Source: Candidatus Woesearchaeota archaeon (GTDB taxonomy: Archaea; Nanobdellota; Nanobdellia; Woesearchaeales; GW2011-AR9). Taken from it: a stretch of 36,374 nt of DNA. The stretch lies in contig JACOZP010000005.1 in the NCBI GenBank assembly GCA_016181265.1, forward strand, positions 1 through 36,374. Direction: 5' to 3'. Positions 1 to 36,374 of the stretch are shown here, piece after piece; positions within the stretch are counted from its first letter, which is position 1, and the number at the start of each line of letters is the position of its first letter. The notes beneath the pieces were generated by a model. It searched no databases. It was not told the origin of the DNA and saw only the letters and a program-made list of their open reading frames with translations. The position numbers were made by a program, and so were the translations under genes.

Positions 1-1619
1 GCAACATCCGCGACAGCATACCCGATCAAAGCACTCTTTTCTTTTAGCTTATACGAATCCAGAGGATAGAAATTAGTCAAGTAGTCTTGTTTAACGTAGG
101 AAACAACTCCACCATACACTGCGGGATACTTGTCTTCCAATTCACCGGCATTATCAGTCAAGCCCATCTCGCATTCTTCTTGTTCAGGAATAGAAAAGCC
201 AATACGTACCGCTTCCAATGGTTCTTTTGTATAACTGTCAACGACAACTGTTTTGAGCAGACCTGTTTCCTTCTGCTCGGGGTTACAGTGTATTGGAGAA
301 AGAGCGATCGGATCGCGCTCTACTTCTGGTTTGCCTGCTGGCGCAGGGGCATTATTTCGGATATTCGATTCTAACGCGAAGTTAAAAATGAAGTCTTCCC
401 CGTCTAATGCAGTGGCATCACGCAACGTGATCAAGATAGGATAACTGATGTCGTAATGCGTTTCGTATTGTTGAAAACCAAACGTTAGGAAGTCGGCATG
501 AACAACCATACTGTTCGGCTTGACAATCCCGTTCTCGCTATTGGTCTTAAAGTAAATGGGTGATGGAACGAACGAAAACGAGACGTCAAGGTCTTCTGCC
601 CCAGTGAGAGTAAGAACCGAGTTATCGGTGATCTTCTGTGCCATGAGATTATTAAAATTTGTATAATAAAAGTTAGCGCTGCCGAGGAATTGAAGCATGG
701 GAGTATAGGAGGTTAAAATCTGGGTGTATTTCTTCTGCATATCTTGTTCGCTCCAGCTGACAGCAGAAACAAGTTCGTAGCCGTCTAACGAGATGGGCGC
801 CAGATATTGTGCGTCTTTTCTGGAATAAGCTGAAAGAAGATCTAAACCTTGTTTTTCAAGGAAGCGATTCTCTTGTTGAGTAGCGGTGATCTGGGAAGCT
901 ACATCGAAGTAATGCTTTAAGGGAAGAGGGATTTGGATGTAAAACTTATCTAGCTCTTTCTCGGCAGGGCCTTTTTTGGCAAGAACTGATGATTCAAAGA
1001 GGAGGTTAACAGAAGACACACCGACAGATGTGGAAACTTTATCCTCTTTGTTATCCACTGAGATGGAGAATCCTTGTTCGATAAATGGTTGATACTCATT
1101 AAGACAGCTACTTATTTTCTCTTGCACGAAACGATTGAGTTGCGCTTCCACGCTCATCGCGGGATCTTCGGAAAGATAGAGCTTTGGTTGCAGCGAGGAG
1201 TACGTATTATCAGCTTGACTATTGGGGGTCGTTTTATAATACCAGTAAGGTATGGGTGTAGAACCGAGAAGAAGACCGTCTGCATCAGTCGGAGTCGAAG
1301 TGTATTTTCCTTTGAGTTCAGGGTAGATGTAACCACCCTGTTGACCGATCAATTTTAACCCTTGTTTAGCAACATCGCGCAGACAGTTCTCAGTATAGAC
1401 TTGAAGAGGTTGGAATTCAGCAGGGACAGAGGCGATGATGGGCGCGCCTTCGGCAGAAGTTTGCTCGGTGACGGTATTTTTCATGAAATACAGTACGCCA
1501 GCAAAGACAAAGAGGATAACGATACCAACAATGATGAAAATCGTCACTTGACCTTTCCGGGAACGAGAACAATTATTGCTAGAAATAGTACTAGATCCAC
1601 GCCCCTTTTTGCCGTCCAT
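1..1619 (-). CDS. Type IV pilin-like secreted/surface protein, C-terminus cut by window edge
   Basis: The frame stays open from an ATG at 1617-1619 to the window edge (539 codons), so the C-terminus lies outside. About 22 residues of basic, Ser-rich sequence lead into KGQVTIFIIVGIVILF, a class III (prepilin-type) signal or membrane anchor in which a processing site before Q is plausible. The rest is an extracellular-looking mixed beta region with a few cysteines and no family I can name. Near the visible end, 'TGLLKTVVVDSYTKEPLEAV' followed by 'GLTDNAGELE' resembles a carboxypeptidase-regulatory-like (CarboxypepD_reg) beta-sandwich repeat. A TATA box at 1647-1655 lies about 28 bp upstream, which supports this start and a leaderless mRNA. 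This N-terminal pattern is common in DPANN surface proteins; the role (adhesion, host contact) is inference. It is not a small pilin, because it exceeds 530 aa. Confidence 0.8.
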   Translation of the reverse strand, partial: MDGKKGRGSSTISSNNCSRSRKGQVTIFIIVGIVILFVFAGVLYFMKNTVTEQTSAEGAPIIASVPAEFQPLQVYTENCLRDVAKQGLKLIGQQGGYIYPELKGKYTSTPTDADGLLLGSTPIPYWYYKTTPNSQADNTYSSLQPKLYLSEDPAMSVEAQLNRFVQEKISSCLNEYQPFIEQGFSISVDNKEDKVSTSVGVSSVNLLFESSVLAKKGPAEKELDKFYIQIPLPLKHYFDVASQITATQQENRFLEKQGLDLLSAYSRKDAQYLAPISLDGYELVSAVSWSEQDMQKKYTQILTSYTPMLQFLGSANFYYTNFNNLMAQKITDNSVLTLTGAEDLDVSFSFVPSPIYFKTNSENGIVKPNSMVVHADFLTFGFQQYETHYDISYPILITLRDATALDGEDFIFNFALESNIRNNAPAPAGKPEVERDPIALSPIHCNPEQKETGLLKTVVVDSYTKEPLEAVRIGFSIPEQEECEMGLTDNAGELEDKYPAVYGGVVSYVKQDYLTNFYPLDSYKLKEKSALIGYAVADV

Positions 1620-1646
1620 TCTATCAGGATAGAGGAAAGAATCGAG

Positions 1647-1655
1647 ATATATAAA
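1647..1655 (-). promoter_or_regulatory. TATA box (TTTATATAT) for the pilin-like gene
   Basis: On the minus strand the sequence reads CTTTATATATCTC, with its centre about 30 bp before the ATG at 1619. This is the spacing expected of an archaeal box A serving a leaderless transcript. No Shine-Dalgarno match lies between the box and the ATG. Confidence 0.6.
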
Positions 1656-1692
1656 GGTTTTGAATAGCTTATGGGAGAATTTTTTAGTAATA

Positions 1693-2559
1693 TTAACGGT
1701 AGATTGGCGTGAAGCGGTCAGCATATTGGGCAACCGCGCTATCTACGTCTGCTTGAAGTACCGATTCCATCATCTTTTGGCGGCCAAAAAGGAGTTCAAA
1801 TTCGGGGATATCGCGCAGCAAATACCGACCGACAAACGGCAACATTTTTTCTGCAATCTTTAGGCGAGCGGGTCCTAGCTGACTGCGGGCATAATGAACG
1901 TGCCCAACCTCATCAACGAGAATCTGTTGAAATAATTCATCGATACGGGTTAGTGATTCCGGTTGGTCAGCGAAGAGTTCATGCGTTTTATCGGCGAGCA
2001 GACGAAAGCCGGTTGCACCGACAATTTCTGCACAAAGGACCATCAGATGAGAGATGGGTTTGGGAAAATAGAATAACGAATGGGTTAAGAATTGGGTTGT
2101 TCGCGGGGGAGGAAGATCACGCATTTCGAGACCGAGAACGGACAGTGCATCTTTCAAAACTCGGGTGTGGTAGAATTCTTCAATAAGGATATAGGTGTAC
2201 GGATCCCGATCGCTCATCTTTTCAGTATCGATCCGCGCAAGAGCATAGTCTACACCGTCTCTCTCAGCGCGATTTGTTTTGGCAACGGCAAGGGCCCATA
2301 ATGTCACTTCATCAACTCCAACTTCTGGATGATACTTTTGTTCGTTCCGTCGAAAAACAGCAGGGTCGACGACAAGAGGTCCGGAGCGTCGAACAGGATG
2401 TTCTTCAAACTCACGAAAAAACTGTTCACGTACGGAAAAGCGGCGATTCGCTACGTCCGGCTCGCCATCACGACGGCGAAGATGAGCAAGATAATCTTCG
2501 AGAAATTGATCTTTTTGTACAGGAGAAAGAGGAGTGAAAATATCCGGTTTGGAGCTCAT
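1693..2559 (-). CDS. Ferritin-like diiron carboxylate protein
   Basis: This 288-aa protein has the ligand pattern of a ferritin-like four-helix diiron protein: E99 (in NRAERDG), E128-x-x-H131 (IEEFYH), E178 (CAEIVGA) and E217-x-x-H220 (DEVGHVHYAR). The order E / ExxH / E / ExxH is that of ferritin-like oxidases and oxygenases, including AurF-type N-oxygenases. The substrate cannot be read from sequence. There is no signal peptide or membrane segment, so it is probably cytosolic. It starts 2 bp after the metG stop, so it is probably co-transcribed with MetRS, and no TATA box separates the two. Its base and codon use resembles its neighbours. Alternatives are an iron-storage-like or peroxide-detoxifying protein. 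I am confident of the fold and low on function. Confidence 0.75.
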   Translation of the reverse strand: MSSKPDIFTPLSPVQKDQFLEDYLAHLRRRDGEPDVANRRFSVREQFFREFEEHPVRRSGPLVVDPAVFRRNEQKYHPEVGVDEVTLWALAVAKTNRAERDGVDYALARIDTEKMSDRDPYTYILIEEFYHTRVLKDALSVLGLEMRDLPPPRTTQFLTHSLFYFPKPISHLMVLCAEIVGATGFRLLADKTHELFADQPESLTRIDELFQQILVDEVGHVHYARSQLGPARLKIAEKMLPFVGRYLLRDIPEFELLFGRQKMMESVLQADVDSAVAQYADRFTPIYR

Positions 2560-2561
2560 GG

Positions 2562-5375
2562 TCAGTGAACCTTCGTCCCATCTTTGACATTCTTAACAAT
2601 AATCTTCTCCTTGCTTGTTCCTAGGCTTTTACTTTCAAAAACAATATTCTTGTTCTTGACAAGTAGTTCTATTTTTGCGAAGTCGTCAGAAGAGATGACG
2701 GCAGTATTCGCCGTCATGTTTTCTGGAACGACGGTCTCTCCGAGAGCTGACTTGGGCATCTCAAATAAAGTCGTCGTATTGTCATGATCGACACCGAGGA
2801 TCATCGCTTCAGATACTTTGCCACGAAATTTACTCGGCTTGAGATTAACACAGAAGACTAATTTCTTCTCCTGGAACGCAGTTGTGGAAAGGACTTTTTT
2901 AAGGCTGGTGATGACTTGCTTTATGCCTAATGGACCAAAATTAACGTTCAGCAGATAGAGGGAGTCAGCGTTAGGATGATCTTTGATCTCTTCAACGAGG
3001 CCGACGGCGAGATGAATGGGGAATTGATTTTCTGTAGGTAGATTTTTAGTATTTTCATCATTATTTAAAATCTTAAATTCTCCACCATTATATTTAGTGA
3101 TGAGTTCACATGTTCGTTGGAACGCTCTATTCATCTCTTCATCAGTTATTTTCGAATTTCCAAAAGCAATCAGCATGATTTCTTTAGAAGCAGGAGTAGT
3201 AATTGTCTGTTGGCACTGTTTTGAAAATCGACCAAGAACTTGATTATTATCGGCGTAGATGACTTCGCCGGCTTTCAATTTTTCTGTTGTTCCATCTAAC
3301 GCAGTAAATAATTCTCCTTCTGTTGATACACGAACAACAATTTTTCCATCGATCTTGGCGAGATCATGTGTGGCCATGGCAAGGCTACTTTCTACTGAGA
3401 GAGCATTATAGATATCAACAACAGTGTTAATTTGCGGTAATTTTCCTTTTTCTTTAATTAAAGAAAGAAGATTCTGGACAGCATTTGGATAGCGATTACT
3501 GTTGAGATCCATTTTCTGATTAATCTTACGATATTCCTCTAAGACTTCGTTTCGCCAGTAGTGGTCTGCATTTTTTTGTACTTCGCTTTTGAGTCTTTCT
3601 ATCCCTTCGTGTTTCTTCTTGATGGTCAATCCCGTTAATTGAGCAACCCTAACTTTAACACCAAATGGTTTAATATCTGGACTGATAGCGTACTGAAGAT
3701 CTTTCACTTCGCGGGTAGTCGCGAATTGTCTGATTTCCTCAATCTTTTCAACAAGAACATCTACTTTCCCCACTTTTCCTTTCCAGGTAAAAGAGATATC
3801 TTTCCAGAAGAGAGGTTTCTTCTCACCAAGAGCAGCGTAGACTTTCTGACTGAAAACAGGCAAGATCGGACTGACGGCAATAGCCAAATTACGGGCCAGA
3901 TTGACACAGAAACCAATTGCTTCTAACGTGCCAGTGGAATCTTTCGCTTTCCATGGCTCTGTTTTCTGAAAATAGGCATTGGCTTGATCGGCGATCTTCA
4001 ACAGATTCTTGACAGCTGATTTGAATTCACGGTTCTCGTAATTCTGTTTGATCTCCGCAAGCAATTCACTGACATGAATCTGTAAATCTGTTTCTTCAGC
4101 AATGACGGAGACTTTGCCGTAATTTTTTTCGGTGAAGATGAGTGTGCGATAACAGAAATTACCTAAGTTCCCCAGGAGGACATTATTGACAACCGCTTTT
4201 AATTCGTCGAAATGAAGATCGACGTCAACGACGCTTCGATCAAGATGACTAGCGTAATAAAAGCGCAGCGCCTCTGCTGAGTATAATTTGAGAAAATCTT
4301 TTGCTGTCAAAAAAGTGCCTCTGCTTTTGCTCATCTTCTCGCCATTGACCGTAATAAATCCATGGATATTAACACGTGGGAGAACGATCCCCATGTCCAT
4401 CAACATCGCCGGCCAGAAAAGAAGATGGAAATAGGCTATATCTTTGCCGATGAAATGGGTGATATGTCCTTTATACCAATATTCTTTCCAATCGAGCTGC
4501 TTTTTATCGCAATAATTTTTCGTTGAAGAGATGTAGCCGATCGGCGCATCGAGCCAAACGTAAAAATACTTTATTTCCCCGGTTTCTTCTTTTGAATTTG
4601 GAATTTCAAATCCAAAGTAAGGGGCGTCACGCGAGATACACCAATCTTCTAATCCTTTTTCGAACCAGCCCCGAAGCCAGTTGCGGACCTCGGGTTGCAG
4701 ATCCGCTTCTTTAGAAGCAAACCACTTCTGGAGCTGTTTTGTAAAAGCACTGAGCTTAAAGAAGTAATGTTCGCTATCTTTCAAGCGCGGCGTATTCTTA
4801 CAGATAGAGCAGTATGGTTCTAGTAAATCAACACTCTTTAAGACGCTACCACATTTCTCACAGACATCGCCGTATTGGTCAAGAGCATGACAATGCGGGC
4901 AGGTTCCTTTGACATACCGATCCGGAAGAGAACGCTGGCAGTGATCACAGTACATCACTTTGATCTTCTTACGATAGACGTGCCCTTTTTCTTGGAGAGT
5001 CTTGTAAAATAATTCGGCAAGCTCCCTATTTTCTGAGGAGTGAGTCTTGTAATAATTGTCAAATCGGATGAGAAAAGAAGTAAAGTCTTCTTGATGTTCT
5101 TTCCAATAGCGCTCGACAAAGATTTCTGGCTTCAGATTCGCTTTTTGCGCGTTGACTTCAATCGGCGTGCCGTGCATGTCTGACGCACAGATGTAGAGCG
5201 CATCGTTCCCGGTGAGCTTGAGAAAGCGAGAGTAGATATCTGCTTGGATATATTCCAAAAGGTGACCGATATGGATCGGACCATTAGCATAAGGAAGAGC
5301 AGCAGTAATTATGGTAGAAGAAGACTTGCTACTGATGGATCGGCTACTTTTGAGAGGAGCGGGATTTTTTTTCAT
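2562..5375 (-). CDS. metG: Methionyl-tRNA synthetase with extra B3/B4 domain and C-terminal EMAPII tRNA-binding domain
   Basis: MetRS charges tRNA-Met with methionine. The 937-aa chain has the HIGH motif at 35-38 (PIHIGHLL), knuckles of CxxC pairs at about 143-192 (CDHC, CPHC, CEKC, CSIC) that should bind zinc, and KMSKS at 347-351. The helical anticodon-binding domain runs to about 530. Residues about 560-770 (VVDIYNALSVESSLAMATHD, EVIYAD, GNSKITDEEMNRAF) match the B3/B4 domain known from the PheRS beta chain editing module and from stand-alone deacylase-like proteins. Residues about 785-905 are the EMAPII/Trbp111 OB fold (VGLVEEIKDHPNADSLYLLN, FRGKVSEAM). Archaeal MetRS is usually about 550-750 aa, so the B3/B4 insertion is the oddity. 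A TATA box at 5399-5408 supports the start. Confidence 0.95.
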   Translation of the reverse strand: MKKNPAPLKSSRSISSKSSSTIITAALPYANGPIHIGHLLEYIQADIYSRFLKLTGNDALYICASDMHGTPIEVNAQKANLKPEIFVERYWKEHQEDFTSFLIRFDNYYKTHSSENRELAELFYKTLQEKGHVYRKKIKVMYCDHCQRSLPDRYVKGTCPHCHALDQYGDVCEKCGSVLKSVDLLEPYCSICKNTPRLKDSEHYFFKLSAFTKQLQKWFASKEADLQPEVRNWLRGWFEKGLEDWCISRDAPYFGFEIPNSKEETGEIKYFYVWLDAPIGYISSTKNYCDKKQLDWKEYWYKGHITHFIGKDIAYFHLLFWPAMLMDMGIVLPRVNIHGFITVNGEKMSKSRGTFLTAKDFLKLYSAEALRFYYASHLDRSVVDVDLHFDELKAVVNNVLLGNLGNFCYRTLIFTEKNYGKVSVIAEETDLQIHVSELLAEIKQNYENREFKSAVKNLLKIADQANAYFQKTEPWKAKDSTGTLEAIGFCVNLARNLAIAVSPILPVFSQKVYAALGEKKPLFWKDISFTWKGKVGKVDVLVEKIEEIRQFATTREVKDLQYAISPDIKPFGVKVRVAQLTGLTIKKKHEGIERLKSEVQKNADHYWRNEVLEEYRKINQKMDLNSNRYPNAVQNLLSLIKEKGKLPQINTVVDIYNALSVESSLAMATHDLAKIDGKIVVRVSTEGELFTALDGTTEKLKAGEVIYADNNQVLGRFSKQCQQTITTPASKEIMLIAFGNSKITDEEMNRAFQRTCELITKYNGGEFKILNNDENTKNLPTENQFPIHLAVGLVEEIKDHPNADSLYLLNVNFGPLGIKQVITSLKKVLSTTAFQEKKLVFCVNLKPSKFRGKVSEAMILGVDHDNTTTLFEMPKSALGETVVPENMTANTAVISSDDFAKIELLVKNKNIVFESKSLGTSKEKIIVKNVKDGTKVH

Positions 5376-5398
5376 GAATAAGACAAAAGAAGAAGTGG

Positions 5399-5409
5399 TT
5401 TATTTAAAG
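5399..5409 (-). promoter_or_regulatory. TATA box (CTTTAAATAAA) for metG
   Basis: The minus strand reads TCTTTAAATAAACC about 24-34 bp before the metG ATG at 5375. It lies just before the 3' end of the upstream small gene (stop at 5411), so metG can be transcribed independently of the 6851-5411 operon. Confidence 0.55.
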
Positions 5410-5410
5410 A

Positions 5411-5632
5411 TTACGACAAATAGTTTGTCAGAAAGTAGGCGACGAGCGCTAAAGCGCTCCCATGAACTGCGGCACTTCCATAAAAGACAGAAGGGCTCTC
5501 GGCATCAAAGATGGTTTCTCTTCCTTTGAAATGATCGTAGATTGCTCTTCCGATTCCCACAATAGGAAGAAATTGAGTAAGATCTGGTCTCTCCACTACT
5601 TGATCAAGAGACTGACTTTCCATAGCTCTCAT
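5411..5632 (-). CDS. Small predicted membrane protein, unknown function
   Basis: The product is 73 aa. A charged N-terminal half (MRAMESQSLDQVVERPDLTQ, then GIGRAIYDHFKGRE) is followed by one probable membrane helix at about 50-72 (YGSAAVHGSALALVAYFLTN). I do not recognise a family. Its ATG overlaps the TGA of the zinc-ribbon gene upstream by the ATGA arrangement (5629-5632), which indicates translational coupling and is the main reason to accept such a short ORF. It is the last gene of a three-gene overlapping set with the zinc-ribbon and PLP proteins, and metG has its own TATA box immediately after it. The operon position suggests a membrane partner or anchor for the other two, but that is inference. 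Confidence 0.6.
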   Translation of the reverse strand: MRAMESQSLDQVVERPDLTQFLPIVGIGRAIYDHFKGRETIFDAESPSVFYGSAAVHGSALALVAYFLTNYLS

Positions 5633-6027
5633 TTTATCCCCTTCAATTTTTTCGTTAAGGGGATTTTAGCCTGACAATGTTGACATTCGACAACAAAAGA
5701 AAGAACACCTTTGTACGTCTTGCGTTTATATTGCGCAGTAGATTCTCCTTCTTTGCCACATTCAGGGCAGGTATAACTTGCTTCTAGATTTAAGCTCTCT
5801 TCATGTTCTGTTTTCTGTTCAGTATAACCACAAGAAGGACAGACATATTCTGCTGCACGCGATTTTACTTTGCCTTTTACAACAGGCTTGCCCATCTGCG
5901 CTTTCTTGCATTTTGGACATCGTTTACGATAGACCCACGCTAAAACATGACCATCACCGATAGAACGGTTGGTAAAGTAAAGACATTCATCCATTGATTC
6001 GGGAATTTTAAGAGACATTGTTTTCAC
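5629..6027 (-). CDS. Zinc-ribbon protein, four CxxC pairs
   Basis: This 132-aa protein has CPKCKKAQ (about 37-40), CPSCGYTEQ (about 63-66), CPECGKEGE (about 88-91) and CQHCQAKIP (about 115-118), enough cysteines for two zinc-ribbon folds. The segment between the first and second pairs is basic (GKPVVKGKVKSRAAEY), suggesting RNA, DNA or nucleoprotein contact. There is no membrane segment. It sits between the PLP enzyme (4-bp overlap at 6024-6027) and the small membrane protein (4-bp overlap at 5629-5632), so the three are very likely made together. In-frame starts are MKTM or M4 (MSLKIPES); the overlap favours the first. Function unknown. Confidence 0.8.
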   Translation of the reverse strand: MKTMSLKIPESMDECLYFTNRSIGDGHVLAWVYRKRCPKCKKAQMGKPVVKGKVKSRAAEYVCPSCGYTEQKTEHEESLNLEASYTCPECGKEGESTAQYKRKTYKGVLSFVVECQHCQAKIPLTKKLKGIK

Positions 6028-6851
6028 CTTTGTTGTAATCTTTTAATTTCGATAGAGATAGCTGGACGCTGGACGCGAATATAACGGGGGCATTCCGTCC
6101 ATTCAAAACTATTCTGTTGACAATAGTTTATAATTTTTTCTTTTTCTTCAGGAGTAGAGAACGTGATAACGACAACGAATCCACAGTCATTGCGATGCAG
6201 GATGTCTAATTCCGCAAGGTCGTGAATGATTGTTTCTTTTTTAGCGGTGAGTTGTCTTATTTTTTGATCAAGCCTAGAAAGATTGTCTTTAATCGCTGAG
6301 AGGATAACCGGATCAGTAAAGTCAACAAGATCTAGCCTACCATAAAGTTGTTCATCTTTGCACGAGATAAAACCGCCTTTGCCAGCTTCAACTAATTTCC
6401 ATTCGCCAAAGCTGCAGACGATGATGTCTGCGAAATTTCCATCACAGAGAGGCGTACCGATGGCGCCAGAAACATCCATGATGACAAGGCAGCCGTGTTT
6501 TTTACAGAGATCATAGATCTCTCTCATCGGCTGTTCAGCAAAATAGCCGCCGGGATTCTGGTAAAGAAAAGCGGAACACGTGCCAGAATTTAATTTCTCT
6601 TGCAGGTCTAGAAGATCGATCTTAGCATCGTGACAACGCACATTCTGGAAAGGGATTTTCTTCTCTCGAGGGATTTTAGGGTAACTAAGCCAACCGCCCT
6701 CTTTAGGGATGAGAAGAGTTTTGTCTTTAGAAAGCAGAGAGAGTGCCGCTTTGATGGCTGCATCCCCACGCGTCGTGATGGTGATAAACTGATGATTAGT
6801 TCTCTGCCGGAGAATGGATTTAATATTTTCTAATAGCGTATGCTGACTCAT
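6024..6851 (-). CDS. Short PLP-dependent fold-type I enzyme (DegT/aminotransferase class V-like)
   Basis: The 275-aa protein resembles a compact fold-type I PLP enzyme. Residues 121-130 (CLVIMDVSGA) supply D126, the expected partner of the PLP pyridine nitrogen. CSFGEWK at 146-152 supplies K152, aligned with the aldimine lysine of DegT-type enzymes (SFxxxK...GxGG, here KLVEAGKGGF). The N-terminal TRGDAAIKAAL (27-37) fits the phosphate-binding turn. Usual family members are 350-400 aa, so this one is short, mainly in the C-terminal small domain. It may be a sugar aminotransferase, a cysteine desulfurase-like enzyme or a derived form. It leads an overlapping operon with the zinc-ribbon and small membrane genes. 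A TATA-like CTTAAAAAG at about 6872-6881 lies about 25 bp upstream. Confidence 0.7.
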   Translation of the reverse strand: MSQHTLLENIKSILRQRTNHQFITITTRGDAAIKAALSLLSKDKTLLIPKEGGWLSYPKIPREKKIPFQNVRCHDAKIDLLDLQEKLNSGTCSAFLYQNPGGYFAEQPMREIYDLCKKHGCLVIMDVSGAIGTPLCDGNFADIIVCSFGEWKLVEAGKGGFISCKDEQLYGRLDLVDFTDPVILSAIKDNLSRLDQKIRQLTAKKETIIHDLAELDILHRNDCGFVVVITFSTPEEKEKIINYCQQNSFEWTECPRYIRVQRPAISIEIKRLQQR

Positions 6852-6865
6852 ACGTCAGGAAAAAG

Positions 6866-6923
6866 TTCGATTCTTTTTAAGATTATATGCCAAAAAGTTT
6901 AATAGCACAATTCGATTCTTTTT
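6866..6923 (+). repeat. Direct repeat TTCGATTCTTTTT (two copies, 45-bp period)
   Basis: The 13-mer occurs at 6866-6878 and 6911-6923, in the short divergent space and 5' end between the PLP gene (start 6851, minus) and the DUF444 gene (plus). One copy overlaps the presumed promoter of the minus gene. It could be a duplicated regulatory site or a remnant of local duplication. Confidence 0.4.
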
Positions 6924-6928
6924 CTAAT

Positions 6929-8062
6929 ATGGGGATACAGAGCGATCATCGACGGTTTACTCGACGGTTTACTGATATTGTTAAAGGTAGAGTTAAAAAA
7001 AATCTAAAAGATTATTTGGGAAATACTGATCTTTTCCGCAAGCAGGGAGATAGAACTGTCACAATTCCCGTCCCGCATATTGATTTGCCTCGCTTTCGTT
7101 TTGATACAGAGAAGAGGGGGGGATTAGGGAGTGGAGAAGGTGCAGCTGGAACACCATATGATCCAGATACGGGAGATACGGGGAGAAAAGCTGGAGACAA
7201 AGGGGGAGAGCACACACTGGAGATCGAGGTTTCGTTAGATGAGCTAGCAGATATGTTAGGCAAAGAATTAGGCTTGCCAAATATCGAACCAAAAGGAAAA
7301 GACAAGATTATTAGTGAAAGATATAGAATAAAAGGAATTGCGTCCGTCGGGCCGGAAACATTACGCAGTTTTCCCCGAGGATATAAACGGGCTTTACGAA
7401 GGATGGTTTCCGAGGGAACGTATGATCTACGTAATCCTCTGGTCGTTCCTACCCGGGATGACATGCGTTATCGGACATTAGAGAGAATCCCTTCTCCCAC
7501 AAGCAATGCAGTGATCATCTATATGATGGATGTTTCAGGGTCGATGGGAGAAGAACAGAAAAATCTTGTACGGTCAACATCATTCTGGTTGAGCACGTGG
7601 ATCCAACGGTTTTATAAGGGAGTTGAGGAGCGGTATATTGTTCATGATTCTGTCGCACGAGAAGTTGATCGAGATACTTTTTTTCGTACGCGTGAAAGCG
7701 GCGGAACACTCTTTGCGCCAGTCTATCATTTATGTATGGAAATCATCGCGCGAGAATACGATCCGAGCGCATATAATATCTATCCTTTCCATTTCTCTGA
7801 CGGCGATAATTTTGGTGCTGATGACACGGCGGATGCGTTTGAGATTTTAGAGAAACACTTGTTACCGGCGGTGAATATGTTTGGCTATGGCCAATGTAAA
7901 AGTTCGGGGAGTGATGAAGGGCATTATCTACCTGACATGAAGCGCTTCTTCTCTTTGGAAGGAACTTCTGCGTTAATCAGTTCAAAGGTCCGTGCGGCAA
8001 GATTGTATCAGAAGAGCGATATTTCTGATGCATTACGACATTTCTTAAGGACGGGAAGGTAA
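6929..8062 (+). CDS. DUF444 / YeaH-YhbH family protein with VWA-like domain
   Basis: This protein belongs to the YeaH/YhbH (DUF444) family. The N-terminus SDHRRFTRRFTDIVKGRVKK matches the family opening, and the family-typical 'sigma' of a VWA domain with a MIDAS motif is present (MDVSGSMGEEQKNLVR), followed by SGGTLFAPVYHLCMEII and HFSDGDNF. In bacteria and haloarchaea, YeaH is encoded with the kinase PrkA/YeaG and with SpoVR/YcgB and takes part in a stress or starvation response; neither partner is encoded in this window. The frame also allows a start at 6887, adding 14 residues. I prefer ATG 6929 because the family starts there and because a TATA-like GTTTAATA lies about 30 bp before it. 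The middle (about 70-110) is Gly-rich and of low complexity, as usual for the family. Confidence 0.88.
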   Translation: MGIQSDHRRFTRRFTDIVKGRVKKNLKDYLGNTDLFRKQGDRTVTIPVPHIDLPRFRFDTEKRGGLGSGEGAAGTPYDPDTGDTGRKAGDKGGEHTLEIEVSLDELADMLGKELGLPNIEPKGKDKIISERYRIKGIASVGPETLRSFPRGYKRALRRMVSEGTYDLRNPLVVPTRDDMRYRTLERIPSPTSNAVIIYMMDVSGSMGEEQKNLVRSTSFWLSTWIQRFYKGVEERYIVHDSVAREVDRDTFFRTRESGGTLFAPVYHLCMEIIAREYDPSAYNIYPFHFSDGDNFGADDTADAFEILEKHLLPAVNMFGYGQCKSSGSDEGHYLPDMKRFFSLEGTSALISSKVRAARLYQKSDISDALRHFLRTGR

Positions 8063-8068
8063 GAGAAA

Positions 8069-8569
8069 TCATTTCTGATAAACACGAAAGGGCGTGTCGG
8101 AAGCGACTAAGTGAAAAGGAGATTCAGGATGAAAACCAGAGTTATGAGAAAAAAAGATTCCTCCCTCTCGGACGACACGATTAAGTTCAGAGTTAAAATG
8201 TTTGGCAACATCTTCGCATGCCTTTTTCTGTAAACTAATCAAGTCATCGAAGACAAGGTGTTCGAGAACGAGATCAAAACTGCCATCTTTAAATGGCCAG
8301 GTGTTCAAGAGATCTGCTTGGATGAATCTTCCTTTCGGCCCTTGATAGATTTCGGGGCGGATGTCTACTCCAAAGACGTTAATACCATAATGTTCAGAAC
8401 CGACCGATACAACATGACCATAGCCCGTCCCGAGGTCTAATGCATTATGAATGGTTAATTTCTGCTCGGGGACATAGTGATTAATTAGAGATCTCCAGAC
8501 TAGATGTGCCCATGTTGGTTCAGTAACAGCACTTGGAGAGTCCCGAAGAGGGTGGTATGGTAAAGTCAT
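8069..8569 (-). CDS. Class I SAM-dependent methyltransferase
   Basis: With the ATG at 8567-8569 the product is 166 aa. Motif I is NALDLGTGYGHVVSVG, the acidic end of strand 2 is FGVDIRP, motif II is GRFIQADLL, and motif IV is FDLVLEHLVFDDL. This is a compact methyltransferase with no recognisable substrate domain. A longer frame begins at 8635, but that would overlap the upstream gene by 34 bp, while a good TATA box (ATTTATAAAG, 8592-8599 on minus) sits 23-30 bp before 8569, so I chose the shorter start. It is convergent with the DUF444 gene, with 6 bp between the stops. Substrate unknown. Confidence 0.8.
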   Translation of the reverse strand: MTLPYHPLRDSPSAVTEPTWAHLVWRSLINHYVPEQKLTIHNALDLGTGYGHVVSVGSEHYGINVFGVDIRPEIYQGPKGRFIQADLLNTWPFKDGSFDLVLEHLVFDDLISLQKKACEDVAKHFNSELNRVVREGGIFFSHNSGFHPESPFHLVASDTPFRVYQK

Positions 8570-8590
8570 TGTCGGTTTGTGAGCTCCATT

Positions 8591-8600
8591 CTTTATAAAT
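8591..8600 (-). promoter_or_regulatory. TATA box (ATTTATAAAG) that sets the methyltransferase start
   Basis: The box overlaps the last codons of the preceding gene (stop at 8602) and lies 22-31 bp upstream of ATG 8569. The longer ORF start at 8635 is upstream of the box and would not be in the transcript. Confidence 0.55.
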
Positions 8601-8601
8601 T

Positions 8602-8970
8602 TTATACACGAAAATATCTTTGCAGAAAGCCACAATATTTTTCTCTCTCTTCTTCTGTCATCACTGGTCTGCCCCGCCAGCCGATGTTAATGACGGCAGC
8701 ATAACTCCCCTCCAATCTGCTCAGAATCATAAAATGTGCTGGCCGAGGGAAACTGAGAAAGAAATCTCCAGGTGAAGACATCTCTCCTCTGAATTCTACG
8801 ACTTGCAACGTATATTCTAAGCCTCTCAATTCTTGTCCAGCAATTTGTTGTGTTTCAGGAAAAGAAGGTCGCTCATATGGATTTCGATAGATAGTTGGTA
8901 GTTCTACCCATTGACTAATTCTACATTGAGGGAAACGTTCATTAAGTAAACGGAGAAAAATATCACCCAT
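8602..8970 (-). CDS. Conserved hypothetical protein linked to a radical SAM gene
   Basis: The product is 122 aa, soluble and mixed alpha/beta, with no signal peptide, cysteine pairs or family I recognise. Landmarks are WVELPTIYRNPYERPSF, LRGLEYTLQVVEFRGEM and a C-terminal VMTEEEREKYCGFLQRYF. Its ATG (8968-8970) comes 1 bp after the stop of the radical SAM gene (8972), so it is almost certainly co-transcribed with it and may be a partner or accessory subunit. That link is inferred from spacing only. Confidence 0.65.
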   Translation of the reverse strand: MGDIFLRLLNERFPQCRISQWVELPTIYRNPYERPSFPETQQIAGQELRGLEYTLQVVEFRGEMSSPGDFFLSFPRPAHFMILSRLEGSYAAVINIGWRGRPVMTEEEREKYCGFLQRYFRV

Positions 8971-8971
8971 A

Positions 8972-10189
8972 TTAGCCGGAAATCAGTTTCCCTACAAAAA
9001 TGTTATGCTTATCCCGAAGAATCTTGACTTTGATCTTTTTGTCTTTCTGAAAAAGACAGCCGGGAACAGAGATGGTGCGATCTTGGGCAACCGCTAAAAC
9101 GGACTTGGGAAAGCGATCCGGTGCCTTGATGATGGCAGTGACAATATCCCCTTCTTGAAATGGTTTTGGTAATTCTCGAGTCTCATGCACAGCAAAATCG
9201 GCTTTATCGAGACGAAGCTTGAGGTCATGTTTCTGTTCTAATTTTTCTAACAGAGCATAAAACTGTTCCCATGGCATCTCTTTTCCCGGATTGCGACCGG
9301 TCTTATAACGCAGGAAGTTTTGGATCCCTAGAATCGGCTGGACGGAAAGCGATTTGACAAAGAGAATGATCTTCTCCATCTCTTGCTCATTATAGCCCAT
9401 GGTAAGAACGGGGGCGACAATGACTTTCACTTTTTGAGAGGCATAGGAAATGATCTCTTTGACATGTTTGACATTGTAGTTTTTTACACCTGCAACATCT
9501 TTTGCAGTTTCTTCATCGGTAGCATCTAAAGAAAGATTCAACTGCAGTTTTGTGCAGTGAGCGAGGTGATCGATGATTGCTTTGCTCAAAAGTGTGCCGT
9601 TTGTGTCGATGGAAATAGTATGGACCTGTTCCATCTCCTGCAGATCTTCAATGAGGTTTTCCATATCGCTGTAGAGAAATGGTTCGCCTTGTACGCCGAT
9701 GTGGATTTCTACTGGTTCGTCTACGAAGGCTAACAGTTTATCTAATTCATCAAGTAAATAATCTTTTTCGATGACGAAATCATGTTTTTTGGAGGAAAGT
9801 CCTTCCGCGATCGAACAATAAACACAATCCAAGTTGCAACCGTTGTTTGTCTTGATCTCGATGATCGATGAATTTCGGTAGATGATGCCAAACGCAACGT
9901 TACCGATTAAAGGAATGCCAGAGTTACGGTGGATATAGGTGACGGGATTACCGGTCAGTTTGGTGGTTAGATGTTCGAAATAGATATTAAGAAGTTGGAG
10001 GAATCTTGTTTCTGCTCTTTTTTGAGGAATGTTTTGGAATTCGATCTCGTGAGGATTGAGGATAGTAAAAGGAGCAATCACCTCTAGCTCAGCATTGGGA
10101 ATCTTTGTGGTGTAGGAACGAAGAAGGTCTACGTGGACAGATTCATTATCCGTACGGAAAGTTAAGGTTTCAAATATAAGGGAACTCAT
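8972..10189 (-). CDS. Radical SAM protein with C-terminal TRAM-like domain (COG2100-like)
   Basis: From ATG 10187-10189 the product is 405 aa. A CxxxCxxC cluster (CNLDCVYC, cysteines at 118, 122, 125) binds the 4Fe-4S/SAM centre. The usual radical SAM barrel follows (HIGVQGEPFLY for the GE motif, ISIDTNGTLL, LNLSLDA). The last about 60 residues (GDIVTAIIKAPDRFPKS, then KKIKVKILRDKHNIFVGKLI) look like a TRAM domain, which binds RNA in related enzymes. This matches the uncharacterised archaeal group COG2100, and an RNA substrate is plausible but not shown. The reading frame extends to 10255, but a TATA box (ATTTATAAGC, 10212-10220) lies inside that extension and 24-31 bp before ATG 10189, so the shorter start is preferred. 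Confidence 0.85.
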   Translation of the reverse strand: MSSLIFETLTFRTDNESVHVDLLRSYTTKIPNAELEVIAPFTILNPHEIEFQNIPQKRAETRFLQLLNIYFEHLTTKLTGNPVTYIHRNSGIPLIGNVAFGIIYRNSSIIEIKTNNGCNLDCVYCSIAEGLSSKKHDFVIEKDYLLDELDKLLAFVDEPVEIHIGVQGEPFLYSDMENLIEDLQEMEQVHTISIDTNGTLLSKAIIDHLAHCTKLQLNLSLDATDEETAKDVAGVKNYNVKHVKEIISYASQKVKVIVAPVLTMGYNEQEMEKIILFVKSLSVQPILGIQNFLRYKTGRNPGKEMPWEQFYALLEKLEQKHDLKLRLDKADFAVHETRELPKPFQEGDIVTAIIKAPDRFPKSVLAVAQDRTISVPGCLFQKDKKIKVKILRDKHNIFVGKLISG

Positions 10190-10210
10190 CTTTGAGAGAC
10201 ACAAGACACC

Positions 10211-10220
10211 GCTTATAAAT
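10211..10220 (-). promoter_or_regulatory. TATA box (ATTTATAAGC) that sets the radical SAM start
   Basis: Located 22-31 bp upstream of ATG 10189 on the minus strand. It argues against the upstream in-frame ATG at 10255. Confidence 0.5.
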
Positions 10221-10264
10221 GTTTCGCCAGAATGACCACCAGTGAGTAGCACCAATTCTTATTG

Positions 10265-10289
10265 CAGAAAGCTTTTTACAGAAAGCTTT
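10265..10289. repeat. Tandem copy of CAGAAAGCTTT spanning a stop codon
   Basis: The 11-mer occurs at 10265-10275 and 10279-10289. The second copy encodes the last residues of the minus-strand wHTH protein, and the first lies just past its stop. Each contains the palindrome AAAGCTTT. It is probably a small tandem duplication and has no evident function. Confidence 0.4.
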
Positions 10290-10728
10290 GAAGGGACAAA
10301 TTAATCACATTCTCTTTTGCTTGCAGCTCTTTAAACCGTGGATCAAGCCGAACAAAAATTTGTTCGTTGAAAAAGGAACGTTGAAGAGGAATGCCTTTTT
10401 TGATCAGCGAGGAGATGCATTCACGTACGAAGTCGGCAGAGAATCCAGAACGGTCAATAATCTCTTTCTGAGAAAGAGGAGTTTCTTCAGTATAAAGGAC
10501 GAGAAAGATTTTTCGCTCGATATGAGTGAGAGGAGCGATCTGAACTTTCTCCGCCGGCTGCCCAAGACTAAGCTGGAAGTGGTCTAAGCGCTGAGAAACT
10601 TTATCTATTTTTAATTCAATTTCATTGAGAAAGTCAAAAAGGCTTTGGATTTCTTCGGTGTTTTCATTGATAGCAGAAAGATGCTCTTCGAGTGCATGTT
10701 TGATTTTTTGGATGTCTTTTTCAACCAT
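10276..10728 (-). CDS. Coiled-coil winged-helix DNA-binding protein
   Basis: This 150-aa protein starts with a heptad-rich coiled coil at about 1-55 (KIKHALEEHLSAINENTEEI, IELKIDKVSQRLDHF). A winged helix follows at about 65-130: THIERKIFLVLYTEETPLSQ, then SGFSADFVRECISSLIKKG as the recognition-helix region and RSFFNEQIFVRL as the wing. It is likely a homodimeric archaeal transcription regulator. A TATA-like AAAAATATAAC lies about 24-33 bp before the ATG. It is divergent from the metallophosphoesterase gene across a 275-bp spacer that holds a strong palindrome, a candidate operator, though this link is inference. Confidence 0.7.
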   Translation of the reverse strand: MVEKDIQKIKHALEEHLSAINENTEEIQSLFDFLNEIELKIDKVSQRLDHFQLSLGQPAEKVQIAPLTHIERKIFLVLYTEETPLSQKEIIDRSGFSADFVRECISSLIKKGIPLQRSFFNEQIFVRLDPRFKELQAKENVINLSLQSFL

Positions 10729-10896
10729 CGTAGCTCACGCTATCTCGTTATATTTTTCGAGGAGATTCGGGGAAAACACACTCCTTTTTTCTACCACACC
10801 CTGAAGGTAGAAGAAATCTTTTCAAAGTTTAAATAGCTTTCTGTTCACTCACGAGCGACAATATATTCCTCTGCCACTAATTCTCTTATTCTGAGA

Positions 10897-10965
10897 ATAT
10901 AGTCATCCACTTGGATGACTATCTGTCAACCAACAAGTCGGTATCTCCTAGTTGGTGGACTATAT
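10897..10965. repeat. Nested inverted repeats in the 10729-11003 spacer (possible operator or structured RNA)
   Basis: A perfect 24-bp palindrome sits at 10899-10922 (arms ATAGTCATCCA and TGGATGACTAT, 2-nt loop). The same left arm can instead pair further out: ATATAGTC (10897-10904) with GACTATAT (10958-10965), enclosing ATCCA/TGGAT (10905-10916) and ACCAAC (10929-10934)/GTTGGT (10951-10956). The two folds exclude each other. It lies upstream of the TATA-like CTTAAATAG (10978-10986) of the metallophosphoesterase gene, so it is not in that leaderless mRNA. It may be a protein-binding operator or a small RNA gene. The rest of this 275-bp spacer shows nothing I recognise. Confidence 0.5.
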
Positions 10966-11003
10966 CGTCAGAAAATCTTAAATAGATTTAGGAGATAGAA
11001 AAT

Positions 11004-12146
11004 ATGATGGAGAGGGAAATTATCATCATGGGAGATATTGAATTGGGTGGAGGGACGCTCACTGATGATTTCATTAGCGATAAAACATTAGCAAAATTGA
11101 TCGGTTCACTGACACAGAAGAAACATCCGGTGGATTTAGTGCTGAATGGAGATACATTTGATTTCTTGAAATGTCCTTATGTGGATGGCACTACGAGAAG
11201 CTACCCGCGCCATATTACGAAAGAGATTTCGTTAACAAAACTTCAGTACATCTATAAAGCACACCAAAAGGTATTCCAAGTGTTAAAACGCTTCGTACGA
11301 AAAAGGGAAAATAGACTCTTCTTTACAATTGGCAACCATGACCATGATCTTTTCTTTCCTGCTGTGCAAGGCAAGATTAAAGAGTATCTGGGCAGAAAGA
11401 AAAATATTTTCTTTAGATTGTTCTATCATCACAAACAAGTTTATGCAGAGCATGGACAGCAATATGACTTTTTGAATAAGATAAAACCGCGGCAGCCGTT
11501 CCATACGTATGAAGGGAAACAGATCCTTAACATCCCTTGGTTGTCGTTGGGGTTGATTAGCAATTTTATGTATCTTAAAGAAGAACATCCTTTCCTCGAA
11601 AGGATAAAACCGATACCATTAATGTTTTCACATCATCGGTTGATCGTTAAAAAGCTGAGCTGGAGGTCAGTAAAGTATCTTTTGTTAAGCCTTCTTTATT
11701 TTCCGATCAGGCATTATTATGATCCAACGTATAATTTCCCGAAGGAGATGTTAAAAGAATTGTACAGAAGAATCAAGCAGGTCCATTGGGAAGTTGAGGC
11801 GATTGTCGATAAATTTAAATGGAGACGGAGAAGGCTTGTCAGAAATAATAAAATTTTGGTGTTGGGTCATGTTCATGAAAAGTATATTGAAGAGAAAAAT
11901 GGCATCGCTATCATTCACCCCAGCACATGGCGTGATGAGTATTTCCTGAATGAGAAGACAAAAATTCTCTATCCTTTGCCTAAGAGATATGTAAAAATAG
12001 AGGTGGAAGAGGGTGGTTCATTAAAGTGGGAATTGGTTGAGCTTCATCTACGGGAGGGAAAATTCCAGTTTGAAGATGTTATTAAAGATGAAATCGCATT
12101 TATCCGTAAAGCGGCGGAACAGGAAAAGTTTAAACTCTCTTTTTAG
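11004..12146 (+). CDS. Calcineurin-like metallophosphoesterase
   Basis: This 380-aa protein carries the metallophosphoesterase metal-site blocks in order: MGDIELGG (D-x-H block modified, D11), LNGDTFDFLK (GDxxD), FTIGNHDHDLFF (GNHD/H), YAEHGQQYD and VLGHVHEKYI (GHxH). The pattern recalls UDP-2,3-diacylglucosamine hydrolase-like and other bimetal phosphoesterases, but archaea do not make lipid A, so the substrate is unknown. The middle (about 185-290) is basic and aromatic, with no clear membrane helix. A TATA box at about 10977-10986 lies about 20-26 bp before ATG 11004; a second ATG follows immediately. T-rich runs at 12164-12181 downstream may terminate transcription. The first block, D-I-E in place of the usual D-x-H, is worth noting. 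Confidence 0.82.
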   Translation: MMEREIIIMGDIELGGGTLTDDFISDKTLAKLIGSLTQKKHPVDLVLNGDTFDFLKCPYVDGTTRSYPRHITKEISLTKLQYIYKAHQKVFQVLKRFVRKRENRLFFTIGNHDHDLFFPAVQGKIKEYLGRKKNIFFRLFYHHKQVYAEHGQQYDFLNKIKPRQPFHTYEGKQILNIPWLSLGLISNFMYLKEEHPFLERIKPIPLMFSHHRLIVKKLSWRSVKYLLLSLLYFPIRHYYDPTYNFPKEMLKELYRRIKQVHWEVEAIVDKFKWRRRRLVRNNKILVLGHVHEKYIEEKNGIAIIHPSTWRDEYFLNEKTKILYPLPKRYVKIEVEEGGSLKWELVELHLREGKFQFEDVIKDEIAFIRKAAEQEKFKLSF

Positions 12147-12189
12147 AGGGAATAAATGGGATTTTTCGTATCTTTTTTCTTCCATAACA

Positions 12190-12198
12190 TTTATATAA
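12190..12198 (+). promoter_or_regulatory. TATA box (TTTATATAA) before the acidic hypothetical gene
   Basis: A near-consensus archaeal box A, 22-30 bp before ATG 12220, with no ribosome-binding site in between. It indicates a leaderless mRNA. Confidence 0.55.
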
Positions 12199-12219
12199 AA
12201 TGAGGGAGAGCTACGATCG

Positions 12220-12777
12220 ATGAGTGCTGTTCTAGAGAGGACTATTGATGCGTTGTATCGAGAAGAAGAGAGAACGCAGAATCCGTCGAAGTTACGTCTC
12301 GTTACAGAGAACGATAATCGAGAAAAAAATAAGAAAGAAAGTACATTAACTCTCCTTTTAGAAGATGCTGGTCCTGCAGCAAATGATGATCGAGAACTTA
12401 AACCAGAGGAAACCAGTATTGAATACGGCTTCCCCGAAGAGCTTTTGATGCAGGGTCTGTATGGGGAGTCTCTTCATTATCAGATGTCAGGACCATATCA
12501 AGTACAGAAACCGATTTATGCAGCCGATGGAGAGGATGAAGAGAAACCGCAAGGATGGATTCTTGAAAAACAGGAAGCGGAAACGATGACCCGCGAGGAA
12601 GCAGAAGAAGCAATTGCAGAAGTACAATATGCCGCTGCAGGAGGAATACCGGGCGAAGTCGATAGTAGAACGCGCGAACGCTTAGCAACATATTTTTTGT
12701 TTGATCCTTCTCTCGCGAGGTTGATGGTTAGATCACATTGGGTAACAGATGAAGTGGATTATTCTAAGAAATTTTAA
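12220..12777 (+). CDS. Acidic hypothetical protein
   Basis: The product is 185 aa and rich in Glu/Asp, with no membrane segment, cysteines or family I recognise. The N-terminal 60 residues look disordered (basic and acidic patches). The C-terminal half has a short helical region with MTREEAEEAIAEVQYAAAGG and DSRTRERLATYFLFDPSLAR. A strong TATA box (TTTATATAA, 12190-12198) lies 22-30 bp before the ATG and supports real expression. The following YbaK gene has its own TATA-like sequence overlapping this gene's stop. Possibly a lineage-specific protein; no function can be assigned. Confidence 0.6.
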   Translation: MSAVLERTIDALYREEERTQNPSKLRLVTENDNREKNKKESTLTLLLEDAGPAANDDRELKPEETSIEYGFPEELLMQGLYGESLHYQMSGPYQVQKPIYAADGEDEEKPQGWILEKQEAETMTREEAEEAIAEVQYAAAGGIPGEVDSRTRERLATYFLFDPSLARLMVRSHWVTDEVDYSKKF

Positions 12778-12804
12778 ATAGTATAAACAAATATAGAAGA
12801 GATA

Positions 12805-13305
12805 ATGGATCAATACGAAGAGAAACTGAAAAAGTTCATTCGTGAAAATAAGATTGAAGCAAAACATCTTAGCTTTAAACAATCCTGTCATTCCGTCGAA
12901 GAAGCGGCACGGGTGACAAATACCGACAGCGCTGATTTTGTGAAAAATATTTGTCTTATTGATACAGGCAATAATCTTATTGTTGCGATTGTTAAAGGGG
13001 AAGATCGAGTTAGTATAACAAATGTTGCGAAGGCACTGAATAGTGAAAAGATACGGATTGCGGAGCCGGAAGATATTCTACAAAGAACTGGTTATCCCTG
13101 CGGAGGAATTATTCTACAAAGAACTGGTTATCCCTGCGGAGGAATTCCTTCGTTTGGATATACTGCGATATTTTTGATAGATCCACAAGTGATGGAAAAG
13201 AAAGTCGTGTATAGTGGTGGCGGTTCGGAGAACTCACTGATCAAAATAGCAACAGAAGAATTACAGAGAGCGAATAATGGGAAGATTGTGAGAATAAGAA
13301 AATAG
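12805..13305 (+). CDS. YbaK/ProX-type aminoacyl-tRNA deacylase with a duplicated active-site segment
   Basis: The family (YbaK, ProXp, INS-like) hydrolyses mischarged aminoacyl-tRNAs, such as Cys-tRNA-Pro or Ala-tRNA-Pro. Family marks are CHSVEEAARV (about 29-38), FVKNICL, IVAIVKGEDRVS, and the conserved glycine loop TGYPCGGIPSFG. A 36-bp exact tandem repeat makes ILQRTGYPCGGI occur twice, immediately before the PSFG part of the loop, so 12 residues are inserted next to the substrate pocket and the length is 166 instead of about 155 aa. The frame is kept. A TATA-like TTTTAAATAGTATAAA (12772-12787) precedes the ATG. Whether the enzyme stays active is unknown. Confidence 0.85.
   Translation: MDQYEEKLKKFIRENKIEAKHLSFKQSCHSVEEAARVTNTDSADFVKNICLIDTGNNLIVAIVKGEDRVSITNVAKALNSEKIRIAEPEDILQRTGYPCGGIILQRTGYPCGGIPSFGYTAIFLIDPQVMEKKVVYSGGGSENSLIKIATEELQRANNGKIVRIRK
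13075..13146 (+). repeat. 36-bp perfect tandem duplication inside the YbaK gene
   Basis: Unit 1 is 13075-13110 and unit 2 is 13111-13146, identical at every base (beginning ATTCTACAAAGAACTGG and ending GCGGAGGAATT). The unit is a multiple of three, so the reading frame is kept. Complete identity points to a very recent event, a population variant or an assembly artefact. Confidence 0.9.
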
Positions 13306-13326
13306 AGTGTGCTCAGACCAGCAAAA

Positions 13327-13377
13327 ATTATATAAATCAAATACCAATTTCTGATTGTATTAAGCTAATAGTGAGGT
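13327..13377 (+). promoter_or_regulatory. Promoter and Shine-Dalgarno site of hppA
   Basis: A TATA box (ATTATATAAAT, 13327-13337) lies about 50 bp before the ATG at 13387, leaving a leader of roughly 25 nt. GAGGTG (13372-13377) lies 9 nt before the ATG and is complementary to the archaeal 16S rRNA 3' end. This is one of the few genes here with a leader and an SD site. Confidence 0.6.
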
Positions 13378-13386
13378 GCTTTTACT

Positions 13387-15396
13387 ATGATTAATGTCGG
13401 ATTGTTAGCGATTGTGATGGGTTTAGTCGCTCTCGCCTACGCAGGTTATTTGTCGTTGCGTATCCTGAAAGTAAGTGCGGGATCGCCACGGATGCAGGAG
13501 ATTGCCAATGCGATTAGAGAAGGAGCAATGGCATACATGAAAAGGCAATATAAAACAATTGCCTATTTTGCTGTTGGGATTGCTGTCCTGCTCGGTTTGC
13601 TCTTTAATTGGGTTGTTGCCGGCGGATTCTTGTTAGGCGCAGTCCTTTCGGGAGTTTCGGGTTTTATCGGGATGAGTATTTCGGTACGGGCCAATGTGCG
13701 AACTGCAGAAACAGCCAAGAAAGGATTAAAAGAAGCGCTGGATGTCGCGTTCAAAGGCGGTTCTGTCACAGGGATGGCAGTTGTTGGCTTAGCACTTCTT
13801 GCAATCAGCATTTTTTATTCGATCTATAAAGATCCGGCGATGTTAGTCGGTCTTGGTTTCGGTGCATCATTAATCTCTCTTTTTGCACGGGTCGGCGGCG
13901 GGATTTATACAAAAGCTGCAGACGTCGGTGCGGATCTCGTAGGAAAGGTTGAAGCGGGAATTCCGGAAGATGATCCACGCAACCCAGCGACGATCGCCGA
14001 TAATGTTGGAGACAATGTTGGAGATTGCGCAGGTATGGGAGCAGATCTCTATGAGACATATGTGGTGACACTTCTTGCGGCAATGTTGCTGGCATTGATC
14101 CCTTCAGTATCGGGAACATACAAGTTTGCAGTTGAATACCCCCTCTTACTTGGCTGTGTTGCTATTGTCGGTTCGATTATTGGAATGTGGTTTGTCCGTT
14201 TAGGAAAATCGAAGAATATCATGGCAGCATTGTATAAAGGCCTAATTGCGGCAGGAGTTGTATCTGCTGTTGGATTTTACTTTGTGACACGCTATACGGG
14301 AAATTCCATGCGCCTCTTCTTCGCAACACTTGTTGGTCTTTTGATTACATTATTGATTAATGTGATTACAGAATACTATACGAGTACAAAGTATAAGCCG
14401 GTCCAGAAAATTGCAGAGGCTTCTGTTACCGGGGCGGGAACGAACTTAATTTCCGGGTTAGCTTTTGGGATGCAATCAACGATTGTTCCCGTGTTAGTCA
14501 TTTGTGCAGGAATTGTCGCGGCATATGCTCTTGCGGGTGTCTATGGTGTCGCAATTGCAGCAGTAGCAATGTTATCATTAACGGGAATGATTATTGCTCT
14601 CGATAGTTACGGCCCAATTACAGACAACGCTGGTGGAATTGCTGAAATGTCTGAATTAGATAAGAAAGTACGCGAAACGACAGATGCTTTGGATGCAGTT
14701 GGTAACACGACCAAAGCAGTAACAAAAGGGTATGCCATCGGTTCTGCTGCCCTTGCTTCTTTAGCATTGTTTGTTGCGTTTACAGAAGAGATCGGACACT
14801 TCCTAGAACAGCCAATCACGTTCTTGCTGACGAGTCCAGCAGTGGTCATCGGCCTGTTCATCGGCGCGATGCTACCATTTTTCTTTTCATCTCTCTGTAT
14901 GACAGCAGTAGGAAGCAGTGCGCATAAGATTGTCGTGGAAGTTCGCCGCCAGTTCAAAGAGATCAAAGGCTTGATGGAAGGAAAAGCAAAGCCAGAATAT
15001 GGCAAGTGCGTAGACATCGTCACGAAAGCGGCATTGCGCAACATGATTATGCCGGCAGTGATAGCTATTGCCGCGCCATTGTTAGTTGGTTTCTTGCTAG
15101 GATTGCAAGCGCTAGGTGGCTTGTTGATGGGCGTAATCCTTTCCGGCTTATTGATGGCATTATTCATGTCCAATACAGGAGCTGCGTGGGATAACGCGAA
15201 GAAGTACATCGAATCTGGCAAATATGGCGGCAAAGGGAGTGATGCGCACAAAGCAGCTGTTGTCGGAGACACGGTCGGAGATCCTTTCAAAGATACTGCC
15301 GGTCCAGCGTTGAACGCATTGATTAAAGTTATCAACACATTTGCGCTGGTCTTTGCGCCATTATTCGTGGCGTATGGATTGAAGAGCTTGTTTTAG
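13387..15396 (+). CDS. hppA: Membrane-bound ion-translocating pyrophosphatase, K+-independent type
   Basis: HppA couples hydrolysis of pyrophosphate to ion export across the membrane. The 669-aa length is typical, with about 16 membrane helices. The catalytic segment is [20 protein letters not shown] followed by [20 protein letters not shown]. Near residue 435, [14 protein letters not shown] carries K and T where K+-dependent enzymes have A and G (the known A/K and G/T signature), so it should be a K+-independent pump, usually H+-moving. The C-terminal part contains [20 protein letters not shown]. It recovers energy from biosynthetic pyrophosphate, which fits a small-genome fermentative archaeon. 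A T-rich tract (15397-15432) follows. Confidence 0.97.
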
Positions 15397-15399
15397 AAT

Positions 15400-15432
15400 C
15401 TTCTTTTCTTTATTTTATTTTTTATTTCTACT
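15400..15432 (+). terminator. T-rich transcription end after hppA
   Basis: The 32 bases after the hppA stop are about three-quarters T (CTTCTTTTCTTTATTTTATTTTTTATTTC). Archaeal RNA polymerase terminates at such T tracts without a hairpin. The next gene converges from the other strand. Confidence 0.45.
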
Positions 15433-15796
15433 CTTTCAATTCTGGAGTATGTGCTTCTTCTTGTCTGCGGCGATAGAATTTGGCAAGAGCATCGTAACCT
15501 CGTTCTCGAATAAGACGTTTTCGTAGGTCATAAAGAAAGACATAATCTTTCGTATGGAACATTTCCGTTCCGTAATAATCTTGGAGAAATAGACCTACAG
15601 TCTCCGCGACGGGGGGAAAGAGATCGTTTAACGAGTGAGTTAACTCCAAACGGACAAGCGCATTTTTTGCAATCGTTCGAAGACAAACTTGTTCGATCAA
15701 CGATAGTTCTAAGCCGGTATATCTAGAAATAACATCTTTGGCTTTGATAAATATGTCCTGAATCTCTGTTTGACTTGGTTCGTACATTGTTTTCAC
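15428..15796 (-). CDS. Hypothetical helical protein coupled to dph5
   Basis: This 122-aa protein is soluble and largely helical, with no family I recognise. Landmarks are QTEIQDIFIKAKDVISRYTG, EQVCLRTIAKNALVRLEL and a basic C-terminus LRKRLIRERGYDALAKFYRR. Its start overlaps the end of the diphthine synthase gene by 4 bp (15793-15796), so it is translationally coupled to it. Co-expression with the EF2-modifying enzyme might suggest a translation-linked role, but nothing in the sequence shows that. Confidence 0.65.
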   Translation of the reverse strand: MKTMYEPSQTEIQDIFIKAKDVISRYTGLELSLIEQVCLRTIAKNALVRLELTHSLNDLFPPVAETVGLFLQDYYGTEMFHTKDYVFLYDLRKRLIRERGYDALAKFYRRRQEEAHTPELKE

Positions 15797-16551
15797 CGAA
15801 AAATTTTGATCATCTCTTCTTCATTGAAATGCAATTTGCCTGGGATGATTACACAATGAGGTGCCGGCCCGAAGTCTGCTGTAATGATGTCACATAATTT
15901 GCCGGCTTTAACTAGAAAATTTCTGCTGCCAAGACGGGCACAGCCGATGACGAGAAGATCGTCTGAGATCAGCTTTTCGTGTTTGCGGGATTCAATGCTT
16001 TGGAGAATAATGAGTGCTTGTTTAACAGTCATAAATTGTTGCTGCTCTGGTTTGAGATCAAGCAGACATAATGTGTGTAATCCCAGCGATTGATTTTCTT
16101 TGATGACATTGTACGGTGTCTCAAGGAGGGGATGATCTTCAAGAAAGGGAATAGAGGTGGTTTTGCCGAACTTATAAAGTTGCAATCCGGTGATGCCGAT
16201 CGCAGTCAGGATAGAAGCATTGTTGATAATCTCTATCGGAATCATACGTTCAATTGCTAGTTTGAATAGTTCGATGTGTGTCGTAGCAGAGAACGGGTCG
16301 CCGATAACTAAGAAAGCAACATTTTTTGTCTTGGCTTCTTCTACGATCTGAACTGCTCCTTGCTCAGAGAGATCACGATTGGCGAGAATGATTTTTTTCG
16401 CGTAGATTTTTTCTATATCCGTTACAGAGCACTGCAAGATAGAAGTATAACTCTCAAGATAAACTTTATCACAGCTTTTAATTGCCTCTAAGCCGCGCAA
16501 GGTGATATCTTTCTCTGTACTTAAGCCAATGCCGATAAGGAAGAGAACCAT
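15793..16551 (-). CDS. dph5: Diphthine synthase
   Basis: Dph5 (DphB) methylates the modified histidine of elongation factor 2 with SAM during diphthamide synthesis, in the cytosol. The 252-aa length is normal. The tetrapyrrole-methylase-like fold is visible: LFLIGIGLSTEKDITLRG at the N-terminus, VYLESYTSIL, FLVIGDPFSATTHIEL (GDPFxATTH is diagnostic), INNASILTAIGITGLQLYKFG and IPFLEDHPLLETPY. It is followed by an overlapping 122-aa unknown and preceded 12 bp upstream by another unknown, forming a likely operon 16998-15428. Confidence 0.96.
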   Translation of the reverse strand: MVLFLIGIGLSTEKDITLRGLEAIKSCDKVYLESYTSILQCSVTDIEKIYAKKIILANRDLSEQGAVQIVEEAKTKNVAFLVIGDPFSATTHIELFKLAIERMIPIEIINNASILTAIGITGLQLYKFGKTTSIPFLEDHPLLETPYNVIKENQSLGLHTLCLLDLKPEQQQFMTVKQALIILQSIESRKHEKLISDDLLVIGCARLGSRNFLVKAGKLCDIITADFGPAPHCVIIPGKLHFNEEEMIKIFR

Positions 16552-16563
16552 CTATACCTCTGC

Positions 16564-16998
16564 CTACTTATCTCCTCGAGTAAAGCCAAAACTTACTTTA
16601 GAGTCATGGAAGTATTTTGTTACAAAATCGGCTAACTCTGCAACACGCTGAAGATGAGTATCTTTTAATGTAAGAGTAATGACTTCCACTCTCGGTGCAA
16701 AACCCATACCAACGGCAAAGAGGGGGTTAACGGCTTGGTAGTCTACAGTTACCGTTACACCATTAAAATGATATTCTCGATCACTTTCTTGTGCAAAAGC
16801 ATATCTTTTTTGCAAAGTATCTAAAATGCCCCTGCGTACAGTATGTAGAGCAGTCAGAGTGAAATGGTAGGTTGTAGGAGCAATTGTCTGGATACCGAAG
16901 GGGAGAATTGGAACATGTTCCGTTAATTCCTGAATAGGGTAAGGAAGAGTTTGTCTCGTTCTTGATTTTCGGGGGTCGATGGGGATATAGTGGTCCAT
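16564..16998 (-). CDS. Hypothetical protein upstream of dph5
   Basis: The product is 144 aa with no recognised family. It alternates short beta strands and helices: ILPFGIQTIAPTTYHFTLTA, REYHFNGVTVTVDYQAV, APRVEVITLTLKDTH, and a C-terminal helix VAELADFVTKYFHDSKVSFG. No membrane segment. A TATA box (ATTTAAATAG, about 17039-17048) and GAGGTAA just before the ATG indicate a short leader with an SD-like site. It leads the dph5 cluster, 12 bp before dph5, so the operon runs from 16998 to 15428. Function unknown. Confidence 0.62.
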   Translation of the reverse strand: MDHYIPIDPRKSRTRQTLPYPIQELTEHVPILPFGIQTIAPTTYHFTLTALHTVRRGILDTLQKRYAFAQESDREYHFNGVTVTVDYQAVNPLFAVGMGFAPRVEVITLTLKDTHLQRVAELADFVTKYFHDSKVSFGFTRGDK

Positions 16999-17068
16999 GG
17001 TAGTTACCTCGTCTGTTATAGTTGTTTTAGAACGGATGACTATTTAAATCTTTGGGTTATTCATCACT

Positions 17069-18637
17069 TCATAGTAGTTTCTTAACGTATGGCCCTTCTA
17101 TTTGGTAGCCGAGCTTATCTTGATAGTATTGTCTCACGCCGACACCGGCGATGACGACGATCTTGTCTTTGCCATGCTGACGAGCAAGCTCTTCTGCTTT
17201 TTCGACGAGTCTTTTTCCCCAGCCTTTGTGTTGAACAAGACCTTCGTCACCGATTGCGGTGGCTGTGCCATACACGTGCAGTTCACGGATGAGGGCGCTG
17301 GCAGGTGTAATTTCTGGACGTAGATATTGGAAAGGGAAACGCAGACGGCAGAAACCAAGCAAGGTGTCTGTCTGTGAATCTTCAGCAGCGATGAAAAATT
17401 CTTTCCCACGAGAGGCATCGTATTCTGTGACTTTGATCTGAATGTTAGCCCAATTGATATTTTTTCCTTTCGGTTCCCGACAGCGGATACAGCGGCACTG
17501 AATGTTGTAGTTTTGATGGATAAATTGCCGGAAGTTGGTTAGGCCGACGCCGGCTTCCCAATATTTTGTGGGTACGTCACGTTGGATACGTTGGATACGG
17601 CAGTACTCCGGAACAATCTTTTTGATCTCAACAAGACGTTCTGCTGCTTCGGTAGTATCGATGGGGGTGAATTGTCCTTGTTTCCATTGATGAAATAATG
17701 CCGTACCAGGAGCGACCATCGTGGGATAGAATTTGATCATGTCAGGACGGTAATCGGGATCGGAGAAGAGTTGTTTCATCCCTTGAATATCCCGTTCCCT
17801 GTCGGTTAGAGGGAGACCGGGCATGTAGTGAAAATTGATCTTGAAACCAAGATCACGTAAGATTTGGATAGACTTCTTCGAATCAGCAGTGGTATGGCCA
17901 CGATGGACATTTTTCAAAACATCGTCGTACACAGATTCGATTCCTAATTCGACGCGCGTACAGCCTTGGCGCAACATCTCATTGCCTTGTTCAAGAAAAC
18001 CCCAATCGGGTTTGGTTTCGATGCACAATGCGACGCAGCGGACAGCGGCTGTTTCGTTGATGTGTTGTTCTGCTTCGAGGGTCGTTGTTTTACGCTGTTT
18101 GAATGAGAGCAATTCTGTCTTGATCTCATCGATACGTCGCTCGTCATGCAAACCGCCAGGGAGCTGGAAGTCTGTGGCCGTGAATGTGCCGCCCATGACA
18201 ATAATTTCAATTTTGTCAAATGTATGCCCGAGAAGAACATATTGCTCCAGGCGATTCATAACTTGCAAGTATGAATCGTAATTATTTCTCATCCCACGCA
18301 TCGTCGCTGGTTCGTGACCCGTATAAGATTGAGGGACATCGCCCCAAGGGGAATTTAATCCACCAGGACAAAAAGTACACTTGCCATGCGGACATTTGTC
18401 AGGTCTAGTCATAATAGCGACGGGAGAAACGCCAGAAATTGTTCTTACGGGTTTGGTGATTAATTTTTTCTTGAAGAGAGGGATTTCTTTGATTTCTGCA
18501 TGGAGAAGGATGTCAATGTTGGATGGAATTGTTTCTAATTGATGTTTAAGAGCGAGAGAACGTTTTAGTTTGGTGAGTGCTATTTCGTTGAATTGTTTTT
18601 GCAGCAGTTCGGCGAAGAGTTCTTGGTAAAAGTTCAT
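17069..18637 (-). CDS. elp3: Elp3-family tRNA uridine-34 acetyltransferase (radical SAM + GNAT)
   Basis: Elp3 makes the cm5U-type wobble modification of tRNA using SAM and acetyl-CoA; archaeal Elp3 works without the rest of Elongator. The 522-aa chain has a radical SAM cluster CPHGKCTFC (C82, C87, C90; Cx4Cx2C), then PGGLNSPWGDVPQSYTGHEP and IIVMGGTFTA, both highly conserved in Elp3. A second cysteine set follows (CRCIRCREPKG, about 393). The C-terminal GNAT domain (about 400-522) has HKGWGKRLVEKAEELARQHG as its acetyl-CoA loop and YYQDKLGYQIEGPYVKKLL at the end. TATA-like TTTAATAAAA precedes the ATG by about 22-33 bp. It acts with dph5 nearby in the translation theme. Confidence 0.97.
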   Translation of the reverse strand: MNFYQELFAELLQKQFNEIALTKLKRSLALKHQLETIPSNIDILLHAEIKEIPLFKKKLITKPVRTISGVSPVAIMTRPDKCPHGKCTFCPGGLNSPWGDVPQSYTGHEPATMRGMRNNYDSYLQVMNRLEQYVLLGHTFDKIEIIVMGGTFTATDFQLPGGLHDERRIDEIKTELLSFKQRKTTTLEAEQHINETAAVRCVALCIETKPDWGFLEQGNEMLRQGCTRVELGIESVYDDVLKNVHRGHTTADSKKSIQILRDLGFKINFHYMPGLPLTDRERDIQGMKQLFSDPDYRPDMIKFYPTMVAPGTALFHQWKQGQFTPIDTTEAAERLVEIKKIVPEYCRIQRIQRDVPTKYWEAGVGLTNFRQFIHQNYNIQCRCIRCREPKGKNINWANIQIKVTEYDASRGKEFFIAAEDSQTDTLLGFCRLRFPFQYLRPEITPASALIRELHVYGTATAIGDEGLVQHKGWGKRLVEKAEELARQHGKDKIVVIAGVGVRQYYQDKLGYQIEGPYVKKLL

Positions 18638-18708
18638 TCCAGACTATTTCTAGCTGTTTTTTATTAAAGTTGTGATGGAAATGTGTCGAGAAGATATTGT
18701 TTAGTTAG

Positions 18709-19629
18709 TTATAACTCATCAAGAGAAAGAGAATGAGCTTGTGGCTTTCGTGAGTAAAATGTTCCGACATACTTGTAGCCGCCACGCTGAAGTGTTTCAA
18801 TCCGACAGATGTGTTGATTGGTCCTAAATTGCGCTTCTCCATTCTTGAGAATTGCAAGAACACGACGACCTCTCTGCAGATCAGAACTGAGAATGTGATA
18901 GTCGGGATTATCTTTTTCCAGAAGTTCAACTAGAGATCGTTCACTCATTGGCCTACCAGTGGTAGAATCTACAGAAAATTGAAAGAGGGTTCTGATCACG
19001 GCTACTCCTCCAACTGCCAATTTATCTGCTGTGCGTTTCAGAGCAAGCCAAGGCATGAAGAGATGAAAATAGGTATTATCTGAAAAGACGAGATCTAACG
19101 GATAAGGAAATTGTTCCATCATTTTATGGACATCTTCTTCAATTCCAAAGAAACGAACGTTTTCTTTCTCATCATCCCACGATCGAAAAGGACAGACATT
19201 ATGTTTTTCCAATAGCTTATCATCATCTTCTATCATCTCATCGTCTTCCCACGCTCTCTGCCCAAGCCACATATCTTCAAGACTGGCACTAACGCCATAA
19301 CCACGATATTCATTTTGAGGAAATTGACGAGCGAACCGCCGCGCGACCATATTCAAGCTATTAGCATGGCCACAACCTTGATCCATAAGGTGATGAGTTC
19401 CTGCCCGGGAAAGTGTTTCCTGGACGCGAGAGGTAATCAATTTCCGTCTGTCATCATCAAAATATGAGATTAAGCGGTCATACGCAGTTTCGGTCATAGG
19501 ACGGTCATAGTCATGATCCATATAGGCGTAGCCTTGTCCGCGATGACTTTCAAAAACAGAAGCAAGAGTTTGCTCTAACTCGTCTCGGGTGAAGGGAGTA
19601 CGTACTTTGGGTGTTTTGTGATTAGGCAT
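18709..19629 (-). CDS. SAM methyltransferase-like protein
   Basis: This 306-aa protein shows features of a class I methyltransferase: HLMDQGCGHANSLNMVARRF (about 80-99) as motif I, EYRGYGVSASLEDMWLGQ for strand 2, PYPLDLVFSDNTYFHLFM for motif IV, and a long-helix/GGVAVIRTLF motif afterwards. The N-terminal 70 residues (YAYMDHDYDRPMTETAYDRL) and an acidic stretch near 130-140 (DDEMIEDDDK) are extra. Motif I is not textbook (DQGCG for DxGxG), so it could be a diverged or inactive enzyme. The promoter is AT-rich (ATATTTAAAATATAAG, about 19676-19691), about 50 bp upstream. Substrate unknown. Confidence 0.65.
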   Translation of the reverse strand: MPNHKTPKVRTPFTRDELEQTLASVFESHRGQGYAYMDHDYDRPMTETAYDRLISYFDDDRRKLITSRVQETLSRAGTHHLMDQGCGHANSLNMVARRFARQFPQNEYRGYGVSASLEDMWLGQRAWEDDEMIEDDDKLLEKHNVCPFRSWDDEKENVRFFGIEEDVHKMMEQFPYPLDLVFSDNTYFHLFMPWLALKRTADKLAVGGVAVIRTLFQFSVDSTTGRPMSERSLVELLEKDNPDYHILSSDLQRGRRVLAILKNGEAQFRTNQHICRIETLQRGGYKYVGTFYSRKPQAHSLSLDEL

Positions 19630-19740
19630 TGCTTGTAAAACATCAGCACCACTAATTTTTGAAAAAAAAGATAGCTTATATTTTAAATATTCAGGTCAAA
19701 ATAGCATTCGAGAGCAATCTGCTCCAAACTGCGTAGAAAT

Positions 19741-19750
19741 CTTTATAAAT
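19741..19750 (+). promoter_or_regulatory. TATA box (CTTTATAAAT) for the rpl21e-rpoF cluster
   Basis: Located 23-32 bp before the rpl21e ATG. It is presumably the promoter for rpl21e and rpoF, which are 7 bp apart. Confidence 0.6.
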
Positions 19751-19772
19751 CCCTGCTTAATCTTGAAGTAAA

Positions 19773-20087
19773 ATGGTAAAACGTATCGGTTCAGTATACA
19801 GAAAGAGCAAATTCAAAGTCCAACAGACGATCCGTGAACGAGGTAAAATCCCTCTCAGTAAATACTTTCAGACGTTTACTCGCGGAGATAAAGTCGGGCT
19901 GAAAATACAAGGAAATGTCGTTAAAGGACGTTTCCACCCACGCTTCCATGGTTTGACGGGAACGGTCACTGGCACGATGAAAGGCATCTGCTACGAAGTT
20001 ATCATCCGTGATGGCGGCAAAGATAAGATGTTATATGTTCATCCTATTCATCTCCTAAAAGAACAGAATAGAATAAAAATTAATTGA
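19773..20087 (+). CDS. rpl21e: 50S ribosomal protein L21e
   Basis: A large-subunit ribosomal protein found only in archaea and eukaryotes. The 104-aa length is normal and the sequence is basic, with MVKRIGSVYRKSKFK at the N-terminus, LSKYFQTFTRGDKVGLKIQ, and the hallmark GRFHPRFHGLTGTVTG. It opens the conserved archaeal order rpl21e-rpoF-DUF655. A TATA box at 19741-19750 supports the start. The next ORF begins 7 bp after its stop. Confidence 0.97.
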   Translation: MVKRIGSVYRKSKFKVQQTIRERGKIPLSKYFQTFTRGDKVGLKIQGNVVKGRFHPRFHGLTGTVTGTMKGICYEVIIRDGGKDKMLYVHPIHLLKEQNRIKIN

Positions 20088-20094
20088 AAAACAC

Positions 20095-20439
20095 ATGGCA
20101 AACCCACAATTCCTCGAATCGAAACCAGTGACGTTAGTTGACGTAAGGGACGCTCTGGAAAATATGCAGAAACGAGACGAAGAGTTGAACTTCCGTTCAA
20201 ATAAAGCTAAAGAGTATGTTGATGCATTTGTCATACTTGATGCGAAGAAGAAAGAACTTTTATTAAAAAAGTTACAAGATCTAAACTTAACCCGCTTACG
20301 TGAAGAACATTTCACAAAGATTATTGATTTCTTGCCGAGAACGGCAAATGAGCTGAAGGTGGTCTTACAAGCCTACCCGCTCAGTCTGCCGAAAAAAGAT
20401 CAAGACAGCATTGTAGCGGCGGTGACAGAGACCATCTGA
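20095..20439 (+). CDS. rpoF: DNA-directed RNA polymerase subunit F (Rpb4 homologue)
   Basis: RpoF (Rpb4) forms the stalk of archaeal RNA polymerase with RpoE (Rpb7). The 114-aa product has the family pattern: PVTLVDVRDALENMQKRDE, NKAKEYVDAFVILDAKKKEL, and the C-terminal HRDC-like part FLPRTANELKVVLQAYPLSL. It follows rpl21e by 7 bp, the standard archaeal gene order, and lacks its own promoter. The short spacer to DUF655 carries a separate TATA-like box. Confidence 0.95.
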   Translation: MANPQFLESKPVTLVDVRDALENMQKRDEELNFRSNKAKEYVDAFVILDAKKKELLLKKLQDLNLTRLREEHFTKIIDFLPRTANELKVVLQAYPLSLPKKDQDSIVAAVTETI

Positions 20440-20481
20440 GGATGGGTCTTACTTGTCATCTGCAAAAACGCAATTTTTATT

Positions 20482-20496
20482 AATTCTAAAAGAATT
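20482..20496 (+). promoter_or_regulatory. Inverted repeat AATTCT-AAA-AGAATT in the DUF655 leader
   Basis: A 6-bp-arm palindrome with a 3-bp centre lies between the TATA-like ATTTTTATTAA (20471-20482) and ATG 20513, near the expected transcription start. GGAG (20500-20503) is a likely SD site, 9 nt before the ATG. The palindrome may be an operator or a small 5' hairpin. Confidence 0.35.
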
Positions 20497-20512
20497 GTAG
20501 GAGCAGATTACC

Positions 20513-21085
20513 ATGATAGCTGATACACAACAACCAAAGAAAGAGATCCGAGAAGATCGAGCCATCGTCCTCGATTTCTTGCCGCACGGCTATCCGTTTG
20601 AAGAGGGTGCGATGAAAACGCCGATCGCACAAGCGCTTGGTTTGAATCACCTGACAGTTCTAGAGTTAATTCCAAAGAAAGATGTCTTTTTACAACCACA
20701 AGAGGAAGTTTATATTGGCGAGGGAAAACGTGAGGAAATCCACCATGTCAAAGGAAAGATCTCTCCAGAGAAATTGACGTCTACTGCTGTCGCCGAACTA
20801 CAACATGCGATCGAGAAAGTTGTAGATGAACAGGAACAGCGCTTTGTGGAGTTCTTTAACAAAGCACAGCCTCTCAGTATGCGTATGCATCAACTGGAAC
20901 TCTTGCCCGGATTAGGTAAAAAACATATGTGGGAAATCCTCGAGGCACGCAAAGTGAAGCATTTTGCGAGTTTTGATGATTTGAAGGAACGCGTCAAATT
21001 ATTACCAAATCCAAAGCAGGTTGTGATTAAGCGAATTCTTTCGGAGATTGAAGGGAAAGAGAAGTATAACGTTTTTGTACGATAA
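20513..21085 (+). CDS. DUF655 family protein
   Basis: DUF655 is an archaeal family of nucleic-acid-binding look, usually encoded after rpl21e and rpoF and before the 16S rRNA dimethyltransferase ksgA. The 190-aa length fits. The N-terminal part is an OB-like beta region (IVLDFLPHGYP, HLTVLELIPKKDVFLQPQEE) and the C-terminal part contains a helix-hairpin-helix LPGLGKKHMWEILEARK (about 128-145), a DNA/RNA backbone-binding motif. The ksgA gene is not next here. Its biochemical role is not known to me; ribosome or RNA metabolism is inferred from context. Confidence 0.9.
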   Translation: MIADTQQPKKEIREDRAIVLDFLPHGYPFEEGAMKTPIAQALGLNHLTVLELIPKKDVFLQPQEEVYIGEGKREEIHHVKGKISPEKLTSTAVAELQHAIEKVVDEQEQRFVEFFNKAQPLSMRMHQLELLPGLGKKHMWEILEARKVKHFASFDDLKERVKLLPNPKQVVIKRILSEIEGKEKYNVFVR

Positions 21086-21137
21086 TTTTCATTTTTTGGT
21101 AGTAACATTTTTAAATAAACTTTATTTTAGGAATTAT

Positions 21138-21563
21138 ATGACAACTCTCTCCTTATCAAATCTGCTGTTAGACGGGCCAAACGTCGCCGCTGGTCTCTAT
21201 AAAGGGTATATGAATGCACAAGGACACGATGTTGATCCAACGTATCTACTCTATGTCGGCGCAGGAACATCAGTTGCAAAAGGAGCGGCTACGGGCGGGA
21301 TCACTGCTTGGTTGAAATCAAAAAGATTCCAAAAGAAATTTGATATAGAAGCCGAGAGACTTAAACAGATTAACCCCCCCTCTAAATACGCATTAATAGA
21401 TACACATGTCGAACAACAGAGAGAACAACATACAGAAATGTTTGGAAGTATCAGCCCGGTGTACGAAGGAACAAAGAGAGTTGCAAAGTCTTTGCCCGTT
21501 GCCTTTCTAGGAATGCTTGTGGGTTATACGATCGGATATATGTCAGCAAAATTAATTCATTGA
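21138..21563 (+). CDS. Small membrane-associated hypothetical protein
   Basis: With ATG 21138-21140 the product is 141 aa. The frame is open upstream to 21048, but that overlaps the DUF655 gene; a TATA box (TTTTTAAATAAAC, 21107-21119) about 25 bp before 21138 selects the later start. A Gly/Ala-rich segment at about 35-55 (LLYVGAGTSVAKGAATGGIT) and a C-terminal helix with small residues (FLGMLVGYTIGYMSAKLI) suggest two membrane or amphipathic helices flanking a charged middle. Its 3' end overlaps that of the convergent PKD gene by 12 bp. It occupies the place where ksgA often sits. Function unknown. Confidence 0.7.
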   Translation: MTTLSLSNLLLDGPNVAAGLYKGYMNAQGHDVDPTYLLYVGAGTSVAKGAATGGITAWLKSKRFQKKFDIEAERLKQINPPSKYALIDTHVEQQREQHTEMFGSISPVYEGTKRVAKSLPVAFLGMLVGYTIGYMSAKLIH

Positions 21564-22733
21564 AGATTTGTCATCTTTCTTTTCGTCTGCTTTTTCTAAC
21601 TCTTTCTTTTCTTTCTCTATATTAACAATATCTTCTTCTTTCTTGCGCGCCGGACTGTTGTTCATCTTCAACTTGACATTCTCGCTTAACTTTGACGCTT
21701 TGTTTTTGACTTTGATGAGAATGCCGCTAATCGTTCCCGAGGCAGCGACAATTGCCGTTAGAGCTACAGCGTTATCTTTTAGCCAAATTAATGGGGACTG
21801 TTTCTGTTTCTTGGCATTCTGAAGAGATTGAGTAACATCAGAAATCGTCGTGTTGGCGAGATCGATCGCTAATTTAGCATCGGCATATTTATTGGTCAGC
21901 AGTTGCTGCTGCGCATCCTGCACTTGTTTCTGTGCAGTCTTGATGGCGTCATAAATTTCGGTGACCAGAAAGTCGTTGGCTTTTTTATCAGCATAAACTG
22001 CTTCTTGTTCTTTGAGCGCCCGTTTAACTTGCTGGAAGGATGCCTGTAATTCGGTTGTGTTATAGGAAACAGCTTCTTTAACGGTAAATGTTAGAGGAAT
22101 ATTTTTTTCTTCTACTTTGAGAACGCCGTTCAATTCTCCGATCTTAAGGAAGACGGCACCAATCGTCAGTGAATCCTGATCGCCCGGACGAAGCAGAGTG
22201 ATGGTTGTGGCACTGGTCTGCTGGACACCATCAGCGATTATTTTTGCCGAGAGATCATGGAGAGATTCTTTTCCGTTATTGATGATGAGGAAGGTGATCT
22301 GGTTCTGTCCTTTTGTGACAGAAGCAGGAAAATAAGAAGAAAGATTTAATCCGCTGTCGTATTCTGTACCGGTGATGGTGATAGATTGGCTGCCGCTGTT
22401 GCCTTCGGCATCCGTGACGGAAAGAGTAATATTATACGTGCCAGCATGTTCAAAAGTGAAGCTAGGATTTTGATTAGTATTGTCAGGCAAGCCGTCGTTG
22501 TTGAAGTCCCAGGAATAGGTTAGTGGCTGCTTTCCCGCCACAGCCGAGATAAACTGCACGGCTAACGGAACGGTACCAGACAAAGGATTGGCAGTGATCG
22601 TAATGGAAAGTGGAATTGGCTGAGGAGACGTTTCAGGAGGAGGAACTTCTGGAAGAACTTCTTCGGCAAGAGTAGCCGGGAATACGAGTAGAACTATAAA
22701 AAGTATCAAATACACCACACGCTGAAAAGCCAT
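21552..22733 (-). CDS. Secreted PKD-domain protein with C-terminal membrane anchor
   Basis: This 393-aa protein has a signal peptide (VVYLILFIVLLVFPATLA, cleavage near 24). A PKD domain at about 40-125 (TITANPLSGTVPLAVQF, LTYSWDFNNDG) is followed by a CARDB/fibronectin-like strand region at about 128-225, a coiled coil at about 230-310, and one membrane helix at about 318-345 (VALTAIVAASGTISGILIKV). The tail is short and highly charged (KKEEDIVNIEKEKKELEKA), cytosolic. It is an outward-facing adhesion or cell-surface scaffold, typical for DPANN surface proteins. A TATA box (CTTTAAAAG, 22759-22767) lies about 26-34 bp upstream. Confidence 0.85.
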   Translation of the reverse strand: MAFQRVVYLILFIVLLVFPATLAEEVLPEVPPPETSPQPIPLSITITANPLSGTVPLAVQFISAVAGKQPLTYSWDFNNDGLPDNTNQNPSFTFEHAGTYNITLSVTDAEGNSGSQSITITGTEYDSGLNLSSYFPASVTKGQNQITFLIINNGKESLHDLSAKIIADGVQQTSATTITLLRPGDQDSLTIGAVFLKIGELNGVLKVEEKNIPLTFTVKEAVSYNTTELQASFQQVKRALKEQEAVYADKKANDFLVTEIYDAIKTAQKQVQDAQQQLLTNKYADAKLAIDLANTTISDVTQSLQNAKKQKQSPLIWLKDNAVALTAIVAASGTISGILIKVKNKASKLSENVKLKMNNSPARKKEEDIVNIEKEKKELEKADEKKDDKSSMN

Positions 22734-22806
22734 GCTCCGAAAAAGGAAAGAACTTGCTTTTAAAGATTTCGAGTATTGAAAATAATAGAGTTTAAAGGAT
22801 TCGTCA

Positions 22807-22935
22807 AAGGAAACCGACCACTATCGGTCAGTAGACCAATGGCATGCTCGCTCAAGAAAAGAAACAGCGATTTCTTTTCTGAGCTGAAATAAAGTCTGCT
22901 TCTTTATTTCATGCTTCGCTCGGGTCGGTTTTCTT
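22807..22935. repeat. 129-bp palindromic element (nested inverted repeats) over the 5' end of a lipoprotein gene
   Basis: The outer arms AAGGAAACCGACC (22807-22819) and GGTCGGTTTTCTT (22923-22935) pair over 13 bp (one G-T). Enclosed are GGTC/GACC (22826-22837); a 13-bp arm pair (CTC-A-AGAAAAGAAA with TTTCTTTTCTGAG, 22851-22883, one bulge); TGAAATAAAG/CTTTATTTCA (22885-22911, 7-nt loop); and GCATG/CATGC (about 22842-22914). GCATGCTCGCTC and CATGCTTCGCTC also recur as imperfect direct copies. No target-site duplication was seen. It behaves like a palindromic MITE or a folded RNA gene. The rest of the 22734-22959 spacer holds the PKD gene promoter and a weak TATA-like GTTTAAAG (22791-22798). Confidence 0.6.
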
Positions 22936-22959
22936 GTAGTCGGTTGTACTTCTGAACAA

Positions 22960-24177
22960 GTGCCGCAGATGGCTAGCCCTGAAGTTCAGAATCAAATACC
23001 CTTAGATGACGAGACTTCTGGGATTGAAGACATCTATAATGAAGATGAGACACAGAATGAAAACCATTATGATACGAATCAAGGAGGATATGATCCAGAA
23101 TCGAGAGGATGTAAAGGCTCAGGGACAGTGAATTTCACGGTTTCCCCGCGGAGGATAGAAGATATTGGTTTCTTTGCACCAATGGGACTGATGTTGGGAG
23201 ATCATGTTACTCCTATTGATCACGGATATTTCTATCCCCCTCATTGGAAAATGGACGTAACCTCCGCCGAGTTGAAGGACGTCTATGTTCCGGCAGACGG
23301 GGTAGTCACACTCATCGCAAGGATGCCAAGTTATTTTACGACAACAAAAGAAGCGGACTTACAAGATTATCGAATTATTATCCATCACACCTGCACGTTC
23401 TATACAATTTATATCCATCTTAATACGCTCGCCCCACGATTAAAGGAGGTGGTTGAGGATATCCAACCTTCTGACAATAAGTATGTCCAAATTGAAGTTA
23501 AAGCAGGCGAGCTCTTGGGAAGAGCAAATGCGTTCGATTTTTCAGTACATAATAAAGATGTGCTCTTATCAGGATTTAGTACGCCGAGTAATTACGAGAG
23601 CGAATCTTGGAAAATTCATACTGTTGATCTTTTTGATTATGTCGTTGAACCGGTTCGCTCTCAGATTCTCGCTAAAAACCCACGGACAGCAGAGCCTCGA
23701 GGCGGGAAAATTGACTATGATATGGATGGTAAACTTATCGGAAGCTGGTTTCTGGAAGGAACCGAGGGCTATGCAGGAGTACGAACTCAACCAAACTATT
23801 GGGTCGGCCATTTAGCATTTGCTCCCGATGCATATGACCCTTCGTACTTCACAGTCTCGATAGGACAATTTGGAGAACGATCATCAAAACAGTATGGGGC
23901 AAAAGGAAATTCACCAGATCCAGCCACGGTCGATGCATCTTCAGGGATTATTAAATACGAACTTGTTGAGTTTGAGTATGTAGATAATACCGGTAAAACG
24001 TGGGATACACATTCTTACGCTTCAGGAATAAAAGTTCGCCATATCGATGAGCAAAAAAGAGGAATTATCCTTGTTCAACTTTTGGAGAACAAGAAATTAA
24101 AAGTAGAAATCTTCCCGGATAAAACGCCTGCACAAGTAACTGGTTTTACAAACAATGTAAAGAGGTATTATCGATAG
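22960..24177 (+). CDS. Degenerate M23-like (LytM) probable lipoprotein, 5' end disrupted
   Basis: The listed frame begins at GTG 22960 (405 aa), with ATG 22969 as the first ATG. Upstream, the same frame reads from 22888 to 22959 with no start codon but with a lipoprotein signal: FFISCF..VGFLVVGC followed by TSEQ, where C is the lipidated cysteine. So the natural N-terminus lies in the palindromic element, and the gene may be broken or use a non-standard start. Residues about 115-215 resemble the M23 fold (VYVPADGVVTLIAR, YRIIIHHTCTFYTIYIHLN, VKAGELLGRANAFDFSVHN), but the HxxxD and HxH zinc motifs are not intact, so it is probably a non-catalytic relative. The C-terminal about 180 residues have no clear family. 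An acidic linker precedes the domain. Confidence 0.7.
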   Translation: MPQMASPEVQNQIPLDDETSGIEDIYNEDETQNENHYDTNQGGYDPESRGCKGSGTVNFTVSPRRIEDIGFFAPMGLMLGDHVTPIDHGYFYPPHWKMDVTSAELKDVYVPADGVVTLIARMPSYFTTTKEADLQDYRIIIHHTCTFYTIYIHLNTLAPRLKEVVEDIQPSDNKYVQIEVKAGELLGRANAFDFSVHNKDVLLSGFSTPSNYESESWKIHTVDLFDYVVEPVRSQILAKNPRTAEPRGGKIDYDMDGKLIGSWFLEGTEGYAGVRTQPNYWVGHLAFAPDAYDPSYFTVSIGQFGERSSKQYGAKGNSPDPATVDASSGIIKYELVEFEYVDNTGKTWDTHSYASGIKVRHIDEQKRGIILVQLLENKKLKVEIFPDKTPAQVTGFTNNVKRYYR

Positions 24178-24180
24178 AAC

Positions 24181-24576
24181 TTACCAGTTACAATCCCAGA
24201 GGTGATTCTTTCGTTTCTTCTCAACCAGTTCTTTTAAGCCGGCATGTTGGGCACGTTGCATAAAATTGGCGACAAGGCGTTTGACGCGGATACCATTGAT
24301 GTCTGTATCATTTTGCAACGATTCATAGAGGGCAATAATCCTTTCTAAAATTTCGGCTTGGGTTTCGAGGTTTGTCTGCAGTAATCCAGATTTGGCCACA
24401 TGACTTTCTTTCTCCAGCTCTTCCAGATTTTTCATCTCAGAAAGAAGCAGCTTCGGTGTCTTTGTAGCATCTTGGAGGAATTCAATAATAGCAGAAAAAT
24501 CTTTCAAAACATCGGGGCGTTGTTCCGGCTCGGGCTTGAACATCTTCCGCCACCACTTTTGGTCTGTAAGAGACAT
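24181..24576 (-). CDS. Hypothetical coiled-coil protein
   Basis: The product is 131 aa, all-helical, with heptad-like stretches (SAIIEFLQDATKTPKLLLSE, EMKNLEELEKESHVAKSGLL, AEILERIIALYESLQND). The C-terminus is basic (LKELVEKKRKNHLW). No membrane segment, metal site or known family. A TATA box (TTTATAT, about 24598-24606) lies 22-30 bp upstream. The stop sits 3 bp from the convergent lipoprotein stop. Function unknown. Confidence 0.6.
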   Translation of the reverse strand: MSLTDQKWWRKMFKPEPEQRPDVLKDFSAIIEFLQDATKTPKLLLSEMKNLEELEKESHVAKSGLLQTNLETQAEILERIIALYESLQNDTDINGIRVKRLVANFMQRAQHAGLKELVEKKRKNHLWDCNW

Positions 24577-24597
24577 AGGATCAGTAAAGGGGAAGAG

Positions 24598-24641
24598 GGA
24601 TATAAAGGTTTCTGGAACAAAGAGGAAAAAATTATAAATAA
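24598..24641. promoter_or_regulatory. Divergent promoter pair for the coiled-coil gene and hpt
   Basis: The minus-strand box CTTTATATCC (24598-24607) serves the start at 24576, and the plus-strand box AATTATAAATAAT (24630-24642) serves hpt at 24661. Both lie 20-32 bp from their ATG. The 84-bp spacer is otherwise unremarkable. Confidence 0.5.
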
Positions 24642-24660
24642 TGAGATCAAAAAATAGAAT

Positions 24661-25272
24661 ATGAGCTCACATCCGATTGATATGCGTCTCTCTCCATTGA
24701 TTGGGGTGAATCAATTAGTAGTTCCTCCGACATTTGAAGCTGACCTAAAAGGAATTCTTATCCCAAAAGGATATGCCGATGCTCGAATTGAGAAACTGGC
24801 GGCAGAAATTTCTGAGGCACCAGTTAAAGGCGACCTTCTGGCTATTTGCGTTCTTAATGGTGCAATGCATTTTTATGACAAGTTAATCGGACAAATCGCC
24901 CAACCGGTAGAAGTGGATACGATCAGATTAGGAAGTTATAATGGAACATCATCTACAGGCGTAATTCGAGAATATCCATTTGATTATAGTAAGTGTCAAG
25001 GACGAGATGTATTAGTAGTTGAAGATATTATTGATACGGGAAGAACGTTAGAAAAGCTTGTCGGAAGAATTAGAGCAGAAAATCTTTTAAGCCTGCGCGT
25101 CGCTTGTCTGTTGGACAAGCCTGAACGAAGAGATTTTACGGTCACATTAAAACCGGACCATATTGGATTTGTCATTCCTGATCTTTTCGTCGTGGGGTAT
25201 GGTCTTGATTTTAATAACCGCTATCGAGGATTGGCGCATATCAGCGTTCTTAAAGATGAGTTAACGAGATAA
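24661..25272 (+). CDS. hpt: Hypoxanthine/guanine phosphoribosyltransferase
   Basis: This purine salvage enzyme joins hypoxanthine or guanine to PRPP. The 203-aa product carries the PRPP-binding signature VLVVEDIIDTGRTL (about 118-131). It also has the phosphate and base contacts expected of the HPRT group: AICVLNGAMHFYDKLIGQI (PPi loop), LGSYNGTSSTGVI (flexible loop), LLDKPERR and VVGYGLDFNNRYRGL (base-binding hood and D in the active site). The sequence is closer to bacterial-type HPRT than to the archaeal PyrE-like group. Salvage is expected in a DPANN archaeon with limited biosynthesis. A TATA box at 24630-24642 supports ATG 24661. Xanthine as substrate cannot be excluded. Confidence 0.9.
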   Translation: MSSHPIDMRLSPLIGVNQLVVPPTFEADLKGILIPKGYADARIEKLAAEISEAPVKGDLLAICVLNGAMHFYDKLIGQIAQPVEVDTIRLGSYNGTSSTGVIREYPFDYSKCQGRDVLVVEDIIDTGRTLEKLVGRIRAENLLSLRVACLLDKPERRDFTVTLKPDHIGFVIPDLFVVGYGLDFNNRYRGLAHISVLKDELTR

Positions 25273-25303
25273 GTTTTTATAGTCTTATTTTCTTCTGTTG
25301 CCA

Positions 25304-25693
25304 ATGGGTTTCCCCAAAAAGAAGACGTATGGTGTGTATAAGACAGTCACGTGTCCATTCTGTTCACGGATGGCTACGCAGAAGAATGAACAGGGCATTG
25401 AAGTCTGTCATCAGCACATTAAATCAGCAGTGGAAGAGATCAAATGCACCTGCGGCAGTTGGTTAGATCCGCGGGCAGGAAAATTCGGTCGATATTTTAA
25501 TTGCATGAACTGCGGCAACATGAATTATGAGAAAGCGATGCAGATTAAGGAGATTACCGCGAAGAAGGGAATAGCTACTGAGAAAAAAGAGACAATCGTA
25601 AAGAAAGAAGCGACTTCAACGCCAAAGAGAGAGATTATTTCTGAGAAGAAAGAAACGATCATTACATCTCGAGACGTTGATTATTTCGACTGA
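25304..25693 (+). CDS. Zinc-binding hypothetical protein
   Basis: From ATG 25304 the product is 129 aa; a TTG two codons earlier is in frame but less likely. The first 80 residues have CPFCSRMATQKNEQG, CHQHI (C/H), CTCGSWLDPRAGKFG and CMNCGNMNY, suggesting two zinc sites. A Lys/Glu-rich, low-complexity tail (KKETIVKKEATSTPKR) ends in DVDYFD. The TTTTTATAG box (25274-25282) lies 22-30 bp before ATG. The ribbon resembles nucleic-acid-binding or topoisomerase-type zinc segments, but I cannot name a family. It lies 31 bp after hpt and 6 bp from the convergent pantothenate kinase stop. Confidence 0.7.
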   Translation: MGFPKKKTYGVYKTVTCPFCSRMATQKNEQGIEVCHQHIKSAVEEIKCTCGSWLDPRAGKFGRYFNCMNCGNMNYEKAMQIKEITAKKGIATEKKETIVKKEATSTPKREIISEKKETIITSRDVDYFD

Positions 25694-25698
25694 AAATC

Positions 25699-26532
25699 TC
25701 ACTCCGTCAAATACGCACCAAGAGCTAAAGCGAATTCTCCATGTTTAGGGAAGTGTGGTTTCTTTCCTAATGCAGTGGAGTATCCCGTCATCATTCCTTT
25801 CAGAAGAGGTGTCCGGTTGATTGTCGAGCCGATGTATACCACATCTTGCGTTGATGAGAACGGAGAGATGTTTCCGAGAATGAGCACGTCACGGAGCGTG
25901 GCGATACCGACAGTAGAGACTTTTGTTGCGCATTGATCTTCTAGAAAACTATTTTCAGTCAGACGAGCACCACTGGAGACAACAAATTTGCCTTGCACCG
26001 TACCACTTAATGCAGGAATCAACTCTTCAAAGAGAAGATGTTGTGGCGTTCCTCGATTTGCCGCTGCAGCGAATGCCCCATATGATGCGAATCCTAACGC
26101 ACGTGATTCTCCCAGAAGCGTGCCGCCAGAGAGAGAATTCCCCAGAGGAAACCGTTGATAGTGATCACCAGAAACAAACGTATACGAGGTTCCAGTGCCA
26201 AGAGAAACGAGAAGAAACGACTCCGGTTGTTGAAGTTCTCTTTCGAGTAACTTTCGTGCTCCGGCAGCTTGCAAGCGGATCTCGTTGTCAAGAGGATCGC
26301 CAGGGAGAGTTTGAACTTCAACATCGGCACCAGCTTGAGTGATGGCTTGTGTGAGATCTTGTTCCGGAAGCGGACCGTTACCAACACGTAGTATTTTGGA
26401 AACACCATCATGCTTCATTGAGGCAATAATTCCTTGTAAAGAATAATCCGCAGTAGAGGCAAAGCGATAAACGGCTTCTCTTTCCCACACTGCTTTTACC
26501 AACGATGAACCAACATCGAGACCGGCTTTCAT
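25699..26532 (-). CDS. Type II pantothenate kinase-like protein
   Basis: Pantothenate kinase phosphorylates pantothenate, the first step of CoA synthesis from that vitamin. The 277-aa product (ATG 26530-26532) shows the actin-like ASKHA fold: phosphate-1 MKAGLDVGSSLVKAVW, phosphate-2 LLVSLGTGTSYTFVSG, the family loop GNSLSGGTLLGESRALGF, and VVYIGSTINRTPLLKG with GEFALALGAYL at the end, the order of eukaryotic/staphylococcal PanK-II (CoaW). A frame open to 26583 is rejected because a TATA box (GATATATATC, 26552-26561) lies 20-30 bp before 26532. Archaea usually use pantoate kinase and phosphopantothenate synthetase instead, so a PanK here suggests vitamin salvage or a related kinase. Confidence 0.82.
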   Translation of the reverse strand: MKAGLDVGSSLVKAVWEREAVYRFASTADYSLQGIIASMKHDGVSKILRVGNGPLPEQDLTQAITQAGADVEVQTLPGDPLDNEIRLQAAGARKLLERELQQPESFLLVSLGTGTSYTFVSGDHYQRFPLGNSLSGGTLLGESRALGFASYGAFAAAANRGTPQHLLFEELIPALSGTVQGKFVVSSGARLTENSFLEDQCATKVSTVGIATLRDVLILGNISPFSSTQDVVYIGSTINRTPLLKGMMTGYSTALGKKPHFPKHGEFALALGAYLTE

Positions 26533-26551
26533 TTCTTTCTTAAAGAGGTAG

Positions 26552-26561
26552 AGATATATAT
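26552..26561 (-). promoter_or_regulatory. TATA box (GATATATATC) that sets the pantothenate kinase start
   Basis: The palindromic TATA sequence lies 20-29 bp before ATG 26532, which favours that start over the in-frame ATG at 26583. Confidence 0.5.
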
Positions 26562-26623
26562 CTTTTGCGAATCGCTTTTCCACTCTCTAAATCTTTAAAA
26601 ACGAATTATTTTCAAAATGGAAC

Positions 26624-26911
26624 ATGAATACAAAAGGGACTGTGGCAATTATCATTATTGCCGTAGCTTTGGCTTTAGTTCTCTTAGGTACTTTTATCAT
26701 CAATCTTGCTTCCAGAGAATGTAATAATAACAGAGATTGCACGGAAAATGCGTACTGCGGCACGGATTATGAATGTCATGAGTTTCCAAAGAGTGTTGTT
26801 GTGGAAAAGAATAATCTTGTGTGGCCAAGCATGATCATTTCTCTAGGACTAGTCCTGACAGCATTCGTGTATAAGAACGGGCGCCTACCGCTGCAGAAGA
26901 GAAAAGAATAG
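26624..26911 (+). CDS. Two-helix membrane protein with extracellular cysteine motif
   Basis: The 95-aa product has a membrane helix at about 6-28 (VAIIIIAVALALVLLGTFII), a 25-residue loop with five cysteines (CNNNRDC, then CGTDYEC), and a second helix at about 66-82 (MIISLGLVLTAFVY), then a short basic tail. The C-x5-C-x5-C-x4-C pattern is like the small disulfide modules common in surface proteins of DPANN archaea. The loop is predicted outside. A TATA-like CTTTAAAAAC (26592-26601) lies about 23-32 bp before the ATG. An ATG at 26617 lies in another frame. Function unknown. Confidence 0.65.
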   Translation: MNTKGTVAIIIIAVALALVLLGTFIINLASRECNNNRDCTENAYCGTDYECHEFPKSVVVEKNNLVWPSMIISLGLVLTAFVYKNGRLPLQKRKE

Positions 26912-26935
26912 TCCAGCTTTTCCTGTACAAAAAGA

Positions 26936-26945
26936 ATATATAAAA
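26936..26945 (+). promoter_or_regulatory. TATA box for the frameshifted wHTH gene
   Basis: GAATATATAAAAGC places a box at 26936-26945, about 20-29 bp before ATG 26965. The mRNA would therefore begin close to that ATG, which supports it as the intended start of the disrupted gene. Confidence 0.5.
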
Positions 26946-26997
26946 GCACCAATTCTAGATAATAATGAAACAACACGAGGCTAAGGCAGAGGGACCT

Positions 26998-27019
26998 GCT
27001 GATCGTCTTTTCGATCAGC
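26998..27019 (+). promoter_or_regulatory. Hairpin GCTGATCG-TCTTTT-CGATCAGC
   Basis: A perfect 8-bp inverted repeat with a 6-nt loop lies 33-54 bp downstream of ATG 26965, inside the frameshifted regulator gene. As DNA it could be an operator for the encoded regulator; as RNA it is a stable hairpin whose loop contains the T run where the frames must join. Confidence 0.5.
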
Positions 27020-27295
27020 GATGCTAATTTAGTTTCAACGCTTCTCCACTTTTCACGCATTAGATTAACGACAAAGCAAAAACAGATTCTTTGTTATGTA
27101 CTCCATCTAGAGAGAAAGATTGTCGTAACAACATTTGTTGCTGAACTTTCAACTCAATTACAGTGTTCAAAGACAACCATCTGGAATAATCTTGCTCAAT
27201 TGAAAGCGATCGGTCTTCTTAGTTATGGGAATAGGCAGAGTAAGGGCTCACCGGTGCAATTGACTTCTATCGGGGTTTTTCTTTCTCAATCGTTA

Positions 27296-27302
27296 GAGGT
27301 GA
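27296..27302 (+). promoter_or_regulatory. Shine-Dalgarno GAGGTGA for the GNAT gene
   Basis: Lies 4 nt before ATG 27307 and inside the 3' end of the wHTH gene. It fits translation of an internal cistron, because the ATG overlaps the wHTH stop. Confidence 0.55.
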
Positions 27303-27306
27303 GAGG

Positions 27307-27990
27307 ATGAGCAACGTCAACAAAGTGCGGGAAAGCGTCTCACCTCGCTTTAAAGAGCTATTTAATGTAAAGTGGAACGTCTTACATCCGAAAGAGAAGA
27401 GAAGCGACGGGGAAGCAGTAAGAAGAATCCTTCCAGAATTATATGACGTCGCTCTCGATGCGTTTGGGAAATGGCTGCCGAAAGAAGCGATTGAAGAAAG
27501 AACGGCGGAAGCATCGCTGGTCGTACTGCTCTCTCAAGCAGAAAGAATTGTCGGGTATGCGGTAAATGATCTGCTCTCGTTAGCGGGCGAGAACGTTAAT
27601 TATTTTGCCAGCGGCTTTTTACGGAGAGAGTATCAAGGTCGGGGATTATATGCTGAATTGAATCGCACGAGAGCAGCATTGCTTCCCGCGAGTATCATGA
27701 TGACACGGACACAAAATCCTATCGTGTATGCACAGTTTAGAAAAATGTGTCTTAATTTAGGATACGTCTGCGATCCGGAAAGAGGAGAGATCTCAAAAGA
27801 AGCTCTAACTCTCGCGCGAGCATACTCTCCAGAAGTAGAAGATTCGCTGATCGTACGTGGTGTTTACTGGAAACGATCGCTAATGACCGACACACCACCA
27901 GCACAAGGAGAGTTAGAAAAGAAAATCTGGTCTCAGTTGCATGTGGAGAAAGGAGATGCCGTGATTATCGTAGGGAGGAGAAAGACATGA
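27307..27990 (+). CDS. GNAT-family N-acetyltransferase
   Basis: This 227-aa protein has the GNAT acetyl-CoA loop in REYQGRGLYAELNRTRAAL (R/Q-x-x-G-R/G), preceded by a beta strand NYFASGFLR and followed by ASIMMTRTQNPIVYAQFRKM, a pattern seen in GNATs where the latter segment ends in the C-terminal helix. The N-terminal 40 residues and the C-terminal about 70 (VYWKRSLMTDTPPAQGELE) are extra. The substrate cannot be told. Its start overlaps the upstream wHTH stop (ATGA) with a good SD site, so the regulator and acetyltransferase form an operon. It is convergent with the C45-type gene, 7 bp apart. Confidence 0.75.
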   Translation: MSNVNKVRESVSPRFKELFNVKWNVLHPKEKRSDGEAVRRILPELYDVALDAFGKWLPKEAIEERTAEASLVVLLSQAERIVGYAVNDLLSLAGENVNYFASGFLRREYQGRGLYAELNRTRAALLPASIMMTRTQNPIVYAQFRKMCLNLGYVCDPERGEISKEALTLARAYSPEVEDSLIVRGVYWKRSLMTDTPPAQGELEKKIWSQLHVEKGDAVIIVGRRKT

Positions 27991-27997
27991 AGCAAAA

Positions 27998-29014
27998 TTA
28001 TTTGGGGGAGAGCGTCATCTTTTCAAACTTATGCTTTAACGGACTCCCTTTCGTGATGTGCATCTCTCTGTTACGAAGATCCATGACAATTGAACAGATC
28101 GTGCCGATGGAGCTGGTGTAGCGAGAGGGGAGATAAGGACGACAGATAGGGAGTTCTTTGTTTTCCTGATCTAAAAGAAGCAGTTTCATTTCTGCCACCG
28201 TTTTCCCCGCTAATTCCTTGCTCAGTTCAGCTGCACGTTCATACCGAGCATATGAGCTAGCTAAATTTTCTTTCTTGGGAAAAGATGTTCCGAGAAAATG
28301 GTTGGTGTGAACAAAAAGAGGATCCGGTGGGTTGAGCATATACACATCTTTTCCGGCAAATTCGACATCGAGACTGTTTCCTTCGGCATCACCGATGAGG
28401 ACGTTGCTTGCTTTACCACTCGGTGCACGGAGGATGATCGATTGTGCTTCTGCAAGTGACGAACTATCTAAGATTGCTCGAAGCATGACGTGGATAGGAA
28501 CACCATCTAATTTGGCGGGGCATTCCAGAAGATTGAGTGTGACGCCAAGACCAGCGGAGTTCAAGCCGATTTTCCCGATAATGCCCGGTTCGGTCATCAT
28601 CAAAATAGTATGACCATCGGGACGGGTGATCTTGAGAAGGACGGCAAGCGACTCTAACGTTTCTGCCCAATCCCAGTTCTCTCCAAGGATTGCACTTTCT
28701 TTGAAATAGGCAACAGTACATTCTTGGGTACCAAACGAAAGGATTTCTGTCCGAGCATTGAGTGCATAGATCCACAGCGGGTCCAGTTCGGCGCCTTCGG
28801 CGATGGCTTCGATCTCTTCGGCATATTGAGGAAATGTTTTTGTGATGACTTTTTGAAAGTGCGCGGCTTGCTGAAGGATGAGCGTATCTTCTTTCTTGAA
28901 GATTGTCTTGTAGAAAGCGATAGTCTTCTTTATCCGTTCTTGGAGTGCTTTTCCATGAGCGAATCCGATTTCCTTCGGAGTTCCAGAGAGTTCAAGTAAA
29001 GGAAAGTTTGGCAT
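27998..29014 (-). CDS. C45-family Ntn hydrolase (acyl-CoA:6-APA acyltransferase-like)
   Basis: This 338-aa protein resembles the C45 peptidase group of Ntn hydrolases, which includes fungal isopenicillin-N acyltransferase and many bacterial homologues. Landmarks are LSGTPKEIGFAHGKALQERI at the N-terminus, EIEAIAEGAELDPLWIYALN, and TQECTVAYFKESAILGENWD (about 97-116), where C100 would be the autocatalytic nucleophile. GLNSAGLGVTLNLLEC, ASNVLIGDAEGNSLDVEF and FVHTNHFL follow, as in the family. The natural substrate is an amide or acyl thioester. There is no signal peptide. TATA-like GTATAAG about 20-25 bp before the ATG. It is convergent with the GNAT gene; the shared acyl chemistry is suggestive only. 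Confidence 0.88.
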   Translation of the reverse strand: MPNFPLLELSGTPKEIGFAHGKALQERIKKTIAFYKTIFKKEDTLILQQAAHFQKVITKTFPQYAEEIEAIAEGAELDPLWIYALNARTEILSFGTQECTVAYFKESAILGENWDWAETLESLAVLLKITRPDGHTILMMTEPGIIGKIGLNSAGLGVTLNLLECPAKLDGVPIHVMLRAILDSSSLAEAQSIILRAPSGKASNVLIGDAEGNSLDVEFAGKDVYMLNPPDPLFVHTNHFLGTSFPKKENLASSYARYERAAELSKELAGKTVAEMKLLLLDQENKELPICRPYLPSRYTSSIGTICSIVMDLRNREMHITKGSPLKHKFEKMTLSPK

Positions 29015-29102
29015 GAGTATTATTGGAAGAAGAATACTTCTTATACTTTTCGGAAAGAAATCGTTAAACTAAAAGAGAAGAGAAAATAGATAGAAACAAA
29101 AA

Positions 29103-29216
29103 TTACTGAGAATCATTGATCCCCAGCTTCTTGCAAATCTGCTTTTGATTTTCGGTCAGCTTATGAAAATTTTTCTGCACAAACTCTTCAAACTCCCGAT
29201 CGATATCTTTCGTCAT
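29103..29216 (-). CDS. Small 37-aa protein with Shine-Dalgarno site
   Basis: The ORF encodes MTKDIDREFEEFVQKN, then FHKLTENQKQICKKLGINDSQ: acidic N-terminal, basic C-terminal, helical, no membrane segment. It is supported by an SD-like run AGGTGGTGGTG (29220-29230) just before the ATG and by a near-consensus TATA box (GTTTATATATC, 29274-29284) about 58-68 bp upstream, leaving a leader of about 35 nt. No family recognised. Outside this gene the 29042-29425 spacer is AT-rich and shows no further gene I trust. Confidence 0.5.
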   Translation of the reverse strand: MTKDIDREFEEFVQKNFHKLTENQKQICKKLGINDSQ

Positions 29217-29273
29217 GTACACCACCACCTTTTTTAACACACAACAACGTGAAAAAATTGTAGAACGGAAGGT

Positions 29274-29284
29274 GATATATAAAC
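29274..29284 (-). promoter_or_regulatory. TATA box (GTTTATATATC) for the 37-aa gene
   Basis: One of the strongest archaeal box A matches in the window. It faces the 37-aa ORF on the minus strand and is separated from its ATG by a leader containing an SD-like site. Confidence 0.5.
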
Positions 29285-29425
29285 TTTGTTCATTCTGGAA
29301 AAGAAGTAAAAAGTAGTTGTCATTAGAGAAGTGAAATTAAATAATTTGGTTTTTTGTTTCGTTATGAAAACGGAGACAAAAATGAAGAGCTTGTTCTTTT
29401 CAATAGTTTTTCTTTTACAAAGCGA

Positions 29426-30613
29426 TTAGAACTCAGTCAGCTTCTTCTGTACTTTTTTCTCTTTCAATAATCGGCTTTGTTCTAATAACAGATCTAATTT
29501 GAAACCGAATTTGCGTTGGATGAATTCGCGGGCATAGTGCAGCAGTAATTCCTGTGATGCAAAGGTAAGCGGAAATTGTTGTGTACTTTTCTTCGTTGCT
29601 TCACGGCAGACCCAGACTCCAAGGGGAATGTTATATTCGCTCGTAATAAAACGCAGGGCGAGACAAGAATGCTGGCGCTTGAGTTCTTTCATCTTTTCCA
29701 GAACAGAGAAGCGGCAGGCATAATAGCCGCCTGCAGTTTCTTCAGCGTATTCTTTCCTGCCATCATAGTTTTCGTAGTCTGTACTGTACGCATAGCCATT
29801 TTTCGACCAAGGATTAATAGATTGGTTGAGATATGTCTCAAATAATTCATAGCTCCAGACTTCCGGAAAGAAGAGCAGGAGATAATAATTACCCCAGCTG
29901 CCGCCGAAATACGCAGAATAATCACCAGTTGGTAAATCTTTGATCTCGGTAATGAGTGTTTTTCCAACAGTGTCATCAACTGCCGTAATGCTCCAGCGTG
30001 TAGGAACGAGCTTACGATTGTTTTTTAGACCAAGATTGCCAACGGAGATCAGTTTGGTGAGAAAATTCTGTTCGAAGCCTTTGGTATACAGATCGAGAAG
30101 CGCGGGGGCGGCTTTCAGATCAGTGTCACGAACACATTTTTCTACTCGCTGATCTATTTTCGAATTAGCGGTGATCGCTGCTTTGCGGATTTCGCTCCTT
30201 GGACCAAAAGGAATGATTTCTTTTTCCGGTTTCATGCTCAACTGCGGAGCCTTAGCGAGATTGACTTCCAATTCAACGGCTTTGGAAGCCATGCCTACTT
30301 CTTGAATTATCCCCAGAAGACGACCGCTGAGCTGCTTGACATTGGCTGTTGTTTGAGAGTTGACAAGGCCATAGCGCAAGGAAGCGACGCTATTGATGCT
30401 AAAATTTGCTTTGCTCCACAATGTAGGGGAATCGTAATGTGATGTGTCGCCGGAAAATTGCGGGCTGAGCAAGCCAACGTTTATGGTGGGATAACCGAAT
30501 CTGCCGATAAATGGAGCAGGAGAGGAACCTTGGAAGTTTGTTTTGAAATTCTTGGGAAGAGAGAATTGCGGTGCCTGTTCAATGTCTTTGTATTTGACGC
30601 GGTGGATTTGCAT
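29426..30613 (-). CDS. nreA: Archaeal DNA repair protein NreA with PCNA-binding tail
   Basis: NreA (COG1602) is an archaeal repair factor that binds PCNA through a C-terminal PIP box; mutants of related species are sensitive to DNA cross-linking. The 395-aa chain has the family block PFIGRFGYPTINVGLLSP (about 34-51), a mid region with LRYGLVNSQTTANVKQ, and GGYYACRFSVLEKM near the end. The last seven residues QKKLTEF (389-395) match the PIP box QxxLxxF. There is no N-terminal zinc finger as in some homologues. It lies 22 bp downstream of the KilA-N gene in the same direction; no separate promoter is obvious. Confidence 0.92.
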   Translation of the reverse strand: MQIHRVKYKDIEQAPQFSLPKNFKTNFQGSSPAPFIGRFGYPTINVGLLSPQFSGDTSHYDSPTLWSKANFSINSVASLRYGLVNSQTTANVKQLSGRLLGIIQEVGMASKAVELEVNLAKAPQLSMKPEKEIIPFGPRSEIRKAAITANSKIDQRVEKCVRDTDLKAAPALLDLYTKGFEQNFLTKLISVGNLGLKNNRKLVPTRWSITAVDDTVGKTLITEIKDLPTGDYSAYFGGSWGNYYLLLFFPEVWSYELFETYLNQSINPWSKNGYAYSTDYENYDGRKEYAEETAGGYYACRFSVLEKMKELKRQHSCLALRFITSEYNIPLGVWVCREATKKSTQQFPLTFASQELLLHYAREFIQRKFGFKLDLLLEQSRLLKEKKVQKKLTEF

Positions 30614-30635
30614 TGGAATAATTCGATAGATGAGT

Positions 30636-31478
30636 TTAGTTCTCTAAAAGTTGTCTGGTCTTAATATCAAGTGACTTTTTGGTGACGTCAGTTGTAAGAA
30701 TCATCATTTGCTCAATGGCAATACTATTAAGTTTTTCGAGACGTTTAATCTTGTCCATTCTTTCTTTAATAAAGAGAGCATTAAAATTCTCTAAATTAGA
30801 GAGACAAATGAGTTGGGAGACATCAGCGTAATCTCTCATATTACCATCTAGAGTAGGATTATTGTCTTTCCATTCTTGGGCAGTTAAACCAAATAGGGCG
30901 AGATTTAGAATATCTGCTTCCGTAGCATAAACTAAATTTCTTTCTTCTCTAGTGATTTTAGGAGGAATCAGGTGCTTTCTAATCGCATCCGTATGAATCT
31001 TATAATTCATCTTTACTATATTTCGTTTGATATCCCAACCCAATTCTTTTCTTTGACTCTCATCTTCTTTTAGTCTCTGGAATTCTTTTATGAGATAGAG
31101 CTTGAATTCGATAGAAATCCAAGAAGCAAATTCAAAAGCAATATCACGATGAGCGAACGTCCCACCGTATCTGCCTTGTTTGGAGGTAATACCACTTGCA
31201 TTTGTCTTTTCAATCCATTGTTTTGCCGTTAAAGTGAAGCTATTTAAGCCGGCCTGCTTTCTAAACACATCGAATTCGATGGAATTAAAATTTGGATTAT
31301 TAATGCGCTCCCAAATCCCTAAAAATTCAATCGTATTCCTGTTTCTGAGCCAGTTTTGGATAAGATAATCACTTCTATCGACGTCTTTATATCTTGCAAT
31401 ATCGGTAAGACAAATATACTCTTCTTGCTGCTGGCTATAAAAACTAACGTCTTTCTCGAGAACAGTTATTTTGCCCAT
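30636..31478 (-). CDS. KilA-N domain DNA-binding protein
   Basis: KilA-N domains are DNA-binding modules typical of phage, plasmids and accessory regions. The product is 280 aa from ATG 31476-31478; three codons more are possible (31487), but the TATA box GTTTATATAC at 31504-31513 fits 31478 better. The diagnostic block GGTFAHRDIAFEFASWISIE followed by FKLYLIKEFQRLKEDE lies at about 100-135, preceded by LTDIARYKD and QAGLNSFTLTAKQWIEKT. The C-terminal half is helical (MDKIKRLEKLNSIAIEQM) and is probably an oligomerisation or partner domain. Base use is AT-richer than neighbours, in line with transfer. Role unclear; possible toxin-antitoxin-like or regulatory. Confidence 0.88.
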   Translation of the reverse strand: MGKITVLEKDVSFYSQQQEEYICLTDIARYKDVDRSDYLIQNWLRNRNTIEFLGIWERINNPNFNSIEFDVFRKQAGLNSFTLTAKQWIEKTNASGITSKQGRYGGTFAHRDIAFEFASWISIEFKLYLIKEFQRLKEDESQRKELGWDIKRNIVKMNYKIHTDAIRKHLIPPKITREERNLVYATEADILNLALFGLTAQEWKDNNPTLDGNMRDYADVSQLICLSNLENFNALFIKERMDKIKRLEKLNSIAIEQMMILTTDVTKKSLDIKTRQLLEN

Positions 31479-31503
31479 TTTCCTCAACTCAATGAGGGAG
31501 GAT

Positions 31504-31513
31504 GTATATAAAC
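31504..31513 (-). promoter_or_regulatory. TATA box (GTTTATATAC) for the KilA-N gene
   Basis: The minus-strand box lies 26-35 bp before ATG 31478 and only 17-26 bp before ATG 31487, supporting the shorter N-terminus. Confidence 0.5.
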
Positions 31514-31544
31514 TTCATCCGCACACTTGACCAGTGGGGAGTGG

Positions 31545-31618
31545 GTTTCTATACGTAATATTACTCGGAAAAGAGGGGTTTGAATTTATTCTTCCTGCGT
31601 TACACTGCGTATAGAAAC
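31545..31618. repeat. Inverted repeat GTTTCTATACG / CGTATAGAAAC
   Basis: Perfect 11-bp arms at 31545-31555 and 31608-31618 enclose 52 bp. A third partial copy, CTATACGAAA (31622-31631), follows. This 31514-31805 spacer holds no ORF I would support. It may be an operator cluster or the edge of a decayed element. Confidence 0.45.
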
Positions 31619-31689
31619 TGCTATACGAAATCTCTAATTCCCATTTTCTCGACGTAAAAGTACCTTCACATCTTAACGGGTTTGGCTTC

Positions 31690-31748
31690 GTTTAGTCGTG
31701 ATAAGAAAAAAAGAACTCAATTAAAACTGAGTATAACGATGACTAAAC
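31690..31748. repeat. Nested inverted repeat GTTTAGTC...GACTAAAC
   Basis: Eight-bp arms at 31690-31697 and 31741-31748, extended by GT/AC after a bulge, enclose ACTCA/TGAGT (31715-31719, 31728-31732). A small folded RNA or palindromic remnant is possible; the arms are short, so chance is not excluded. Confidence 0.3.
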
Positions 31749-31805
31749 AGTTACGTTTCACTTCACCAAAATTTTTGATTATCGGCAAAGTGGGGGCTTT
31801 AGTTT

Positions 31806-32075
31806 TTAATCTAATCTCTTAACGTAAGCATTTTCACCATCAGAAACAACTCTTAAAGTAACAGCCTGATTTTCTTTTGTCTCTTCTGTTTTTTGATGAA
31901 CTTGTTTCCATTTTTCATCAGGAACTAATTTTTTTGTATCGTCCCATCTCTTTATTACAACAGAAACTTCTGGTTTAAACATTTGAGAACGAGAAGTGTG
32001 TCCTATCGCTAAAGAAGCCATTTCTGATTGCAAAGAAGTAGAATCTAACACTTGTAATTTTCTTCTCCTAGCCAT
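31806..32075 (-). CDS. Small hypothetical protein
   Basis: From ATG 32073-32075 the product is 89 aa (MARRRKLQVLDSTSLQSEMA), soluble and charged, with KPEVSVVIKRWDDTKKLVPD and a C-terminal ENQAVTLRVVSDGENAYVKR that could form a beta hairpin. No family recognised. An in-frame ATG at 32090 is too close to the TATA-like ATTATAATC (32092-32100). It is the only credible ORF between the KilA-N and amidohydrolase genes and may be lineage-specific. Confidence 0.45.
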   Translation of the reverse strand: MARRRKLQVLDSTSLQSEMASLAIGHTSRSQMFKPEVSVVIKRWDDTKKLVPDEKWKQVHQKTEETKENQAVTLRVVSDGENAYVKRLD

Positions 32076-32219
32076 AATTTCAGTAAACATAAGATTATAA
32101 TGAATATCAAAAGATCCTTCCTCAGAATCAGGAACTACCCAATTTTCATAATTGCATTCAGCAATTATTTATTAGAGCCGATAATCAAAAACTACACCAA
32201 GCCCTACTGCTCAGGAGAA

Positions 32220-32391
32220 TTAGAGACTCCTCCGCTTCTCGACTACGGTCTGCGGTGCTCGGGGGTGCTGCGCTTCTCCCTTCGGTCGACCTCGTATAAC
32301 GGGGGTTTGAGGTTCGGCACTCAGCTCGTGCCTCACCCAAATCACCACAGATTTGATAACGAAACGTGTGGCGGCGACTTCTCAAAACCCC
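32220..32391. other. GC-rich intergenic island with nested inverted repeats
   Basis: About 120 bp (32220-32340) are markedly GC-richer than the about 40% surroundings. Arms GGGGGTTTGAG (32301-32311) and CTCAAAACCCC (32381-32391) pair at 10 of 11 positions and enclose GGCAC/GTGCC (32316-32332) and CAAATC/GATTTG (32338-32355). It shares ACTCCTCCGCTTC (32226-32238) with the IS200/IS605-like end at 36319-36331. It may be an old transposon end or a folded RNA. The open frame across it is not supported as a gene. Confidence 0.4.
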
Positions 32392-32418
32392 ATACATTAA
32401 ACAAAAACAACTATCATC

Positions 32419-33651
32419 TTACTGTTCTGAGAACAGCTTCTCGGCATTCTTGTAGGCGAATTTTTCTTGTACGGCCGGATCTAGTTTTCCAATGAATGCT
32501 CGTGTGTAATTGTTCAAAGTTATTGCCACCTGCGGATCTAAAGACCAACTTGAACCAACGCCTCGATCAGTTCCCCAGAGTACTTGATCAGGATGATGTT
32601 CGATAAAATATTTCCAGGTTGCAACATCCTTCTTTAATAATGATTGATAATCATTGAAATGAGCAATGAATTCTTCTTTGCTTACTTCTTCTCGTAACAG
32701 ATTAACATCTCCGTAGAGTTCATCTACACCGTAGTAAACATTGGGATGGTTCTCAAGAATGTCTGCGACATCGTCAAGAGTCCCATCACAAGAACCACAA
32801 TCAATTAATTGATCGCCATGCCAGATGAAAGTGATATTAGGATTTTCATCAAGTACTTTTTCAAAGGACTCTTTCTGGCCTTCTCCAAGATGGAAATAAA
32901 CTAACAATTGATTATTAAGGATTACGGGATAGATTTCTTTAAGTCTTTTTGAGTCAGGTGGAAGCGCTGGGGCGCCACCAGGATGACCGTATAATCCAAT
33001 CTCACCATATCCTTGAAACAAATCAGGATAGACGTCCAACATTTTCTGCAATTGAGCGGCATCTACAGTAGAAGAGCCATCAGCGCTACCATCGTTATCG
33101 GGGGGCATGATAAACGGAATAAAGCGATCGGGATATTTCTCCAATGTTAATTTAACCAAGTCTAGAGACTCTTGTGTTATGGGATCCCACACGGCAAAAA
33201 ACGCCAACACTTTACTCGTTCCTTCATAATCCATCATACAGACCCACTCGGCGATGCTTCGCTTGATACCTACATTCTCTCCCGTATAATATTCATCGGG
33301 AAATCCTGGTTGGCCATCAGGTAAACTCCGGATATGAATATGAGTATCAACCATTGGGCCTTTATAGTAGGAGTCAGGGAAATTTCGTGGCGGCGCTGCC
33401 GGACAGTTGATATCTGCAAATGCTTTTTCAAATACCCGTTTCCAATGTTTTTCTGTAACAGAAAGGTCTTCATCTTCTACCATTTCTTCACTTTTGGCTT
33501 CTACAGAATTATTTTCGGGGATTTCAGCTTCTTGTTCTTCCGGTATTATCATTTCCGGCGGTGGAATTTCAGAAGAGTTTGAGACAACACAACCAGAAGT
33601 CGTAAGCATAATAAAACTAAGAATAAATAAAAGCAAAAATCTTTTTTTCAT
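32419..33651 (-). CDS. Lipoprotein of the amidohydrolase-2 (TIM-barrel) family
   Basis: The 410-aa product has a lipoprotein signal peptide (KKRFLLLFILSFIMLTTSGC; lipidated C21) and an acidic linker to about 65. The barrel starts with the metal motif VDTHIHIR (HxH). It continues with VYFHLGEGQKESF, ITFIWHGDQLIDC (metal His) and VLWGTDRGVGSS (active-site Asp). This resembles the decarboxylase/hydrolase amidohydrolase-2 group (COG2159). It is an outer-face hydrolase or decarboxylase of unknown substrate. Secreted lipidated members of this family are mostly bacterial, so transfer is possible. Its 5' flank is a 430-bp non-coding space. Confidence 0.83.
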   Translation of the reverse strand: MKKRFLLLFILSFIMLTTSGCVVSNSSEIPPPEMIIPEEQEAEIPENNSVEAKSEEMVEDEDLSVTEKHWKRVFEKAFADINCPAAPPRNFPDSYYKGPMVDTHIHIRSLPDGQPGFPDEYYTGENVGIKRSIAEWVCMMDYEGTSKVLAFFAVWDPITQESLDLVKLTLEKYPDRFIPFIMPPDNDGSADGSSTVDAAQLQKMLDVYPDLFQGYGEIGLYGHPGGAPALPPDSKRLKEIYPVILNNQLLVYFHLGEGQKESFEKVLDENPNITFIWHGDQLIDCGSCDGTLDDVADILENHPNVYYGVDELYGDVNLLREEVSKEEFIAHFNDYQSLLKKDVATWKYFIEHHPDQVLWGTDRGVGSSWSLDPQVAITLNNYTRAFIGKLDPAVQEKFAYKNAEKLFSEQ

Positions 33652-33709
33652 GAAATTACTTATTTTGTTGAACTTTATTAATGTTGCCGTGATCTGGCAC
33701 AGTTCAAGT

Positions 33710-33806
33710 AAGTGATAGTGAGCCGCTCACCTCGTGCTTCTTTAGAGAGCTTTGCATAACTATTATTTTAATATGCAAAGTTCATGAAAAATGAAAACTA
33801 TCACTT
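33710..33806. repeat. Nested inverted repeats in the 33652-34081 spacer
   Basis: Outer arms AAGTGATAGT (33710-33719) and ACTATCACTT (33797-33806) enclose GTGAG/CTCAC (33718-33730) and CTTTGCATA/TATGCAAAG (33750-33758, 33772-33780). Further on, CAGTGA/TCACTG (about 33889-33911) forms another hairpin. This 430-bp spacer has no ORF I trust. The architecture (outer stem, two inner hairpins) is like that at 32301-32391 and 10897-10965, although the sequences differ. Confidence 0.45.
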
Positions 33807-34081
33807 TTCTGTTGGTGGAATGTTTAGCTTTGTTTAATATCTTTTGATATTTATTTCACCAAAAAATCATTTTTCAAACTCCTCTCTAGCAGTGAAATCA
33901 TTATGTCACTGTTTTTCTTCTCGATAAGAAGCAGCTACTGTACTTTGCTTTCGGCATCTTGCACTAAAAATCAACCACTCCAAGTATTCGTGGGCAACTA
34001 ACAGCGATCGCATACGTTAAGTTCAATAAATTTAGAATTTCTGTAACGTAGGGGGGTGTTTTAACTAATTTATTATTAAGT

Positions 34082-34555
34082 TTAAACAGGTTCTGGAATT
34101 TCGATAGGATTATCTGGAATTTCTGGCTCAACTAATTTTGCTAATTTTTCTAATGATTCCTGCCATCCCAAATAACACATTTCAGTTGGTATAGCAGCAG
34201 GAATGCCTTCTTGGATAACTTTAAGTTCTGTACCACAGGAAACTTTCTTGAGCCAAACAGAAGTTACCATTTCTCCAGGCAAATCGGGGTTATCAAATTT
34301 GTCGGTGTATTTTAAGAACTCGCTTGGCCTAAGTTCAAGATATTTTCCGCCAAAAGAATGTGCATTGCCTGTAGAAAAATTAATGAATGACATCTTGAAA
34401 TCTCCACCCACTTTCACGTCCATATTGTGAACAACACATATAAATCCATAGGGCGGAAGCCAAGAGGGGAGTGCATGAGCTTGTGTGAAAGCACGATAAA
34501 TTTTTTCAGGTGCTGCTTTAAGAACTCTGTGTAATGTTACGCTATTGTTTGACAT
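34082..34555 (-). CDS. SRPBCC / AHSA1-like domain protein
   Basis: This 157-aa protein is of the START/Bet v1 fold group, AHSA1-like (Activator of Hsp90 ATPase 1 C-terminal type). The opening VTLHRVLKAAPEKIYRAFTQ is the family mark, followed by LPSWLPPYGFICVVHNMDVK and VGGDFKMSFIN. The core closes with GWQESLEKLAKLVEP. Such small proteins bind hydrophobic ligands; the ligand is unknown. A TATA box (ATTTAAATATC, about 34573-34583) lies 18-28 bp upstream. Members are common in bacteria, so transfer is plausible. Confidence 0.88.
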   Translation of the reverse strand: MSNNSVTLHRVLKAAPEKIYRAFTQAHALPSWLPPYGFICVVHNMDVKVGGDFKMSFINFSTGNAHSFGGKYLELRPSEFLKYTDKFDNPDLPGEMVTSVWLKKVSCGTELKVIQEGIPAAIPTEMCYLGWQESLEKLAKLVEPEIPDNPIEIPEPV

Positions 34556-34603
34556 AATTTACACAAAGCAATTGATATTTAAATATTTTTGCCTAATAAA
34601 CAC

Positions 34604-34652
34604 AGAAATCCTGAAAAGCGACTATCCCCAACCATGAATGGGGGGGATTTCT
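34604..34652. repeat. Hairpin AGAAATCC...GGATTTCT enclosing CCCCA/TGGGG
   Basis: Arms at 34604-34611 and 34645-34652 enclose CCCCA (34626-34630) and TGGGG (34639-34643), followed by a short T run. It lies in the 152-bp space between divergent SRPBCC and dedA genes. The form (GAAATCC end with a C-/G-rich inner hairpin) resembles IS200/IS605-type ends, but no transposase is present. Confidence 0.4.
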
Positions 34653-34707
34653 GCTCTTTTAATTTAAAACCAGAAGTTATTTAAGATAAGTAATACTTAA
34701 GACGAGT

Positions 34708-35355
34708 ATGTTTTTAGAATTTATAAACATCATTCTCCATTTAGATACGTATTTGCAAGCGATCGTCAATGAATATGCGACATTGACCTATGCTATCTTA
34801 TTTCTGATTATCTTTTTAGAAACTGGTCTTGTCGTGACTCCTTTCCTGCCAGGCGACAGTTTATTATTTGCAGCCGGCGCGATCGCTGCAACAAGAGCGC
34901 TGAACGTGGAGTTCTTGTTTCTGATCCTCTTTATCGCAGCGGTACTAGGCGACACAGTTAATTACCATCTCGGCAAATACATCGGGCCAAAGGTGTTCAA
35001 GAAAGAGAATTCTTTGCTGTTCCATAAAGAACATTTAGTGCGTGCGCAGACGTTTTATCAAAAGTATGGAAAAAAAACAATAATCCTCGCGCGTTTCGTG
35101 CCGATCATTAGAACATTCGCGCCATTCGTCGCGGGCATTGGAACGATGTCGTATGGGGTTTTTCTCTGGTACAATATTATCGGGGCGGCGTTATGGTGCG
35201 GCCTCTTCATTTTTGGAGGTTTCATATTTGGAAATGTTCCGTGGGTGAAAGAACATTTCGGAATCTTGATCATTACAATCATCGTGCTCTCAATCGTGCC
35301 GTTACTAAAAGAAGCGTATACGCATTTTATTGCGAAGAAGAATCGAGCACAATAA
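34708..35355 (+). CDS. DedA-family (VTT domain) membrane protein
   Basis: DedA proteins are multi-helix membrane proteins, several acting as undecaprenyl/polyprenyl phosphate or phospholipid flippases. The 215-aa length is typical. The family marks are FLETGLVVTPFLPGDSLLF (about 36-54), LGDTVNYHLGKYIG and FYQKYGKKTIILARFVPIIRT followed by FAPFVAGIGTMSY. Five to six hydrophobic stretches. In this archaeon it could recycle a C55-type or dolichyl carrier; inference only. A TATA-like TATTTAAGAT (34678-34687) lies about 21-30 bp before the ATG. Confidence 0.93.
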   Translation: MFLEFINIILHLDTYLQAIVNEYATLTYAILFLIIFLETGLVVTPFLPGDSLLFAAGAIAATRALNVEFLFLILFIAAVLGDTVNYHLGKYIGPKVFKKENSLLFHKEHLVRAQTFYQKYGKKTIILARFVPIIRTFAPFVAGIGTMSYGVFLWYNIIGAALWCGLFIFGGFIFGNVPWVKEHFGILIITIIVLSIVPLLKEAYTHFIAKKNRAQ

Positions 35356-35416
35356 ATTTATAGGGAAGAAAGCCAATTCTTTTCTCTTTGCATCTTCTTT
35401 TCATCCCTGAAGAGAA

Positions 35417-35440
35417 TATCTCACTTCTCTAAATGAGATA
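35417..35440. promoter_or_regulatory. Inverted repeat TATCTCA-N10-TGAGATA upstream of the nitroreductase promoter
   Basis: Seven-bp arms (35417-35423 and 35434-35440) end 7 bp before the TATA-like CTTATAAAG (35448-35456). A dimeric regulator bound here would sit over the BRE/TFB site. Candidate operator, e.g. for redox control of the nitroreductase. Confidence 0.4.
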
Positions 35441-35489
35441 AGATAATCTTATAAAGATTCTTTGAAAAGAAGCTTTTGGTGAGATAAGT

Positions 35490-36095
35490 ATGGATTTTGC
35501 AACAATTGTTCAGAAAAGATATGCAACGAAACAGTTTGACGGGAAGAAGATTCCTGAAGAGAACGTAAATCAACTCTTAGAGATGATCAGGTTTGCCCCC
35601 TCTTCCTTTAATATCCAACCATGGAAAGTAGTTGTGATTAGCGATCAGACGGTGAAAGAGAAACTTCAGCCGTTTTCCTGGAATCAACCACAGATCACGA
35701 GCTGTTCCCATCTCTTGGTCTTTTGCGCGGATACAGATATTGAAAACATTATCCAGAGATTAGAAAAACAGCTGGTGGATGAAGGCGCAAAGAAAGAGAG
35801 CATCCAACGATACTTAGACATGATCCGTAATTTCACGAAAGGCTTGACTCCGGAACAGAACGTTGCCTGGGTGCAGAAACAAGTCTACATCGCATTGGGA
35901 AATGCACTTAATGGGGCCAAAGCATTAGGTTTCGATTCTTGTCCGATGGAAGGGTTCGACCAAAAAGGCTATACAGATACGCTCCATTTGCCGGAGACTC
36001 TTATCCCGACAGTTTTATGTCCGATCGGCTATGGCAGTGATCAACCGACACCGAAGATGCGCTTTGCAAGGGAAGATGTGTTTATGAGAATCTGA
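35490..36095 (+). CDS. NAD(P)H-dependent nitroreductase family protein
   Basis: The 201-aa product is a flavin reductase of the nitroreductase fold (NfsB-like). The FMN-binding opening is AIVQKRYATKQFDGKKIP, in the form VQKRYATKQFDG, then RFAPSSFNIQPWKVVVISD (about 34-52). The mid helix includes WVQKQVYIALGNALNGAKAL, and the second flavin segment is FDSCPMEGFD, with TVLCPIGYGSDQP near the C-terminus. It reduces quinones or nitro compounds using NAD(P)H; the true substrate is unknown. TATA CTTATAAAG (35448-35456) and a GGTGAGAT element just before the ATG are present. Cytosolic. Confidence 0.93.
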   Translation: MDFATIVQKRYATKQFDGKKIPEENVNQLLEMIRFAPSSFNIQPWKVVVISDQTVKEKLQPFSWNQPQITSCSHLLVFCADTDIENIIQRLEKQLVDEGAKKESIQRYLDMIRNFTKGLTPEQNVAWVQKQVYIALGNALNGAKALGFDSCPMEGFDQKGYTDTLHLPETLIPTVLCPIGYGSDQPTPKMRFAREDVFMRI

Positions 36096-36118
36096 TCTCT
36101 TCCCTTTTCTGGAGAAAT

Positions 36119-36129
36119 CTTTATATAAC
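36119..36129 (+). promoter_or_regulatory. TATA box (CTTTATATAAC) of the interrupted gene
   Basis: A near-consensus box 21-31 bp before ATG 36150. It shows that the short open frame after it is the 5' end of a real gene. Confidence 0.6.
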
Positions 36130-36149
36130 TCCTCCTCTCCAAAAGAGAA

Positions 36150-36296
36150 ATGGAATATATGTATGACTTACGATTAACAATTAGAGATTTTTTGGATCAA
36201 GAGACCATACTAAAGCAATATTCTGCTCAAAATCTTTCTCTTCCAAATCCGATATCAACGGGAGATCAGTTGACTTTGACATCCTCCTCGCCCTAA
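36150..36296 (+). pseudogene. 5' fragment of a gene interrupted by a transposon end
   Basis: ATG 36150 (a second ATG at 36159) opens a frame coding for MEYMYDLRLTIRDFLDQETI, LKQYSAQNLSLPNPISTGDQ and then LTLT. Native sequence ends at about 36275. From 36276 the frame enters the palindromic IS200/IS605-like end and stops at TAA 36294-36296. A good TATA box lies upstream. The fragment is too short to identify. The rest of the gene would lie beyond the element, outside this window. Confidence 0.55.
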
Positions 36297-36374
36297 AGGG
36301 TTGCCCTGCTGGGCAACTCCTCCGCTTCGCTCCGGAGCGAGGATTCCCTTTATGTAGAGACAAAATCTTTGGCG
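36276..36374 (-). mobile_element. Right end of an IS200/IS605 (TnpB) type element, rest beyond the window
   Basis: Read on the minus strand, the region runs GGGAATCCTCGCTCCGGAG ... GCGAGGAGGATGTCAA, the form of IS200/IS605 right ends that follow a tnpB gene, ending in TCAA (a known right cleavage tetranucleotide). It holds an outer pair TCCTCGC/GCGAGGA (about 36285-36291 and 36337-36343), GTTGCCC-TGCT-GGGCAAC (36301-36318) and CTCCG/CGGAG (about 36321-36338). No tnpB frame is in the window; it would lie to the right on the minus strand. Such ends form the scaffold of the TnpB omega RNA, with its guide in the adjoining flank (the interrupted gene). Identification is by pattern, not alignment. 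Confidence 0.6.

Follow-up and report, generated by a model that had tools for sequence, protein, structure and literature searches.

The window analysed here is a 36,374-nucleotide stretch of DNA from Candidatus Woesearchaeota archaeon, making up all of contig 6 of a 1.0 Mb genome, and it carries a long open reading frame (ORF) for a methionyl-tRNA synthetase (MetRS) with an additional B3/4 domain (Table 1). The initial annotation had placed the gene here without giving a strand; its existence was borne out by the ORF list and the domain search, and the gene is now assigned to the minus strand. NCBIfam analysis labelled the product as methionine--tRNA ligase (PRK00133, 707.9 bits against a cut-off of 587), and residues L27, Y29, W274, A277, P278, Y281, H317 and W321, assigned to the Met pocket through the equivalent positions of E. 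coli MetRS, are conserved in alignment A3. Y15 and W305 belong to the Met pocket of the E. coli enzyme (PMC5370406). The score above the curated cut-off, together with the retained pocket residues, identifies the protein as a MetRS, the sole one among the matches listed for this genome. Two frames adjoin it on the minus strand, one of 577 aa at 3-1733, truncated where the contig ends, and one of 288 aa at 1693-2559; neither gave a Pfam match at 1e-4. The gene for a YbaK-type deacylase, earlier pointed out as a second editing enzyme close by, is real, but it is a separate gene about 7.4 kb off on the opposite strand.

Table 1. Features of the MetRS fusion gene and of the YbaK-type gene in the window, and positions of the pocket signature.
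Feature	Position	Strand	Details
MetRS-B3/4-OB fusion ORF	2562..5375	-	937 aa + stop, ATG start
MetRS class I catalytic domain, residues 22-412	4140..5312	-	Pfam tRNA-synt_1g 2.2e-144
Anticodon-binding domain, residues about 413-535	3771..4139	-	Pfam Anticodon_3 1.6e-8 over 426-526
Linker, residues about 536-560	3696..3770	-	model confidence low at 548-556
Inserted B3/4 domain (Met-type), residues about 561-776	3048..3695	-	Pfam B3_4 7.9e-20; AF2; Foldseek
H670-D671, invariant pocket pair	3363..3368	-	41/41 MetRS-fused copies; Glu-Asp in ArgRS-fused domains
K719-Q720, signature position	3216..3221	-	Gln in 40/41 MetRS-fused copies
G739-N740, signature position	3156..3161	-	G 40/41, N 39/41 MetRS-fused copies
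C-terminal tRNA-binding OB fold (Trbp111/EMAPII type), residues 789-937	2565..3011	-	Pfam tRNA_bind 2e-18 (789-876)
YbaK-type aminoacyl-tRNA editing protein	12805..13305	+	PF04073 5e-25

The Pfam domain order confirmed the position of the B3/4 segment between the anticodon-binding and OB (EMAPII-type) domains, and the domain search returned a highly significant B3_4 match at residues 625-762 (E=7.9e-20, 71.6 bits against a gathering cut-off of 29.3). This match is shorter than the true domain, since the full solo-type fold of ~220 residues is present at about 561-776, flanked by linkers of low model confidence, and the borders of 560-770 proposed in the initial annotation were thus right. An AlphaFold2 model of the isolated domain had a pLDDT of 88.5 and a pTM of 0.83, and Foldseek searches with it gave CtdA as the best match (PDB 9mkl, E 1.6e-16, TM 0.76 on the query and 0.85 on the target) and bacterial PheRS beta as the second. 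The score above the gathering cut-off and the Foldseek matches to both proteins place the domain in the B3/4 family (PF03483). Because the structural match spans the N-terminal part typical of solo proteins, a whole solo-type protein is contained in the MetRS. In the full-length model the domains were mostly well predicted, with low confidence in the linkers at 548-556 and 774-782 and a pTM of 0.60, which makes the placement of B3/4 relative to the catalytic site uncertain.

The nearest kin of the domain is the solo CtdA-like group. CtdA deacylates canavanyl-tRNAArg (PMC10018355) and is listed as a PheRS-related trans-editing family (PMC11415595). With the B3/4 segment as the query against the PDB, E. 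coli PheRS beta (8.8e-8, over a 70-residue core) came before CtdA (3.4e-5); with a profile built from 19 relatives of the domain, CtdA ranked first (4e-12). CtdA (PDB 9f7e, 9mkl) is thus the best profile and fold match across the whole domain, although it is a solo protein acting on tRNAArg, shares 17-18% identity, and has Glu-Asn where the alignment sets H670-D671. The B3/4 domain of bacterial PheRS beta, which acts on Tyr or meta-Tyr on tRNAPhe, is the same Pfam domain but forms part of a subunit of a class II synthetase, alongside B1, B5 and catalytic-like modules, and is less similar in fold than CtdA. The earlier description of the insert as an editing module of PheRS beta type therefore stands as to family, with PheRS beta moved to second place behind the CtdA-like proteins.

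Comparison of 41 MetRS-fused domains from several phyla revealed that P122, N125, V128, D129, Y131, N132, H145 and D146 are invariant and that Q195, G214 and N215 are nearly so (domain numbering, in which residue n is MetRS residue n+525). The solo copies of the same Met-type branch, those of Bacillota included, share the H-D / Q / G-N set, and among the fusions found here the domains having this signature are joined to MetRS only. In domains fused to ArgRS, position 145 is Glu, position 195 Glu or Asp, and position 215 Val. Elsewhere, position 145 is Phe, Asp or Tyr in LysRS-fused domains, Ile or Val in ProRS-fused ones and Phe in extra PheRS copies; TyrRS-fused domains have His at 145 as in the Met-type, but Glu at the Gln position (195). 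The aligned E. coli PheRS beta is without the His, Gln and Asn of the Met-type. Position 145 may help to select the side chain. Set against PheRS B3/B4, the comparison named in the initial annotation, the pocket is retained, being invariant in the 41 copies, but with a Met-type signature of its own, unlike that of PheRS beta or CtdA. The domain is accordingly neither an editing domain of PheRS beta, its partner being MetRS and PheRS beta being encoded by a separate gene, nor a CtdA by pocket signature, the Met-type having His, Gln and Asn. At the sequence level, B3/4 is covalently joined to MetRS with its pocket conserved.

The OB fold that follows has a motif of its own, as K846, R851 and S855 keep the K-x4-R-x3-S triad; among 18 aligned MetRS, the R and S are present in 17/18 and the K in 12. 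This triad, shared with the OB fold of the Trbp111/Arc1p/MCP1 group, binds the CCA end in MCP1/Arc1p and is required there for Ala-tRNA deacylation (PMC12021450). The eukaryotic MCP1/Arc1p proteins have a GST domain and a lysine-rich linker, unlike the window MetRS. The enzyme may hold two deacylase-like domains, B3/4 and the OB fold.

The fusion is sporadic rather than universal among DPANN MetRS, occurring in 16 of the 353 genomes of the order (in one of the 16 as a contig-end fragment only), and in this respect the case made in the initial annotation was not undercut. Within the genus of the window, G002 has the fusion, with 80% identity, and G001 is without B3/4, its MetRS core being 75% identical with a short linker in the place of the domain. 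An assembly artefact as the source of the fusion was ruled out by the same in-frame architecture in G002, G022, G040, G044 and others. The fused MetRS of G007 (L004) misses a stretch around the HIGH motif, reflecting either an assembly error or an inactive enzyme. The fusion is not confined to DPANN: the same arrangement was found on named contigs of Diapherotrites, Aenigmatarchaeota, Bathyarchaeota and a CPR bacterium, Shapirobacterium. The C-terminal end varies, the OB fold following B3/4 in some copies and those of Diapherotrites and others ending with B3/4, and the B3/4 tail is borne by two deeply different MetRS cores, archaeal/E. coli-type (PRK00133-like) and bacterial-type (PRK12267-like). 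In a tree of 160 B3/4 domains, MetRS-fused copies cluster together with certain solo copies, and the fused label requires three changes, as against six on the MetRS core tree. A single fusion inherited vertically was therefore rejected; the domain must have been exchanged, lost, or both. Absence from most relatives implies that the domain is dispensable in general.

The same family was found on other synthetases. Class I LysRS carries B3/4 at the C-terminus in G027, G422 and an Anaerolineae contig and at the N-terminus in G343 and G195 (loci L033/L113, L104, L105, L194 and L210), and class II LysRS carries it in G098 and G236 (L098, L109); the two unrelated LysRS classes have thus both acquired the domain, the class I enzyme at either end. 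N-terminal B3/4 domains occur on ProRS in three genomes (L101, L102, L106), on TrpRS in six genomes of one family (L108, L289-L293), with weak B3/4 scores, and on TyrRS in Chloroflexi (L233, L259). C-terminal ones occur on ArgRS in Bacillota (L237, L242) and, as an extra copy, on PheRS beta in four genomes (L097, L099, L100, L103). An AlaX-like protein joined to B3/4 was found in Bacillota (G593, L247), and a 556-aa Streptomyces frame (L193:2817-4484) has B3/4 close to the C-terminal end, and no synthetase was recognised in its other parts. One family of the order, f40, has B3/4 on ProRS, TrpRS and MetRS as well as the extra C-terminal copy on PheRS beta. In the LysRS-I, LysRS-II, ProRS, TrpRS, TyrRS, ArgRS and PheRS beta fusions, B3/4 is terminal rather than placed ahead of an OB fold as in the window MetRS, and the pocket signatures differ; most of these domains occupy separate branches of the domain tree.

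The partner of a fused domain and the neighbours of solo copies both bear on the substrate. CtdA acts on tRNAArg, and the ArgRS-fused domains of Bacillota carry a CtdA-like pocket, so that in the single case of a known substrate the fusion partner gives the tRNA; by the same logic, Met-type domains would act on tRNAMet. In the archaeon G285 (L111), a solo Met-type frame overlaps an ordinary 720-aa MetRS frame (metG) on the same strand, a locus that is a split version of the fusion. Among Bacillota solo Met-type loci (22 genomes), nine have metY and four a cysK-like gene, so that 12 have at least one of the two and 10 have neither. The metY assignment is supported by TIGR01326 above its cut-off in L178 and L234; metY encodes O-acetylhomoserine sulfhydrylase, which makes homocysteine. 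Loci of B3/4 types other than this one, taken from the same family, had neither gene (0/17), and the difference between 12/22 and 0/17 gives a Fisher p of about 7e-4, uncorrected for relatedness. A gamma-glutamylcysteine ligase-like gene lies downstream in two Bacillota solo Met-type loci, Rrf2-type regulators are close to two of the Bacillota genes, and an archaeal solo copy in G307 has a MetE-like gene nearby; for the solo Met-type genes of Chloroflexi, of Myxococcales and of most archaea, the neighbours gave no clue. The genome of the window itself encodes S-adenosylhomocysteine hydrolase and gave no match to a MetE-like gene, such genes being present in 29 genomes of the order. A co-occurrence of the Met-type domain with homocysteine metabolism across the order was rejected, because S-adenosylhomocysteine hydrolase was not enriched with the domain (12 of at most 19 genomes vs 196/338). 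This genome also encodes two solo B3/4 proteins of other types (G000:C14:164906-165304, L031, and G000:C3:10265-10693, L062); a fourth B3_4 match, in a 902 aa frame of contig C22 that reads like a repetitive surface-type protein, was discounted as due to chance.

The amino acid classically misactivated by MetRS is homocysteine (PMC5370406), and its editing by MetRS has been placed in the catalytic site, pre-transfer and without an editing domain (PMC7373986); a list of seven synthetase families with editing domains does not contain MetRS (PMC11295145). The window MetRS retains the Met-pocket residues and is likely to face the same error as an ordinary MetRS, but it additionally carries B3/4. 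None of the papers searched, a set without subscription journals and preprints, reports a MetRS bearing B3/4. What is new is the synthetase that carries this otherwise known deacylase fold, along with a pocket signature of its own.

We consider it moderately probable that B3/4, a predicted deacylase, serves in post-transfer proofreading of tRNAMet, with homocysteine or a related analogue as its most likely target. The architecture, the fold, the invariant pocket with its signature, the recurrence on unrelated MetRS cores and the links of solo copies to metG, metY and cysK are observed; catalysis, the hand-over of the tRNA end and the identity of the amino acid are the parts of this explanation that we infer. 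MetRS would charge tRNAMet, of which a small fraction would carry homocysteine or another analogue that escapes pre-transfer editing. The mischarged tRNAMet would leave the synthetic site while being held by the anticodon domain and the OB fold, and its 3' end would reach the pocket of B3/4, where the ester would be hydrolysed; flexible linkers would join B3/4 to the anticodon-binding domain on one side and to the CCA-binding OB fold on the other. This would provide a post-transfer editing step missing from described MetRS. Homocysteine is favoured by the metY/cysK loci, by its classic misactivation, and by a genome that encodes S-adenosylhomocysteine hydrolase with the MetE-like match absent. 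Several points stand against the proposal. Ordinary MetRS removes homocysteine as a thiolactone in the synthetic site, so that the need for a second editing step is not obvious, and the link to sulphur genes comes from the Bacillota solo copies rather than from the fused ones, with 10 of those 22 loci having neither gene. The lack of enrichment of S-adenosylhomocysteine hydrolase, the absence of the domain from most relatives and the uncertain placement of the domains in the model also weigh against it.

Both editing and a tRNA-binding extension had been offered in the initial annotation, and the former is favoured here, on the grounds that CtdA, whose deacylase activity is proven, matches the fold better than PheRS and that the predicted pocket is invariant in 41 fused copies. 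Retention of an inactive B3/4 as a tRNA-binding or structural extension would agree with the sporadic and dispensable nature of the fusion and with other domains appended to MetRS that bind tRNA, such as the OB fold; but tRNA binding alone does not predict pocket residues that are invariant across phyla and equal in fused and solo forms, and we regard this possibility as improbable. The same low probability is given to cross-editing by tRNA, in which B3/4 would remove methionine from non-Met tRNAs mischarged by MetRS. The fusion partner is again MetRS, and mischarging of other tRNAs by MetRS is known from several organisms, among them the archaeon Aeropyrum pernix, where it affects tRNALeu (PMC11415595), but metY/cysK beside the solo copies fit a sulphur amino acid better than methionine on a wrong tRNA.

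Those neighbours would also suit a broader clearance of thiols, in which the Met-type domain would rid several tRNAs of homocysteine (or cysteine) and the fusion would merely concentrate it on MetRS, where most errors arise. The cysK-like and gamma-glutamylcysteine ligase neighbours in addition to metY point this way, as does the misactivation of homocysteine by IleRS, LeuRS, ValRS and class II LysRS (PMC5370406); restriction of the fused Met-type signature to MetRS and the solo copy overlapping metG argue otherwise, leaving this reading unlikely, if marginally less so than the preceding two. Highly improbable is a stand-in for a lost PheRS editing domain, with the MetRS-borne B3/4 clearing Tyr-tRNAPhe. 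B3/4 is the PheRS editing module, and PheRS beta of G000 and G002 was absent among the matches listed in the PF03483 search, but PheRS beta is present in 7/7 genomes checked, as frames of 527-571 aa, on which ground replacement was rejected, and the Met-type pocket is unlike that of PheRS.

Proofreading of tRNAMet by the fused domain can be set in a wider frame, which we advance tentatively as a possibility: B3/4 may be a portable proofreading module found on at least eight synthetase types, whose Met-type branch would be a homocysteinyl-tRNAMet deacylase and the first domain of MetRS dedicated to post-transfer editing, fused in archaea and solo, with links to metY/cysK, in bacteria. If post-transfer proofreading by the fusion is true, MetRS joins the list of synthetases with editing domains, and MetRS-B3/4 is a protein for testing whether homocysteine has to be cleared after transfer. 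The fusions also hint that the substrate can be read from the partner, with the Glu-type pocket going with ArgRS and the His/Gln/Asn-type with MetRS, which makes many genes labelled merely 'B3/4 domain protein' testable.
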